In this document: positions 1-64,000 of the stretch, piece by piece
Numbering within the stretch: the first letter of the stretch is position 1
How the letters are laid out: each line of letters opens with the position of its first letter
Assembly (NCBI GenBank): GCA_003175985.1
Contig: PSRJ01000129.1
Coordinates: 1 to 64,000 of the forward strand
Length of the DNA stretch: 64,000 nucleotides
Reading direction: 5' to 3'
Origin: Terriglobia bacterium
GTDB taxonomy: Bacteria; Acidobacteriota; Terriglobia; Bryobacterales; Bryobacteraceae
Made by a program: the position numbers and the translations under genes
The notes under the pieces: model-generated
Databases searched by the model: none
What the model was told of the DNA's origin: nothing
Seen by the model: the letters and a program-made list of their open reading frames with translations, nothing else

Positions 1-596
1 CGCAGCAGATCCTGGTAGACTGCTGCCAGGTCCACATGCTCGTCCGCTGGTAGCGCCTCGAAAACTTCGCGGCGAAAAACTCCCAGGCCGTAATCGATGT
101 GGCGCATGGCTGAGGTCCGGTTCACTTTATCGTATGCCCGGATCGACCCTCCGGAGAACTCTACGTTGCTGCGGTCCCAGCGGTCCTCGTTGGGGAAGAT
201 CGTCATCAGCCCCTCCCTTTTGGATTCGAGAAAAGCGCATTCGACGGCCCTATAATCACACGGCAGATAGGAATCGCCATAGAGTACGAAAAAATCAGGA
301 CCTAGAAACGGCAACGCACGCCGGATCGCGCCGGCGGTGCCCAGCAACCGGGCGCCATCGAAGGAATACTCGACGCGCAGACAGAAGGCCGTTCCCTCCC
401 CGGCATACTCGCGAATCTGCTCACCGCGATATCCGGCGCATATCACCACTCGTTCCACGCCGCTCCGGCGCAACAAGCGGAGCTGATGCCCCAGGAATGG
501 TTCACTGTTGATTTCGATTAGCGCCTTAGGGATCGTTTCGGTCAGGGGGCGGAGGCGCGTCGCCAGACCTCCCGCTAATATCGCAACCGGCAGCAT
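1..596 (-). CDS. Sugar-phosphate nucleotidyltransferase (HddC/RmlA-like NTP transferase), C-terminus cut by window edge
   Basis: Reverse-strand translation MLPVAILAGGLATRLRPLTETIPKALIEINSEPFLGHQL... carries the NTP_transferase signature GGxxTRLxPLT..PKxLxxI. Not in the ORF track because it is open at the window edge. Confidence 0.88.
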   Translation of the reverse strand, partial: MLPVAILAGGLATRLRPLTETIPKALIEINSEPFLGHQLRLLRRSGVERVVICAGYRGEQIREYAGEGTAFCLRVEYSFDGARLLGTAGAIRRALPFLGPDFFVLYGDSYLPCDYRAVECAFLESKREGLMTIFPNEDRWDRSNVEFSGGSIRAYDKVNRTSAMRHIDYGLGVFRREVFEALPADEHVDLAAVYQDLL

Positions 597-599
597 CGG

Positions 600-1583
600 C
601 TAAGAGCGGGCCACCAGCGATGCGCCTTCGAAGTCAAAGCGCATGCGCACTTCACGCAGCCCTGTCTCCCGCATAACACGCCGCAGGCGCGTTTTGTCTT
701 CTGTATAAAACATGAGGAAGCCGCCACCCCCTGCGCCGATGAGCTTGCCGCCCAGAGCCCCGTTAGACCGCGCCAGATCGTAGTACTCGTCGATTTGCGA
801 ATTGGTCATCGCCCGCGAGCGCTGTTTCTTCAGCTCCCAGTGCTCGTGCATGATGGCGGCGAAACGGCGTAAATCCCCCTGTTCCAGGGCCGCCTTGCTC
901 TCGTAGCCGAAACGCTTGATCTGGTGGAGGTGATCGAGCATGCCGCTATCGCCTCCGCGGGTGCGGCTATCCTGCTCGGTCAGAATCGCGGAAGCCGAGC
1001 GGGTGAAGCCCGTAAAGAACAGCAACAGGTTGTCCTCCAGGTTGTAAAGCGTCTCCGGGCTGAGCTGCACGGGCTGTACGGTTACGCGGCCATCGCAGTG
1101 AAATACGAAAGAAGTGATGCCTCCGAAACTGGCGATATATTGATCCTGTTTTCCGATCGGTTCGCCGAGGATGTCGATCTCGATGCGGCAGGCATCTTCC
1201 GCCAATTGCTGGCGCGGCACAAACTCCTTGTTGTGCGCATGCAGCGCCCGTAGCAGCGCTACCGTGAAACTGCCGGAGGATCCCAGCCCCGTGCCGGCAG
1301 GAATATCCGACATGCTCACCACCTCGAGATGCGGCGCCGATACCGGCACCAGCTTTAGCGCCTCGCGCACAATGGGATGTTTGATTTCCTCCACCGACTG
1401 CACCAGCTCGGTCTTCGAGTACTTGACGATGAACTGCTGTTCGAAGGTGTCGTGGAGCGTAATATAGACGTACTTGTCAATGGCCGCCGACACCACAAAG
1501 CCGGAATGCTCGCGGTAATACGAAGGAAGATCCGTGCCGCCGCCTCCCAGCGAAATGCGCAGCGGGCTGCGAGTGATGATCAT
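600..1583 (-). CDS. GHMP-family sugar kinase (D-glycero-D-manno-heptose 7-phosphate kinase-like)
   Basis: MIITRSPLRISLGGGGTDLPSYY... with GTGLGSSGSFTVALLRAL GHMP ATP-binding motif. True start at 1583; the longer ORF start (2096) overlaps the neighbouring gene. Confidence 0.88.
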   Translation of the reverse strand: MIITRSPLRISLGGGGTDLPSYYREHSGFVVSAAIDKYVYITLHDTFEQQFIVKYSKTELVQSVEEIKHPIVREALKLVPVSAPHLEVVSMSDIPAGTGLGSSGSFTVALLRALHAHNKEFVPRQQLAEDACRIEIDILGEPIGKQDQYIASFGGITSFVFHCDGRVTVQPVQLSPETLYNLEDNLLLFFTGFTRSASAILTEQDSRTRGGDSGMLDHLHQIKRFGYESKAALEQGDLRRFAAIMHEHWELKKQRSRAMTNSQIDEYYDLARSNGALGGKLIGAGGGGFLMFYTEDKTRLRRVMRETGLREVRMRFDFEGASLVARS

Positions 1584-2584
1584 AGCTCGGCGGCCCGTCC
1601 CTGCTCCCGATAAATACGCTCGATAATGTGCAGCGCCGCCTGCGCATCGGTGATGCCCGGCTGCGGCTGGCGTCCGAGCCGGATGTCTTCCAGAAATGCC
1701 TCGCACTCCTTCTCCCAGGAATCGTCGGCCATGGGGTATTCCCAGGCTTCGGTTTCCGGCGGACCCATTTCGGGAGACATCCGGTACCAGGTCAGCCGCT
1801 CCACACCGTAGCTGCCGCCCAACCCGGAAATCTCCAGTTTCCCCAGGCGGCCGGCGATTTCGAAGGAGAACAGGTTCTTCCACTCTGTCCAGCTGGCATG
1901 TAGAAAGGCCACTTGGCCCCGTGAAGTCTCGAGCAGCAAAAAGCCGTTGTCCTCCACCGGCATGTTCCAGAAGTAGGTATGGACGCGGCCCGCGACTCTT
2001 GGAAAATCGCCCAGAAACCAGCGCGCGAGATCGATCAGGTGTACGCCCTGATCGATCAGCTCCCCACCTCCCGAACGCAGCGGCTGGGCCCGCCATTCGC
2101 TCTCGTAGCCGGGACGTCCCCCATGCCCGTAACGGCCGCGAAGAAAAATAAGCTCCCCCAAAACCCCGGATTCGAAAATCTCGCGAGCCCTGCGGAAAGC
2201 GCGGTGGTAACGGTGATTGAAGCCCACGCGCACCAATGCCCCGGTACGCTGCGCGGCCTCCTTGACATCATCCAACTCTCCGGCACAGCGCGCGCCCGGC
2301 TTTTCCAACAGCACGTGCTTGCCGGCTCGCACGGCTTCCAGTGCGACCGGCGCAAGCATATCGTGCGTGGTGGCGGCTATGACCGCATCGACATCTTCAC
2401 GGGCAACGGCTGCACGCCAGTCGTCCACAGCGGTGGCGCCGCAACGGGCAGCTAACTCCTCGGCGCGAGCAATGGCCACATCGCAGCACACCGTGACTCT
2501 GGCACCCCGGAGGGCGGCGGTGCGCTTGCGCCCGATCAATCCGCATCCCACGATCGCGATGCGCAGGTGTTTTTCAGGGGACAA
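1580..2584 (-). CDS. Gfo/Idh/MocA family oxidoreductase
   Basis: N-terminal Rossmann IAIVGCGLIGRKR..., EKPGA motif, and 4-bp ATGA overlap with the downstream GHMP kinase. Confidence 0.9.
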   Translation of the reverse strand: MSPEKHLRIAIVGCGLIGRKRTAALRGARVTVCCDVAIARAEELAARCGATAVDDWRAAVAREDVDAVIAATTHDMLAPVALEAVRAGKHVLLEKPGARCAGELDDVKEAAQRTGALVRVGFNHRYHRAFRRAREIFESGVLGELIFLRGRYGHGGRPGYESEWRAQPLRSGGGELIDQGVHLIDLARWFLGDFPRVAGRVHTYFWNMPVEDNGFLLLETSRGQVAFLHASWTEWKNLFSFEIAGRLGKLEISGLGGSYGVERLTWYRMSPEMGPPETEAWEYPMADDSWEKECEAFLEDIRLGRQPQPGITDAQAALHIIERIYREQGRAAEL

Positions 2585-2619
2585 CAGGCAATTGTACTTG
2601 GTTTCAAAGGCAGGACGAA

Positions 2620-2690
2620 CGGGCCGGACAGTACACCGCGGCTGAGCTCATCCTGGCGAAGCCCGCTGCCGCGGTGTCCTGTTCTGCCCG
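2620..2690. repeat. Long inverted repeat / stem-loop (23-nt arms, 20/23 paired, 25-nt loop)
   Basis: CGGGCCGGACAGTACACCGCGGC (2620-2642) and GCCGCGGTGTCCTGTTCTGCCCG (2668-2690), read directly. Confidence 0.75.
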
Positions 2691-2701
2691 GGCACGATCC
2701 G

Positions 2702-2851
2702 TTATATTCGACCCATCAATAGCAGGATCACCAGAACTAACACGATCAGGCCCAGGCCGCCGCTCGGGTAATAGCCCCAACCACGGCTATACGGCCATGT
2801 CGGCACCGAGGCAGCTAGCAGAACAATCAAGATAATCAGGAGCAAAAGCAT
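2702..2851 (-). CDS. Small membrane protein, DUF3309-like (49 aa)
   Basis: Translation MLLLLIILIVLLAASVPTWPYSRGWGYYPSGGLGLIVLVLVILLLMGRI*. Below the length cutoff of the ORF track; pattern matches DUF3309. Confidence 0.82.
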   Translation of the reverse strand: MLLLLIILIVLLAASVPTWPYSRGWGYYPSGGLGLIVLVLVILLLMGRI

Positions 2852-2929
2852 TTGTTTCCTCCTCCCCGAGTTCAACGAGCAACCACCCCACCCTTGTGTT
2901 GTTCTACACCTCGTGCTCGGGGGGGAATG

Positions 2930-3754
2930 CTAGGGAGTAAACGCCGGGGCGTCGCTGGCCGGAAACGACTCTTCGGAGGCTTGTTGCACAGTCCATTCCC
3001 GCGCGCTGGATTCCGGCCGCGTCACCCGAGGTTTACCTCCCATTGGCTGCCCTCCCGTCGTGACCTCGCCCGCTTCCAGCATCTGTTTCAGAGAACGGAG
3101 ATCGTCTTCGATCTGTTGCGTCGGTTCCTCGCCCCAAAGCTTTGCCCAGAGGGCTCCCAACATTCCCGTAGGCGGGTTGTATTGCAGTTCCACTGTGATC
3201 TCGGTGCCGCGCCCGCCGGGCGCGTCCTTGAACCAAACCGAGCCCGCGTGATCCACATCCGCACCAGGCAACGTCCGCCATGCGACTAACTCATTTTCGA
3301 TCCGGTTATGGATCACGGCATCCCATTCCACCGTACTTCCGGCGGGCGCCCGGACCACCCAATGACTGCGATTGCCATCCGTTTCCTGAACCGATTCCAC
3401 ATGCTTCATAAACTGCGGAAAAGTGCTGAGATTTCGGAAGAAACCATAAACTTCCGCGCGCGGCCGGTTAATCGTAATCGAACGGTCGACGCGGATACCC
3501 AGTTCGTAAGGAACACTGGTGGTTTCCGCTCCTTGTCCTTTCGGTGCCGTTCGTACTCCCAGAGCTTTCGAGACATAACACTGTCCGGTGATGCCGCGCC
3601 TGATGAGTTCGCTCCCTGCCAGGGCGAGCAAAACGCCGCCGGCCGATCTCCGTCTCGTACCTTCGAAAGTGAGAAGGCTGCCGCCGATTACGGAAATTAC
3701 CCGTTCGGCTTTTGTGATATTCACCGCATGCCTGTGATGTGTGATGAACTCCAT
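2930..3754 (-). CDS. YgaP/DUF2892-like membrane segment plus SRPBCC (cyclase/dehydrase) protein
   Basis: N-terminal NITKAERVISVIGGSLLTFEG..., then a SRPBCC domain (SITINRPRAEVYGFFRNLSTFPQFMKHVESV...). Confidence 0.82.
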   Translation of the reverse strand: MEFITHHRHAVNITKAERVISVIGGSLLTFEGTRRRSAGGVLLALAGSELIRRGITGQCYVSKALGVRTAPKGQGAETTSVPYELGIRVDRSITINRPRAEVYGFFRNLSTFPQFMKHVESVQETDGNRSHWVVRAPAGSTVEWDAVIHNRIENELVAWRTLPGADVDHAGSVWFKDAPGGRGTEITVELQYNPPTGMLGALWAKLWGEEPTQQIEDDLRSLKQMLEAGEVTTGGQPMGGKPRVTRPESSAREWTVQQASEESFPASDAPAFTP

Positions 3755-3871
3755 AAGGGCCCTTTCGATTATGTGAACTGTTCTTTCACAATAATTCTCC
3801 GGCGTCCGAGGAGCGGCGTCTGACTGTGTACCGCCTCACTGAAGCGCCGCCGCAAATGGACAGCCGGTAAC

Positions 3872-4399
3872 TCATTGGTCGGGGATCTTATCCAGCAGTT
3901 CTGTGACCACCGCCTCCACCGAAGTCTGCTTTGCCAGATCCTGGATTTCCTCGCTCGCATGCGGCACTCCGAGCTGCTTCGCGATCCGCTCGAGAAGTTG
4001 AAGGACTAACGTCATTTCACGCTCCGCCAACAGGTTGATCTGGAGATCGAGATGCGCCCGCTGATCGGCCCGGCGGCTCATGCGGTTCTGCTTGATTAGG
4101 ACAAAAGTAGCCAGGAAAATCGCTTCAATGGAAACCGACATGTTGAGCAGCGGGAACGGAAACGGATCGAATTGTGGTATTCCCTGGACGGCGTGAATAT
4201 TCACTCCGATCCAGAAGCCGTAAACCGCAATGTGGAGCACGACGAATTTCAGACTTCCTGCGAAACCTCCGATGGCATCCGCGATCCGTTCCGGCAATGT
4301 GCGATTGCGGATCGAATCCTCTTCCAGTTTGGCGACACTCTCGATGTTTTGCCGGATTGCCTCGGAAGCGCTGTTCGACTCCTCCCATTCGCTGCCCAT
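3872..4399 (-). CDS. DUF1003 family membrane protein
   Basis: LPERIADAIGGFAGSLKFVVLHIAVYGFWIGVN...FDPFPFPLLNMSVSIEAIFLATFVLIKQNRMSRRADQRAHLDLQINLLAE, a characteristic DUF1003 pattern. Confidence 0.88.
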   Translation of the reverse strand: MGSEWEESNSASEAIRQNIESVAKLEEDSIRNRTLPERIADAIGGFAGSLKFVVLHIAVYGFWIGVNIHAVQGIPQFDPFPFPLLNMSVSIEAIFLATFVLIKQNRMSRRADQRAHLDLQINLLAEREMTLVLQLLERIAKQLGVPHASEEIQDLAKQTSVEAVVTELLDKIPDQ

Positions 4400-4406
4400 A
4401 GCCGGC

Positions 4407-5387
4407 TTAGGCGAGCCTGGGACGGCCGAAGTTTCTTATCCGATCCAGCCTGGAGGTCTTTTCGCGATTGGCACGTTCGCGCGCGCGCGAGCCATGACGC
4501 TCGGCAAAAATATGTGTGAACTCGGCGCCGAGAAAAAAGACCTGGGCGGAGTAATATACCCAAATCAGCAGTACGACCAGAGAACCGGCAGCTCCGTACG
4601 CCGACCCCACACCGGCTTTCCCAAGGTAGAGCCCGATCAGAAACTTGCCAACCGAGAAGAGCAGCGAGGTCACCGCCGCGCCGATCCAAACGTCCTGCCA
4701 CTCGATTCTGACGTCCGGAACCACTTTATAGAGCAGCGCGAACAATCCCGTGAATGCCGCAAACGACAGCAGCAGACTCCCTATATGCAACATCGCTTCC
4801 GGCCCCGGCAATAAGCCGCCGAGAAATTTGCCCACGGCCGCGATGATCGCGCTGAAGATCAACGAAACCATCAGTAAGAAACCAATGCCCAGAACCATGG
4901 CAAAAGAGAAGAACCGGTATTTGATGAGACCCAGAACTCCGGAGCCTTCGTTTCCCTGAATACCCCAGACCATATTGAGCGAATCCCGCAATTCGCCGAA
5001 AACGCCCGAGGCGCCAAAGAGCAGGATCAGAAAACCAATAACAGTGGCGACCGACCCGGCGCCGGGTTTGCTGGCGGCCGCCAGCATCGATTGAATCGCC
5101 CGGGCTCCTTGCTCGCCAACCAGGTCTTGAATCTGCCACACGATCTGGCCTTCGACAGCCTGGCGGCCGAATACCAGCGCCGCGATTCCAATCGCAACTA
5201 CCAATAGAGGAGCCAGGGACATCATCGTATAGAACGAGAGCGCTGCCCCGAGCCGCGGGGCGTTGATCTTATTCCAGTTGGCCACCGTACGCTTAATCAG
5301 GTCCCACACCGAAGCAGTGCTCACGGGTTTCACTCCTGGCTCTTCAGTCTGCATAACTTTAACGGTGGGGCGCCCGAGTCCGCCCAC
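4407..5387 (-). CDS. YihY/virulence factor BrkB family membrane protein
   Basis: WNKINAPRLGAALSFYTMMSLAPLLVVAIGIA..., multiple TM segments, GSAYGAAGSLVVLLIWVYYSAQVFFLGAEFT. Confidence 0.92.
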   Translation of the reverse strand: MGGLGRPTVKVMQTEEPGVKPVSTASVWDLIKRTVANWNKINAPRLGAALSFYTMMSLAPLLVVAIGIAALVFGRQAVEGQIVWQIQDLVGEQGARAIQSMLAAASKPGAGSVATVIGFLILLFGASGVFGELRDSLNMVWGIQGNEGSGVLGLIKYRFFSFAMVLGIGFLLMVSLIFSAIIAAVGKFLGGLLPGPEAMLHIGSLLLSFAAFTGLFALLYKVVPDVRIEWQDVWIGAAVTSLLFSVGKFLIGLYLGKAGVGSAYGAAGSLVVLLIWVYYSAQVFFLGAEFTHIFAERHGSRARERANREKTSRLDRIRNFGRPRLA

Positions 5388-5412
5388 CTCGCGAGCGCCC
5401 CCTTTCCGCGCA

Positions 5413-5892
5413 TTACAAATTTTCGTTCCTGTCCTTATCGAACGTTTCTGCAGGTCCCCAGTGGCTATGAACCTGAGAGCTCCACGAGGGATCCGCCATA
5501 TCGGGCCAATTGTCCTTATCGAAGCCGGGAGCGGTTTCGAGCTTCTGCTTGTCTACGTTCAACACGAACTGATGCTCCCGCTCATCCAATGTCATCGCCC
5601 GCCATGGGATCGCAAACAATTTGTTTCCCATGCCCAGGAAACCGCCGAACGACAAAACAGCGTAAGCCACTCTACCGGTTGGAACATCGATCATGATCTC
5701 TTCGATCTTTCCCAAGTCTTCTCCGGCCGAATTGCGCACGCGGTCACCCGCAAGAGTGGTAGCGCCCATGACGCGCCGGTAACGGTGCGGTTCTCCTTCC
5801 TCCTCATCCCAGTCCCGGCGGACATCGCTCTCTGTATCCACGTGAGAAGCCGCCGCCGACATATTCAAATCACGGTCAAAATCGTACGCCAT
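5413..5892 (-). CDS. PRC-barrel domain protein
   Basis: ATTLAGDRVRNSAGEDLGKIEEIMIDVPTGRVAYAVLSFGGFLGMGNKLFAIPW, a PRC-barrel signature. Confidence 0.9.
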   Translation of the reverse strand: MAYDFDRDLNMSAAASHVDTESDVRRDWDEEEGEPHRYRRVMGATTLAGDRVRNSAGEDLGKIEEIMIDVPTGRVAYAVLSFGGFLGMGNKLFAIPWRAMTLDEREHQFVLNVDKQKLETAPGFDKDNWPDMADPSWSSQVHSHWGPAETFDKDRNENL

Positions 5893-5908
5893 GTTTTTTT
5901 ATCCCCTC

Positions 5909-6730
5909 TTATCTCATTTCATTCAGTTGAAGCGGCTGATCGAGCCGGAACGTCAGCTCGGTTTCCGCAGGCACTCGAATTTCTTTTCCTTTAGTCAGCA
6001 CTTGCACAGCGCCTCCGCCCACCGCGCCGGCAAGAGCACCCAGGAGTGCGCCCTTTCCGCCGCCGGCAATCGCGCCGATCACTGTGCCCAATGCTGCTCC
6101 GCCACCCACCAGTTCACCCGTGCGCCGGTTCTTGCCGATGCCTTGCGCGCCGTTTCTGGTCACGTCCGCGGTGCTCACCGCATACCTTCGCCCGTTGACT
6201 TGAACAGATTCCAGGTCCAGCACGAGACTGCCGCCGCTTAGAGTCCCGCCTTCATTTACGGAACGAATCACCAACCTCGAATCAGAGCCGCGGGGAACCG
6301 CGAGCCGGCCGTTTTCATCCATCACGTCGCGATTGATCGTGGCCGAGTAAGTTCGTCCCTCTACGGTCGTTTGTGCATTGATATCTTCGTTCGTGCGCAC
6401 AGCAACTTCGGTGCCGGCCGGCAACATCGCGAACGCTGCCCCATATCTGGAGTCTTCCCTCCGATAAGCATTGTTATTGTTATAACGATCGTATTCGTTG
6501 TTCGGATAAGTACGGGCAGGCGTATTTACCGAGTCGAAATCAAGACCTTGTACACGATTGGTATCGAAGCGCCGCCGTACTCCGTGCTCGTCTTGGAACA
6601 CGATTTCCTGCGGCGATCCGCTAATGAAGTTCCCGTACACCACAGAACCGTCGCGCAGTGTCAGCCGGGCCGCCGATAAGGCCAAAGGAATGACGATTGA
6701 GAGTGCGGTAATAATAGCGAGCTTCCGCAT
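5909..6730 (-). CDS. Exported protein with glycine-zipper segment
   Basis: Signal peptide MRKLAIITALSIVIPLALSAA; GGGAALGTVIGAIAGGGKGALLGALAGAVGGGAV glycine zipper; good RBS (GGAGG) before ATG at 6730. Confidence 0.75.
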   Translation of the reverse strand: MRKLAIITALSIVIPLALSAARLTLRDGSVVYGNFISGSPQEIVFQDEHGVRRRFDTNRVQGLDFDSVNTPARTYPNNEYDRYNNNNAYRREDSRYGAAFAMLPAGTEVAVRTNEDINAQTTVEGRTYSATINRDVMDENGRLAVPRGSDSRLVIRSVNEGGTLSGGSLVLDLESVQVNGRRYAVSTADVTRNGAQGIGKNRRTGELVGGGAALGTVIGAIAGGGKGALLGALAGAVGGGAVQVLTKGKEIRVPAETELTFRLDQPLQLNEMR

Positions 6731-6863
6731 AAGAATCACCTCCACCGTTCAGAAGCAATCGCCGGACCACTAATGTGAGTAACTGGCGAATCCTCGTTAT
6801 TGGTGGTTTTGCCTCCCGCCGCGCCGGACGCAAGGTAATTCTACGTATCGGGAGGAAAAAACT

Positions 6864-7292
6864 TCAGGCCTTCTGCTTGGAGGCGCTCTTTTGCCCGCGC
6901 CGCAACTCCAGGATCAAGCCCATGACGAGCGTCTCGATCTGATCGCGAACGGCGCAATGCTCCTCAAAAGTCAGGCCCACTGGATCGGGTACTAACCATT
7001 CCCGTATGGCAATGTCCTCTTTCACCGGAAGTGGGATGCCGCTCATATTGACGATCAGGTCAAACTCAATGCGGGAAACGTTCGTCAAGCTCTTGGGAAA
7101 ATGCGCGCTCAGATTGAGGTTCTTCTCTTCCATTGCGCGCAGCGTATCCCTGGCAACCGTGGCGGCCGGCATCAGCCCCGCGCTGGCGGGCACGAGCACA
7201 TCCAATCCGTAAGCGGCGGCAAAAGCTTCGGCCATCTGACTGCGGCACGAATTGCCGATGCAAACAAAGAGAACCCGCTTCATGGGTTTCAC
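6864..7292 (-). CDS. Low-molecular-weight protein tyrosine phosphatase / arsenate reductase-like
   Basis: RVLFVCIGNSCRSQMAEAF, a CxxxxCRS P-loop variant of the LMWPTP/ArsC family. Confidence 0.88.
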   Translation of the reverse strand: MKPMKRVLFVCIGNSCRSQMAEAFAAAYGLDVLVPASAGLMPAATVARDTLRAMEEKNLNLSAHFPKSLTNVSRIEFDLIVNMSGIPLPVKEDIAIREWLVPDPVGLTFEEHCAVRDQIETLVMGLILELRRGQKSASKQKA

Positions 7293-7867
7293 AACTTCTC
7301 CAGGAACAGAGCGTGAACCCGCGGATCGGTGGTCAGCTCCGGGTGAAACGTGGCGGCCATGTGCCGGCCTTCTTCAACCAGCACCGGATCGCCCTGGTAC
7401 CATGCAAGGACTTTGGTCTGCGGTCCGGTGCGCCGGATGATTGGGGCGCGGATGAACACGGCCTCCAGTTTACCGGGCGCGGTGCGCCGGTTGAATTCCG
7501 GCTCGGGGTCGAGTTCGGTGACACGGCTGTCCAACTGCCGGCCATACCCATTTCGCTCCACCCCGATATCCATCACGTTCAGGCTTTCCTGCGCGGGGTT
7601 TGAAACCTCGTGAGCCAGCAGGATGGCGCCGGCGCATGTGCCAAAAACGGGCTTGCGACCGGCAAATTCGGCGAGGGGCTGAAGGAGCTTGTCATAATGC
7701 AGGAGCTTCAGCATGGTCGTGCTTTCACCGCCGGGGATGACCAGGCCGTCGAGGGACTGCAGATCGGCGGCTTCGCGCACCAACACCGGCTCAGCGCCCG
7801 CGCGGGCCAACGCCGCCGCGTGCGCTGCAAAATCGCCCTGCAATGCCAATACTCCTACTTTTTTCAC
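7289..7867 (-). CDS. pdxT: Pyridoxal 5'-phosphate synthase glutaminase subunit PdxT
   Basis: KVGVLALQGDFAAHAAAL...VIPGGESTTM...FGTCAGAILLA. Confidence 0.96.
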   Translation of the reverse strand: MKKVGVLALQGDFAAHAAALARAGAEPVLVREAADLQSLDGLVIPGGESTTMLKLLHYDKLLQPLAEFAGRKPVFGTCAGAILLAHEVSNPAQESLNVMDIGVERNGYGRQLDSRVTELDPEPEFNRRTAPGKLEAVFIRAPIIRRTGPQTKVLAWYQGDPVLVEEGRHMAATFHPELTTDPRVHALFLEKL

Positions 7868-8758
7868 TCACCAGCCCCGCGTCTGCAGCAACTCCGATTC
7901 CGCCATCTTCGCTACATCCAGGCCTGGCATCGCGTCGCCCAGGGAGCGGCTAGCGTCGAGAAGCTTCTCGGGATTGGTGTAGTTCTTTGCGGCTTGCACG
8001 ATGGCCACGGCCCGCGCCGCCGGGTCGGTGGACTTGAAAATTCCGGAGCCGACAAAAACGGCCTCCGCGCCGAGCTGCATCACCAGGGCCGCATCCGCCG
8101 GTGTCGCGATGCCGCCCGCGGAGAAGTTGGGGACCGGCAGCTTACCGTGTTGCGCCACCCACTCCACAAGTTCCAGCGGGGCCTGCAGTTCTTTGGCCTC
8201 GTGTACCAGTTCTTCCCGGCCAAGCACCGTCAGCTTCTTCATCTCCTTGACGATGGTTCGGATGTGCCGTACGGCCTCGACGATATTGCCCGAACCGGCC
8301 TCGCCCTTGGTCCGGATCATGGCCGCCCCTTCGGCGATGCGCCGCAATGCCTCGCCCAGGTTACGGGCGCCGCACACAAACGGAACCTTGAAATCCGTCT
8401 TGTCGATGTGGTGCTCTTCATCCGCCGGCGTGAGGACCTCGCTTTCATCGATATAGTCCACGCCGAGCGCTTCGAGGATGCGCGCTTCCATAAAGTGCCC
8501 GATGCGCGCTTTGGCCATCACCGGAATCGAGACCCTGTGCATGATCTCCTCGATTTTGGAGATGCTGGCCATGCGTGCTACGCCGCCCTCTTTGCGAATA
8601 TCCGCGGGAACGCGTTCCAGCGCCATGACCGCCGATGCTCCGGCGTCTTCGGCGATCTTGGCCTGCTCGGCATTGGTCACGTCCATGATGACGCCGCCCT
8701 TCAGCATCTCCGCCAGGCCGACTTTCACTCGAAACTGTTCATTCGTGAATTGAAACAT
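7868..8758 (-). CDS. pdxS: Pyridoxal 5'-phosphate synthase lyase subunit PdxS
   Basis: [45 protein letters not shown]..., canonical PdxS. Confidence 0.98.
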
Positions 8759-8767
8759 TGCTCCTCC

Positions 8768-10243
8768 TTAAACCAGGGCTGGCGCCGGTTCGGCGTCCGC
8801 CGCATTCTCCATCGCCCCCGCCACGACGCGCCCCAGAGTCTCTACACCTTTCCGGATCTGTTCCGGCTCCAGGCCTGCAAAACTCAGGCGCAATGCGCCC
8901 GGTTCTCTTCGCGCTACTTCGAAGTACCGGCCCGGAAGGAATGCCACTCCTTCTTTTTGCGCGCGCGGTAACAACTCGCTGGCATCAAGCGGCGCGGGCA
9001 GACGCACCCAGAGGTTCATGCCCCCCTCCGGCTGGGTCCATCGCGTGCCCGTCGGCAGATACCTGCGGCACGCGTCGAGCGTCGCGCCTAAACGCTCCGC
9101 ACCCGCGGCCAGCACGCGGGCGCGATGCGCCTCCAGCCGGCCCGATTGCGCGAATTCCAGCAGCACGGCTTGCGAAAGCTGGTCCGTATGCAAATCCGCG
9201 GCCTCCTTGGCACAGCGGAGCCGTTCCATCAGCGGTTTCGGCCCCAGCGCCCACCCCACTCGCAAACCCGGAAAGCTCACTTTCGAAAAGCTGCGCAGCA
9301 GCACTGTGCCCCCGTCCCGGTCGATCTGTTTCAGCGGCGGCAAAGACTCCCCGTGATACCGAAGTTCGCCGTAGGCATCGTTCTCCACCACCGGTACACC
9401 GGAAGCATGGGCCAATTCGAGGAGGGCGCGGCGCGCGGAAAGGGGTAGAGTGACTCCCGTCGGATTCTGAAAATCGGTAGTCACCACCAGGAACCGGGGT
9501 CGTTCCCTGCGGAGTGCCTGCTCGAACAAGGTCAAATCCAACCCGTCGTTTCCCACCGGGATTCCGATCAGCCGCGCGCCCATCCCCGTCAACAGATTCT
9601 TCAATCCGGGGTAAATCGGGTCCTCCACCGCGACGGCATCACCCGGGCGGAGCAGAATGCGGCCGATCAGGTCGAGTGCCTGCTGGCACCCGTTCGTCAC
9701 GATGAGATCGTCGCCCGTTAGCGCTAATCCCTGCCGCCGCGCCGTTTCGAGCAGGTAGCGGCGCAACGGTTCGTACCCGCCCGGAGAGCCAAGCTGCAGA
9801 ATATCGGCGAGGTCGTCGCGGGCCAGCACGGCTCTGCAGGTTGTCCGCACTTCGTCCAACGGGAACAACGCGCCCGAAGGACTCGAGGTGACAAAGCGAA
9901 TCATCTCGCCCGCCGAGGAAACCTTGGGATTGGCGGGCGCGCTTTCGTTACGCTCCAGTAAGGAAGGCCAGTCTACTCCCGCGTTCCTGCTTTCCCGGCA
10001 CACAAAGCTTCCGCGCCCGACTTGACCCGAAATCAGGCCCTCGGTTTCAAGCTGTTCATACGCGGCCGAAACCGTGGTCCGGTTTAATCCAAGCAAGCCA
10101 GCCAATTCGCGGGTGGCGGGCAGCCTTTCCCCCTTTGCCAACCGCCCAGAACGGATTTGTTCCGCAATTTGCTCATAGAGTTGGCGGTAAAGAGGATATT
10201 GGGAGCGATGATCTAATGGACGCAGATCCATCAGCCATAGCAT
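8768..10243 (-). CDS. pdxR: MocR/PdxR-like transcriptional regulator (GntR wHTH plus class I aminotransferase domain)
   Basis: N-terminal GntR HTH (LYEQIAEQIRSGRLAKGERLPATRELAGLLGLNRTTVSAAYEQLE) and aminotransferase fold; immediately upstream of pdxST. Confidence 0.88.
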   Translation of the reverse strand: MLWLMDLRPLDHRSQYPLYRQLYEQIAEQIRSGRLAKGERLPATRELAGLLGLNRTTVSAAYEQLETEGLISGQVGRGSFVCRESRNAGVDWPSLLERNESAPANPKVSSAGEMIRFVTSSPSGALFPLDEVRTTCRAVLARDDLADILQLGSPGGYEPLRRYLLETARRQGLALTGDDLIVTNGCQQALDLIGRILLRPGDAVAVEDPIYPGLKNLLTGMGARLIGIPVGNDGLDLTLFEQALRRERPRFLVVTTDFQNPTGVTLPLSARRALLELAHASGVPVVENDAYGELRYHGESLPPLKQIDRDGGTVLLRSFSKVSFPGLRVGWALGPKPLMERLRCAKEAADLHTDQLSQAVLLEFAQSGRLEAHRARVLAAGAERLGATLDACRRYLPTGTRWTQPEGGMNLWVRLPAPLDASELLPRAQKEGVAFLPGRYFEVARREPGALRLSFAGLEPEQIRKGVETLGRVVAGAMENAADAEPAPALV

Positions 10244-10258
10244 ACCATATTGGTCGGG

Positions 10259-11458
10259 TTACTGAATTGTCAGGGAATAAGCGCCCGCGGTGTTGGAGCG
10301 CGACCACACTTGAATGTAATAAGTCTGCTTCGGCTTCACCTGGAACGTGTGGATCAGGTTACTGCCCGCGGTTTTCACTTCCGGTCCGAAACCGCTGGTA
10401 TGGTGGTCGGGCGAATAGGTAGTCAAAGCCGGGATCAGCGTGGTGGACCGATTACGGATTTCGACGCGCGCAATCCCGCTCTCCGGGGCGGCAAAGGAGT
10501 AGAAGTCCGTGTCCGCGGCATCCATGATATTGGCTTCAATGGACTGCCCGATCGTGAGCGGCCGTGAACCCGGCAGGTCATCGTTCGGCTCGTATGCATC
10601 GAAGGCCTTGAGTGCCCGAACCACGGTGCGGTATTTGCCTGTGGATTTCTGAGAGCCCCAGACATGAACCACTAGAGTCGAGTTGGGCTGGGGCGAAAAG
10701 CGGGCGCTCAGCGAAGCGCCGGGCTGCTGCGCGGCCTGCGACCAGCCAAGAAACCGGTCTGTTCCATCGAAAACGCCTAGCGAAGGTATCAGAGTCGCGG
10801 ACAGGTTCTGGACCTCGACGGCCAGAATATCGCGGGGCGCCGGCGGCGCTTTGAAACGGAAACAATCGATGTCCTCCGCAGTGGCAACCTCCGCGCCGAA
10901 AGGCCGGCCCAATGCGACTACGTTGGCCATGAGGTGAGTATCGTTGGGTTCGGCTTCCTGGGTGACCGGAGGGGCGCTGTTCAGAATCTCCTCATGATCG
11001 GCAAGGTTCGCGCGCGTCTGTGGGTAGTCGCTGTCGCGCGAGAGCGCCTCGCGAAATGCTGCCCGCGCGTGCCCGTCGTCGTGTTGCTTGAGATATAAGA
11101 CGCCGAGATCGTTATAGACGGCAGGAAGCGAGACGGTCCGCGAAATCTTCTCCAGGGCGGAGAGTGCATTCCCGGAGTCGCCCCGCCTGGCCATCGCGGC
11201 GGCAGCGGCGAAATCCTGCTCCACCGCCGGCTGTACCGCCGAGTTGTAGAACCGGACGTGCTCTTCGCGGAGCGTAATACTGCTATCGATGTATCCTGCG
11301 AGGTTTTGGGCGGAAGGCCGGGTGATTCGTCCCAGGATGAGCCACACCAGCGTCGTAACGGAGGCAATCAGCAACAACACGCCGAACGGCCATAGCGGCA
11401 GTTGGCGGGTGCGGCGTTTGCGGCGTTTACGGATGGGAGCTAACCCCGGGGCGGCCAT
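10259..11458 (-). CDS. Membrane-anchored protein with TPR-like segment and pre-peptidase C-terminal-like domains
   Basis: Single N-terminal TM; two repeats of EPNDT/EPNDD...DTDFYSF..APESGIARVEIRNRSTTLIPAL type. Confidence 0.72.
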   Translation of the reverse strand: MAAPGLAPIRKRRKRRTRQLPLWPFGVLLLIASVTTLVWLILGRITRPSAQNLAGYIDSSITLREEHVRFYNSAVQPAVEQDFAAAAAMARRGDSGNALSALEKISRTVSLPAVYNDLGVLYLKQHDDGHARAAFREALSRDSDYPQTRANLADHEEILNSAPPVTQEAEPNDTHLMANVVALGRPFGAEVATAEDIDCFRFKAPPAPRDILAVEVQNLSATLIPSLGVFDGTDRFLGWSQAAQQPGASLSARFSPQPNSTLVVHVWGSQKSTGKYRTVVRALKAFDAYEPNDDLPGSRPLTIGQSIEANIMDAADTDFYSFAAPESGIARVEIRNRSTTLIPALTTYSPDHHTSGFGPEVKTAGSNLIHTFQVKPKQTYYIQVWSRSNTAGAYSLTIQ

Positions 11459-11512
11459 GTTGTCCTTTTCGGCTATGCTCGTTAGAATTTCTATTCTACG
11501 CGGTAGATCGCG

Positions 11513-12634
11513 GTGGCTTCACCTCGTGTTAGTACTGGCAAGGCGTTGGCGCGAGTCGCATTAGCTCTCGCGATTGCGGTCCCGCTCTGGCCGGCTAAGA
11601 AGAAAAAGGAAGAGGAAACGCAGATCCTGCAACTCCCCAGGGAACTTCCCGCCGCGGTTGTGGGCGAAACCCGGCGCCTGGCCGTCTACGTGACGCCGCT
11701 TTCGGCAAAAGGCCTGCTTTCGCAGCAGGTTCGGGACGCGTTGAAGGCCCTCGACAAGCAGTCCCGCGGCAACTCTACGCTCCATATCCGCGCGTTTGTT
11801 GCCGGTTCGGGAGACCTGCGGCGCGTCCGCGACCTGGTCAGCGAGACGTTTACGGAGCGGCGCCTCCCGCTTCCCGCGCTCAGCCTGATTCAGGCCGGAG
11901 GCCTGCCGTTGGAGGGCGCGCAAATAGTATTGGAGGCCGTCGCAGGCGCGAAGAAAGACGCGCAGCCGGCAGTGGCGTTCTTTTCCGCGGAAGCTATTTC
12001 TTCGCCTAATCCCCGCGACTCGCTCGCGCCGCTGATCGAGAAGTCGTTAGCCGCGCTCCAGCATAACCTGGCGGTTTCCGGCGCCAATGCGGGCGACATG
12101 CTCCGCGTGACCTGCTTCCTCAGTTCTCTCGACAACGCAGCGGCGACGCGCGCCCGGCTGCAACAGGACTATCCTCGCGCCGCCCTGAATTTCGTGCAAA
12201 CTCAGAGGGCCCCGCAGTCCGCGCTGGCCGCCTGTGAAGGCGTCGCCGGGCTCCAGAAGAGCCCTGGCAAGCGGCTGGAACTGCTCGGTGCCAACGGAAA
12301 ACCGCCGGACGGGGGCGGATCGCAGATTGCCCTCATCGGCGCGCCGCACGTCGTGCTCACCGGCACCCAGGTCTCTTTCGGGTTTCAAGAACAGGACGGG
12401 CGCCTGGCTCTCGATCGCCTGGGCAAAGCTATGGAACCGCTCGGAGTCTCGCGCGCGGATGTGGCGTTCACTCATTTTTACCCGCTTTCTGCGCAACTCG
12501 AGAATCAGGTGCGCGCGTTAAGCCGGGCATTCTTCAATACCGGTCCCGCGCCGGCGGGCAGCGCGCTGCCGGTGGAAGGTCTCTCCTCGCAGGACGCCGG
12601 ATTCGCGGTCGAGGCCGTTGCTGTGAAAGACTGA
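11513..12634 (+). CDS. Exported RidA/YjgF-like protein
   Basis: Signal peptide then two RidA-like segments (...HIRAFVAGSGDLRRVRDLVSETFTERRLPLPALSLIQAGGLPLEGAQIVLEAVA; ...GDMLRVTCFLSSLDNAAATRARLQQDYPRAALNFVQTQRA). Confidence 0.6.
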   Translation: MASPRVSTGKALARVALALAIAVPLWPAKKKKEEETQILQLPRELPAAVVGETRRLAVYVTPLSAKGLLSQQVRDALKALDKQSRGNSTLHIRAFVAGSGDLRRVRDLVSETFTERRLPLPALSLIQAGGLPLEGAQIVLEAVAGAKKDAQPAVAFFSAEAISSPNPRDSLAPLIEKSLAALQHNLAVSGANAGDMLRVTCFLSSLDNAAATRARLQQDYPRAALNFVQTQRAPQSALAACEGVAGLQKSPGKRLELLGANGKPPDGGGSQIALIGAPHVVLTGTQVSFGFQEQDGRLALDRLGKAMEPLGVSRADVAFTHFYPLSAQLENQVRALSRAFFNTGPAPAGSALPVEGLSSQDAGFAVEAVAVKD

Positions 12635-12678
12635 AGGGCTTTCCGGCCGGTTTCCGCCGCGGTAGAATAGACAGCGTC

Positions 12679-13728
12679 GTGCCCTACGCATTACGGCTTC
12701 CCCTCATTGCGGCGCTTGGCTGTCTTTTGTGTGTGCCCGCGATTCCCCAACAACAGGAGCCCAACACACGCATCCAGGTGCAGGTCAACGAAGTCATCGT
12801 CCCGGTCACGGTTACCGATGACAAGGGCCGGTTCGTTTCCAACCTGCAGGCGCAGGACTTTCGCATCCTCGACGAGGGTAAGCCGCAGCGCATCCAGTTT
12901 TTCAGTCATACCGAGAAGCAGCCGATCGTGGTTGGATTCCTCGTGGACATGAGCAACAACACGCGAATCCACTGGAAAAGGTATCAGGAGTCCGTGATGG
13001 AGTTGGTTTGGAACCTGCTCCCGGGCGACAAGCGGTATAGCGGCTACCTGATCTCTTACGCCAATGACGCCGAATTGCTGGCCAATACGACCACCGATTC
13101 CGACAAAGTCGTGGACAAGATTCGTAGGATGAAGCCCGCCGGCGGGGCCGCGCTGTTCGACGCGATCTACATGGCTTGTACCAAGCGCGAACTGGTGAAG
13201 GGCGAGCCTTATGAGCCGCGCCGCGTGATTATCGTCGTGGGCGACGGGCACGATAACGCCAGCAAGAAAACCCTGGAAGAAGTGATCGAGATCGCCCAGC
13301 GCAACCTGGTGACGATCTACGCCATGAGCACCATGGCCTATGGCTTCGACAATGCCGATCGCGGCGTGCTGGAGCGCCTGGCGGAGGAGACCGGCGGACA
13401 CGTGGAGTACCCGCTCAACACGATTTTCAAGGACACCGCCACCGGCACCTATTTCTGCAATCCCTCCGACGAGGGCTGTTACGCGTACAAGGTCGGCACC
13501 GGCGGCTACGAAGCTGCGATTTCCGGCAGCATCATCAAAGCGGTGGGGGCGGTTTCGGGCGACATCACTACGCAGTATGTTCTGCGTTACACGCCTGACT
13601 ATGATCCCGACGATAAACCCAGGCAATTCCGCCGGATCAAAGTAGAAGTGAACCTTCCCGGCGTAATCGTTCGCGCGCGGCGCGGTTACTATCCCAACGC
13701 ACTGCCTGGCGCGGCCGGCGCGCAGTAA
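12679..13728 (+). CDS. VWFA-related acidobacterial domain protein
   Basis: Signal peptide; TRIQVQVNEVIVPVTVTDDKGRFVSNLQAQDFRILDEGKPQRIQFFSH... typical of VWFA-related proteins in Acidobacteria. GTG start. Confidence 0.88.
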   Translation: MPYALRLPLIAALGCLLCVPAIPQQQEPNTRIQVQVNEVIVPVTVTDDKGRFVSNLQAQDFRILDEGKPQRIQFFSHTEKQPIVVGFLVDMSNNTRIHWKRYQESVMELVWNLLPGDKRYSGYLISYANDAELLANTTTDSDKVVDKIRRMKPAGGAALFDAIYMACTKRELVKGEPYEPRRVIIVVGDGHDNASKKTLEEVIEIAQRNLVTIYAMSTMAYGFDNADRGVLERLAEETGGHVEYPLNTIFKDTATGTYFCNPSDEGCYAYKVGTGGYEAAISGSIIKAVGAVSGDITTQYVLRYTPDYDPDDKPRQFRRIKVEVNLPGVIVRARRGYYPNALPGAAGAQ

Positions 13729-13776
13729 CCAGCACGATTTCGTTTTTCCTTTTCAGCGGCCGATAAGCAAGGTAGG

Positions 13777-14589
13777 ATGGTTTCCATGCCCGCCAGCGTG
13801 GTCCCGATCGGTGCGCGCCGCGAAGGCACCTACGTGTTGCTGGCCACGGCCCTGCCCGGGCGCCCTTCGCAGACAATAGGCGTGTTTCTGATGGATCCGG
13901 CGCGCGACCGTGCCTGGGTGCGCTTCCGCTCGCACTATGACGAGCTGGCAGATCCCGAGGATGCTGAGGTTCTGGAATCGCTCGAGGATCATATTCGGAC
14001 CTGCGTCGCCGAAGTCGGAGCCGGCGTTTATCTCTCGCAGCTCGAAGACAACCTCTCCAATGCAGTGCGCGTGAGCGAGCGTCAGAGCGTCGCAGTCGAT
14101 TCCTTCACCCGCGTCCTGGACCGGCTCTATGGCGAAAATGTCGAAGAGCTGGATGTGAAGCCGTATCTCACTCACCTGCCGCTCTATAGTTTGCGAGCCG
14201 CGGCCGGCAGGCTGGGCGAGGAGATGGAATCGCAGGAAGAAGCGTGGGTTCGCGCTCCGGAGGGTGTGCGCCTTGGTCCGGATCTTTTCGTGGCCCATGT
14301 GGTTGGCCGGTCCATGGAGCCCCGAATCCCCGATGGAAGTCTCAACCTGTTCCGATTTCACCCGGCAGGTTCCCGGCAGGGGAAGATTCTTTTGATTCAG
14401 CGATTCGGCGCTGTCGACGAGACTGCCCGCTACACCGTGAAACGGTATACGAGCCAAAAATCGTATCAGGGCGACGAATGGCGGCACGAACGGATCCGGC
14501 TGGAGCCGCTCAATCCCGAATTTGAAGCGTGGGACGTGGAACCCCAGGATTTCGCCGTGGTGGCGGAGTGGCTCCGCGTCATCGAGTGA
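13777..14589 (+). CDS. S24/LexA-like peptidase-domain protein without recognisable HTH
   Basis: C-terminal GPDLFVAHVVGRSMEPRIPDGSLNLFRF (S24 Ser motif) and a later ARYTVKRY candidate Lys; N-terminal ~150 aa resembles DUF3037-type sequence. Confidence 0.7.
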   Translation: MVSMPASVVPIGARREGTYVLLATALPGRPSQTIGVFLMDPARDRAWVRFRSHYDELADPEDAEVLESLEDHIRTCVAEVGAGVYLSQLEDNLSNAVRVSERQSVAVDSFTRVLDRLYGENVEELDVKPYLTHLPLYSLRAAAGRLGEEMESQEEAWVRAPEGVRLGPDLFVAHVVGRSMEPRIPDGSLNLFRFHPAGSRQGKILLIQRFGAVDETARYTVKRYTSQKSYQGDEWRHERIRLEPLNPEFEAWDVEPQDFAVVAEWLRVIE

Positions 14590-15584
14590 AGGCTCCGAGC
14601 GTCGCCCGGCTTCTGCTGGCCTGGTATCGCAAGGGCCACCGCGACCTGCCGTGGCGAAGCACCAAAGATCCTTATCGCATCTGGGTCTCTGAAATTATGC
14701 TGCAGCAGACCCGGGCGCAGGCCGTAATTCCTTATTACGAGCGATTCCTCCGCCGCTTTCCGAACCCGCAGGCTCTCGCCTCCGCCTCAGAGGATGAAGT
14801 GCTGGCCGCCTGGAGCGGGTTGGGCTACTACGCGCGCGCGCGCAACTTGCGGCGTGCCGCGCAGCGGATCTGTGTTACGGGAGGAGACTTCCCGCGGGAA
14901 TACGAGCCGATCCGCGCGTTGCCCGGAATCGGCGATTACACCGCTGCGGCCATTGCCAGTATAGCCTTCGGGGCGCGTCACGCGGTGCTCGATGGCAACG
15001 TCCTGCGGGTGGTTGCGCGCGTCGAAAACGACTCCGGCGATATCGCTTCGGCGCGCACCCGTGAGCGGTTTCGCGCGGTCGCGGGTGAGTGGCTCGACCC
15101 CAGCGATCCGGGCGAATTTAACCAGGCGTTGATGGAGTTGGGAGCGACTGTTTGTCTCGCCAAGAACCCGCTCTGCCTCGTGTGCCCCCTCAGCGAGCGG
15201 TGCCGTGCGCGCGCCGAAGGAACAGCGCATCAGTTGCCCGTGAAGCTGCGCAAAGTGGAACCGGTGCATATTCAAAGCACGCTGCTGGTGGTGCATCGCG
15301 GTGGGCGGGTGCTGCTACGCCAGCGGGAACGAGAAGCGCGCCGAATGGCCCGTTTCTGGGAATTGCCCGCTCCCGAACAACTGCCCGGCGCGCGGGTGGT
15401 GGAAATTCTCGGCACCTTCCGCCATACGATCACGCATCACCGCTACACTTTCGCTGTAGCCCAGGCTTCGGTTTCGGCACGCTGTGCCGGTTTTCGCTGG
15501 TTTACCGTCCGGCAGATGCGTGAAATCCCGCTCAGCACGACGGCCCGGAAGGCGCTCGCTGTAGCAAAAATCATCGTGCCATAA
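14586..15584 (+). CDS. mutY: A/G-specific adenine glycosylase MutY
   Basis: LPWRSTKDPYRIWVSEIMLQQTRAQAVIPYYERFLRRFP...ALPGIGDYTAAAIASIAFG...; Fe-S cysteines CLAKNPLCLVCPLSERC. GTG start overlaps upstream stop (GTGA). Confidence 0.95.
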   Translation: MKAPSVARLLLAWYRKGHRDLPWRSTKDPYRIWVSEIMLQQTRAQAVIPYYERFLRRFPNPQALASASEDEVLAAWSGLGYYARARNLRRAAQRICVTGGDFPREYEPIRALPGIGDYTAAAIASIAFGARHAVLDGNVLRVVARVENDSGDIASARTRERFRAVAGEWLDPSDPGEFNQALMELGATVCLAKNPLCLVCPLSERCRARAEGTAHQLPVKLRKVEPVHIQSTLLVVHRGGRVLLRQREREARRMARFWELPAPEQLPGARVVEILGTFRHTITHHRYTFAVAQASVSARCAGFRWFTVRQMREIPLSTTARKALAVAKIIVP

Positions 15585-15733
15585 TTCCCTTGATTTACAA
15601 GTGTTAGATACGTGTAAAATAGCTTTGACCCCTGGGTGATTTCCGTATCTTCTTGAGTAGACTAGTTTTGGACCTGCAAGGGGATTGCAGGACAAGCTTC
15701 AGAATTCTAACGCTTAGGTCGGGGAGTTGAGAA

Positions 15734-17065
15734 ATGCCTTGGAAAGAGTTGTGCGCCCGCATTAGTTTTGCCGTGTTCGTGTTCACGGCTACGCCGCTTT
15801 CGATGTACGGTTTCAGCACGGGCCCACCGGCACAGCGTACCGGTGCTCCCGTGGATGGCGGTACGAACTGCACTGCCTGTCACCGTACTTTCGCGCCCGC
15901 CAACTCGGGAACAGGGCGAATCACCATCAGCACTACCGCATACACGCCGGGGGTGAAGCAGAATATTTTGATCACCATCATGGATCCGGACGCGCAGCGC
16001 TGGGGTTTTCAACTGACCGCGCGGCTGCGCAGCGACGAAAATAGCGAAGCAGGCACGTTTACTGTGGCGTCGCCTTTGCGTGTTCGCTGCGCCGATGGCA
16101 GCGATGCCCCCTGTAACGGAGGCAAAGAGTTCATCGAACACACGCAGCCGGCGACACAGTTGGGGACGCGTGTTCAGGGCACCTTTACGGTAGAGTGGAC
16201 GCCGCCCGCGCAAGATGCGGGGGAGGTCATCTTCTACGCAGCCGGCAATGCCGCCAATGGCGACAGCACACCGAACGGCGATCATATTTACACCACCAGC
16301 CTGGTAATTCGCGCTCCCTGCGGCGCAACGACAAAGCCGGCAGTTACCGGCGTGACCGATGCCGGAAGCTTTCGGCCAAGCGTCAGTCAAGGCTCTTTGG
16401 TATCCATCTTCGGCGGCCCGTTCCTGGCTTCGGATTTTCGGTACGTCGCCTATGCTAACGACCTGGTATCCGGTAAGTGGCCCACCAGTTTCGGCTGCGT
16501 CGCCGTCGAGATCGGCGGCCTTCGGGCGCCCGTCTTCTTCGTTTCCAAGGGACAGATCAATGCGCAGGTTCCGGCTCTCTCGGCCTCTGGTTCGGTGGAT
16601 GTGGTCGTGATACTCAATCCTGGAGCGGCAAATGAGACTCGAAGCGCCGCCGGCAAAGCGCAGATTACGGCGTTCTCTCCGGCCTTGTTTATGATTGATG
16701 CCAAGCGCATCGCGGCGATCAATGCCTCCAACCAGAACAATGTGGTAGGCATCGATGGTCCGGCTAAACCCGGAGACGTGGTGACGTTTTTTGGAACCGG
16801 CTTTGGAGGAAGTGTGCCGGCCATGGCACCCGGCGAATTTCCATCCGGACCTACACCCCTGCAGACTTCGCTCACGATCACGATCGGCGGTGTCACGGTG
16901 ACTGCGGCGGACATTCTCTACTCCGGCCTTTCCCCCGCGGCGCCGGGGCTGTGCCAGTTCAACGTACGCATACCCGCGAGTGTGGCCGATGGAGACGCAG
17001 TCGTCAAAGTCCGCATTAGCGGCCTGGATACACAGGACGGAGCGACCCTAGCCATTAAGCGTTGA
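15734..17065 (+). CDS. Secreted protein: choice-of-anchor-V/reelin-like N-terminus (CTACH) plus Solibacter-type C-terminal domain
   Basis: N-terminal GGTNCTACHRTFAPANSGTGRI...; C-terminal VTDAGSFRPSVSQGSLVSIFGGPFLA...FFGTGFGG...ITIGGVTVTAADILYSGLSPAAPGLCQFNVRIPASVADGDAVVKVRI, a pattern common in Solibacter. Confidence 0.82.
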   Translation: MPWKELCARISFAVFVFTATPLSMYGFSTGPPAQRTGAPVDGGTNCTACHRTFAPANSGTGRITISTTAYTPGVKQNILITIMDPDAQRWGFQLTARLRSDENSEAGTFTVASPLRVRCADGSDAPCNGGKEFIEHTQPATQLGTRVQGTFTVEWTPPAQDAGEVIFYAAGNAANGDSTPNGDHIYTTSLVIRAPCGATTKPAVTGVTDAGSFRPSVSQGSLVSIFGGPFLASDFRYVAYANDLVSGKWPTSFGCVAVEIGGLRAPVFFVSKGQINAQVPALSASGSVDVVVILNPGAANETRSAAGKAQITAFSPALFMIDAKRIAAINASNQNNVVGIDGPAKPGDVVTFFGTGFGGSVPAMAPGEFPSGPTPLQTSLTITIGGVTVTAADILYSGLSPAAPGLCQFNVRIPASVADGDAVVKVRISGLDTQDGATLAIKR

Positions 17066-17089
17066 GGCGCACCGCGGTACGATGGCACG

Positions 17090-18439
17090 GTGGAGCAGTT
17101 CGCGCTCGATTTTGAGCTGGCGCCGCAGCGGCGCATCTATACCGTCAGCGAGTTGAATGCCGAGATCCGCGCCGTGCTGGACGCGGAGTTCGGCGACATC
17201 TGGGTATCCGGCGAGATTTCGGGTAGCAAGCTGGCTTCCAGCGGGCATTACTATTTCACCCTCAAGGAGCGGGAAGCGCAGGTGCGCTGCGTGGCTTTTC
17301 GCTCCGCTCATCGCTATTGGAAAATCAAGCCGCAGGATGGATTAGCGGTGCTGGCCCGCGGCCGGCTCGACGTTTACGAAGCTCGCGGCGAGTATCAACT
17401 CCTCGTAGAGGTGCTGGAGCCGCAGGGATTCGGAGCCCTGCAACTGGCATTCGAACAATTAAAGAAAAAGCTCGCGGCCGAAGGCCTGTTTGCAGCCGAG
17501 AGGAAGCGGGCTTTGCCGCGTTTTCCACGGCGCATCGGAATTGTCACATCACCCCGCGGGGCAGTCATCGCCGATCTGATCCACATCCTCTCCCGGCGGT
17601 TCCCCGGATTGCACATCCGGCTGTTCCCCGCGCTGGTGCAGGGGGAAGGATCGGTGGAGGAAGTTTGCCGCGGGATTGAATACTTCAGCCGTACCCGGTG
17701 GGCCGACGTCGTAATCGTGGGCCGCGGCGGAGGGTCGCTCGAAGACCTGTGGACCTTCAATGAAGAAGCAGTGGCGCGCGCCATAGCGGCATGTGCTCCA
17801 CCCGTGATTTCCGCCGTGGGTCATGAGACCGATGTCACCATCGCGGATTTTGTCGCCGACCTGCGCGCTCCGACCCCCTCCGCCGCGGCCGAGCTGGCCG
17901 TTCCGCAGCGCCAGGATCTGCTCGAGCGGATCGCCATCGCCCAAACCAAGCTCGTCCAGGGCCTGCGCTACCGGCTGGCGATGCTGGAGCGGCGCTTGCG
18001 GCAGCAGGGAATCGAGCGGGCCCTCGGCCTGCTCCATCGCCGGATCGGGCGCGGCTTGCAGCGTATCGATGAGCAGGAATTTCGCATGCGCGAGCGGCTG
18101 CGTGTCACCATGGGCGCCAGGGAACGCGCTCGCGGCGGGCTGGAAGCGCGGCTGCGCCGTTTTGACATGCGCCCGAGACTGGCGGCCGACCGGCGCCGCA
18201 TGGAGATGGCCCAGGCGGCCGCCGGCCTCAGCATTCGCGGTGGATTAGCCAGGCGGCGCAGCGCCTTCGAGCAGCTTGCGGCGAAGCTCTCGCAGTTAAG
18301 CCCTCTGCGTATTCTCGAACGCGGCTACGCCATCGTCTCGAATGAATCGGGAATCTTGAAGGACGCCGGCGCCGCGCCGCGCGATTCCCACATCCACGTC
18401 CGGCTGGCACGCGGTGAATTGGACGCTACGGTGCAATAA
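17090..18439 (+). CDS. xseA: Exodeoxyribonuclease VII large subunit
   Basis: YTVSELNAEIRAVLDAEFGDIWVSGEISGSKLASSGHYYFTLKE...RIGIVTSPRGAVIADLIHILSRRFP...VGRGGGSLEDLWTFNEE...ISAVGHETDVTIADFVADLRAPTPSAAAEL. Confidence 0.97.
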   Translation: MEQFALDFELAPQRRIYTVSELNAEIRAVLDAEFGDIWVSGEISGSKLASSGHYYFTLKEREAQVRCVAFRSAHRYWKIKPQDGLAVLARGRLDVYEARGEYQLLVEVLEPQGFGALQLAFEQLKKKLAAEGLFAAERKRALPRFPRRIGIVTSPRGAVIADLIHILSRRFPGLHIRLFPALVQGEGSVEEVCRGIEYFSRTRWADVVIVGRGGGSLEDLWTFNEEAVARAIAACAPPVISAVGHETDVTIADFVADLRAPTPSAAAELAVPQRQDLLERIAIAQTKLVQGLRYRLAMLERRLRQQGIERALGLLHRRIGRGLQRIDEQEFRMRERLRVTMGARERARGGLEARLRRFDMRPRLAADRRRMEMAQAAAGLSIRGGLARRRSAFEQLAAKLSQLSPLRILERGYAIVSNESGILKDAGAAPRDSHIHVRLARGELDATVQ

Positions 18440-18492
18440 TCCACGTGGACTGTGCCGGGATTTATAATAAGCGGCGTTACGGGGGTTCTTTC

Positions 18493-21400
18493 ATGAAACG
18501 GCCAAGTCTGCTGTTCGTTTTGATGATCTGGCTTCCCGCCATTCTTTCGGGCCAGGCTCAGGTCAGTTCCGGCGATCTCACCGGCACCATCCTGGATGCC
18601 AAAGGCGCCGCAATTCGCGGCGCACGCGTCACAGCTTCCGCTCCCGAGCGCGGGCTCTCGCGGAGCGTGCAATCCGGCGAATTGGGCGATTACCGGATCC
18701 CCCTGTTGCCGCCCGGCGCTTACCGTGTACGCGCCGAGGCTCCGGGATTCAGCACTCGCGTTACCGAAGGCGTGGCGGTGCAGGTGGGTGAGACCGTCAC
18801 GCTCAATATCCAACTGGAAGTAGGCGCCGTAACCACGGAGGTGACGGTGGCGGCGGAGACGCCCGTCATCGAACCGCAGCGCACACAGCAGGCCAGCACC
18901 ATCGAATTCCAGCGCATCGAGAACCTCCCCATCAATCGGCGGAACTATCTGGATTTCGCGCTGCTTTCGCCCGGCGTCGTGGAGACCAATGATCTGGTCG
19001 ACAGCACGGATTATCGTGTCGTCCAGACGCCCCAGTCGGGCGTGAGTTTCGGCGCCGGGAACGGCCGCGGAAACAACTTCACCATCGATGGCGTGGAGAA
19101 CTATTACAACTCCGGCGGTGTGCGGCCCTCGGTGAGCCAGGAGGTCGTGCAGGAGTTCCAGATCAACCGCAACAGCGTTACCGCCGAGTTTGGCAATTCA
19201 TTTGGCGGCACGATCAACATCATCAGCCGCTCCGGTTCCAATGAAGTGCACGGCGACGTTTTCGGGTTCCTGCGGCATCGCGATATCCAGGCGAGAAACT
19301 TCTTCGATCCCGCGAAATCGGCCTTCACGCGCGCGCAGTATGGGGCTACGGCGGGTGGCCCCATAGCCCGCGACAAGACCTTTTTCTTCGCCGGTTTCGA
19401 GCGCCTCGACCGCCACGAATCGTCCTTCGTCCCGATCCTCCAGGATCGTTCGTCTTTCTCCTCGCTGACGCAGTCGCAGCAGCAATTGGCCAACTTCTTC
19501 GCGCAGGCGCCTGTGCCCTCGCTACAAGTGCTCGCCCCGCTGATGCGGCGCTACCTGACCACCACCAACTTCCCCGCCACGCTTGCGCTGTTCAACAACA
19601 ACAGCGGCGTCTTTCCCTTTTCCGAATTCAGCAACCAGGTATCGGCGCGGGTCGACCATCATTTCAGCCCGAACAACAACTTTTTCATCCGGACCAGTTT
19701 TACCGACGGCCGCAACCAGAACATTCAGGTCGGCGCGCTGGTGGGATTCAACCGGGGCCGCAGCCTCAGTGTTTGGGATGGGACCGTGATGGTAAGCAAC
19801 ACCCAGATCCTCAACCCGCAGTGGATCAGCGAAACCCGGCTGATGTTCAATTACGACAAGCTGTCCGTCATTCCCACCGACCCCTACGGGCCCGATATCA
19901 CCATCTCCGGCTACGGTTCGTTCGGCCGCGAGATCTTTCTTCCCTCCACCAGCTACGAGCGCCACCTGCAGTTCCAGCAGAATATCCAGCACACCACCGG
20001 CCGCCACAACCTCAAAGCGGGCTTCGATGCGAATCCCACGCGCGACCATGCCGTTTCCGAGACGTTCTTCGGCGGCCGCTTCGCATTCGGAGCGCAGGTG
20101 CCCCTGGGAGCGTTGCTGCCGCTTCTTTCGGGTGATCCGAACGCGACCACCGCGGTAGCCACGGCGCTGACCGCGCTCGGGCAGCAGGCGCTCATTCCCA
20201 ATCTGAGCCAGCCGATTACGGCGCTGCAAGCCTACAACCTGGGATTGCCGACGCTTTACCAGCAAGGCTTCGGCGACCCGAACTGGATCGCCTGGTTTAA
20301 GCGCTTCGGCTTCTTCGTCCAGGACGATTGGAAGATCACGCCGCGCTTCACCTTGAACCTGGGCGCGCGTTATGACGTGGAAGGCGAGCCTTCGCCTCTC
20401 AACACCGATACCAACAATATCGCTCCCCGCATCGGCTTTGCCTGGAGCCCGTTCGCCAACGGTAAAACGATTCTGCGAGGAGGATATGGCCTCTACTACG
20501 CCCAGATCAATGCGCAGATCGCGAATCTGCCCGCGGCGTTGAATGGCATCGCCATCGCGCAGATTGCCATCACGCCGCTCGGGATTCCGGGGCTCCTGAA
20601 TCCACGAACCGGACAGCCGCTCACTTCTTTCGACGTGTATCAGACGCTGCTGGCGCAAGGAGTCATCGGCCATCGCACGATCACCGTTCAGGATCTGGCG
20701 CAATTCAATTTGCATCCCGGCCCGAACGCCGCTGGCCAGGTGTTATTCGGCATCACGAAGGATTACGTCAACCCATACGCCCAGCAGGCCAGTTTCGAAG
20801 TGGAGCATGCGTTCGGCAGCGTGGCCTTTTCGGCGGGCTACGAGTTCAATCGCGGCATGCGCCTGCCCCGCATTCTCGACCGGAACATTTTCTACACAGG
20901 CAGAACCGCGAGCGGCCAACCCACTTTCGGGTTTTACCGGCCGGCGGTTCTCCAGAATAACATCGAGGAATCCACCGCGAGTTCGTTCTATCATGCGCTG
21001 ATGCTGCAGGCATCCAAACGGTTCAGTCATCATGTCTCGGTGAACGCGAATTACACCTTCAGCAAAATGATTGACGACGTCACCGACTTCAACAGCGACT
21101 TCGAGCCGCAGGATCAGCTCAACGCCCGCGCCGACCGTGCGCTTTCCAGCTTTGACCAGAGGCACCGGTTCGTGCTTTCGGCGGTTCTCGAATCGCCTGC
21201 CAAGGACAAGTGGCTGCGCGGTTTTACACTCGCGCCGATCATTCAGGCAAGCGCAGGCAGGCCCTTCAACATTCTGACGGGGTTCGACAACTTCGGCGAC
21301 AATCACCCCACCACCCACCGGCCCTTTGGAGCCGGCCGCAATATCGGCCAGGGCCCCGATTTCTTTACATGGGATCTTCGTTTGGCGCGCCGCTTCCCGT

Positions 21401-21621
21401 TTAGCATGGATGGCCGCCGCAACGTGGAATTCACGGCAGAAGGCTTCAACATGTTGAACCATACGAATTTCAAGAGCGTGAATAACACCGTAGGCACGCT
21501 CAGCCTGGCCGCGCTGCCCCGCCCGATTGCGGGCCACGCCGGTGTGCCGACCGAGCCTCTGGCATTCACTTCCGCCTTCGACCCGCGGCAGTTCCAGTTT
21601 GGGCTAAAAATCAATTTCTAA
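18493..21621 (+). CDS. TonB-dependent receptor with Cna-B-like N-terminal domain (Oar-like)
   Basis: Signal peptide MKRPSLLFVLMIWLPAILSGQAQ; GDLTGTILDAKGAAIRGARVTAS...; TonB plug/barrel signatures; terminal aromatic FGLKINF. Confidence 0.92.
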   Translation: MKRPSLLFVLMIWLPAILSGQAQVSSGDLTGTILDAKGAAIRGARVTASAPERGLSRSVQSGELGDYRIPLLPPGAYRVRAEAPGFSTRVTEGVAVQVGETVTLNIQLEVGAVTTEVTVAAETPVIEPQRTQQASTIEFQRIENLPINRRNYLDFALLSPGVVETNDLVDSTDYRVVQTPQSGVSFGAGNGRGNNFTIDGVENYYNSGGVRPSVSQEVVQEFQINRNSVTAEFGNSFGGTINIISRSGSNEVHGDVFGFLRHRDIQARNFFDPAKSAFTRAQYGATAGGPIARDKTFFFAGFERLDRHESSFVPILQDRSSFSSLTQSQQQLANFFAQAPVPSLQVLAPLMRRYLTTTNFPATLALFNNNSGVFPFSEFSNQVSARVDHHFSPNNNFFIRTSFTDGRNQNIQVGALVGFNRGRSLSVWDGTVMVSNTQILNPQWISETRLMFNYDKLSVIPTDPYGPDITISGYGSFGREIFLPSTSYERHLQFQQNIQHTTGRHNLKAGFDANPTRDHAVSETFFGGRFAFGAQVPLGALLPLLSGDPNATTAVATALTALGQQALIPNLSQPITALQAYNLGLPTLYQQGFGDPNWIAWFKRFGFFVQDDWKITPRFTLNLGARYDVEGEPSPLNTDTNNIAPRIGFAWSPFANGKTILRGGYGLYYAQINAQIANLPAALNGIAIAQIAITPLGIPGLLNPRTGQPLTSFDVYQTLLAQGVIGHRTITVQDLAQFNLHPGPNAAGQVLFGITKDYVNPYAQQASFEVEHAFGSVAFSAGYEFNRGMRLPRILDRNIFYTGRTASGQPTFGFYRPAVLQNNIEESTASSFYHALMLQASKRFSHHVSVNANYTFSKMIDDVTDFNSDFEPQDQLNARADRALSSFDQRHRFVLSAVLESPAKDKWLRGFTLAPIIQASAGRPFNILTGFDNFGDNHPTTHRPFGAGRNIGQGPDFFTWDLRLARRFPFSMDGRRNVEFTAEGFNMLNHTNFKSVNNTVGTLSLAALPRPIAGHAGVPTEPLAFTSAFDPRQFQFGLKINF

Positions 21622-21623
21622 CC

Positions 21624-21905
21624 ATGGAACACATCGACACCTGGATCGAGCAGTACGAGCGTAGCCACCAGCATCCTCTGAACCGCGCCTGCCACAAAGT
21701 AGGAATCCCGGCGATCGCCCTTTCGATTGCGATGGCGCCGGTTCTGCTTGCCAAGCCGCGCTGGTGGCGTGTTCCCGCGGCTCTGTTCGCCGGCGGATGG
21801 GCGCTGCAGTTCCTGGGACACGCCATTGAAGGCAAGCCGCCGGAATTTTTGCGCGATCGCCGCTTCCTGTTCGTCGGGCTGCGCTGGTGGCTGCGCGATC
21901 TCTGA
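21624..21905 (+). CDS. DUF962/Mpo1-like small membrane protein
   Basis: WIEQYERSHQHPLNRACHKVGIPAI...GWALQFLGHAIEGKPPEFLRDRRFLFVGLRWWLRDL. Confidence 0.88.
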   Translation: MEHIDTWIEQYERSHQHPLNRACHKVGIPAIALSIAMAPVLLAKPRWWRVPAALFAGGWALQFLGHAIEGKPPEFLRDRRFLFVGLRWWLRDL

Positions 21906-21951
21906 ACGTTTGCGATACAATCTCATCCGAATCACGTAAGGAGATACTCGC

Positions 21952-23571
21952 ATGACCTCACGGCGCACATTCCTCAAGCACGGCACGATTCTGCTCGCGG
22001 CCCCGGTGAGTGGTATCTGGAATCGCGCATATGCCGCCGATCCCACCTACGTCACCGCGGAAACGGGTTTCGGCAAAGTTCGCGGTGTGGACGTGCAGGG
22101 GATCAAAGTCTTCAAGGGCATTCCGTACGGCGCCTCGACGGCCGGGAAAAACCGCTTCATGCCGCCCGCCAATCCCGCGGCCTGGACCGGTGTGCGGGAC
22201 GCGCTGCACTATGGCCCGAGCGCGCCCCAGAGCAATCCCGCGGTTCCCCGAACCAGTAACAACTCCGTGGCCGGGGAGGCTCTTCCGGGGGAAGGCGAGG
22301 ACTGCCTCGTGCTCAATGTCTGGACGCCCGCCGTGGGCGATGGCCGCAAACGTCCCGTGATGTTCTGGTGCCACGGCGGCGGCTTTGCCACCGGTTCCGG
22401 CTCGGCGCCCGGATATGACGGCGCCAACCTGGCCCGCCGCGGCGACGTGGTGGTTGTGACTGTGAATCACCGCTTGAACGTCCTGGGATTCACCGATCTG
22501 GTGGAATTCGGCGGCGCCGACTTTGGGCAGTCGGGCGATGCTGGCATGCTCGACATCGTCCAGGCGCTGCGCTGGGTGCGCGACAACATCTCGCGCTTCG
22601 GCGGCGATCCCAACACGGTCATGATCTTCGGCCAATCCGGCGGCGGGCGCAAGGTCGGCACGCTACTCGCGATGCCTTCCGCGAAGGGCCTCTTCCACCG
22701 GGCGGTGATCGAAAGCGGACCGACCATTAAACTGGTGGACCTCGACACGGCCGCCAAAGTAGCCGGACGCCTCCTCACCAAACTGGACCTCAAAAAGACG
22801 CAAGTACGCGAACTGCAAAACCTCCCCGTGGAGAAGATCATGGCGGCGTACTTTGACGTGCTGAAGGATATGGCCGGCATCGATCAGATGACTGCCGGCT
22901 TCTCGCCCGCAGTGGACGGCAAGGCCGTGCCGCAACACCCGTTCCATCCTGCCGCCTCGGCGGTTTCCACGGACGTGCCGCTGATGCTGGGCCACACACG
23001 CACGGAATTGACACTGCAAAGCGACGAGGCCGCCTTCTCGCTCGATGAGAACGGCATGCGCAGCCGCATCCAGAACCTGCTGGGCGAGAGCGCGCCTCAA
23101 GTGATCGACGTGTACCGCAAAGCCAATCCGAAGGCGCCGGCTTCGGAACTCTATTTCCTGATCGCCAGCGACCAACGCTACGGCGCGCCGATCATGAAAA
23201 TCGCGGAACGCCGCGCGGCTCTCGGCAAAGCGCCGGTTTATTTGTACTACTTCACCTGGGAAACGCCCGTGCAGGGCGGCCGGCTGAAATCACCGCACAC
23301 GATCGAAATTCCATTCGCATTCGACAACGTCAAGATCTCCGCGCGGCTTACGGGCGGCGGCCCGGAAGCCATGGCGCTGGCCGATAGAGTCAGCGACGCC
23401 TGGATCGCTTTCGCACGCACGGGCGATCCCAACACGGCGAAGCTTCCGCGCTGGCCGGCATTCAATCCGCAAGACCGCCCGACGATGGTCATCAACAATG
23501 CGAGCAAAGTGGAAAAAGACCCGATCCGTGAACAGCGTGTGGCGATGTGGCGCGCGCTCAGTTTGGCGTAA
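21952..23571 (+). CDS. Carboxylesterase type B family
   Basis: GKVRGVDVQGIKVFKGIPYGAST...EDCLVLNVWTP...FWCHGGGFATGSGS...VMIFGQSGGGRKV (GxSGGG nucleophile elbow). Confidence 0.93.
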   Translation: MTSRRTFLKHGTILLAAPVSGIWNRAYAADPTYVTAETGFGKVRGVDVQGIKVFKGIPYGASTAGKNRFMPPANPAAWTGVRDALHYGPSAPQSNPAVPRTSNNSVAGEALPGEGEDCLVLNVWTPAVGDGRKRPVMFWCHGGGFATGSGSAPGYDGANLARRGDVVVVTVNHRLNVLGFTDLVEFGGADFGQSGDAGMLDIVQALRWVRDNISRFGGDPNTVMIFGQSGGGRKVGTLLAMPSAKGLFHRAVIESGPTIKLVDLDTAAKVAGRLLTKLDLKKTQVRELQNLPVEKIMAAYFDVLKDMAGIDQMTAGFSPAVDGKAVPQHPFHPAASAVSTDVPLMLGHTRTELTLQSDEAAFSLDENGMRSRIQNLLGESAPQVIDVYRKANPKAPASELYFLIASDQRYGAPIMKIAERRAALGKAPVYLYYFTWETPVQGGRLKSPHTIEIPFAFDNVKISARLTGGGPEAMALADRVSDAWIAFARTGDPNTAKLPRWPAFNPQDRPTMVINNASKVEKDPIREQRVAMWRALSLA

Positions 23572-23610
23572 CTGATTACGTCAAGAATACTTGAAGTCGT
23601 GATTAGAGCC

Positions 23611-23998
23611 TTCAGCGGTCAGCTTTCAGCCTTTGAAACAGTGCAGTGAGCATGCGTTTCAGCTCGATCGTGCGCTGCGACAGTTCCGCGTGCTCCTTTG
23701 GCTTGATGAGCTTCAGGTCCTTCGCGAGCAGCAGGTGATACTCCAACTTGCTCGCCGATCCCATTGCAATCGAGCAAAAGCGGGCAAATTCGGCATCGCC
23801 ATTCCTCCCGCATCCCTCGGCGAGATTGGCCGGAATCGAAGCACTGCATCGCCGCAGTTGACTGGTCAGCCCGTACAGTTGTTCCCGCGGAAAAGCGGTC
23901 GTGGTCTGGTACACCGCCAAAGTCAATTGGTGGGACTTCTGCCAGACCTTCAATTCATGGAAATCCTTCACGGCCGTGGCTGACTGCTGAGCGCTGAC
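23611..23998. mobile_element. Putative minimal cassette: four-helix-bundle gene flanked by TCAGC-rich terminal inverted repeats
   Basis: Left TTCAGCGGTCAGCTTTCAGCC (23611-23631); right GGCTGACTGCTGAGCGCTGAC (23978-23998), whose reverse complement matches the left at 17/21. The left arm contains the stop codon; the right arm lies about 7 bp upstream of the likely start. Confidence 0.5.
23612..23971 (-). CDS. Four-helix-bundle protein (S23 rRNA-intervening-sequence protein family)
   Basis: From a likely GTG at 23971: MKDFHELKVWQKSHQLTLAVYQTTTAFPREQLYGLTSQLRRCSASIPANLAEGCGRNGDAEFARFCSIAMGSASKLEYHLLLAKDL..., canonical family pattern. Confidence 0.88.
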   Translation of the reverse strand: MKDFHELKVWQKSHQLTLAVYQTTTAFPREQLYGLTSQLRRCSASIPANLAEGCGRNGDAEFARFCSIAMGSASKLEYHLLLAKDLKLIKPKEHAELSQRTIELKRMLTALFQRLKADR

Positions 23999-24069
23999 TG
24001 CTTCCCAGTTCAGTCTATGCACACAGTGCTATTCTGGGAAACCAATTCTCAAGTTCTGGGGACTCGAAT

Positions 24070-26088
24070 CTAGCGCAACACGTCGCTGGCTTCCGCTTCG
24101 CGCACCAGGCGGTCGGCATCGTCCGGCAGAAGGAAGCGCTGCTCCACTAGCCTCTTGGCGGCCGTTTGCACCTGTGCCACGTAGCCGGCGTGATCGTGGT
24201 AGCGCTCCTCCAGGGAGGGGCGCGGATCGCCCGCCGCCGCGCGCTCGGTTTTCGTTTTGGCGAATGGGATATAACCACCAACGAGTCCACAGTTCCGGCC
24301 TTTGGAATAGCCTTCCGCGAACACATTCCAGCCGACATAGGTGCCGAGCGGCGCCTGGTGCAGCACGCTGGCTACGCCCGATGTCTCGTTGCCGTCCGCA
24401 TCGACTTTTGGAACGAGGCTGATCATCACTTGCTTGACCACCGGCGGCTCCATCGAGATCGCTCCCGAGAGATCGTTGTAGCGGAATGACCTGCCGAAAT
24501 CGTAATCGTAGAACGGGTTGATATTCCCGTCGGGCAGCGGCACGCCCGAAATAATCGGAAATCCCAAAGCGGCCTGCGTCGGCAAAGTTAACTGGCTCTG
24601 ATCCAGCCGCGGATATTGGCTGGGCGGCGGCGGCGTGCCCTTCGCCACCCAATCGACCAGCGCTACCATAAGCGCGCGCAACGTGTCCGACGAGGGATTC
24701 GGATTGGCTGGTAGTTCACACCGGTTCGGCGGACGAGGTGTCGCCGTGCTGAAGCCACCGGGACCGCCGCCGTGTGTTACGCCCGGGAAATAATACCGGC
24801 GCACGTTGGGCGGCAGCGGAATATCCCTGTCGGCGCGCGTACCCACCAGGTTCGGCGAAGCGCGCAAATCCCAGAACTCCGAGGAGCCGAACGTTTCCAC
24901 GACCTTCGGACACGTCCCGCTGGCGCTGCACCGGTCCAGCAGCCCGCCCCGCGGCCGGCCGCGCACTTCATCGGTATAGTCGCTCCACCATAAGACTCCG
25001 TCGCTGCCCGGTTCGTACAGTCCGGCGGCGCCGCCCGGAGCCGCGAAGCGGAGATTCATCGCCAGTTGGCGCACGGCGATATTCGGATTCATGCCTTCGA
25101 AGACGATGCGGCCTGCTTCATCCTGGTTAAAGCCGAGGTGCACCAGTGTGCGCAGAAAGTTGCCCGACTGCGAATTGCCCCAGGCCGCCGCGAACTCCAT
25201 CTTCCGCGGCAGTTCGCTCGCGTCACCGCTTTTGAAATAGGCGTTCAGATCACGCGTGGCCGCGAAGCCGATGCCCAGCACCTGCGGATCTTTGGCGGTG
25301 TAGACCAACTCATAGAGGTATGCCGGATTGAAGCCGCCCTTGATGCAGACCTTGCCCGGATCGGGAGTCCCCGGGAAGGGGCTCTTGCTGCAATCGGCGA
25401 ATGACCAATCGGTGGCGCGAATCGGAAACAGCGCGCTGCCATCGTACGCCCGCCGCGTCAGGGTAGCCTTGGTGGTATCCAGGCTCAGCGGCTGCGGATG
25501 CGCCGTCCGTCCGATCAGGATGGGGAGCGTGCTGGTGTTCGCCGGCATATCGCTGAACTGGGCCAGCACGGGGCCGGTAATGCTGGTTCCGTCTTCGTTT
25601 TTCGCAACAGGCACGGTGATCGTCTGCAGGGTGTCGGCTGGAGCCAGGTCGCCCTGCCACCCGCTAGTGAGCACCACATGGCCGCGCTTCAGGTAATCGG
25701 CGATCGCGCCGGGATTGTTGGATGCGCGAGCCACCGCGGAATTTCCGCGGTTTGGCACCTCGTAAAGCAGAACGCCGCTGGCTTTGCCAAGATCGAGCGG
25801 CTTGATCAGCACGAACGTGGCGCTATACTCCACCATCCCGCGCGCATTGCGCGGAGCCAGTTGGAGGTCAGTGATGATCGCGTTGAGCGGCGCCTTGGGA
25901 TCGAGTTCGCCGTAGGCGCGGCCGATCAACCGCTCATAGCGCCCGGTTTCTCCGAACGATTGCCCCTGATAGGCGGGCGACTCCCTCCGCTCGATCACGA
26001 TCTTTGAGATTCGCGCCTGGGCCGCAGTTACCGACAGCAGCACACTCGCCAGGCCAGCCAGCAGAATTCGTTTCATGTTTCCGTACAT
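24070..26088 (-). CDS. Exported alpha/beta-hydrolase domain protein (Abhydrolase_10-like)
   Basis: MYGNMKRILLAGLASVLLSVTAAQARISKIVIERRESPAYQGQSFGETGRYERLIGRAYGELDPKAPLNAIITDLQLAPRNARGMVEYSATFVLIKPLD...VPNRGN. Confidence 0.85.
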   Translation of the reverse strand: MYGNMKRILLAGLASVLLSVTAAQARISKIVIERRESPAYQGQSFGETGRYERLIGRAYGELDPKAPLNAIITDLQLAPRNARGMVEYSATFVLIKPLDLGKASGVLLYEVPNRGNSAVARASNNPGAIADYLKRGHVVLTSGWQGDLAPADTLQTITVPVAKNEDGTSITGPVLAQFSDMPANTSTLPILIGRTAHPQPLSLDTTKATLTRRAYDGSALFPIRATDWSFADCSKSPFPGTPDPGKVCIKGGFNPAYLYELVYTAKDPQVLGIGFAATRDLNAYFKSGDASELPRKMEFAAAWGNSQSGNFLRTLVHLGFNQDEAGRIVFEGMNPNIAVRQLAMNLRFAAPGGAAGLYEPGSDGVLWWSDYTDEVRGRPRGGLLDRCSASGTCPKVVETFGSSEFWDLRASPNLVGTRADRDIPLPPNVRRYYFPGVTHGGGPGGFSTATPRPPNRCELPANPNPSSDTLRALMVALVDWVAKGTPPPPSQYPRLDQSQLTLPTQAALGFPIISGVPLPDGNINPFYDYDFGRSFRYNDLSGAISMEPPVVKQVMISLVPKVDADGNETSGVASVLHQAPLGTYVGWNVFAEGYSKGRNCGLVGGYIPFAKTKTERAAAGDPRPSLEERYHDHAGYVAQVQTAAKRLVEQRFLLPDDADRLVREAEASDVLR

Positions 26089-26260
26089 TACTGCAACCCA
26101 GGCGGAAACACAACCGGCCCGACTTCTGGTTGGCCTCGGCATCGAGGGCGGCCAGCACCTCGGAGGTTGCTGGTCACGCGAGTGCGGCGCCCTCGCCGGC
26201 CCGCCCGCGCATGAGTAAGGCGGACCAGGTGATGCGACCTTCTTCCTGTATACTGCGGAC

Positions 26261-27667
26261 ATGATCTCCTCACTGTCGCGAACTCTCAGGACGCGACACG
26301 GTACGGATATCGCTGCTCACGCGTTTTTGCTGCTCCTGAGTCTCCTTCTCATCCGGCCCGCTTCCGCCCAGCCGTCTGCGCCACAGCAATATGTCATCGC
26401 TATCGGCGCCGCAGCGGATAGACTTGCCTCCGGCACGCTCTGGCTTTACAGCGATTCCTGGTATGGCGTTCAGCAATTCAAACTTGCAGCAATCGAAAAC
26501 GGTCTCGCTGTTGTGCCGCAGGATATAGACCGCTTGAAGCGGGAGGCGAACCCGCATCCGAACACCGACGCGTATGTCATAGTCATTCAGGCGGGCGAAC
26601 ATGTCTGGTTCCGGACCCCCGACATCCCGCCCGATAAATTCTGGGCTGATTTGACCGGAGCTTTAGGGCCCCTAGGGAACACCACACGACTCCCGACAGG
26701 CGAGTTCCAAGTCGTTCTCAACGGGCCGATAAAACGCCACATCACTTTTCTTTATCCGGACGGACGCCCCAAGGCAAACCTAGTTGTCAGCGCGTCGATT
26801 TACTTGTCGGACCACAACCATTGCGGCTTCCATCAGGGTCTGCCGTTGGGAGTCTTCCGAACGGACGCGCAGGGCACTATTGAAGTTGTGGCTCCTCTCG
26901 TGCCCCTTTACTTCGCTGGACTGGATTACTACACACCGGCAGGGACCGGACCGGCGGGGCCCGCGTACACAAGTAACGTGGGCATGAAGATTCCCGCCGA
27001 CGAAACGTTCGTCGTGAAAGTGGCTTGGGCGGTACCGGCCTTTACCGCTCAACTGCAGCTTCTCACAGCCACAGGACGGCCTCGGCCGAATGTCGACGTT
27101 TATGTCAACTGGAGCACCAACACATGTGGTGGTGCGGACCGAATTGCCGGGACGGATGGAAAGGGAATCGTACAGTTGCACTTGGATGCGACGATTACCG
27201 GGCTAACTCTAATCATCGGCGGCCCTTATAGCGGCGGAGACGCCGAGGGCGACAGGAATACCCGCCGACTAAGCGACGCGGAACTGAGTGAGCTGTTTTC
27301 AAAACACAAACTGGTGATTCGGTGGGACCCGATGCCGAGGCAGGTTCCTCCGATGCTCGCTCGCCCTTTGGGCTATTGGACCTCCGCACCGGTGAACTGC
27401 GGAGCCGTGAGCGGGAAGTGGGCCGATCCAGAGAACGGTGGAACCTGGGACTTGAGCCAGACCGGCGAGAGCATTAGCGGTTCATTGACGATACTTAAAG
27501 GGTACTGCGGCAGCGTAACCTGGCAGGTGGCCGGGCGGATGAACGGCAGAGTGGCAACTTTGACCGCCACAAAACCCGAACCTCCCGTGGACAAATGCGG
27601 CGCCGCCGCTGCGGCCTCGATCACCGCTGCCCGTGCGCCGTACTGCAACACCGCGGTGCCACGGTAA
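26261..27667 (+). CDS. Exported protein of unknown function
   Basis: Signal peptide, 468-aa intact ORF with coding-like composition; no family recognised. Confidence 0.65.
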   Translation: MISSLSRTLRTRHGTDIAAHAFLLLLSLLLIRPASAQPSAPQQYVIAIGAAADRLASGTLWLYSDSWYGVQQFKLAAIENGLAVVPQDIDRLKREANPHPNTDAYVIVIQAGEHVWFRTPDIPPDKFWADLTGALGPLGNTTRLPTGEFQVVLNGPIKRHITFLYPDGRPKANLVVSASIYLSDHNHCGFHQGLPLGVFRTDAQGTIEVVAPLVPLYFAGLDYYTPAGTGPAGPAYTSNVGMKIPADETFVVKVAWAVPAFTAQLQLLTATGRPRPNVDVYVNWSTNTCGGADRIAGTDGKGIVQLHLDATITGLTLIIGGPYSGGDAEGDRNTRRLSDAELSELFSKHKLVIRWDPMPRQVPPMLARPLGYWTSAPVNCGAVSGKWADPENGGTWDLSQTGESISGSLTILKGYCGSVTWQVAGRMNGRVATLTATKPEPPVDKCGAAAAASITAARAPYCNTAVPR

Positions 27668-27714
27668 AGCAGGGCCTACAGGAAAATACTCATTACCTGT
27701 CGAAGTCCCTCCCC

Positions 27715-28947
27715 CTACTCGTACCTGAGCGCCTCAATCGGATCAAGCAACGCGGCCTTCCGTGCCGGATAATATCCGAAGAAAACGCCCACCAGCCCCG
27801 AGAAGGCAAATGCCAGCACGATGGCCGTCGGGCTGACCAGGGTGTTCCAGCCGGCGAAATGCGAAATCAATAGCGAGGCGCCGACGCCCGAAAGTATGCC
27901 CACTACTCCGCCGAGAATCGAAAGCGTAACCGCTTCCACCAGGAACTGCGAGAGAATGTCGCGGGTCTTGGCGCCGATCGCCAGCCGCAGGCCGATCTCG
28001 CGGGTACGCTCCGTCACGGAGACCAGCATGATGTTCATGATGCCGATGCCGCCCACAATCAAAGAGACGGAGGCGATCGCGCCCAGCAGGATCGACATCA
28101 CGCGCGCGGCGCTTTCCTGAGCGGCGAAGACATCGGACAAGTTGCGGACGGTGAAATCGTCCTCCTGCCCCTGTTGCAGACGGTGCCGCTGCTGCAGCAA
28201 CGCCGTGATCTCGCGCTGTGCCTCGTCCATCGAGCTGGAGCTTACGGACTGCACCATGATGGCCGCTACCGAACGCGAATTGGCCTGGCTTGCGCCGACA
28301 ATGTGGCGCTTGGCGGTCGAGATCGGCACGAGGATGACATCGTCCTGATCCTGTCCCTGCGGGGACTGCCCCTTGGCGCTGAGCACCCCATCCACGGTAA
28401 AAGGCACGTTCTTGATGCGAATGCTTTGGCCTACCGGATCGGTATCGCCGAACAGATTGTGCGCCACCGTCCGGCCCAGCAGAGCGACTTTAGCCCCCGA
28501 CGTCACGTCGTCCATCGTGAAGGGGTTCCCCTGCTCTACGGCCTGATCGCGGATGGTGAGGTAGTCCGGCGTGGTGCCTTGCACGGCGGTAGCCCAGTTA
28601 TTGCTTCCATTCATCACCTGGGCGCCGCCGCGGACGGTGGGAGCAACGGAAGCCACGGCCGGACACTCGGCAGCGATCGCCTTGGCGTCGTCCTCGGAGA
28701 GCGTCACGCCGGCGCCGCCGCCCAGGCGGATACCGTTCGACGTGATGCTGCCGGGAACCACCATAATCAGGTTGCTGCCGATCGCCTGAATCTGTTCCTG
28801 AATGCGTTCCGTGGCGCCGGAGCCCACGGCGACCATGGCAATCACCGCAGCCACGCCGATCACGATGCCGAGCATGGTGAGCGCCGAGCGCAGCCGGTTG
28901 ACGCGCAGGGCGCGCAGCGCAATCCGCATTGCCGCCAGCAGTTTCAT
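27715..28947 (-). CDS. MacB-like ABC transporter permease
   Basis: NRLRSALTMLGIVIGVAAVIAMVAVGSGATERIQEQIQAIGSNLIMVVPG...GIGIMNIMLVSVTERTREIGLRLAIGAKTRDI. Confidence 0.95.
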   Translation of the reverse strand: MKLLAAMRIALRALRVNRLRSALTMLGIVIGVAAVIAMVAVGSGATERIQEQIQAIGSNLIMVVPGSITSNGIRLGGGAGVTLSEDDAKAIAAECPAVASVAPTVRGGAQVMNGSNNWATAVQGTTPDYLTIRDQAVEQGNPFTMDDVTSGAKVALLGRTVAHNLFGDTDPVGQSIRIKNVPFTVDGVLSAKGQSPQGQDQDDVILVPISTAKRHIVGASQANSRSVAAIMVQSVSSSSMDEAQREITALLQQRHRLQQGQEDDFTVRNLSDVFAAQESAARVMSILLGAIASVSLIVGGIGIMNIMLVSVTERTREIGLRLAIGAKTRDILSQFLVEAVTLSILGGVVGILSGVGASLLISHFAGWNTLVSPTAIVLAFAFSGLVGVFFGYYPARKAALLDPIEALRYE

Positions 28948-29699
28948 ACGGCCACCGGCTCCTCTTCTTCGGCGGGCAGAGCGCGAAGCTCAGCGGCAGC
29001 GTCGCGCGGCCCTTCGATACGGACGTCGCGCTGCAGGCGGCCGTCGCGGAAATGGATATTGCGGCCGGCATACGCGGCGATGTCCGGCTCGTGCGTCACC
29101 ACGATCATGGTGATGCCCGCCTCGCGATTGAGCCGCTGGAAGATCGACATGATTTCGACGCTGGTGCGTGTATCGAGCGCGCCGGTCGGCTCGTCGGCGA
29201 GGATGATCCGCGGATTGTTCACCAAAGCGCGCGCGATCGCCACGCGCTGCTGCTGCCCGCCGGAAAGCTGGCTGGGGTGATGGTCTTCCCGGCCCGCCAG
29301 GCCTACTTCGTGCAACGCCGCCAGAGCGCGTTTTCGCCGCTCGGTCGCGGGTGTGTTGGTGTAAAGCAGCGGCAGCTCGACATTCTCCACGGCGCTGGTG
29401 CGCGCCAGAAGATTGAACTGCTGGAAAACGAATCCGACTTTTTGGCCGCGGATCTCGGCCAATTCGTCACGGCCAAGATCACCGACGCTGGTTCCATCCA
29501 ATTTGTAGGTGCCGGCCGTCGGCTTATCCAGGCATCCCAGAATGTTCATCAGGGTCGACTTGCCCGACCCCGAGGGTCCCATGATGGCCACGAATTCGCC
29601 GCGTTCGATGTCCAGCGATACCGTCTTTAGCGCGTGGACCCGCAATTCACCCAGCGTGTAATCCTTCACCAGGCTTCGGATCTCGATCATCGCGGCCAT
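28944..29699 (-). CDS. MacB/LolD-like ABC transporter ATP-binding protein
   Basis: Walker A GPSGSGKST, signature LSGGQQQRVAIARAL, Walker B IILADEPTGALD. Confidence 0.97.
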   Translation of the reverse strand: MAAMIEIRSLVKDYTLGELRVHALKTVSLDIERGEFVAIMGPSGSGKSTLMNILGCLDKPTAGTYKLDGTSVGDLGRDELAEIRGQKVGFVFQQFNLLARTSAVENVELPLLYTNTPATERRKRALAALHEVGLAGREDHHPSQLSGGQQQRVAIARALVNNPRIILADEPTGALDTRTSVEIMSIFQRLNREAGITMIVVTHEPDIAAYAGRNIHFRDGRLQRDVRIEGPRDAAAELRALPAEEEEPVAV

Positions 29700-29701
29700 C
29701 G

Positions 29702-31075
29702 TCAGAAGCCTCCGCGCCCGCCGCCCATTCCGGGGCGGCCGCCGCTGAAGGGCGAACCCGATGACCCGTTCGCTTCCTTCTTGGAGAACGAGGCCACAAT
29801 GACGCGGTCGCCTTCTTTGAGATCGCCGCGGGTGACTTCGGTATACGCGCCGTCGGAAAGGCCCAGCGAGATATGAACGGGCTTGGGTTTACTTTCTTCG
29901 TCCAGGATCCAGACTTCTTTCGAGCCGTCGCGTACTTTGGTTTTGCTCACGGTGTCAGCGGGCCGGTAGCGGAGCGCCGCGTTGGGAATTTTCAGCACGT
30001 TGGTGTGCTGATCCACAAGGATTTTGACGTTGGCCGTCATCCCCGGAAAGAGCTTCAGATCGGGATTGGAGACCGCCAGCACGACATCGTAGGTGACGAC
30101 GTTTTGCACGTTGATGGCGGCTTTGCGTATGGCCGAAACCGAGCCATGGAACACCTGGCCCGGATAGGCATCCACCGTAAATGTGGCCGGCATGCCCACC
30201 CGCACACGCCCGACGTCGGCTTCGGAGACGTTGGTATCCACCTGCATCTTGGTGAGATCCTGCGCGATGGAAAACAACGTAGGAGCCTGGAGGCTGGCGG
30301 CGACAGTCTGGCCGACATCGATGTTGCGCGAAACCACTACGCCATCCACCGGGGCGCGGATAAAGGTGTGATCGAGATCGGCCTGCGCCTGTGCGAGCGC
30401 AGCCTGCGCCTGGTCGACCTGCGCTTTGGCCGAAGCTAACTGAGTTTCCGCGACGCGGACTTGCGCCTGCGCGGCGCTCACGGAGCCTTGGGAGGCGGTC
30501 ACCTGGGCCTGGGCGGCGTCCAGGTTGGCCACTGCCTGATCGTAGGTCGCCTGCGCCGTATCGCCATCCTCGCGCGAGAGCACGCCTTCACTCACCAGTT
30601 GCGCGCGGCGGGCCAGCTTGGTCTTGGCGTCGGTGACGGCAGACTGGTAGCGCACCACATTCGCTTTGGCGTTCGCCACAGAGGCCTGGGCGCTCGAAAC
30701 ATCGGCGTGACTTTTTTCGATCACCGCCTGCGCGTTGATCACGGCCGTTTGTGCCACGTTTAGCGTGGCGCGGGCCTGGTCCACGCGCGCCTGGAAAATC
30801 TGCGGATCGATGCGCGCCACTACCTCGTCCTTATGAACTTTAGTGTTGAAATCGGCGTAGAGCGCCTGAATGTTCCCCGAAACCTGGGAACCGACCAGCA
30901 CCGTAACAACGGCATTGGGAGCGCCGGTAGCCGATACCGTGTACGCGATATCGCCGCATTCTACGGGAACTGTGCGGAACTGCCCCGCGCCGGAACGCCG
31001 GAAGGCGCCCCAGGCGCCCAATCCGACAACCAGGGCGGCCCCGCTCGCCGCCAGCACCACTGTACGCTTGGTCAT
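29702..31075 (-). CDS. MacA/HlyD-type periplasmic adaptor subunit
   Basis: N-terminal TM, lipoyl/barrel-sandwich segments, long Ala/Gln/Val coiled-coil hairpin; operonic with the ABC genes. Confidence 0.93.
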   Translation of the reverse strand: MTKRTVVLAASGAALVVGLGAWGAFRRSGAGQFRTVPVECGDIAYTVSATGAPNAVVTVLVGSQVSGNIQALYADFNTKVHKDEVVARIDPQIFQARVDQARATLNVAQTAVINAQAVIEKSHADVSSAQASVANAKANVVRYQSAVTDAKTKLARRAQLVSEGVLSREDGDTAQATYDQAVANLDAAQAQVTASQGSVSAAQAQVRVAETQLASAKAQVDQAQAALAQAQADLDHTFIRAPVDGVVVSRNIDVGQTVAASLQAPTLFSIAQDLTKMQVDTNVSEADVGRVRVGMPATFTVDAYPGQVFHGSVSAIRKAAINVQNVVTYDVVLAVSNPDLKLFPGMTANVKILVDQHTNVLKIPNAALRYRPADTVSKTKVRDGSKEVWILDEESKPKPVHISLGLSDGAYTEVTRGDLKEGDRVIVASFSKKEANGSSGSPFSGGRPGMGGGRGGF

Positions 31076-31140
31076 ATCGCCCCCTAAGTATTAGGCGACG
31101 GGAGGGGCCGGTCGTATCGTAAAGAATCTTAAAGCTATGG

Positions 31141-32148
31141 TCAACGGATGTTACGAATCACGGCTTCCGTAAACTCGCCGGTGGACGCGCTGCCGCCGAC
31201 GTCGCTGGTCAGGTGTTCACCTTCGGCATAGGTATGCTCCAAGGCGCTCTGAAGCCGCGCGGAAGCTTCCCGCTCTCCCAGGTGCGCCAGCATCAGGACC
31301 GCCGATTGCATAAGCGCGGTAGGATTTGCCAGCTCCTTGCCGGCGATGTCGGGAGCGGTGCCGTGCACGGCTTCGAAGATGGCGCAGTGGTCGCCGAGGT
31401 TCGCGCCCGGTACGATGCCCAGGCCGCCCACCAGGCCCGCCGCCAGGTCGGAGATGATATCGCCATAGAGATTCGGCAGCACCAGCAGGTCGAACGCTTG
31501 CGGGCGCATAACCAGTTGCATGCACGCATTATCGACGATCAGTTCGCTGTACTCGATTGCGGGAAAGTGCGCGGCCACTTCACGGCAGCACTGCAGGAAC
31601 AGGCCGTCGCTCATTTTCATGATGTTGGCTTTGTGAATTGCCGCGACCTTGCAGCGTCCTTCCCGCTTGGCGTATTCGAAGGCCGCCCGCGCGATGCGCA
31701 TGGAGGCATGCTGGGTGATGATCTTGAGACTCTCCACCACGCCCGGAATCACTTCATGTTCCAGGCCGGAATACAGGTCTTCAGTGTTCTCGCGGAAGAT
31801 GGCGAGGTTGACAGGCACATCGTGGAAGCGGGTCTTCAACCCGGGCAGCATGCGCACCGGACGAAAATTGGTGTAGAGTCCGAGTTTCTTACGCAGCGCG
31901 ACATTGATGCTCTGATGACCGCCGCCAACTGGCGTGGTGGTGGGGCCTTTCAATCCCACATGGCTGTATTCGAGAGAGGCAAAGACTTCGCCGGGCAGCA
32001 GTTCTCCGTATTCTTCGAGAGCGGTAACGCCCGCCTCCACGCGTTCCCATTCGATCGCTACGCCCGTGGCTTCCACAGCCCGCATTGTGGCTTCGGCTAC
32101 TTCCGGGCCGATGCCATCTCCGGGAATGAGAGTCACGTGATGAGGCAC
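31141..32148 (-). CDS. Isocitrate/isopropylmalate dehydrogenase family protein
   Basis: HVTLIPGDGIGPEVAEATMRAVEATG...RENTEDLYSGLEHEV...NLYGDIISDLAAGLVGGLGIVPGANLGDHCAIFEAVHGTAPDIAGK, closer to NAD-type isocitrate dehydrogenase. Confidence 0.92.
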   Translation of the reverse strand: MPHHVTLIPGDGIGPEVAEATMRAVEATGVAIEWERVEAGVTALEEYGELLPGEVFASLEYSHVGLKGPTTTPVGGGHQSINVALRKKLGLYTNFRPVRMLPGLKTRFHDVPVNLAIFRENTEDLYSGLEHEVIPGVVESLKIITQHASMRIARAAFEYAKREGRCKVAAIHKANIMKMSDGLFLQCCREVAAHFPAIEYSELIVDNACMQLVMRPQAFDLLVLPNLYGDIISDLAAGLVGGLGIVPGANLGDHCAIFEAVHGTAPDIAGKELANPTALMQSAVLMLAHLGEREASARLQSALEHTYAEGEHLTSDVGGSASTGEFTEAVIRNIR

Positions 32149-32174
32149 AAAGCTATTATAGAGTCAGGGCGGAA

Positions 32175-32816
32175 GTGGCTCCGGATTTAGTTGCGGAGCG
32201 GGGCGAGATGGTGGAGACGCAACTCCGCCACCGCGGGATTCAAGATGAGCGCGTGCTGCAAGTCATGCGCGAGATTCCGCGCGAGGAGTTCGTACGGCCC
32301 GAAGCCCAGGTCTTCGCGTATCAGGACGATCCGGTTCCGATCGGATTCCGCCAGACCATCTCACAACCCTACATGACGGCCCTTATGGCCGAAGTGCTCG
32401 AACTGAAAGGCACGGAAACGGTGCTCGAGGTGGGAACAGGCTCGGGCTATGCTGCGGCGGTTCTGGGCGCGCTGGCCGCGGAGGTGATCACCATCGAATT
32501 GATCCCGGCACTGGCCGATTTTGCGCGCGAGAACCTGACGCGTACAGGGCGCCATCGTAACGTACTGGTGATCGGCGGGGATGGATCATTGGGGTATCCG
32601 CCGCGCGCTCCCTACGATGCGATCTCAGTGGCTGCCGCTGCGCCGGAGATCCCCGCTGCCCTCCTGAGCCAACTGCGCGAACCCGGTCGGCTGGTGATCC
32701 CAGTGGGTCCCACCGACGATCAGGAACTGCGCGTGGTTTTCAAAACAGGCGGCAACCTCGACTCGCGCATCGCGACGCTCTGCCGCTTTGTGCCCCTGCG
32801 CGGCAGCCAGCATTGA
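32175..32816 (+). CDS. pcm: Protein-L-isoaspartate O-methyltransferase
   Basis: MVETQLRHRGIQDERVLQVMREIPREEFVRPEAQVFAYQDDPVPIGFRQTISQPYMTALMAEVLELKGTETVLEVGTGSGYAAAVL. Confidence 0.96.
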   Translation: MAPDLVAERGEMVETQLRHRGIQDERVLQVMREIPREEFVRPEAQVFAYQDDPVPIGFRQTISQPYMTALMAEVLELKGTETVLEVGTGSGYAAAVLGALAAEVITIELIPALADFARENLTRTGRHRNVLVIGGDGSLGYPPRAPYDAISVAAAAPEIPAALLSQLREPGRLVIPVGPTDDQELRVVFKTGGNLDSRIATLCRFVPLRGSQH

Positions 32817-32850
32817 GAGGGCGATTCATACCGATCGGAGGGGAAATACG

Positions 32851-33327
32851 TCACCGAACGTCCGAAACGGTCCGCGATGGTGAAGCTTGCAGTGCGGCCG
32901 CCAGCGCCCCCGCGGCATCCAGGCTGGCGGTTGAGCCGTTCTTCACAAAAATTTCCATCACCATCGCTGGCGTGGAACCGAGATTCCTGAATCCGTGAGG
33001 AGTCCCACCCTTGATGTAGAACGCCTCTCCCACCGGCGCGTCCACGGGTTTGTCAGACCCAATCGTGACCTGCAGTTTTCCCGTCAGGGGAATGAACAGG
33101 TGAAACTTTACGTCGTCATGCTGATGCACGGCGCGCACTCCCATCGGCTTGATCTCGACCCGTGTGGCGCGTACGTCCGGGCGCTCCCACAATCTAACCG
33201 GAGCGTATCCCTGCGCAGCGCGGGCAGCATCTCTTTCGGCGTCGTTGCCCGCAGCGGGCGTCTGGGCCGAGCCTGGCAACGACAACAGCCCCGCAATCAC
33301 AGCGATTCCACAAGCGTATCTCCACAT
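32851..33327 (-). CDS. Exported cupin-domain protein
   Basis: MWRYACGIAVIAGLLSLPGSAQ signal; VHQHDDVKFHLFIPLTGKLQVTIG...GEAFYIKGGTPHGFRNLGSTPAMVMEIFV cupin motifs. Start trimmed from the ORF track. Confidence 0.8.
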   Translation of the reverse strand: MWRYACGIAVIAGLLSLPGSAQTPAAGNDAERDAARAAQGYAPVRLWERPDVRATRVEIKPMGVRAVHQHDDVKFHLFIPLTGKLQVTIGSDKPVDAPVGEAFYIKGGTPHGFRNLGSTPAMVMEIFVKNGSTASLDAAGALAAALQASPSRTVSDVR

Positions 33328-33371
33328 AGATTCCTCCCTCCGGCGTCTAATTATAGTGGACCAACTGGCCG

Positions 33372-33773
33372 TTATCCATGTTCGACGCGCGCCTTGATAT
33401 CCGAGTACGCCGCATCGATGAGCCTGTTTAGGGCTGCCGCGTTTGTCGCAGTTCCCGGCCGCAGCTTCACATGGCGCATGAACTTGCCAGCGCCTTGCAA
33501 CAACCGTGCCGGATCCGGCAGCGCCGCGCCGTGGAAGAACCCCACGTTTACGTGCGAAGTGAATACATTGACGTAACCGAAGGGCGCATCTCCCAGGCAT
33601 GCAACCGGACAGCCGTCATGCACGAGCTCCCGGACTTCGTCCCCGCAGTTTCGCATCACCTCAAACCACCGATGCGCGATGGCCCCCAACTCACCCGCAT
33701 GCTCTTTCATCCACGCATCGATGGCGGGATCCCGCTCGATAGCGCCGTTGAATCGCAGCAAATCCGCTCTCAT
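33372..33773 (-). CDS. DUF1801 (YdhG-like) domain protein
   Basis: MRNCGDEVRELVHDGCPVACLGDAPFGYVNVFTSHVNVGFFHGAALPDPARLLQGAGKFMRHVKLR. Confidence 0.82.
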   Translation of the reverse strand: MRADLLRFNGAIERDPAIDAWMKEHAGELGAIAHRWFEVMRNCGDEVRELVHDGCPVACLGDAPFGYVNVFTSHVNVGFFHGAALPDPARLLQGAGKFMRHVKLRPGTATNAAALNRLIDAAYSDIKARVEHG

Positions 33774-33882
33774 CGTGACTCCAGTTTCTGGTTTCGAGAT
33801 CTATGGTTACATATCGCGGGTACTGGTGACCGTTCTGCAACTCCACGCTTTGCGCAGTTAGGAGAATGCCGAGAGGGGCGTT

Positions 33883-33954
33883 TGGCCTACCGCTTCCTCA
33901 CGGTCGCGGCTCGGTGTGAGCGCTCGTTTCAGAGCCGCGCGCGTAAGCAAGCGG
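33883..33954 (+). repeat. REP-like palindromic dispersed repeat, copy 1
   Basis: TGGCCTACCGCTTCCTCACGGTCGCGGCTCGGTGTGAGCGCTCGTTTCAGAGCCGCGCGCGTAAGCAAGCGG; closely matches the reverse complement of 60707-60780 and is itself an imperfect palindrome. Confidence 0.75.
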
Positions 33955-34071
33955 ACGACTCGCAGATCATTTTGGTTAGTAGAGTCAGATTCCCGCAGTC
34001 CCCTCCCCCGGATGTAGAATGAATGTGCTGCGCCATGCCGCCGAAGTGTGCGGCATAGGGAGGAATTGCGG

Positions 34072-35853
34072 TTGCAACGGACCAATACGGATGACCCGAA
34101 CTACTTCCACAAAGTTGTAGATTGCCAGTGGGCATGTCCGGCCCACACCAACGTTCCGGAATACATCCGGCTCATCGCGCAAGGCAAATATACCGAAGCC
34201 TACATGTTGAACCGGGAATCGAACGTGTTCCCGGCCATTCTGGGCCGCACGTGCGACCGCCCGTGCGAACCGGCGTGCCGCCGCGGGCGGGTTGACGGCA
34301 AACCCGTGGCTATCTGCCGGCTCAAGCGCGTCGCCGCCGATCATCGCGACGATATTACCGGATTCCTTCCCCGCATTCCAGAAAAGAAAAACGGAAAACG
34401 CATCGCGTGTATCGGCGCAGGTCCCGCCTCTCTCACAGTGGCGAACGACCTTCTGCCGCTGGGCTACGAAATCGTCATTTACGAGAAGTACGATAAGCCC
34501 GGCGGGCTGATGCGCACGAACATTCCGGCCTTCCGTCTGCCTGAACGCGTGCTTACCGAGGAGATCGATTACATCCTGAATATGGGAGTCGATATCCGTT
34601 ACAACTCGCCGGTCACCAGCATGCGGGCGCTGCTCAAGGAAGGATACGACGCGATCTTCGTGGGCAGCGGCGCGCCACGCGGTAAAGAACTGGAACTCCC
34701 CGGCCGGCACGACACCGATCGGATCTACATCGGGATCGACTGGCTGGAGTCGATCGCGTTCGGTCACGTGGATTCGATCGGCGAGAAAGTGCTCATTATC
34801 GGCGTAGGCAACACGGCGATGGACTGCTGCCGTTCGTCGCGGCGCCTGGGAGCGAGGGAGATCAAGGTGATGGCGCGCCGCCCGCGCGGATTCTTCAAGG
34901 CATCGCCCTGGGAACTGGACGACGCTGAGGAAGAGGGTGTCGGGATCCTGGTGAATCATGCTCCCAAGCGCTTTGTCGTGGAAGACGGCCAGCTCAAGGG
35001 CATGGAGTTCGAACGGCTCGAGTGGGACAAGGGCGCCAAGAACTCCCAGGTTATCGACACCGTGTTTCTGCCCGCTGACGATGTGATTCTGGCGATTGGG
35101 CAGGAAAACGCCTTTCCGTGGTTCGAGCGCGATTTAGGCGTGGAGTTCAACAAGTGGGAAGAACCGGTTGTAGATAAGGTCACGATGCAAGCCTCCCTTC
35201 CCAATGTGTTCTTCGGAGGCGATGCGGCGTTCGGGCCGAAGAACATCATCTGGGCGGTGGAGCACGGCCACCAGGCCGCCATCTCGATCCACAATTATTG
35301 CGAAGGAACTCCGACCTCGGAACGTCCCGCCCAGGGCATGAACCTGGTCAGCCAAAAGATGGGGCTGGGCCAGTGGAGTTATCACAACGATTACAACCCG
35401 GCTACGCGACAGAAGATGCAGCACGTGGATCTCGCGGTACGCTTCGAGCAGCTCAACATCGAGGTGGAGCTCGGCTTCAATCCGGCGCAGACGGCGCGTG
35501 AAGTGCAGCGCTGTCTCAACTGCGATATCCAAACCGTCTTTTACGCGGCGCGCTGTATCGAATGCGATGCCTGTATCGACGTCTGCCCGCTGCTGTGCCT
35601 CACGATCGCGCCGGACGCCGAGGAAGAAGAGATCCGGCAGCGCCTTTCGGCGCCCGCCAACAACCTGGACCAAGACGTTTTTGCTTCCACCCCACTTCCG
35701 CAGACCAAACGGCTCATGCTCAAGGACGAGGATCTCTGCGTGCACTGCGGTTTGTGCGCCGAGCGCTGCCCTACCGCGGCCTGGGACATGCAGAAGTTTG
35801 ACCTCGAAATTCCATATGCAGGAAGGCCAGTACTTGCCACAATCAATAGTTGA
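34072..35853 (+). CDS. GltD-like FAD/NAD(P) oxidoreductase with C-terminal 2x[4Fe-4S] ferredoxin domain
   Basis: Cys-rich N-terminus (CQWACPAHTNVPEYIRLI...CDRPCEPACRRG), GAGPASL FAD motif, GVGNTAMDCCR NAD(P) motif, ferredoxin motifs CIECDACIDVCP and CVHCGLCAERCP. TTG start at 34072 preceded by GGAGG; ORF track start 34048. Confidence 0.88.
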   Translation: MQRTNTDDPNYFHKVVDCQWACPAHTNVPEYIRLIAQGKYTEAYMLNRESNVFPAILGRTCDRPCEPACRRGRVDGKPVAICRLKRVAADHRDDITGFLPRIPEKKNGKRIACIGAGPASLTVANDLLPLGYEIVIYEKYDKPGGLMRTNIPAFRLPERVLTEEIDYILNMGVDIRYNSPVTSMRALLKEGYDAIFVGSGAPRGKELELPGRHDTDRIYIGIDWLESIAFGHVDSIGEKVLIIGVGNTAMDCCRSSRRLGAREIKVMARRPRGFFKASPWELDDAEEEGVGILVNHAPKRFVVEDGQLKGMEFERLEWDKGAKNSQVIDTVFLPADDVILAIGQENAFPWFERDLGVEFNKWEEPVVDKVTMQASLPNVFFGGDAAFGPKNIIWAVEHGHQAAISIHNYCEGTPTSERPAQGMNLVSQKMGLGQWSYHNDYNPATRQKMQHVDLAVRFEQLNIEVELGFNPAQTAREVQRCLNCDIQTVFYAARCIECDACIDVCPLLCLTIAPDAEEEEIRQRLSAPANNLDQDVFASTPLPQTKRLMLKDEDLCVHCGLCAERCPTAAWDMQKFDLEIPYAGRPVLATINS

Positions 35854-37690
35854 CCCCGACGTCACCTCACCCGAGCGGAAAGAGATCCGCATTAACGATT
35901 TCGCATTTAAGCTCGCCAACGTAAACGGCACCGGCTCGGCCAGCGCTAACGGTTTGCTGATGCAAGCCATCTTCCGGATGGGGATCCCGGTCTCGGGCAA
36001 AAATCTGTTCCCATCCAACATTCAAGGTCTGCCCACCTGGTATGAAATCCGCGTCAACAAGGCCGGCAACACGGCGCGCGCGCTGGATTACGACCTGGTG
36101 GTGGCGATGAACGGGCAGACTTACGAGCGCGACGTGCGCGAGGTGCGCGCAGGCGGCTACCTGCTCTACGATTCCACCTGGCCGCTGGACCCGCACCTGC
36201 GCCGCGAGGACATCGCCATTCTGGGCGTGCCGCTGGCGGCAATGTGCAATGAGAATTTCCGCGAGCCCCGCGAGCGCGTTCTCATGAAAAACATCGCCTA
36301 TGCCGGCGCGCTGGTTGCCATATTGCATATCGATATGGACGTGGTGGAAGAGCTGCTGGACGAGAAATTCGCCGGCAAGAAAGCCCTGCGCGAATCCAAT
36401 CGCAAGGCGCTGCGGCTGGGACTCGACTACGCCAAAGAATATTTCGCCCCGCTGCCGTTCCGCCTGGAAAAAATGGATGCGAACCGGGACAAGATCCTGA
36501 TCGACGGAAACACTGCCACGGCGCTGGGGTGCGTTTACGCCGGCGCAACCGTGGCCGCCTGGTATCCGATCACGCCCTCTACCTCGGTGATGGACGCGTT
36601 CAAGGAGTTTTGCGATAAGTACCGGCAGGATCCGGAGACAGGCAGAAACAACTGCATCATCCTGCAGGCCGAAGATGAGCTGGCGGCCATCGGCATGGTG
36701 ATCGGCGCTTCGTGGAACGGGGCGCGGGCGTTCACGTCCACGTCCGGCCCCGGCATCTCGCTGATGAACGAACTGCTGGGGCTGGCTTATTATGCGGAGA
36801 TCCCCGCGGTGATTATGGACATACAGCGCGTGGGACCTTCCACCGGAATGCCTACGCGCACCCAGCAGGGCGACCTGCTCGAATGCGCCTATGCCTCGCA
36901 CGGCGACACCAAGCACATCCTGCTGTTTCCGGCGAATCCGGCGGAATGCTTCGAGTTTGCGGTGAAGAGCTTCGATTTGGCGGAACGCTTTCAGACCCCG
37001 GTTTTCATGCTGTCGGACCTCGATATCGGGATGAACGACTGGGTTGTGCCGCGCTTGCGCTGGGATGACTCCTACCGTCCGGATCGCGGCCGCGTTGTGA
37101 GCGCCGAAGAGTTAGAGCAGATTTCGCAATTCCTGCGCTATAGCAATGAAGACGAGAACCACGTGGCGGCACGCACGCTCCCGGGAGTCGATTCGCGGGC
37201 GGCGTACTTCACCAGGGGGTCGGGCCACACCAAAACCGGCGCTTACACTGAAATTCCCGAGGAATACCAGGAAGTGGTGGACCGGCTGGCGCGCAAACAC
37301 AAAGCGGCCGCGAAGTTTGTTCCCGAGCCGCTGATCGTGAAGCGGCCGGGCGCGCAGATCGGCGTGGTGACGATTGGAGGCTGCGATCTGGCGGTGCGCG
37401 AAGCTCTGGATGGACTCGCGCGCATCGGTATTGAAGCCGATTTCCTGCGTGTGCGCGGGTTCCCGTTCGGAGAGAGTGTAGAGGCGTTCCTTCGCGATCA
37501 CGACGTCTGCTTCGTGGTGGAGCAGAACCGTGATGCGCAACTGAAAGTGCTGTTGACTAACGAAACGGGCGCAGTGAAAGAAAAGCTGCGGTCGGTGCTG
37601 GTCTACGGCGGTTTCCCGCTCAGCGCCAAGCACGTGATCGAAGGCATCGCCAGCCAGATGGGAGAGTGGAAAAATGCCGTCCATCAGTAA
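35816..37690 (+). CDS. 2-oxoacid:acceptor oxidoreductase subunit alpha (KorA-like)
   Basis: ERKEIRINDFAFKLANVNGTGSASANGLLMQAIFRMGIPVSGKNLFPSNIQGLPTWYEIRVNKAG...GCVYAGATVAAWYPITPSTSVMD...TSTSGPGISLMNELLGLAYYAEIPAVIMDIQRVGPSTGMPTRTQQ. Start trimmed. Confidence 0.93.
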   Translation: MQEGQYLPQSIVDPDVTSPERKEIRINDFAFKLANVNGTGSASANGLLMQAIFRMGIPVSGKNLFPSNIQGLPTWYEIRVNKAGNTARALDYDLVVAMNGQTYERDVREVRAGGYLLYDSTWPLDPHLRREDIAILGVPLAAMCNENFREPRERVLMKNIAYAGALVAILHIDMDVVEELLDEKFAGKKALRESNRKALRLGLDYAKEYFAPLPFRLEKMDANRDKILIDGNTATALGCVYAGATVAAWYPITPSTSVMDAFKEFCDKYRQDPETGRNNCIILQAEDELAAIGMVIGASWNGARAFTSTSGPGISLMNELLGLAYYAEIPAVIMDIQRVGPSTGMPTRTQQGDLLECAYASHGDTKHILLFPANPAECFEFAVKSFDLAERFQTPVFMLSDLDIGMNDWVVPRLRWDDSYRPDRGRVVSAEELEQISQFLRYSNEDENHVAARTLPGVDSRAAYFTRGSGHTKTGAYTEIPEEYQEVVDRLARKHKAAAKFVPEPLIVKRPGAQIGVVTIGGCDLAVREALDGLARIGIEADFLRVRGFPFGESVEAFLRDHDVCFVVEQNRDAQLKVLLTNETGAVKEKLRSVLVYGGFPLSAKHVIEGIASQMGEWKNAVHQ

Positions 37691-38729
37691 GCCGACAGTC
37701 ATCCATCCCAGCCTGCGGCGGAACGAGTTGGGGCTCACGGTTCGCGACTACGAGGGGTCGATGTCCACGCTGTGCGCGGGCTGCGGGCATGATTCGATTA
37801 CCGCCGCGCTGGTGCGCGCCATCTGGGAATCGGCTCTGCCGCCGCACATGATCGCCAAAGTCAGTGGCATCGGCTGCTCGTCGAAGACGCCGGCTTATTT
37901 CGTCAGCGGCGCGCATGGCTTTAACGCCGCGCACGGCCGCATGCCTCCGATCGCCACTGGTGCGAATGCGGCCAACCGCGAGCTGACGTATATCGGCATT
38001 TCGGGCGACGGCGACTCGCTCTCCATTGGCCTCGGCCACCTCTGCCATGCCATTCGCCGCAACCTCAAGATGGTTTACGTCATCGAGAACAATGGTGTGT
38101 ATGGTCTGACGAAAGGACAATTCTCCGCCTCGGCCGACGTGGGCTCAAAGAGCAAACGGAAGGAGCCTAACCGGATGGCGCCCATCGATCCGGTAGCCCT
38201 GGGGTTGAGCCTGGGAGCGACCTTTATCGCGCGCAGCTTCTCGGGCGATAAAGAGCAGCTTGTGCCCATTCTGAAGGCCGCCATGACACACCGCGGCTTT
38301 GCCCTGGTGGACGTGCTTTCGCCCTGCGTCACCTTCAACGATCATGAAGGCTCGACGAAAAGCTACATGCATGTGCGGAACCAGGCGCGTGCGGCTACGG
38401 AGACGGATTTCATTCCGGAGGCCTCCGAGATTCTGGCGACCATCGGGCAGAATGGCGCGGTCAACGTAACCATGCACGATGGCAGCATGGTGTCGTTCAA
38501 AGGCGTGCCACCGGACTACGATCCGACGGATCGCGAAAAAGTGTTCAGCTTCCTGCAGGAGCGGCAGAGCAAAGGCGAAATCGTGACCGGCATCCTGTAT
38601 ATCGACGAGACCGTGCCCGATCTGCACGAACTGAGCGGCACGCCCAATTTCGCACTCACGAAGCTTCCCTACGAAAAACTCTGCCCGGGGGCAGCGGCGC
38701 TGGAAGAGTTGCAAGAGGAGTACCGGTGA
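37674..38729 (+). CDS. 2-oxoacid:ferredoxin oxidoreductase subunit beta (KorB-like)
   Basis: MSTLCAGCGHDSITAALVRAIWE...KVSGIGCSSKTPAYF...HGRMPPIATGANAANRELTYIGISGDGDSLSIGLGHLCHAIRRNLKMVYVIENNGVYGLTKGQFSAS, TPP-binding beta subunit. Confidence 0.95.
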   Translation: MPSISKPTVIHPSLRRNELGLTVRDYEGSMSTLCAGCGHDSITAALVRAIWESALPPHMIAKVSGIGCSSKTPAYFVSGAHGFNAAHGRMPPIATGANAANRELTYIGISGDGDSLSIGLGHLCHAIRRNLKMVYVIENNGVYGLTKGQFSASADVGSKSKRKEPNRMAPIDPVALGLSLGATFIARSFSGDKEQLVPILKAAMTHRGFALVDVLSPCVTFNDHEGSTKSYMHVRNQARAATETDFIPEASEILATIGQNGAVNVTMHDGSMVSFKGVPPDYDPTDREKVFSFLQERQSKGEIVTGILYIDETVPDLHELSGTPNFALTKLPYEKLCPGAAALEELQEEYR

Positions 38730-38854
38730 ACGATGAGCAGCCTGGCGTTATGAACTGCACGACGGCGAGAAGGAAAGGCGAAAATCATTTCCGGAACGCG
38801 AAGTAGAGTTCCGAGTCAAAGACCTTGGCTATCGCGGGAAGCTGGAGATGTGAG

Positions 38855-38898
38855 AGCGATCATACAAGAGCGAACTGCTCTTCGGTGGGTTCCGCTCA
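38855..38898 (-). promoter_or_regulatory. Putative bacterial SECIS element
   Basis: RNA: UGA-GCGGAACCCACCG-AAGAGC-AGUUC-GCUCUU-GUAUGAU-CGCUC. 6-bp perfect upper stem, 5-nt loop with G at position 2, 19 nt from UGA to loop; GAGCG/CGCUC can form a lower stem. Confidence 0.8.
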
Positions 38899-40221
38899 AC
38901 AGTACCAGGGCTCAGTCAGATAAGGAATAGTGGCACGGGACGGGCGCGGATCGCCCTCCGGGAACGGGCCGGCTTCAGCAAGCTGCAAGATCAGGCGGAA
39001 CAGTTCCTGGCGGGTGCGGCGGCCCTCCTCGCGCTTGAGCAATTCCTGAATCGAGGCGTGCAGAATGTCGAGGCCGCTCTCGCGGCTACGCCAGGGATAA
39101 CACAGCGCATGCGCATCAAACGGTTCCACGAGGGCGCGGATCTCGGGCTGTTCCAACAGTAAAGAGCCTTCGGGAATCAACAGACGGATCGCGAGTTGGA
39201 TGGGCGCCACCTGATCCGCGAGGTCAAGTTCCACGAGATCTCGCAGAAAGCGTTGGTACGATTCGCGCGTGGTCCATGGTGTGAATGGTATGAACGTAGG
39301 CGCCAGGGGCAGGCCGGCCGCGCGGCTGAGCGACAACGCCTCGAGAAAATCGGCGCGCGTGTGGCCTTTGGAGAGCTTCTCGAGCACAGCGTCGTCCAAA
39401 GACTCTACCGCACTGGTCACAAACAGGCAGCCCGTCGCCTTGAGCGCGGGGAGCAATTCGCGGTGCTTGAGCATGTGCTCGATCTTGATCGTCACATCGT
39501 AGGTGAGCGTGGGCCATTCGCAGTGCAAGCTCTCGATGACCTTCAGAGCGTGCCCCGGGCCATTGAAGAAATCGGGGTCTCCGAAGGTGACGTGCTGCGC
39601 GCCCAAGGCGATCTGGCGGCGTATGTCTTCGAGAACGATTTCCCGCTGCACGATGCGGAACGAACCGCGATAGACCGGAACGACGGGGCAATGGCGGCAC
39701 CAATGCTTGCAGCCGCGGCTTGCCTCTGTGTATCCGACACGTTTGGTATCGCCGTTCACTACCAGTTGGGCATAGCTGGCAAGCGGCGGCAGTCCGGTGC
39801 GGTCGGGCACGCGGAACTGCTGCCGCCCGAGAGAGATCAGCGGCTGGGGCGCGGCCTCGCGCACCAGATCGGCAAGGGGTTTCTCAAACTCACCGCCGAT
39901 CACGGCGTTCACGCCGGCGCGGCACAACAGGTCTTGATTCAGCGGAGCATAGAGGCCGTATGCGCAGAGATACGCGGAGGGGTTGATCGACCGCACACGT
40001 TCCACCACACGCAGGATCAGGCGAGTGGCCGTATGCATCGGCAGAAAAAAGCCGATGAACTCCGCCTCGCTCGCAGCCTTCACCGGAAGGGGGCCTCGCG
40101 AAAGATCGGCTAGCACGACATCGTGGCCATCCTCTTTCAACCAGGCGGCCGGAGAAGCTAATCCAAAAGGCTGGCGTCCCAGTTCATAGGTGGAAATCAG
40201 GAGGACCCGCACTGATCCCAT
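38860..40221 (-). CDS. B12-binding-domain radical SAM selenoprotein, CUAEP-tail type (TGA at 38896-38898 read as Sec)
   Basis: N-terminal Rossmann-like B12-binding segment; radical SAM Cys motif CKHWCRHC. After ...PYLTEPWYC the in-frame TGA is followed by GCG GAA CCC ACC GAA GAG CAG TTC GCT CTT GTA TGA = U-AEPTEEQFALV*, giving the CUAEP tail. ORF track stops at 38896. Confidence 0.9.
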
Positions 40222-40267
40222 TATGACGGGTTTGCTACACTGGTCTCGAACCCCACAATCTCCCCCA

Positions 40268-41197
40268 ATGCCAGCCGTAGCCAGTATCGCCGAAGAGATT
40301 CTCGATTTAAAGCAGGTGCGGAAAGCCATTATTCTCGCCCATCATTACCAGGAGCCGGAGATCCAGGAATTGGCGGACGTGGTGGGCGACAGCCTCGAGT
40401 TGGCCGGCAAAGCGCGCGAGGTAGACGGGAAGGTGATCGCATTTTGCGGCGTCTGGTTTATGGCGGAGACTGCCAAGGTTTTGAACCCGAGCCGCGTAGT
40501 GGTGGCGCCGGATCGGGAGGCCAGTTGCAGTCTGGTGGAAAGCTGTCCTGTGGAGCCGATTCGCGCGTTCCGGCGGCAGAATCCGGATCACGTGATCGTG
40601 AGTTACATTAACACCTCAATCGAGGTGAAGGCCGAGAGCGACATCCTATGCACGTCGCGGAATGCCGTGAATATAGTCAACTCAATACCGCCCGAAAAAC
40701 CGGTCCTGTTCCTTCCGGACCGGAACCTTGGGAATTACGTGCAGCGGCAGACCGGCCGGCAAAACATGCAGATCTGGCAGGGCACGTGTATGGTGCACGC
40801 TACCTTTCCGGCGCGGCGGGTGATCGAGGCCAAACTGGAGCATCCGGAAGCAATGGTAGTGGCCCACCCGGAGTGCCCGGAAACCGTTTTGGCTCTGGCC
40901 GATTTCGTGGGTTCCACTTCCGCCATCATCGAATGGTGCGCGGATAGTCCGGCATCGGAATTCATCGTGATGACGGAGAGCGGCGTCAATTACTCGCTGA
41001 AGCGAGTGGCGCCTTACAAACAGTTTTATTACGTGGCCAACGAGAACTGCAATTGCAGCGAGTGCCCGTACATGAAACTGAATACCCTGGAGAAGCTGCG
41101 TGAATCTCTGCTCACGCTCGAGCCGCGGGTAGAGGTAGCGCCCGAAATCGCCCGGCGCGCGCTGATTCCGCTGGAGCGTATGCTCGCGGTGAGATAA
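40268..41197 (+). CDS. nadA: Quinolinate synthase NadA
   Basis: KAIILAHHYQEPEIQELADVVGDSLELAGKA...FCGVWFMAETAKVLNP...PDRNLGNYVQRQTG...CNCSECPYMKLNTLEKL. Start trimmed to ATG at 40268. Confidence 0.96.
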   Translation: MPAVASIAEEILDLKQVRKAIILAHHYQEPEIQELADVVGDSLELAGKAREVDGKVIAFCGVWFMAETAKVLNPSRVVVAPDREASCSLVESCPVEPIRAFRRQNPDHVIVSYINTSIEVKAESDILCTSRNAVNIVNSIPPEKPVLFLPDRNLGNYVQRQTGRQNMQIWQGTCMVHATFPARRVIEAKLEHPEAMVVAHPECPETVLALADFVGSTSAIIEWCADSPASEFIVMTESGVNYSLKRVAPYKQFYYVANENCNCSECPYMKLNTLEKLRESLLTLEPRVEVAPEIARRALIPLERMLAVR

Positions 41198-41198
41198 G

Positions 41199-42197
41199 AT
41201 GGCTGCCCTCCCATTGACCGATTCCTTTGGCCGCGTGCACGATAACCTCAGGGTCAGTGTCACCGACCGTTGTAATATCCGGTGCTTCTATTGCATGCCC
41301 GAAACGGATGTGCATTTCGTGGAGCGCCGCGAGATTCTGGATTTCGAAGAGATCGAACGCTTCGTCCGGATCGCCGTGGGGCTGGGCATTCGCAAGTTGC
41401 GGGTTACGGGCGGCGAACCGCTGGTGCGGCGCGATCTGCCAACACTGATTCAGCGGTTGTGCGCGATTCCCGGCATTCAGGATCTGGCGCTTACAACCAA
41501 TGGTGTGCTGCTGCCCAAGCTGGCGGAGCCACTCTATCGGGCGGGCTTGCGGCGCATCAACGTCCATCTGGACACCCTGGACCGGCAGCGGTTTTTGCAG
41601 ATCACGCGGCGGGACGAGATCGACAAGGTGCTGGAGGGTTTGGCGCTCTGCAGGCAACTCGGCTACTCCAAGATCAAGATCAATGCGGTGGCCGTAAAGA
41701 ATCTGGTGGAGCCGGACATCGTTCCTTTGGCGCGTTTCGCGCGCGAAAACGGCTTCGAGGTGCGGTACATCGAGTTCATGCCGCTGGACGCGCAGAGCCT
41801 GTGGGACCGTAGCAAGGTGCTGCTGGCGGACGACATTGTGGCAATGCTCAGCCGCGAGATCTCGCCCTTGGTCCCGGTGCCGGATCCCGACCCGCGCGCC
41901 CCTGCTTCTGAATATCAGTTTGCCGACGGCGTGGGACGGATCGGACTTATCGCTTCCGTCAGCCGTCCCTTCTGCCTCAACTGCAACCGGCTGCGTCTGA
42001 CTGCCGACGGCCACCTTCGCTATTGCCTGTTTGCGATCGAAGAAGACAATGTGAAAACATTGCTGCGCTCAGGCGCCCCGGACGATGAGATTGCCGCATT
42101 GATTCGCCGCAATGTGGCCGGCAAGTGGATCGGCCACGAGATCAATTCGACACGGTTTGTGGCGCCGCCGCGGCCAATGTATTCGATCGGCGGCTGA
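41199..42197 (+). CDS. moaA: GTP 3',8-cyclase MoaA
   Basis: DSFGRVHDNLRVSVTDRCNIRCFYCMPE radical SAM motif; LRVTGGEPLVRRDL; C-terminal CLNCNRLRLTADGHLRYCLF Fe-S motif. Confidence 0.97.
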   Translation: MAALPLTDSFGRVHDNLRVSVTDRCNIRCFYCMPETDVHFVERREILDFEEIERFVRIAVGLGIRKLRVTGGEPLVRRDLPTLIQRLCAIPGIQDLALTTNGVLLPKLAEPLYRAGLRRINVHLDTLDRQRFLQITRRDEIDKVLEGLALCRQLGYSKIKINAVAVKNLVEPDIVPLARFARENGFEVRYIEFMPLDAQSLWDRSKVLLADDIVAMLSREISPLVPVPDPDPRAPASEYQFADGVGRIGLIASVSRPFCLNCNRLRLTADGHLRYCLFAIEEDNVKTLLRSGAPDDEIAALIRRNVAGKWIGHEINSTRFVAPPRPMYSIGG

Positions 42198-42202
42198 GTT
42201 CC

Positions 42203-42330
42203 CCGCCAAATTTCCAGGGCATGCCTCTGCGCATCGAGTACACCGGCAAGGTTTCCGGCGGCGCGATCAAATTCACCCGAAAGTGGCCGATGTAGCTACG
42301 GAAGAGCTCGTCGCAAAACGCCAGAAGTGA
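42203..42330 (+). pseudogene. Frameshifted C-terminal remnant of a VSG-IKFTR..ATEELVAKR type domain protein
   Basis: Frame 1: PPNFQGMPLRIEYTGKVSGGAIKFTRK; after a 1-nt shift: VADVATEELVAKRQK*. Resembles the C-terminal motif of secreted acidobacterial proteins. Confidence 0.6.
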
Positions 42331-42345
42331 GCTTCTCCGCAAGGC

Positions 42346-43779
42346 TTATTCGTAAATTCCGTCGAGAAGCGCCTGGCAGACGTATTCCTGCAGTTCCCAG
42401 GTCGGCGCGAGTGTGAAGGTGCGATTGAAACTGTAGGGCTTCGTCAACACCTTTGCGTCCTCAATCGTGAGTTCCACATTGAGGTGGCCCAGATCCGGCC
42501 TGCGATAGCGTTCGATCAGGTGCATCGCGTCGCTGTGGGGCTTTCCGGTGGAATCGAGCCAGGTCTTGTCGTTGAAACCGACAGTGTCGACAACAAGAGT
42601 ATCGCCTTCCCACTTGCCGATGGACTGGCCCGTCCAGCTCTCGGGCTCGATGTCCAGGTTATGCGGACGCCCGTCGAGGAAGAAGCGCCGGTAACTGTGC
42701 GTGTTCCCTTCCCACAGCAGGACGATCTGCTCTTTTCTCTGGACGATCTTGTAGGGCAGGGGATTGATGCGCACCGCGCCGTTGGGCAGGCAGAAGCGCT
42801 CGGGATCATCCTTGCCTTTGTTGGCTTTTCGCTCGTCGTAGAGCTTCTGCGCCGCGGGCTGATACGGCGGGTCGTTGGGCAACAACGTACTGGTGGGAAC
42901 CCAAACACCAGACAAATCCACCTTGCCATCTTCCGGGCTGCGAGGTGTCGGACCCGAGGGCGGCGCAGGCGGCTTGCGCGCCGCGGGAGGGGGAACGCCC
43001 TCGGCCTTTCGCTTTGCCGCGGCCGAATCCAGCTTGTAAGCGGCATCCAGGTGGCCGGGGTCCTGGTTGTTCTCGTTGCACACGTACTCAGTCATTTCGA
43101 AGCTCGGTTCGAGAGTCGTGGTTCGATGGAAGGTCAATGGTTTTGTGAAAACGCCCGGGTCCTCGATCGTGACATCCATTTCCATGTTTCCGTAGTCGAT
43201 GCGATGGAACGTTTCGATCACGTGCATGGCCTTGGTATGAGGGGTACCGGGAAAATCGAACCAGGATTTTTCGAAGAAGCTGACGGTGTCCACTACCAGC
43301 GTGTCGCCATCCCAATGCGCGCGCGAGTCGCCGTAGAAAGTGGGTTTCAGATTATTTGGGTGACTGCTGCCGTCGAGAAAGAACTGGCGGTACATGTGGG
43401 TGTTGCCTTCGAACAGCATCACAACCAGTTTGGGTGTGGCAAAGAAAGCGGTATGGTAAGGGGCTGCGCGCGGCGGTCCACCGGGCAGGCACCGGGCCTC
43501 GTAATCTTCCGCGCCTTGCTTGGCCCTGCGTTCCTCGACAATCTTGGCGGCCCAGGGCAGCATGTCCGCTCCCGGCTGGCCGCTCCCGCCGAACCCGTTC
43601 CAGATTCCGGTAATGTCGGGCTTCCCATCGGCCATACGCGGTAACGGACCCGGCGGACCCTTCTTGGGAGCGCCGCGTCCGCGGCCCCGGCCATCCGGTG
43701 GAGGCGCGGCCGGATTTTGGGCCAGAGCGGCGCCTAAAAGAAATGCCGCAATCCCTAAGCACAAGGCTGTATGGCGCAC
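42346..43779 (-). CDS. Exported protein with two tandem WxGDTLVVDT-type domains
   Basis: Signal peptide; two repeats each containing GNTHxYRxFFLDGxxH...W(D/E)GDTLVVDTVxF...EYVC. GTG start at 43779. Confidence 0.82.
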   Translation of the reverse strand: MRHTALCLGIAAFLLGAALAQNPAAPPPDGRGRGRGAPKKGPPGPLPRMADGKPDITGIWNGFGGSGQPGADMLPWAAKIVEERRAKQGAEDYEARCLPGGPPRAAPYHTAFFATPKLVVMLFEGNTHMYRQFFLDGSSHPNNLKPTFYGDSRAHWDGDTLVVDTVSFFEKSWFDFPGTPHTKAMHVIETFHRIDYGNMEMDVTIEDPGVFTKPLTFHRTTTLEPSFEMTEYVCNENNQDPGHLDAAYKLDSAAAKRKAEGVPPPAARKPPAPPSGPTPRSPEDGKVDLSGVWVPTSTLLPNDPPYQPAAQKLYDERKANKGKDDPERFCLPNGAVRINPLPYKIVQRKEQIVLLWEGNTHSYRRFFLDGRPHNLDIEPESWTGQSIGKWEGDTLVVDTVGFNDKTWLDSTGKPHSDAMHLIERYRRPDLGHLNVELTIEDAKVLTKPYSFNRTFTLAPTWELQEYVCQALLDGIYE

Positions 43780-43792
43780 GTGGGTCCCCCTC

Positions 43793-44203
43793 CTACTGAT
43801 TCGGTGCGGCGCCCTCGTTGAAAGAGGATCCAGCAAACACGCGGCGGCCGTCGGCCAGTACAACGCTCCGGGCATTCGCGTTGCTGGAGCTATCTTTCGC
43901 CATCAAACCTTCGACAGTGACCGAGTCTCCGACCTTCAACGAATCCTTCCGCCAGCCCTGCTTCAGCAGCACGGGAATCGCGCCCAACTCGAAATTCCAG
44001 TTCGTGACTTTGCCGTCGGCGTCTTTCACATCCACGTAAAAACGCGCATGGGGATTCATCCACTCCATCTTGGTAACCACTCCCGTAACCTTGATGGGCT
44101 TGTTGGAATCGTACTCGGCGGCAAATGAATGATGCGCGGCGAGAGGAATCGCTCCGGCCATTAAGCTGAGACCAGCGGCCAAAACGGTTGTGTAGAGTCT
44201 CAT
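43793..44203 (-). CDS. DUF6152 family exported protein
   Basis: AHHSFAAEYDSNKPIKVTGVVTKMEWMNPHARFYVDVKDADGKVTNWNFELGAIPVLLKQGWRKDSLKVGDSVTVEG. Confidence 0.88.
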   Translation of the reverse strand: MRLYTTVLAAGLSLMAGAIPLAAHHSFAAEYDSNKPIKVTGVVTKMEWMNPHARFYVDVKDADGKVTNWNFELGAIPVLLKQGWRKDSLKVGDSVTVEGLMAKDSSSNANARSVVLADGRRVFAGSSFNEGAAPNQ

Positions 44204-44503
44204 GTGACGTGCCCTCCAGATTCAAATTTTGGCCGGCGCCGAACCCCCTTCGGGCGGCTAACGGCAATAACAAAATTCAATGCCGAGATCCCCGCGAGCC
44301 GAATGTGCGTACGCTATCATGCTGGTCTCGCCGGTGTCAAGCGAACAGCGACAGGATTGGGTTCGCTTCGCTCCTTCCCGATCGCACCCTTGTCCCGGTC
44401 CTTAGGAAGTGATATGACAGAGACGTTGCTTGCGGGCTGGCGCGACGCCGCTCGCTTGGAACGCGCGCCTGGCGCCGTCCGCTGAGTCCGCCAGATCGAG
44501 GAA

Positions 44504-45292
44504 ATGAATATGCGCCGTTTTTGTTCGCCCGCTGTCATCATGATGCTGGTGCCGGGGCTCCTCCCTGCTCAAGGGCCCGATGCCGGTTATGCCGCTGCCG
44601 ACATTCGAGTATTGGCGCCTGGCGTGGTGTATAACGCCGGCTTGTTGGATCTGGCCGCGGCTTATACCAAGGAGACGGGCAAAAAGGTTGCCATCACGTT
44701 AGTCGGGATGGGGCGCATCGTCACTGCCGTCAAGACCGACAATCCGCCGGCGGATGTAATCATGTTGCCCTTCGAGCTGATGACCACCTTGTCTCTGGAC
44801 GGCGGCGTCGTTGCGGGAACGTTCTTGCCCCTGGGCCGCTCTGAAATGGGTCTTGCCGTGCGCGCGGGCGCTCCGCACCCCGATATCTCGACAGTCGAAA
44901 AACTGGCCGCCGCGCTGCGTGGCGCCAAAGCCGTGATGCGTTCGAACCCCGCCGGCGGCAGCATGGTGGCGAAGGTAATCGAGGACAAAGTAGTCAAGCG
45001 GCCCGAGTTCAGCGGCGTCAATAGTCCCGTCAGCACGCAAGGCGAGGGCGGGCAGGCACTGGTGCGCGGGGAAGGCGACATGGCCCTTCAGGCGATCTGC
45101 GAAATCCTTCCCTACAAACAGATCGAACTCGTGGGACCTCTCCCGCGTCAGCTCGGGGCCTGGATCGATATGGCCACCGCGGTTTCTTCCAGAGCGACAC
45201 ATCGCGACGACGCATCCGCCTTTATCAAGTATTTGCTGCGCCCGGAGTCAAACCCGGTATGGAAGGCGAAAGGTCTCGACCGGTTCCTGTGA
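44504..45292 (+). CDS. Molybdate-ABC-transporter-like substrate-binding protein (orphan)
   Basis: ADIRVLAPGVVYNAGLLDLAAAYTKETGKKVAITLVGMGRIVTAVKTDNPPADVIMLP, ModA-like fold pattern. Confidence 0.8.
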   Translation: MNMRRFCSPAVIMMLVPGLLPAQGPDAGYAAADIRVLAPGVVYNAGLLDLAAAYTKETGKKVAITLVGMGRIVTAVKTDNPPADVIMLPFELMTTLSLDGGVVAGTFLPLGRSEMGLAVRAGAPHPDISTVEKLAAALRGAKAVMRSNPAGGSMVAKVIEDKVVKRPEFSGVNSPVSTQGEGGQALVRGEGDMALQAICEILPYKQIELVGPLPRQLGAWIDMATAVSSRATHRDDASAFIKYLLRPESNPVWKAKGLDRFL

Positions 45293-45380
45293 TGTCGGGC
45301 AGGCGCGCCGGTTGGCGCAGTGCTAACGCGGTCTTCTTTGGATCAGCTCTAAACACCTTGCCCCCGAAGCGTGTCGCTCG

Positions 45381-46013
45381 TCAGCGCACCACTCCCAGGT
45401 CCTTCAGACCGTTCAGAACGAACTGCACTGCAATAGCGGTGAGCAGCAGACCCATCATCCGCGTCAGAATGCGGATGCCGGTTTCCCCCAAGAACGACCG
45501 GACGCGATCCGCAGCCGCGAGAACGACAAACGAGATCGCCGACGTGAACGCGATCGCGGAAAAGATTATGCCGCCGTGTTTCCAGTCTGCGGCCTGCGAC
45601 ATAAGAACCATTACGGTCGAGATGGATCCCGGCCCGGCCAGCATGGGTATACCCAGCGGAATGATCCCCACATCCTCCTTCTCCAGGCTCTCTTCGGTAT
45701 CTCCGGGTGTTTCTTTCGTCGGCGAACGTCGTGCTTGAATCATGTCGAGCCCGATAAGCCCGAGGATGATGCCACCCGCAATTTTGAATGCGGGGAGCGT
45801 AATTCCAAACAAGTTAAAGATGTAGCTTCCCGCGAGGCCGAATACGGCCAGGACTGTGAAGCAGGTCCAGGCTGCCCGCAGAGCCATGCCGCGGCGTCGC
45901 GCACGGGTGGAATCGCTCGTCATCACCAGGAATGCTGGAATGGCCGCGAACGGGTCCACCAGGACGAAGATCGACGTGAAAGCGATCAGCGAAAACTGGA
46001 GCAGCTCAGCCAC
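45381..46013 (-). CDS. MarC family membrane protein
   Basis: FILVDPFAAIPAFLVMT-like start; LNLFGITLPAFKIAGGIILGLIGLDMIQ...PLGIPMLAGPGSISTVMVL. Confidence 0.93.
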   Translation of the reverse strand: MAELLQFSLIAFTSIFVLVDPFAAIPAFLVMTSDSTRARRRGMALRAAWTCFTVLAVFGLAGSYIFNLFGITLPAFKIAGGIILGLIGLDMIQARRSPTKETPGDTEESLEKEDVGIIPLGIPMLAGPGSISTVMVLMSQAADWKHGGIIFSAIAFTSAISFVVLAAADRVRSFLGETGIRILTRMMGLLLTAIAVQFVLNGLKDLGVVR

Positions 46014-46253
46014 GGAGGTTGCCGGTGCTTACCATAGAACCGTGTCGGTCTTAAGGACTGCAAGCAAGTGGACGTCATCATAGCGCGTTTCCGGAGAAGT
46101 TGCAGGAAGTCGGTGGGTGAAGTGGCGTTCTGCAATCCATCAGCAACCCAGTCGCTTTCCTCGCGCCAAACTGAACAATCGATTCAGAAGAATTGAATTG
46201 TGCCGTTCCCCGAGCGCTGTTACGCTGCGGTCGAGATACAGGAGGCCGGATCT

Positions 46254-47858
46254 ATGTCGATCGAGCATATGCTGCGGCGAAGCTTCGTGACGGGTACCGG
46301 CGCGGGGCTTGCCGCCACGGCGCTCGGCGCTCAAACCGCGCAGGCGCCGGGACACGGAAGTTCTCCCGCGCCCGGCGAATTTTATGTAACGGCATTTGGC
46401 GCGAGAGGCGATGGAAAGACGTTAGACACGGCGGCCGTCAATCGCGCGATTGAAGCTGCCTCTGCCGCCGGCGGCGGCGCCGTAACCTTTCCCAGCGGCA
46501 CGTATCTCTGTTACTCGATCCATCTCAAGAGTAAAGTGACGCTCTACCTGGCGCGGGGCGCCACCATTCTGGCGGCGAATCCGCCGGGAGCCGGTACGGC
46601 GGGCGGCTACGACGACGCGGAGCCCAACGCCTGGGACAAGTTCCAGGATTACGGTCACAGCCACTGGCGAAACAGCCTGATCTGGGGCGAGGGTTTGAAC
46701 GACATCGGCATCGAGGGCCCCGGCCTGATCTGGGGCAAAGGGCTTTCGCGGGGTAGCAGTTCCGATCCCGGTCCTAAAGCCGAGGACCCCCGCGTCGGTA
46801 ATAAGGCGATCAGCCTGAAGAATTGCCGGAACGTGACTTTTCGGGATTTTTCGATTCTGCAAGGCGGGCACTTCGGCATTCTCGCGACCGGCGTCGACAA
46901 CTTCACTATCGACAATCTCAAAATCGACACCAATCGCGACGGAATCGATATCGACTGCTGCCGGAACGTGCGCATTTCTAACTGCAGCGTCAATTCTCCA
47001 TGGGATGACGCAATTTGTCTGAAGAGTTCGTTCGGCCTGGGGTACGCCCGCGCCACAGACATGGTGACGATCACCAATTGCCTGGTGAGCGGCAGCTTTG
47101 CGATGGGTTCTCTGCTCGATGGAACATTCCAGCCACTACCCGCGGGCGTTTCGATTCCCCGTACCGGGCGGATCAAGTTCGGAACGGAATCGAATGGCGG
47201 CTTCAAGAACATCACCGTATCGAACTGCGTATTCGACGGCTGCCAGGGGCTGGCTCTCGAATCAGTAGACGGCGCGATTCTGGAAGACGTCACGGTGACA
47301 AATATCACCATGAGGGATATCAGCAGTTCACCTCTTTTTCTGCGGTTGGGGCGGCGCATGCGAGGCCCGGAGGGAGTGCCGGTGGGCGTGTTGCGGCGGG
47401 TCCTGATCAGTAACATTTCCTGCTCCAATTCTGCTTCCCGCTACGGCTCGATCATCAGCGGGATTCCGGGCCACCTGATCGAGAACATCAAAATTCGAGA
47501 TGTCTACATCCAACACCAGGGCGGAGGCACTGCGGAAGCTGCGGCAATCCGGCCCCCTGAAGAGGAGACTGGCTACCCCGATCCGCACCGCTTCGGGGAT
47601 ATCCCCGCCCAATTCTTCATTCGCCACACGCGGAATCTCGAAATTAGCAATATCGAATTCGAAGTGCTGAAGCCGGATCTGCGGCCTGTGTTCCTGCTCA
47701 CCGACGTTCAGGATGCGAGCCTGTTCCGGATCAAAGCGCCGCGAATCTCCGAGCGCGGGGCATTCGCATTACGCGATGTACGGAACTTCAACATCACTGC
47801 CAGCAAGCCTCTGATTGGCGACACGCAGATCGACCGCGCGGAAGACTCCAATCTGTAG
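46254..47858 (+). CDS. Glycoside hydrolase family 28 (polygalacturonase-like), Tat-type signal
   Basis: MSIEHMLRRSFVTGTGAGLAATALGAQ; FYVTAFGARGDGKTLDTAAVNRAIEAA...; NRDGIDIDCCRNVRISNCSVNSPWDDAICLKSS. RBS aggagg before ATG. Confidence 0.92.
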   Translation: MSIEHMLRRSFVTGTGAGLAATALGAQTAQAPGHGSSPAPGEFYVTAFGARGDGKTLDTAAVNRAIEAASAAGGGAVTFPSGTYLCYSIHLKSKVTLYLARGATILAANPPGAGTAGGYDDAEPNAWDKFQDYGHSHWRNSLIWGEGLNDIGIEGPGLIWGKGLSRGSSSDPGPKAEDPRVGNKAISLKNCRNVTFRDFSILQGGHFGILATGVDNFTIDNLKIDTNRDGIDIDCCRNVRISNCSVNSPWDDAICLKSSFGLGYARATDMVTITNCLVSGSFAMGSLLDGTFQPLPAGVSIPRTGRIKFGTESNGGFKNITVSNCVFDGCQGLALESVDGAILEDVTVTNITMRDISSSPLFLRLGRRMRGPEGVPVGVLRRVLISNISCSNSASRYGSIISGIPGHLIENIKIRDVYIQHQGGGTAEAAAIRPPEEETGYPDPHRFGDIPAQFFIRHTRNLEISNIEFEVLKPDLRPVFLLTDVQDASLFRIKAPRISERGAFALRDVRNFNITASKPLIGDTQIDRAEDSNL

Positions 47859-47999
47859 TACTCCGGCGCTCGGGCGCATTCCGGCACAGTGGGGTCCCGA
47901 ATTCTTGAGTTCAGCTAAACGATGGTTTTAAGTCTTTTCCGTTGACGCTGCGGGTGAGCGGCGGTAGAGTCCACTCAGAGTTACAGGAGGTCTGAAGCT

Positions 48000-50900
48000 A
48001 TGTCGCGCCTCGGCGCTGTGCTGCTCGTGGGAGCCGCTTTCTGCGGGACGCTATTCCCGCAAGGTCTGGGGACGGTATTGGGGACTATAACCGATCCGTC
48101 CGGCGGACTGATTCCGGCAGCCACGATCAAAATCACGGAAGACGGAACCTCACTCACGCGAATGACGGCCAGCGATACGCAAGGCTATTATGTCTTCCCA
48201 TCCCTGCGGCCGGCCGGATACACGCTCAGCGTGGAGGCGCAGGGTTTCGCGCCTTACACGCGCAAAGGAATGATTCTCCAGGCTGACCAAAGCCTGACTG
48301 TGAACGTGGCACTGTCGGTGCAGCAGGCCAACCAGACCATCACTGTGTAAGCGCCGCCGCCCCAGGTGGATACCAACACATCGACGCTCAGCGAAGTGGT
48401 GGATTCCCGCCGGATCGTTGACCTGCCGCTAAACGGACGCAATGCGGCAAGCCTGGCTTTGATTACGGCAGGAACTGTCCTGGGGCCGCCGACCGGGGCC
48501 GACGAAGGGAACAGCAAAACGTTTCCCGTGTCGCAGGCTGTGAGCGCAAACGGTTCCCGCCAGAATCAGACCAGTTACCGCTTGGACGGGGCCAGCAACA
48601 ACGATATCTATACCAACACGAATCAGCCTTTCCCGTTCCCCGACGCGCTGCAGGAATTTAGTGTCCAGACCAGTAACTACTCCGCCAAGTATGGGGGTAA
48701 TGCAGGCGGTGTGGTGAATATCGTGACTCGATCCGGCGACAACGAGTTTCATGGAGACCTTTTCGAATTCAACCGCAACGCGGTCTTCAATGCGCGCTAC
48801 TTCTTTGCCCCGCAGCGCGATCAACTGAAGCGGAATCAATTTGGAGGAACCGTGGGCGGTCCTTTGATGATTCCGCGCCTTTATAACGGCAAGAACAAGA
48901 CGTTCTTTTTCGCGGGCTACCAGGGTACCAGGATTCGCAACACGGGAAACGGAGTCTCGGCGAATGTTCCCACTTCCGATGTGTTGAACAATGGCGATTT
49001 CTCGCTGGTCAGTCCCGGAAAGACAATTATTGATCCGCAGACAGGGCAGCCTTTTCCCCAGAATCGCGTTCCAGTGACTCGGTTCGATCCCGCAGCTCTG
49101 GCTGTGACTAAGTATCTTCCGGCAGGCGCCGGAAGCGGTCAGATCTTTTACAGTTCTCCGATCGCACAGAGCTTTAACGAAGTTGTCTCGCGCGTAGACC
49201 ACACGATTACGGAGCGGGATCGTATGTCAGCCCGCTACTTCTTCGATCGCTTCAACAACTCCCCGTTTCTGGACCGGAAGAATTATTTGAGCGCTTCGAA
49301 TTTCACAAAGATTGATGCGCACAACGGGATGATCAACGAGACTCACACCTTCAGTCCCAGTTTCTTTAACGATTTTCGTCTTAGCGTGGCGCAGGAAGTA
49401 TCGAACCGCGGTCCGGCGGCGGGAAGCATCAACGCGAACGATCTCGGCGTCAAAATTTATCAGCCGCCCGGCTACAAGACCATCCAAGACATCAACGTCA
49501 CCGGATTTTTCCGAATTCAGCAGCAGAACCCGGCGACGTTCACGCGCGATCAATACACTTTGAACGATTCCATCTACTTGGTTAAGGGCAAGCACTCGCT
49601 GGCATTCGGAGCCGAAATCAACCGCGCCTGGATCCTGATCCGCAACCAATTTAACCTGCCGGGAACGTGGCAGTTCGACCCGACAGTCACGAATTCCTCT
49701 CTGGCCAGTTTCATGCTTGGCTATCTCCATCAATTCGTTCAGGGCAATGGCGAACAGAAGGATAATCGGGTAAATAACTTCGCTCTATTCATCCAGGACG
49801 ATTGGCGGGTAACCCGGAAACTTACACTGAACCTGGGCCTGCGTTACGACCCCTTCTTCCCATGGAAAGAGACCAAGGGCCGGGTAGCGATCTTCAGACC
49901 GGACGCTTATGCGACCGGAATCAAGTCTCAGGTGTACGTCAATGCCCCGGCCGGATTGCTATTCCCCGGCGATCCCGGAATTCCGGAAAACGGCCTGCGT
50001 AGCAACTTACGGAACTTCGGGCCGCGATTCGGTTTCGCTTACAATGTAACCGGCGATGGTAAAACCAGCATCCGCGGCGGAATCGGTGTATTCTACGACG
50101 CGCAGCAAAACGGAATTTACAACAACCGGTTCGTGGACCTGGCTCCGTTCAGCTTCCAGGTGAACCAGACCGGCACTGCGACCGCGCCGCTGCCCGGCTC
50201 GTTCAGCAACCCCTATGGGGGACAAGTCAGTCCCATTCCGCAGCCTTATCCGCCGCCGAAGAATTTCATTTTCCTTCGGCCGCCAAGCTTCCAGTCGACC
50301 AGCAGTTCCTATGACTCTGCCAACGGCCTGCAATACCAGACGCCGGTGTCTTACGCATGGAATCTCACTGTGGAGCGTCAAATCGGGGCGGACTGGCTCG
50401 TGCGGGCGGCCTATGTCGGCTCGCACGCCAGTCACCTGCTTGAGACACTACAACTATCACCGAAGGTTTTTGGGACCAGCCGCAATTACTACCCGGAATA
50501 CAGCGATATCGGCGAAGCTGCGCAGGATATCAATTCGAGCTATAACTCGCTGCAACTGACCGCGCAAAAGCGGCTCTCGCAAGGATTCACGGTACTCGCC
50601 AACTACACGTGGTCCAGGTCCATTGATGATCTGCCGTTCGGGCAAAGTATTACTACGGTCGTCAGCGGCAGCGTTTCACCGATCCCGTGGTATTTGCCGG
50701 GAAGGCATCAGTTCGATCGCGGGCCTTCGGAATTCGACCATGGTCACCGTTTTGTAGGCAGCTTCGTTTGGGACATGCCAAAGCTCGCCGGCCGTCCGGG
50801 CGCGTTACGGCATCTGGCTGGTGGCTGGCAGTTGACGGGGCTCTTCTCTGCGCAATCCGGTCCGCCCGTTACGGTGCAGGCGGGGAGAGACCAATCCGGC

Positions 50901-51332
50901 ACGGGAACGGGACAGGACCGCGCAGTGTATGTGGGCGGCCAGGATCTATACGGCCCCGGCGCCTGTAAGGGCACGACGGCGATTTGCGTGGACTACCTCA
51001 ACCCGGCCGCATTCATACTACCCGCCGCGGGCGCCTATGGCAACGTGGGAAAGGGCGCGCTTCGGGGACCTGACCTGATCACGATGGATGCCGGTTTGTT
51101 CAAGGAGATTCCGCTGCATAAAGAGAACGTCAAATTCCAGTTCCGCGCGGAATTTTTCAACTTGTTCAACCGGGTGAATTTTTATCCGCCCGGGGCAAGC
51201 CTCGATCCCTCCAGAAACAACGAAGGGATCCCGAACAACCAGGCGGCGCAGGTCTCAGCGACCAATTTCGGGAGTATTAAGGCAGCTTTTGATCCCCGCA
51301 TCGGGCAGCTTGCCCTGAAACTCATATTCTGA
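48000..51332 (+). pseudogene. TonB-dependent receptor (Oar-like, Cna-B N-terminus) interrupted by an in-frame TAA at 48348-48350
   Basis: 48000-48350 and 48366-51332 share one frame and join as ...QQANQTITV*APPPQVDTNTSTLSEVVDSRRIVDLPLNGRN...; the rest is intact to ...IGQLALKLIF. Confidence 0.82.
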
Positions 51333-51373
51333 GCGGGCGCGGCAGTATTCGAACTTCGCTCGGCCTGGCCCGC

Positions 51374-52189
51374 TTATCGGCTCATGGGTGCTACGCCTAC
51401 TCCCGCAAGCTTGGCTCGCTCGAGCGATGACTTCACCATGCCGGATGCGATTGCGTCCTGGATCAGCCGGTTGAGGTGAGCTAATTTCGCCGTGTCACCT
51501 TTCGCCACGACGATGGACTGACCGACTTCGGAAAAGTTGTCCTTCAAGACACGCACACCCGGAAACTTCGCGGCGGCGGCTTCGGAGCGCTCCCGATTCT
51601 GTCCGAAGGCGTCGATCTCGCCGGCTGCCAGCATTCGCGCCATCTCCGGATCGGCGGGTGTATCTTTCATTAAAACGACTCGCGCGTTTTTGAGGTTGTC
51701 GCTGAGAAAAATCTGCTGCGTCTGGCCGGTGGTGGCCCCCACCTTGACGCCCGGACGGTCTACCGCGGCAGACGTCTGGAACGGGCCATCGGCACGGACC
51801 AGGTAAGCATTGAACATGAGGTAGAAGGGATTCGTAAAATCGACCGCGCGGGCGCGAGTCTCATCGTAAGCCAGGAATCCGATATCCGCCATATGGGCGT
51901 TCACGGCATCCATAACCGCCGCCGCGTTCTCTCCGGGAATCAATCGATAGGGCACTCCGATCCGGCTTGCGATCTCCTTCAGCATGTCCGGCACGGGGCC
52001 GGTGTACTCGCCTGTGTCCGGCGCGCGTACAGCCTGGACCGGATTCCGTCCGAGAAAGGCGCCGCGCAGTGTTCCGGTGGGCGCAAGGTCAGCCTTCGCA
52101 TCCGCCGCAGCGACGGGTGGGACGGCGGAAGCCCACATCGCCAGCCAGAATGCGGCAACTTTACAGGGAAGCCGATCGCTAATCGTCAT
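51374..52189 (-). CDS. ABC transporter substrate-binding protein, family 3 (polar amino acid type), orphan
   Basis: Signal peptide; VPDMLKEIASRIGVPYRLIPGENAAAVMDAVNAHMADIGFLAYDETRARAVDFTNPFY. Confidence 0.88.
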   Translation of the reverse strand: MTISDRLPCKVAAFWLAMWASAVPPVAAADAKADLAPTGTLRGAFLGRNPVQAVRAPDTGEYTGPVPDMLKEIASRIGVPYRLIPGENAAAVMDAVNAHMADIGFLAYDETRARAVDFTNPFYLMFNAYLVRADGPFQTSAAVDRPGVKVGATTGQTQQIFLSDNLKNARVVLMKDTPADPEMARMLAAGEIDAFGQNRERSEAAAAKFPGVRVLKDNFSEVGQSIVVAKGDTAKLAHLNRLIQDAIASGMVKSSLERAKLAGVGVAPMSR

Positions 52190-52280
52190 AGGGCGATTAT
52201 AGATGGGACCGAGCCGACAGAAAAGAAGGGCTGGCCGCCCTCCACATGCACGTGGTGAAAACCAGGCTGTGAAAGCCCCA

Positions 52281-52310
52281 GTATCAAACCGCTCAATACG
52301 GGCTTGATAC
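52281..52310. promoter_or_regulatory. Operator-like inverted repeat GTATCA-N18-TGATAC upstream of cytochrome/PQQ operon
   Basis: GTATCAAACCGCTCAATACGGGCTTGATAC; shares TACGG(G)CTTGATACG with 56260-56280. Confidence 0.45.
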
Positions 52311-52450
52311 GTTCCGGCGGAATGCCCCGGTATGCTATATGAGAACGGAGGATATCGAATCGATCGAGGGCTTAGAACTGTAGCTACCTTGCCCGGTCCC
52401 CAAGAGGCCGGTAAAGTTCATCGACATAGCCTAGAAGATAAGTAGTTTCT

Positions 52451-53329
52451 ATGCGCATCCGAAGACATTTCCTAATCCACAGCGCGGCGGCGCTTGCTGT
52501 CCTTCTTCCGAATGCCATCGCGCAAACTCCCACAGGCGCGCGACCGCCGGCAGGGACCGGCGCTCCGGGCGGATATGCCTATCCTTCGCGGCCGGCTGGC
52601 GATCCGGCCTCGATCGCGCGCGGCAAAACACTCTATGACACCAACTGCAGCTTCTGCCATGGAGAAGACGCGCGGGGAGGCGCGCAAGGCGGCCCGAATC
52701 TGATTCGCTCGGACCTCGTGCTGCGCGATCAGAAGGGCGAACTCCTGACCCCCATCATTCAAAATGGCCGCCCGGATTTGGGAATGCCGAAATTCACGTT
52801 ATCCAACAGCGACGCTTCGGACCTGGCCGCCTTTCTGCACAGTTTCGGGATCAACAGCCGCGATCCCGCTCGCAAGAGGCCGCCCAGCATCGTGGTGGGA
52901 GACGCGAAATCCGGAGAAGCGTACTTCAAATCGAAATGCGCTTCGTGCCATTCGGTCACCGGCGATTTGAAAGGGATCGGGGCGCGAATCAGCGATCCAC
53001 GAACGCTCCAGCAGACCTGGTTAATGCCCGTTGTGTATGGCGCACGCGGCGGAGCCGGCGCGGGCGCTTCCGCAGCGATCCATGTTCCGCCCGTCACGGC
53101 GACGGCGACTCTGGCCGACGGCAAGAAAATCGAAGGCACGCTGGGACGGATTGACGATTTCATTGTTACTCTCACGGAAGCCGATGGAACGGCCCGGTCG
53201 ATTCGGCGGGATGGGGATACTCCGAAAGTAGAAGTTCATGATCCGATGCAGCCGCATAAGGACCTGCTGCGAGTGTACTCGGATAAAGACATTCACGATT
53301 TGACGGCTTATCTGGTGACATTAAAATGA
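52451..53329 (+). CDS. Exported c-type cytochrome, two CxxCH heme sites
   Basis: CSFCHGEDARGGAQGGPNL and CASCHSVTGDLKGIG; signal peptide. Confidence 0.92.
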   Translation: MRIRRHFLIHSAAALAVLLPNAIAQTPTGARPPAGTGAPGGYAYPSRPAGDPASIARGKTLYDTNCSFCHGEDARGGAQGGPNLIRSDLVLRDQKGELLTPIIQNGRPDLGMPKFTLSNSDASDLAAFLHSFGINSRDPARKRPPSIVVGDAKSGEAYFKSKCASCHSVTGDLKGIGARISDPRTLQQTWLMPVVYGARGGAGAGASAAIHVPPVTATATLADGKKIEGTLGRIDDFIVTLTEADGTARSIRRDGDTPKVEVHDPMQPHKDLLRVYSDKDIHDLTAYLVTLK

Positions 53330-54990
53330 CGCGATTCGGTAATCTGTTCCGGAGTCTCGCCGCGCTCCTTATTCCGGCTTTCCTGCAAGGCCAAACGCTC
53401 GATCCAACGCAGTTGTTCAAACCGCTCGGGACAGCGGACGGTTGGAATAGCTATTCAGGAGATTATTCCGGTAAACGGTACAGTGCGCTGACACAGCTTA
53501 ATCAATCGAGCGTCAAGAACCTGGCGCTTGCCTGGAGCACGAAGCTGGTCGCCGGTTCGCAAGGCCGGCCTCCGGGTTCGAATCTCATCATCGGCGGCAT
53601 TGGGACCGCGGAAGCGGGCGCCGTCGCCAGCATCAAGGCGTCGATTCTGCAAGTAGACGGTATCCTTTACGTTTCTACGCCGGATAATGCCTGGGCGGTT
53701 GATGCTCGGGACGGCCATGAGATCTGGCACTTTGTCTGGAAGACGCGCGGGGGAACGCATATCGGCAACCGCGGCCTGGGCATGTGGCACAACCGCCTGT
53801 TCATGGAAACGCCGGATGACGTTCTGATCGCGCTCGATGCGAAAACAGGCAAGGAGATCTGGCACAAGGACATCGCCGATTTCGACCTGCAATACTTCTC
53901 CACGACCGCGCCCATCGTGATCGAAAACCACATTATTGTCGGGACAGGCAACGATCTGGATGAGCCGGGAGTGCTCCAGTCGTTCGACCCCGAGACCGGA
54001 AGCGTGCAATGGAAGTATTACGCCGTGCCGATGAAGACGGGAGATGCGGGGTTGGAGACCTGGGCCAACCTCGACGCGGCCCGCCACGGCGGAGGCAACC
54101 TCTGGGTTCCGGGGTCGTACGATCCCGAGACTCATCTTTATATAGTGGGGACCGGCAATCCTTCCCCCGCTTACACCTCGCAGACTCGCGGTGAAGGCGA
54201 TAACCTGTACACCTGTTCGATCGTGGCGATCAACGTCGAAACCGGCAAGATGGCCTGGTATTATCAGACATCTCCGCACGACACCCACGACTGGGACTCG
54301 GCGCAGACGCCGGTGCTGGTGGACGGGGAAATCAATGGAAAGATGCGGAAACTCGTGCTGCAAGCGAGCCGCAACGGTTACTACTTCACGCTTGACCGTC
54401 TCACCGGCGAACATCTGGTCACCAGCCAGTTTTCCGAGACGGTAAACTGGGCCAAAGGCATCAACGCCAAGGGCCAGCCGGTTCGCGATCCGGCTAAGGA
54501 TTTCCATATCGCCGGCTCTCTGGTCTCTTCGGCCAACCAGGGCGCTACCAATTGGCCGCCTCCCTCGTTCAGCCCGGATACGGGTCTCTTCTACGTGCCG
54601 GTACAGGAAAGCTATGCGATGTACTATCTCGCCGAAACCGATCCCCGCGGAGCTATGGGACTCGGCGGTAAAGAAGAACTGAATCTCGGCACCGTCCGGA
54701 GCTACCTGGCTGCGATCGACTATAAGACGGGGAAAACGGTCTGGCGTCATTTGTACCCGCAACTGGGCGGCTCGGGAGCAGGCGGAGTGCTCTCCACGGC
54801 AGGCAAACTGGTGTTCGCGGGCGACCCGTCGGGAAACCTGGTGGCGTATGACGCGGTTACCGGGAAGCCACTCTGGCACGCCTACCTCGGGACTCAGGTA
54901 TCGAACGCGCCGGAAACCTATTCGCTCGACGGCCACCAGTACGTGCTCGCGGCGGCAGGGGATACGATGTATTCCTTCGTGCTGAACTGA
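53326..54990 (+). CDS. PQQ-dependent alcohol/methanol dehydrogenase family protein
   Basis: GDYSGKRYSALTQLNQSSVKNLALAWSTKL..., beta-propeller repeats; ATGA overlap with upstream cytochrome. Confidence 0.93.
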   Translation: MTRFGNLFRSLAALLIPAFLQGQTLDPTQLFKPLGTADGWNSYSGDYSGKRYSALTQLNQSSVKNLALAWSTKLVAGSQGRPPGSNLIIGGIGTAEAGAVASIKASILQVDGILYVSTPDNAWAVDARDGHEIWHFVWKTRGGTHIGNRGLGMWHNRLFMETPDDVLIALDAKTGKEIWHKDIADFDLQYFSTTAPIVIENHIIVGTGNDLDEPGVLQSFDPETGSVQWKYYAVPMKTGDAGLETWANLDAARHGGGNLWVPGSYDPETHLYIVGTGNPSPAYTSQTRGEGDNLYTCSIVAINVETGKMAWYYQTSPHDTHDWDSAQTPVLVDGEINGKMRKLVLQASRNGYYFTLDRLTGEHLVTSQFSETVNWAKGINAKGQPVRDPAKDFHIAGSLVSSANQGATNWPPPSFSPDTGLFYVPVQESYAMYYLAETDPRGAMGLGGKEELNLGTVRSYLAAIDYKTGKTVWRHLYPQLGGSGAGGVLSTAGKLVFAGDPSGNLVAYDAVTGKPLWHAYLGTQVSNAPETYSLDGHQYVLAAAGDTMYSFVLN

Positions 54991-55148
54991 TCAGCTCCGC
55001 AGAAACCGGCTTCCATCCGCGGGCGGTGATATAATCGCAGCGCGGGAGGGGCGGGGGTACGTCGGGTCCATCAGTTGATCTCAATCATCCGGCGAACGGT
55101 GTCTGGGTACCGGAGACAGAGGCCGAGCGGAAGGCAATTCGCGAGCAG

Positions 55149-56237
55149 TTGGACCGGATTCTCACCAGCCCTCTTTTCAAGAACAGCAAACGCTATCCGA
55201 ACCTGCTGCGCTACGTTGTCGAGCGGTCGCTCGACGCAAATCCCGGCCACCTGAAGGAGAGAACGCTGGGTGTCGAGGTATTCGGCCGCGAGCCGGATTA
55301 CGACACCAATTTGGACCCCGTGGTCCGGACCTCCGCGGTCGAGATCCGGAAAAGAATCGCGCAGTATTATCACGAGCCAGGACACGAGACGGAAATTCGG
55401 ATTGAATTCCCGCCCGGCACCTATGCTCCGGAGTTCCGGCATCCGCAAAGACCCGCGGTGGAAACGGCGGCGCCCGCGCCCCGGTGGCGCACCCTTCCTC
55501 TGGTGGCGCTTGTATCAGTCGTGCTGCTTGTCGCGATTCTGTTTGTGGTGCGCCCGTGGTCAGCCAGGCCTGCGCTGGAAGCCTTCTGGGCGCCCGTTCT
55601 CAATTCTCCCGATCCGGTGCTGGTCTATATTGGCGGCTACTCGATGGATCAGCCGCAGGAACCCGTGAGCCTGGCCGATCTCCAAAACTCCGAGCGGGTT
55701 GCCTATGCCGATGCCACTGCCCTGGCACGGATCGTTTCCCTGTTGAGCACTCACCACAAGCTGTATCGAACCCGGCTGCAAATCTTCGCGAAACTGGACG
55801 ATTTGAAAGACGGCCCCGCCGTCCTGATCGGGGCGTTTAACAATAGCTGGACCCTGCGCCTGACCGGCCAGTTACGATTCGGTTTTGCGCGGAACCCGCA
55901 GACCCATCTCAGTTGGATTCAGGACAGGACGAATCCCACCGCCATGAAATGGTTCCACGACATGACGGCTCCGTTCGTGAATGTGCAGGAAGATTATGCG
56001 ATCATCTCGCGCGTAGTGGACCCAACCACCGGGCGGGTGGTGGTCACGGCCTCCGGATTAGCGAAGTTCGGAACCGAAGCCGCCGGAGAGTTCCTCACGA
56101 ACCCCGTTTACATGGACCAAATCTCCCGGCAGGCACCCAAGGACTGGCAAGGGCGCAACATGCAGCTCGTGATCCGGACCAATGTTGTGGGACGGAGTGC
56201 GGGACCTCCCCAGATCATCGCCTCGTACTTCTGGTAA
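55149..56237 (+). CDS. Acidobacterial-type regulator-like membrane protein (N-terminal RILxSPxFxNSxR..LLRYVVE domain, TM, extracytoplasmic domain)
   Basis: DRILTSPLFKNSKRYPNLLRYVVERSLDANPGHLKERTLGVEVFGREPDYDTNLDPVVRTSAVEIRKRIAQYY, then TM LPLVALVSVVLLVAILFVV. Start uncertain; the frame is open upstream to about 55040. Confidence 0.75.
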   Translation: MDRILTSPLFKNSKRYPNLLRYVVERSLDANPGHLKERTLGVEVFGREPDYDTNLDPVVRTSAVEIRKRIAQYYHEPGHETEIRIEFPPGTYAPEFRHPQRPAVETAAPAPRWRTLPLVALVSVVLLVAILFVVRPWSARPALEAFWAPVLNSPDPVLVYIGGYSMDQPQEPVSLADLQNSERVAYADATALARIVSLLSTHHKLYRTRLQIFAKLDDLKDGPAVLIGAFNNSWTLRLTGQLRFGFARNPQTHLSWIQDRTNPTAMKWFHDMTAPFVNVQEDYAIISRVVDPTTGRVVVTASGLAKFGTEAAGEFLTNPVYMDQISRQAPKDWQGRNMQLVIRTNVVGRSAGPPQIIASYFW

Positions 56238-56259
56238 GGCGCCGGGCGGCGTAATCGAT

Positions 56260-56279
56260 GTATCACTACGGCTTGATAC
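56260..56279. promoter_or_regulatory. Operator-like inverted repeat GTATCA-N8-TGATAC upstream of TonB receptor
   Basis: GTATCACTACGGCTTGATAC; same half-sites as 52281-52310. Confidence 0.45.
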
Positions 56280-56455
56280 GCCCCCGTAAACTACCGGTAA
56301 CCCACTGATTTAAATTAACTTCTCCACTATCTTCGTAGCGCAACAGTAACTAGCTTGCAAAGCAGATCAATCCAGGCTATTCACTGTCCAAACCGATGCA
56401 GTTTAACGAACTTGCCCCGAAGGCTGGGACTGCGGGGGCAAAGGAGGGGTTACAT

Positions 56456-59400
56456 ATGTTGGGTGTGCGTTGGGGGCAAGCCGCGATCGCTTCGATCCTG
56501 GCACTGAGTTTGAATGGTGTTTTGTTCGCCCAGGGGACGGCGGACATCGTCGGAACGGTAACTGACCCGACCGGGGGAGTGCTCGCGGGGGCGAAAGTCA
56601 ACGCGAAGAACCTGGATACCGGGCTGAGCCGCGCCGTCGAAACAAATACGGCCGGCGACTACTCTCTATCTCTTTTGCCGGTCGGCAACTATGTAGTCTC
56701 GGTCGAGATGGCGGGGTTCAAAATGTTTACGAACCCGAAGTTAACACTCGCCACCGGCGACCGCGCCCGCGTGGACGCCCAGATGCAGGTCGGCGACGTT
56801 ACACAAACGTTGGAGGTGCAAGGCCAGGCAGCCGCGTTGCAAACCGACAGCTCGACCGTCGGCGCCCTCGTGACGACGCGCGCGGTGGAAGATCTGCCCG
56901 TAAACGGCAGGAACTTCATCCGCCTCGTGCAACTGGTGCCGGGAGCCACGGAAAGCGTGCAGAGCTCGCTGGGAGGAGGGACCCGGCCCGATGACCGGCG
57001 CCAAACTTCCACAGTTTCCGCCAATGGGCAGACCGACTCAGCCAATAATTTTCTTCTCGATGGCATGGACAACAACGAGAGGGCGATCGCCACGATTATC
57101 GTGAAGCCTTCGATCGACGCACTCCAGGAAGTGAAAGTCGAGACCAACATGTATTCGGCCGAGAGCGGCCGCGCCGGCGGCGCCGTAATCAACATGGTCA
57201 CCAAAGCGGGCACTAACGGCTTTCACGGGACGGTTTTCGAGTTCCTGCGGAACGACAAACTCGACGCCAAGGACTTCTTCAATGTTCCGCAGGCGGGCAA
57301 TCCCCTGGCCGGCGTCAAACCGCCATTCCGGCAAAATCAGTTTGGGGGCAGCCTGGGCGGACCGATCCAGAAGGACAAAACCTTCTTCTTTGCGGACTAT
57401 GAGGCCTTTCGTAAAGTGCGAGGGATTACACAGCAGGCGACGGTGCCCAGTGCATGCGAACTAGGCAAGGCCGCCTGCAATGGGGTGACGCAGCTTGGTA
57501 ACTTCTCCGATACGACAACCGTGATTTACGATCCTCTGACGCACCAGCCTTACGCTGGAAACATCATTCCTCGCGCCAGCATCGACGCGGTCGGCGCAAA
57601 TTATGCGGCTTTATTCCCCACGCTCCCGAGTTCTTCGTGCACGGGGATCACGTGCTTGTTTATTTCGAGCCCCAGCCAGACCCAGTTCGCACATACCGCG
57701 GATCTGCGAATCGATCACCAGTTCAGCTCGAAAGACAACTTCTTCGCACGGTACTCGATCAACAACACGGACACAAATTCGCCTCCGTTTCTGCCTCCGG
57801 TTTCCGTCGCCGGCATAACCATCCCTGCTCCCAGCGGGAGGGACCAGCAGAATTTTCCGGGCACCGCGTATCAGCGGCAGCAGAGCCTGTCATTGAGCCA
57901 TACGCACGTTTTCTCACCAGCACTGCTGCTCCAATTACGCGCGCAATTGGCGCGCTATGTGACCGACTCGGAAAGCGGCAACGTGGGAATCAACGTGAAC
58001 ACGGCCTTCGGCGGCCCGGCCAATGTGAATACCTCGGTCCCGGGCACCAGCGGGCTGGCGCTGCTTCAGTTCCAGAACGGGGGTTATGCAAACCTGGGCG
58101 ATGCCTTCGCGCTGCCTACCGCCTATTGGGACACCAACTATCAGTACGCCGGAACATTCACCTGGGTCAAAGGAAGTCATTCGATCCGCTTCGGGGCGAA
58201 TCTACTACGCCGTGACTGGAGCACGTTCCAGCTTCTGTTTAAGGCGAATTTCAACATCAACAGCGTGCAGACCAACTCCACCGGCACCGGCGCGGGCACT
58301 GGCGGCAATTCCTTCGCTTCGCTACTCACCGGCTACTATAATCAGGCGACGAGAAATATGGCACTGGTTGCGCCGCAATACCGGGACTGGGAAATCGGCG
58401 AATTTCTGCAGGATGACTGGCGGGCGACACGCTGGCTCACACTTAACGTAGGCGTCCGCTACGATATCTTCACGCCCTTCAAAGAAAAACATAACGCGAT
58501 TTCGAACTTCGATCCGACGAATGGCGCCGTGTTGGCGGGCGGGCAAATTCAAGTCGCGGGACAGAACAGCGTCAGCGACACGCTCAATATCGGGACGCAA
58601 CATGGAGACGTGCAGCCGCGTCTTGGATTCGCGGCAACCCTGGGGCACGGAATGGTCTTGCGCGGCGGCTTCGGGACCAGCTATTGGCCGAACAATGTGG
58701 CCTCGCCGGCAAATCTCAAGAATGCGCCGTTTGTAGCCACGTACACCATCAATCAAACGCCTGCCACACCGGCGCTGAAGTTGAGCGGCGCGGTTCCGCC
58801 GCCAACGCCGAATCCTACTTGCCTCGTCGCCGCTTGTGGGGCTCCCGCAGGCAGTAACTTCACGGTCGCTGCCGCCACCCAACTGGATTACCATTACACA
58901 CTCGCCTACATGTTCAATTTGATGCTGGAGAAGGAAATCGGCGCGAACGTGTTGTCGGTTGGATACGTGGGCGAACCGGTTCGTCACCTGGGCAGAACGG
59001 TTCCCAATATCAATACAAACCTTCCGCCGCTCGGCCCGGGAGGGTGCGGAGTGACAACCGCCCTCGCGTTTCCCAGCCCCTGCCAGCCTTATTATGCGCA
59101 GATCCCCTTTGTGAATTCCGTTCAGTTGCTCGAAACGAATGGCGTCAGCAACTACAATGCGCTTCAGGTTCAATTTCAAAGGCGGTATCGCGCGGGATTG
59201 ACCTTCGCCACTAATTACACGTTTTCGCAATCCCTTTCGGATGTCGGAGGGCCGGGCGGAGCGTGTGTCGGTTGCGCGCAGGTGCTGAATAACTTCGGCC
59301 GCGATTACGGCCCCAGCGATTTCATGGTAAAGCACCGCTTCACCATCAGCGCGAATTATGAGCTGCCGTTCGGCAAATCCCGGCGGGGTGTGGCCGCCTA

Positions 59401-59881
59401 CCTCATCAAAGGCTGGCAGCTTAACGGCATTTACGCCTTTGCCACGGGCCAGCCCTTCACGGTACTGGACGGCTCCGCGCGCCAGAACTCGATTGGTATC
59501 ACACAGGACCGGCCCGATGTCGTCCCGGCGCAGAGTTTCCAGCAAAACATCAACCAGTGGATTGACACCCGCCAGTTCCGCCAGCAGACGTTCGGGACCG
59601 CCGGAAACGAAGGACACAACGCGTTCACAATGCCCTCCAACCGGCGGCTGGATTTCTCGATCTTCAAAGACTTCGCCATTCGCGAATCGGTGAAACTACA
59701 GTTCCGCGCCGAAGCGTTCAACATTACGAACACGCCCAGCTTCGGTCTACCGGTCGGCACTATCAGCGGTTTCGATGCGGCCGGTGTCCCGACGCAAGCC
59801 GGCAACTTCGGCCGCATCACGACCATGAACGCGTTCTATACACCGCGAGATATCCAATTCGCGTTGAAGCTGATCTTTTAA
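56456..59881 (+). CDS. TonB-dependent receptor with Cna-B-like N-terminal domain (Oar-like)
   Basis: RBS aaaggagggg then ATG 56456; GTADIVGTVTDPTGGVLAGAKVNAKNLDTGLSRAVETNTAGDYSLSLLPVGNY...; terminal IQFALKLIF. Confidence 0.95.
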   Translation: MLGVRWGQAAIASILALSLNGVLFAQGTADIVGTVTDPTGGVLAGAKVNAKNLDTGLSRAVETNTAGDYSLSLLPVGNYVVSVEMAGFKMFTNPKLTLATGDRARVDAQMQVGDVTQTLEVQGQAAALQTDSSTVGALVTTRAVEDLPVNGRNFIRLVQLVPGATESVQSSLGGGTRPDDRRQTSTVSANGQTDSANNFLLDGMDNNERAIATIIVKPSIDALQEVKVETNMYSAESGRAGGAVINMVTKAGTNGFHGTVFEFLRNDKLDAKDFFNVPQAGNPLAGVKPPFRQNQFGGSLGGPIQKDKTFFFADYEAFRKVRGITQQATVPSACELGKAACNGVTQLGNFSDTTTVIYDPLTHQPYAGNIIPRASIDAVGANYAALFPTLPSSSCTGITCLFISSPSQTQFAHTADLRIDHQFSSKDNFFARYSINNTDTNSPPFLPPVSVAGITIPAPSGRDQQNFPGTAYQRQQSLSLSHTHVFSPALLLQLRAQLARYVTDSESGNVGINVNTAFGGPANVNTSVPGTSGLALLQFQNGGYANLGDAFALPTAYWDTNYQYAGTFTWVKGSHSIRFGANLLRRDWSTFQLLFKANFNINSVQTNSTGTGAGTGGNSFASLLTGYYNQATRNMALVAPQYRDWEIGEFLQDDWRATRWLTLNVGVRYDIFTPFKEKHNAISNFDPTNGAVLAGGQIQVAGQNSVSDTLNIGTQHGDVQPRLGFAATLGHGMVLRGGFGTSYWPNNVASPANLKNAPFVATYTINQTPATPALKLSGAVPPPTPNPTCLVAACGAPAGSNFTVAAATQLDYHYTLAYMFNLMLEKEIGANVLSVGYVGEPVRHLGRTVPNINTNLPPLGPGGCGVTTALAFPSPCQPYYAQIPFVNSVQLLETNGVSNYNALQVQFQRRYRAGLTFATNYTFSQSLSDVGGPGGACVGCAQVLNNFGRDYGPSDFMVKHRFTISANYELPFGKSRRGVAAYLIKGWQLNGIYAFATGQPFTVLDGSARQNSIGITQDRPDVVPAQSFQQNINQWIDTRQFRQQTFGTAGNEGHNAFTMPSNRRLDFSIFKDFAIRESVKLQFRAEAFNITNTPSFGLPVGTISGFDAAGVPTQAGNFGRITTMNAFYTPRDIQFALKLIF

Positions 59882-59903
59882 TACGATCATAGGGAGGAGC
59901 GGT

Positions 59904-60659
59904 ATGATCGACCCACAGCGTCACCTGAAGCGTTTGATCGCAATTGCGGCGGTCATTTATCCGATCTCGCAGGGCGCGGTGTTCGCACAGAGCCCCGCGA
60001 CAAACCGCCCGGATCTCTCCGGTTTCTGGGAACGCAAAGACGATGTGGGCAGCGGGAGCTTCGGGGGCACGCTGGAGCGGATCCCGAAAGCAGCAATCCA
60101 GCCGGAAATCATTGCCGCCAACCGCGAGGCCGCCGCGCGGCAGGCGCGAGGGGAAGTCGTCTCCCTGGGCTCGAAGTGGTGTCTCACGAACCAGTACCCG
60201 TTTTTCATGCAACATTCGGCGGCATGGGATATCGTTCAAAGCGACAACGAAATCGTACAGGTGCCGGAAGTTCACACCTTTCCGCGGCACATCTACATGG
60301 ATGGCCGGCCGCATCCGGATGCGGCACATCTCCAACCATCGGTCAATGGCCATGCTGTGGGCCATTGGGAGGGCGACACGCTGGTAGTGGATTCGATCGG
60401 CTTTTCCGGCGGCGCTGGAACGCCCGGCGGAGGCCGCGTGGGACCGAAATCGCACCTCGTCGAACGGTTCCGGCTGCTGGATGGCGGCAAGCGGCTATCA
60501 GTGACATTTACGTGGGAGGATCCAAGCATTTACTTGAAGCCGCACACCTATGAGTTGACGTATTACGAGTCCGATCCCGGAACCTACGCGTTTGAAGAAT
60601 ACTGTCACGCGGATGATCCCGTGCAAAGCGGCTCGGTGGTCGAGCCGCCACAGAAGTAG
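59904..60659 (+). CDS. Exported WEGDTLVVDS-type protein
   Basis: PDLSGFWERKDDV...HIYMDGRPHPDAAHLQPSVNGHAVGHWEGDTLVVDSIGFSGG...HLVERFRLLDGGKRLSVTFTWEDPSIYLKPHTY...FEEYC. Confidence 0.87.
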   Translation: MIDPQRHLKRLIAIAAVIYPISQGAVFAQSPATNRPDLSGFWERKDDVGSGSFGGTLERIPKAAIQPEIIAANREAAARQARGEVVSLGSKWCLTNQYPFFMQHSAAWDIVQSDNEIVQVPEVHTFPRHIYMDGRPHPDAAHLQPSVNGHAVGHWEGDTLVVDSIGFSGGAGTPGGGRVGPKSHLVERFRLLDGGKRLSVTFTWEDPSIYLKPHTYELTYYESDPGTYAFEEYCHADDPVQSGSVVEPPQK

Positions 60660-60665
60660 AACGAA

Positions 60666-61472
60666 ATGGCAACGCGACGTAACAGAATAGTGAAAGAGGT
60701 CAAGGACCGCTTGCTGACGCGCGCGGCTCGGAGGCGCATAGGCACTTACCGAGCCGCGACCGTGAGGGAGCGGTGGGCCACAGCGGTTGGGGTGGCGCTG
60801 CTCGTGGCCTTGTGTTTTCCGTCCGCACAGGGGCAATCACTACCGGCCGCGCATCCTTCCCTGTCGGGTTACTGGGAGCTTCACTTCGACAGCAAAAACG
60901 TGCCTCCGGCCTCCCTGACTCCGCAATTCGCCACCGAGGACAAGAGCGTTCAGTACAAAAAGGACATGACAGAACTCCGTTGGTGCCATTTCATGGGCGT
61001 GCCCTACTCGATGGAGTATTCGCCTATCGATATCCTTCAGAACCGCAACGGGAAAGAGATCGCCATCACATCGTCACTGCGAAATCCAACACGGCACATA
61101 TATACCGACGGGCGAACACACGTGAATCCCGACGTCTTCGATCCCGTCTCCAACGGCCACTCCATAGGGCACTGGGAAGGCGACACTCTGATCGTCGATA
61201 CTGTGGGTTTTTCAAATGAAGGGGTCACCGGCATCCCGGGTGGGGGCCGCCGGACCACCGACTCGCACCTGACAGAAAGATATCGCTTGCTGGACAACGG
61301 AAATCGCCTGTCCGTGATTTTCACCTGGGAAGATCCTAAGATCTTCGCCCGCCCTCACACTTACGAATTCCAGTACTACAGGGCTCCCAAGGGCACCGAG
61401 GCACGAGAGTTCGACTGCAACGCCAACGATGAAGAGAGGGCCAAGTTTCTGCTGGGCACGCCGGGCAGGTAG
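60666..61472 (+). CDS. Exported WEGDTLIVDT-type protein, tandem paralogue; N-terminus contains REP-like repeat
   Basis: PSLSGYWELHFDSKNVP...HIYTDGRTHVNPDVFDPVSNGHSIGHWEGDTLIVDTVGFSNEG...HLTERYRLLDNGNRLSVIFTWEDPKIFARPHTYEFQYY. Start 60666 or GTG 60792. Confidence 0.85.
   Translation: MATRRNRIVKEVKDRLLTRAARRRIGTYRAATVRERWATAVGVALLVALCFPSAQGQSLPAAHPSLSGYWELHFDSKNVPPASLTPQFATEDKSVQYKKDMTELRWCHFMGVPYSMEYSPIDILQNRNGKEIAITSSLRNPTRHIYTDGRTHVNPDVFDPVSNGHSIGHWEGDTLIVDTVGFSNEGVTGIPGGGRRTTDSHLTERYRLLDNGNRLSVIFTWEDPKIFARPHTYEFQYYRAPKGTEAREFDCNANDEERAKFLLGTPGR
60707..60780 (-). repeat. REP-like palindromic dispersed repeat, copy 2
   Basis: Reverse complement TGGCCCACCGCTCCCTCACGGTCGCGGCTCGGTAAGTGCCTATGCGCCTCCGAGCCGCGCGCGTCAGCAAGCGG matches copy 1 at 33883-33954. 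Confidence 0.75.
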
Positions 61473-61505
61473 CGCTTTTGCTGGCAATGAAACTGTAATT
61501 AAGAA

Positions 61506-61931
61506 TTGGAGTTCACAATGAACACGAAAACATTCGCTCTGGCCTCGTTACTGATGGCTATGCCGGCGTTCGGACATCATTCGTTCGCCATGTTCGAGCT
61601 GACGAAGGATGTGACGTACGAAGGAACCGTGGTGGAGTACCGTTGGGAGAATCCCCACACGCACATCATCGTAAAGGTGGATCCGGGCGCGGCGGACCCA
61701 TCTACCATTGGGACCTGGGACGTCGAAGGGGGCGCCACGAACATCATGGGCCGCCAGGGGTGGACGCGGGCGACGTTCAAGGCGGGTGACCACGTCAAGA
61801 TCGTTGCGCATCCCATGAAAGACGGCACCAAGGGAGCGTCGCTGTTCTACGCGGTCCTGCCTGATGGAAAACGCCTGTACCACGATATCGCCCGGCCCAA
61901 AGCGGAGGGCGGAGCGGGATCCAATCCGTAG
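61506..61931 (+). CDS. DUF6152 family exported protein
   Basis: GHHSFAMFELTKDVTYEGTVVEYRWENPHTHIIVKVDPG...WDVEGGATNIMGRQGWTRATFKAGDHVKIVAHPMKDGTKGASL. Confidence 0.88.
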   Translation: MEFTMNTKTFALASLLMAMPAFGHHSFAMFELTKDVTYEGTVVEYRWENPHTHIIVKVDPGAADPSTIGTWDVEGGATNIMGRQGWTRATFKAGDHVKIVAHPMKDGTKGASLFYAVLPDGKRLYHDIARPKAEGGAGSNP

Positions 61932-61946
61932 CAGTAACCCGCGACC

Positions 61947-62438
61947 ATGTCGATCGTCAGTTGGTGCCACTGGCTCCAGAACACTCCGTTTGCGACCGGC
62001 ATTCGCCAGTCCGATCTCTTCTTTCCACTGATCGAGGGGAGTCACATTATCGCGCTTTCGCTGTCTGTCGGGCTGATTGTCGTCTTCGATTTGCGTCTTC
62101 TCCGCGTGGCGTTTCGCGGCCAGCCCGCATCCCTGATCATGGAACAATTTGTTCCGTTTTCCTTGCCAGGGTTCGTTATTATGTTCGCGACGGGAGTGCT
62201 CCTCTTTATCTCCCAGGCGGAGAAGGTCTATCTCAACCCGTTCTTTCGATTCAAGCTGGCGTTTCTGGTTCTCGCTGGAATCAATGCTTCGGTGTATCAG
62301 GTGAAGTACTATCCGAAGATGCGGGAGTGGGACAAGAGCGGGCTTGTACCGTGGGGCGCGAAGTTGTCCGGCGCGCTGTCTCTGTTGGTATGGGCCGCCG
62401 TCATCGCGTTGGGGCGAACCATGGCTTACGAGTTGTAG
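61947..62438 (+). CDS. DUF6644-like membrane protein
   Basis: WCHWLQNTPFATGIRQSDLFFPLIEGSHIIALSLSVGLIVVFDLRLL..., 4 TM segments. Confidence 0.78.
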   Translation: MSIVSWCHWLQNTPFATGIRQSDLFFPLIEGSHIIALSLSVGLIVVFDLRLLRVAFRGQPASLIMEQFVPFSLPGFVIMFATGVLLFISQAEKVYLNPFFRFKLAFLVLAGINASVYQVKYYPKMREWDKSGLVPWGAKLSGALSLLVWAAVIALGRTMAYEL

Positions 62439-62453
62439 GGCCGGACACTCGAT

Positions 62454-62930
62454 ATGGATCTTCAGCGCTTCTGGGAGTGGTTTTACAGTTCGCCGGCGAT
62501 TGACGTACTTCGCAATGCGAAGTACGCAATCCCGCTGATCCAGTCATTCCACCTGTTCGGCCTCACTCTGGTGCTGGGAACGGTAGTAATCTTCAATGCC
62601 CGGCTGTTGGGGATCGGAATGGGCAAGATCACCCCGCCGGTCATCGCGAACCAACTCTGGCGCATTACGCTAATCGGCCTTTTGCTCTCGATCACAACCG
62701 GCATCCTGGTTTTCATTCCCGACCCCGCGCGCTATGCCTCGAACACCGCGTTCAAAACCAAGCTGGTCATTCTCATCGCCTCAATCCTGTTCCACTTCAC
62801 GTTTTTCCGGAAGGCGATCCGATCGACCACGCCCACGCCGCGCGGCCGGGCTGCCGCAGTAGCGGCCGTGTCACTCACGCTGTGGTTCGGCGTGGGCTGG
62901 GCGGGAAGGGCGATTGCGTTCCTCGGATGA
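62454..62930 (+). CDS. DUF6644-like membrane protein, paralogue of upstream gene
   Basis: FWEWFYSSPAIDVLRNAKYAIPLIQSFHLFGLTLVLGTVVIFNARLLG..., 4 TM segments. Confidence 0.78.
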   Translation: MDLQRFWEWFYSSPAIDVLRNAKYAIPLIQSFHLFGLTLVLGTVVIFNARLLGIGMGKITPPVIANQLWRITLIGLLLSITTGILVFIPDPARYASNTAFKTKLVILIASILFHFTFFRKAIRSTTPTPRGRAAAVAAVSLTLWFGVGWAGRAIAFLG

Positions 62931-64000
62931 GAAGAGTTATGGGGCCGCTGCGTTTTCTCCCGCTGTTGTTCCTGGCCGGTTCGCTGGCCGCGAGCCAGCG
63001 CGATTGGCCGGGTTACGGAGGTGGTCCCGAGGGCATCCGCTACTCGCCGCTCAGCCAGATCAGGATTTCCAACGTGCGGCGACTTCATCTCGCCTGGAGC
63101 TACGACACAGCCGATGGCACAAATGCCTCTCAGACGCAGCCTATCGTCGTTCACGGCGTGCTTTTCGGCGTCACTCCAAAACATAAAGTGATCGCCTTGA
63201 ACGCGGACACCGGGAAACAATTGTGGCGGTTCGATTCCGGGATGGAAGGCCGCGGACCCAACCGCGGCGTCGTCTACTGGTCGAGCGGCAGCGAGGAGCG
63301 GGTGTTTGCATCCGTTCGCAGTTATGTTTACGCCCTGGATGCACGCACCGGAGAACCCATCTCCACATTTGGGGATCACGGGCGCATTGACCTGCGCCAG
63401 GGCCTCGGCCGCGATCCCGAAGCGCAGTCCATCGTCCTAACCACTCCCGGAGTCGTTTACCAGGACCTCCTGATCGTTGGCGGACGGACCCCGGAAGTGT
63501 TGCCGGCACCGCCCGGAGATATTCGAGCATACGATGTCCGAACCGGCGCGCTTCGCTGGGCGTTCCACACCATACCGCATCCCGGCGAGTACGGTTATGC
63601 AACCTGGCCCGCGGATGCCTGGACGTATTCGGGATCCGCGAACAACTGGGCGGGCATGGCCCTCGATGAGAAACGGGGGATCGTGTATGTGCCGATCGGT
63701 TCGGCGGCCACCGATTTCTATGGCGCGAACCGGATTGGAGACAACCTGTTCGCCAATACCTTGCTGGCGCTGGATGCCCGAAGCGGACGGCGCATCTGGC
63801 ATTTCCAGGCCGTGAAGCATGACATTTGGGATCGGGACTTTCCTTCGCCGCCGGCGCTGGTCACTTTGAAGCGCAATGGCAAGCCAGTAGATTCCGTCGC
63901 ACAGGTGACCAAGCACGGTTGGGTTTACATCTTCGACCGGAGCAATGGGACGCCGTTGTTCCCGGTGGAATACCGCAGATATCCGCCCAGCCTTGTGCCC
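62927..64000 (+). CDS. PQQ-dependent dehydrogenase-like beta-propeller protein (truncated by window end)
   Basis: ATGA overlap; MRRVMGPLRFLPLLFLAGSLAASQRDWPGYGGGPEGIRYSPLSQIRISNVRRLHLAWSYDTADGTNASQTQPIVVHGVLFGVTPKHKVIALNADTGKQLW... Not in the ORF track because it is open at the window edge. Confidence 0.88.
   Translation, partial: MRRVMGPLRFLPLLFLAGSLAASQRDWPGYGGGPEGIRYSPLSQIRISNVRRLHLAWSYDTADGTNASQTQPIVVHGVLFGVTPKHKVIALNADTGKQLWRFDSGMEGRGPNRGVVYWSSGSEERVFASVRSYVYALDARTGEPISTFGDHGRIDLRQGLGRDPEAQSIVLTTPGVVYQDLLIVGGRTPEVLPAPPGDIRAYDVRTGALRWAFHTIPHPGEYGYATWPADAWTYSGSANNWAGMALDEKRGIVYVPIGSAATDFYGANRIGDNLFANTLLALDARSGRRIWHFQAVKHDIWDRDFPSPPALVTLKRNGKPVDSVAQVTKHGWVYIFDRSNGTPLFPVEYRRYPPSLVP

Follow-up and report, generated by a model that had tools for sequence, protein, structure and literature searches.

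Does a UGA codon close to the 3′-end of a radical SAM gene terminate translation or specify selenocysteine (Sec), and what might the resulting enzyme do? The question arises on the minus strand of the window (the whole stretch of DNA analysed, 64,000 nucleotides), where table-11 ORF calling stops a radical SAM ORF at WYC, and where the original prediction placed a hidden selenoprotein.

An in-frame UGA in a radical SAM gene

The gene spans positions 38860–40221 of the minus strand, stop codon included; the predicted span, 38855–40221, contains it, and differs only in that 38855 lies 5 nt past the stop, a trivial discrepancy. As had been proposed, the ORF ending in EPWYC-UGA (UGA at 38896–38898) reads on in the same frame through GCG GAA CCC ACC GAA GAG CAG TTC GCT CTT GTA (AEPTEEQFALV) to the true stop codon, a TGA at 38860–38862. 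Decoding the UGA as Sec gives a protein of 453 residues in which Sec is number 442 (Cys441-Sec442-Ala-Glu-Pro), and which is indeed 12 residues longer than the automated call (11 residues plus Sec). The frame has an ATG at 40221, but its relatives begin at the equivalent of the GTG at 40212, which the alignment makes the likelier start. The C-UGA-A-E-P continuation had been held to be very improbable by chance; a degenerate DNA pattern for it was found once on the two strands of the window, at the radical SAM gene.

Family membership, proposed on the basis of the tail, was borne out by a match to the NCBIfam model NF040546 (CUAEP/CCAEP-tail radical SAM (seleno)protein, or rSAM_CUAEP) of 608.7 bits, the cut-off being 500. 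The Pfam domain Radical_SAM (PF04055) occupies residues 168–327, and the cluster motif CxxxCxxC (C171, C175 and C178; 39688–39711, minus strand) is invariant in an alignment of 26 members. Residues 11–119 showed a weak match to the B12-binding domain PF02310 (27.5 bits, below the cut-off of 32.1), which leaves the protein outside the B12-dependent radical SAM methylases as judged by that domain.

The codon at the tail position among relatives

The C-terminus was compared across a sample of 200 genomes of the window's order, 89 of which contain a member of NF040546 scoring above the cut-off; the named relatives are acidobacteria of the Bryobacterales/Solibacteraceae type. Among 94 tails, the codon in question is TGA in 78 and a Cys codon (TGC or TGT) in 16, and it is followed by AEP in nearly all cases (one tail has TEP instead). 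The motif EPW-x-C-[UC]-AEP is nearly invariant across the tails, and C-[U/C]-A-E-P is invariant in the 26 aligned members. Rather than ending at WYC with no AEP codons downstream, close homologues thus keep AEP in frame after the UGA. In 16 relatives UGA gives way to Cys, never to Trp, which points to Sec. When the Sec/Cys label was placed on a tree of 85 sequences, 11 changes were needed, and well-supported branches force 10 of these.

A covarying hairpin follows the UGA

The hairpin that had been described as a candidate SECIS element was found at 38866–38882 (minus strand) with the features claimed for it: a 6-bp core stem (AAGAGC/GCUCUU) and a loop, AGUUC, that begins 19 nt past the UGA and has G at its second position. 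Of the 1624 TGA triplets of the window, five have a 6-bp stem and a 5-nt loop at exactly this spacing, two of these five with G at loop position 2. In the 78 UGA sequences, 94% of the cells in columns 17–22/28–33 after the UGA are paired and 21 cells are doubly changed; none of 500 shuffled controls matched either the pairing of the hairpin or its double-change count, and every slid register gave lower values. All six pairs are intact in 66 of the 78 UGA forms versus none of the 16 Cys forms, and G occupies loop position 2 in 78 of 78 UGA forms. The hairpin is conserved and covarying in UGA forms, and degraded in Cys forms. Within the genus of the window's genome, G048 has the Cys form and a partly decayed hairpin, yet retains SelA, SelB and tRNA-Sec.

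The outer GAGCG/CGCUC helix, suggested as an extension of this structure, does form in the window but is not conserved: its six pairs are kept, in the same register, in one of the 78 UGA sequences, presumably that of the window itself. RNAalifold returned no structure for the 36-nt tail alignment, although the hairpin passes the pair count, and an Rfam search over the window gave no match. In G106, G058, G095, G099 and G098 (loci L199, L201, L200, L181 and L187) the helix is shifted by one base and closed by a 4-nt loop (GACGGCC-AGUU-GGCCGUC or a near variant).

By analogy with the known mechanism of E. coli, SelB would bind the hairpin just past the UGA and bring Sec-tRNA-Sec, and the product would end in EPWYC-U-AEPTEEQFALV rather than in EPWYC. 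A competing view takes the UGA as an ordinary stop, with the protein ending at WYC and AEPTEEQFALV left untranslated. The table-11 call ends there, and SelA is absent from the assembly (see below), but 78 sequences hold the frame past the UGA, the 16 with Cys read on through AEP, the hairpin covaries in the UGA forms only, and the genome encodes SelB, SelD and tRNA-Sec. An ordinary stop is therefore very improbable.

The selenocysteine machinery of the window's genome

The original prediction supposed that the organism has a functional Sec-decoding system, to be sought in its genome as selA, selB, selD and selC. In the assembly of the window's genome (G000; 7.4 Mb in 405 contigs, 92% complete), SelB was found at full length on contig C291 (366.6 bits; cut-off 242.25) and SelD on contig C151 (363.5 bits). 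A complete tRNA-Sec gene (selC) with a UCA anticodon was obtained by joining the end of contig C174 (L132) to the start of C185 (L133) through an exact 51-bp overlap; the split was found by comparing the contig that bears selC in G048 with the window's genome. Since the contig break cuts the gene, genome-wide tRNA searches miss it. SelD (L009; C151:35826–36749, minus strand) is itself a selenoprotein, with an in-frame UGA at AGUASKL.

SelA was the component of this system that was not found: neither its profile nor the DNA of the selA region from the same genus gave a match in this assembly. One might read this as a recent loss of Sec decoding, with the UGA form a decaying gene, given that 7.4 Mb hold no SelA match of any kind and no selA counterpart to the same-genus region. 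However, the assembly is incomplete and fragmented, and tRNA-Sec itself is broken by a contig end, while SelB is full length, SelD has a UGA of its own and the hairpin is intact. Two members of the same genus (G048 and G168) do have SelA, and across the order it exceeds the cut-off in 164 of 200 genomes, so its absence here is most simply explained by an assembly gap. Genomes that truly lack the trait look different, having also lost SelB and tRNA-Sec and switched to Cys: G028, G046, G073, G100 and G170, all of one genus, have no SelA, no SelB above the cut-off and no match to a UCA tRNA-Sec, and all carry the Cys form. Seven UGA-form genomes have no good SelA match, and each keeps SelB above the cut-off or a UCA tRNA-Sec, as is expected of assembly gaps. 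Overall, SelA accompanies 70 of 77 UGA forms versus 9 of the 15 with Cys (Fisher P = 0.006, with no correction for kinship). Recent loss thus appears very unlikely, with a small residual chance.

The Rfam tRNA-Sec model also produced a match above its cut-off (58.5 bits) at L001:1502–1587 (C268:7828–7913), which was rejected as tRNA-Sec, its anticodon being UAU. This 86-nt class-II RNA is allo-tRNA-like: its 8/4 acceptor/T shape and its anticodon match those of the described allo-tRNA-UAU (PMC7609411). Ordinary tRNA-Ser genes reach 45–50 bits with the same model, so a match to it is not in itself proof of selC, and a UAU allo-tRNA-like RNA that passes the threshold is a false-positive trap for selC calls. 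The presence of a non-standard class-II tRNA that beats tRNA-Ser in this search might suggest that some route other than tRNA-Sec decodes the UGA, for instance a code change to Trp or this unusual tRNA. An RNA with a UAU anticodon and the allo-tRNA-UAU shape does not, however, pair with UGA; moreover, the radical SAM gene itself terminates at a UGA (38860), and the replacement seen in the 16 relatives is Cys rather than Trp. Such a reading is barely credible. The observation of a UGA-extended radical SAM tail is confirmed, its interpretation as a selenoprotein is supported, and the gene very probably encodes, on the strength of these comparisons, a Sec-decoded radical SAM enzyme belonging to the CUAEP/CCAEP family.

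Genomic neighbourhood

The divergent neighbour of the gene is nadA, for quinolinate synthase (40265–41197, plus strand; NF006878, 409.6 bits), followed by moaA, for GTP 3′,8-cyclase (41199–42197, plus strand; TIGR02666, 365.9 bits). With the window included, nadA adjoins the radical SAM gene in 8 of 21 loci, mostly in close relatives, and moaA is present in 7 of 21, and both were rejected as functional partners, adjacency being confined to a minority of loci. On the other side, at 34048–38729, plus-strand genes convergent with the selenoprotein gene encode the alpha/gamma and beta subunits of a 2-oxoacid:ferredoxin oxidoreductase, along with a GltD-like NAD(P)/Fe-S protein; the beta subunit gene (37674–38729) is the immediate neighbour, its product scoring 222.4 bits with PorB_KorB (TIGR02177), under the cut-off of 261.9. 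Nothing recognisable as an ars gene adjoins the radical SAM gene.

An ATP-grasp ligase gene accompanies the radical SAM gene

A gene encoding an ATP-grasp protein (domains ATP-grasp_4, ATPgrasp_N and LAL_C2; for example L119:9894–11120 and its orthologues) was found in 93 of the 94 genomes that carry the radical SAM gene versus 2 of the 106 without it (Fisher P = 7 × 10–54, uncorrected for kinship), and genera that mix positive and negative species include g2, g9, g10, g14 and g17. The co-occurrence of the two genes is near-perfect. When up to 20 kb of context was inspected in 20 relatives, the ligase gene lay downstream on the same strand in nine, in some directly after the stop codon, and it also adjoins the radical SAM gene in Methylomirabilota, Gemmatimonadota and Latescibacterota. 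In the window's genome only a fragment of it is seen, where contig C30 ends (C30:23840–24334). The open-access literature searched made no mention of CUAEP, of RCCLKC or of an ATP-grasp partner of the CUAEP family, and within that literature the pairing is apparently undescribed so far.

By eye, a gene for a YggX-like (Fe-trafficking) protein was recognised as a neighbour of the ATP-grasp gene in the majority of the loci inspected, whichever the setting (for example L104:6929–7408 and L230:8138–8470); it is convergent with the ligase gene and may reflect mere synteny.

A possible two-step pathway

The AlphaFold2 model of the selenoprotein has a pLDDT of 88, with low confidence in the tail. The Cys-Sec tail, which comes after a poorly defined stretch in this model, could be mobile. 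The enzyme probably works with the ATP-grasp ligase, encoded elsewhere in the genome, in a two-step pathway. In the first step, the [4Fe-4S] cluster would cleave SAM, and the substrate would, by analogy with ArsL, be held or reduced by the Cys-Sec pair of the flexible C-terminus; in the second, the L-amino-acid-ligase-like ATP-grasp protein would join the amino acid so formed to a second amino acid or to a carboxylate. ArsL, of arsinothricin biosynthesis, has been reported to transfer a 3-amino-3-carboxypropyl group from SAM to As(III), yielding an amino acid (PMC8552651); an amino-acid ligase acting after a relative of ArsL would be a sensible arrangement. Worded this specifically, the chemistry and the substrate of the first step, together with the second step, are put forward tentatively, with the balance tipping somewhat against them. 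We give an even chance to the broader proposal of an obligate two-gene pathway, spread over many acidobacteria and several other phyla, in which the LAL-type ATP-grasp ligase and the CUAEP selenoenzyme, whose Cys-Sec tail would act on the substrate, together make a ligated non-standard amino acid (possibly metalloid- or selenium-bearing).

These results correct a gene truncated by table-11 ORF calling, and point to selenium use in an uncultured soil acidobacterial lineage. The tRNA-Sec gene split over two contigs illustrates how an assembly can hide Sec machinery. The near-perfect ligase-type partner is a first concrete handle on the product of the CUAEP family. Pairs of UGA and Cys forms within one genus amount to a natural experiment, which bears both on the contribution of Sec and on the decay of SECIS hairpins.

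Comparison with known systems

The next-best NCBIfam family is ArsL (NF040542), which shares one CxxxCxxC cluster with the window's protein. The match, over residues 6–392, reaches 259.8 bits against a cut-off of 450, and the aligned part ends before the tail; for these reasons, and because no ars genes were recognised nearby, arsenic as the substrate would be a guess. The best fold match was AprD4, a radical SAM 1,2-diol dehydratase (PDB 6fd2; TM 0.71, E = 8.9 × 10–20), also the best sequence match in the PDB; it is, however, only 18% identical to the selenoprotein, which scores 30.3 bits with NF033070 against a cut-off of 500. The partner protein has ATP-grasp_4, ATPgrasp_N and LAL_C2 in common with L-amino-acid ligases that contain LAL_C2, such as BacD and DdaF, but falls far below the cut-offs of both (38.8 versus 850 for BacD and 30.1 versus 840 for DdaF).

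The closest likeness is with rSAM_CUAEP (NF040546) itself: the window's gene shares with it a full-length match above the curated cut-off, the Cys-Sec-Ala-Glu-Pro tail and the use of UGA for Sec, with no structural difference. The CUAEP family and its Sec tail were already known, and the window's gene is a further member; since the name of the NCBI model already contains the CUAEP tail, the Sec tail was not first discovered here. The description of the model gives neither a function nor a partner gene, and to it the present analysis adds the ATP-grasp partner and the covariation of the SECIS hairpin.
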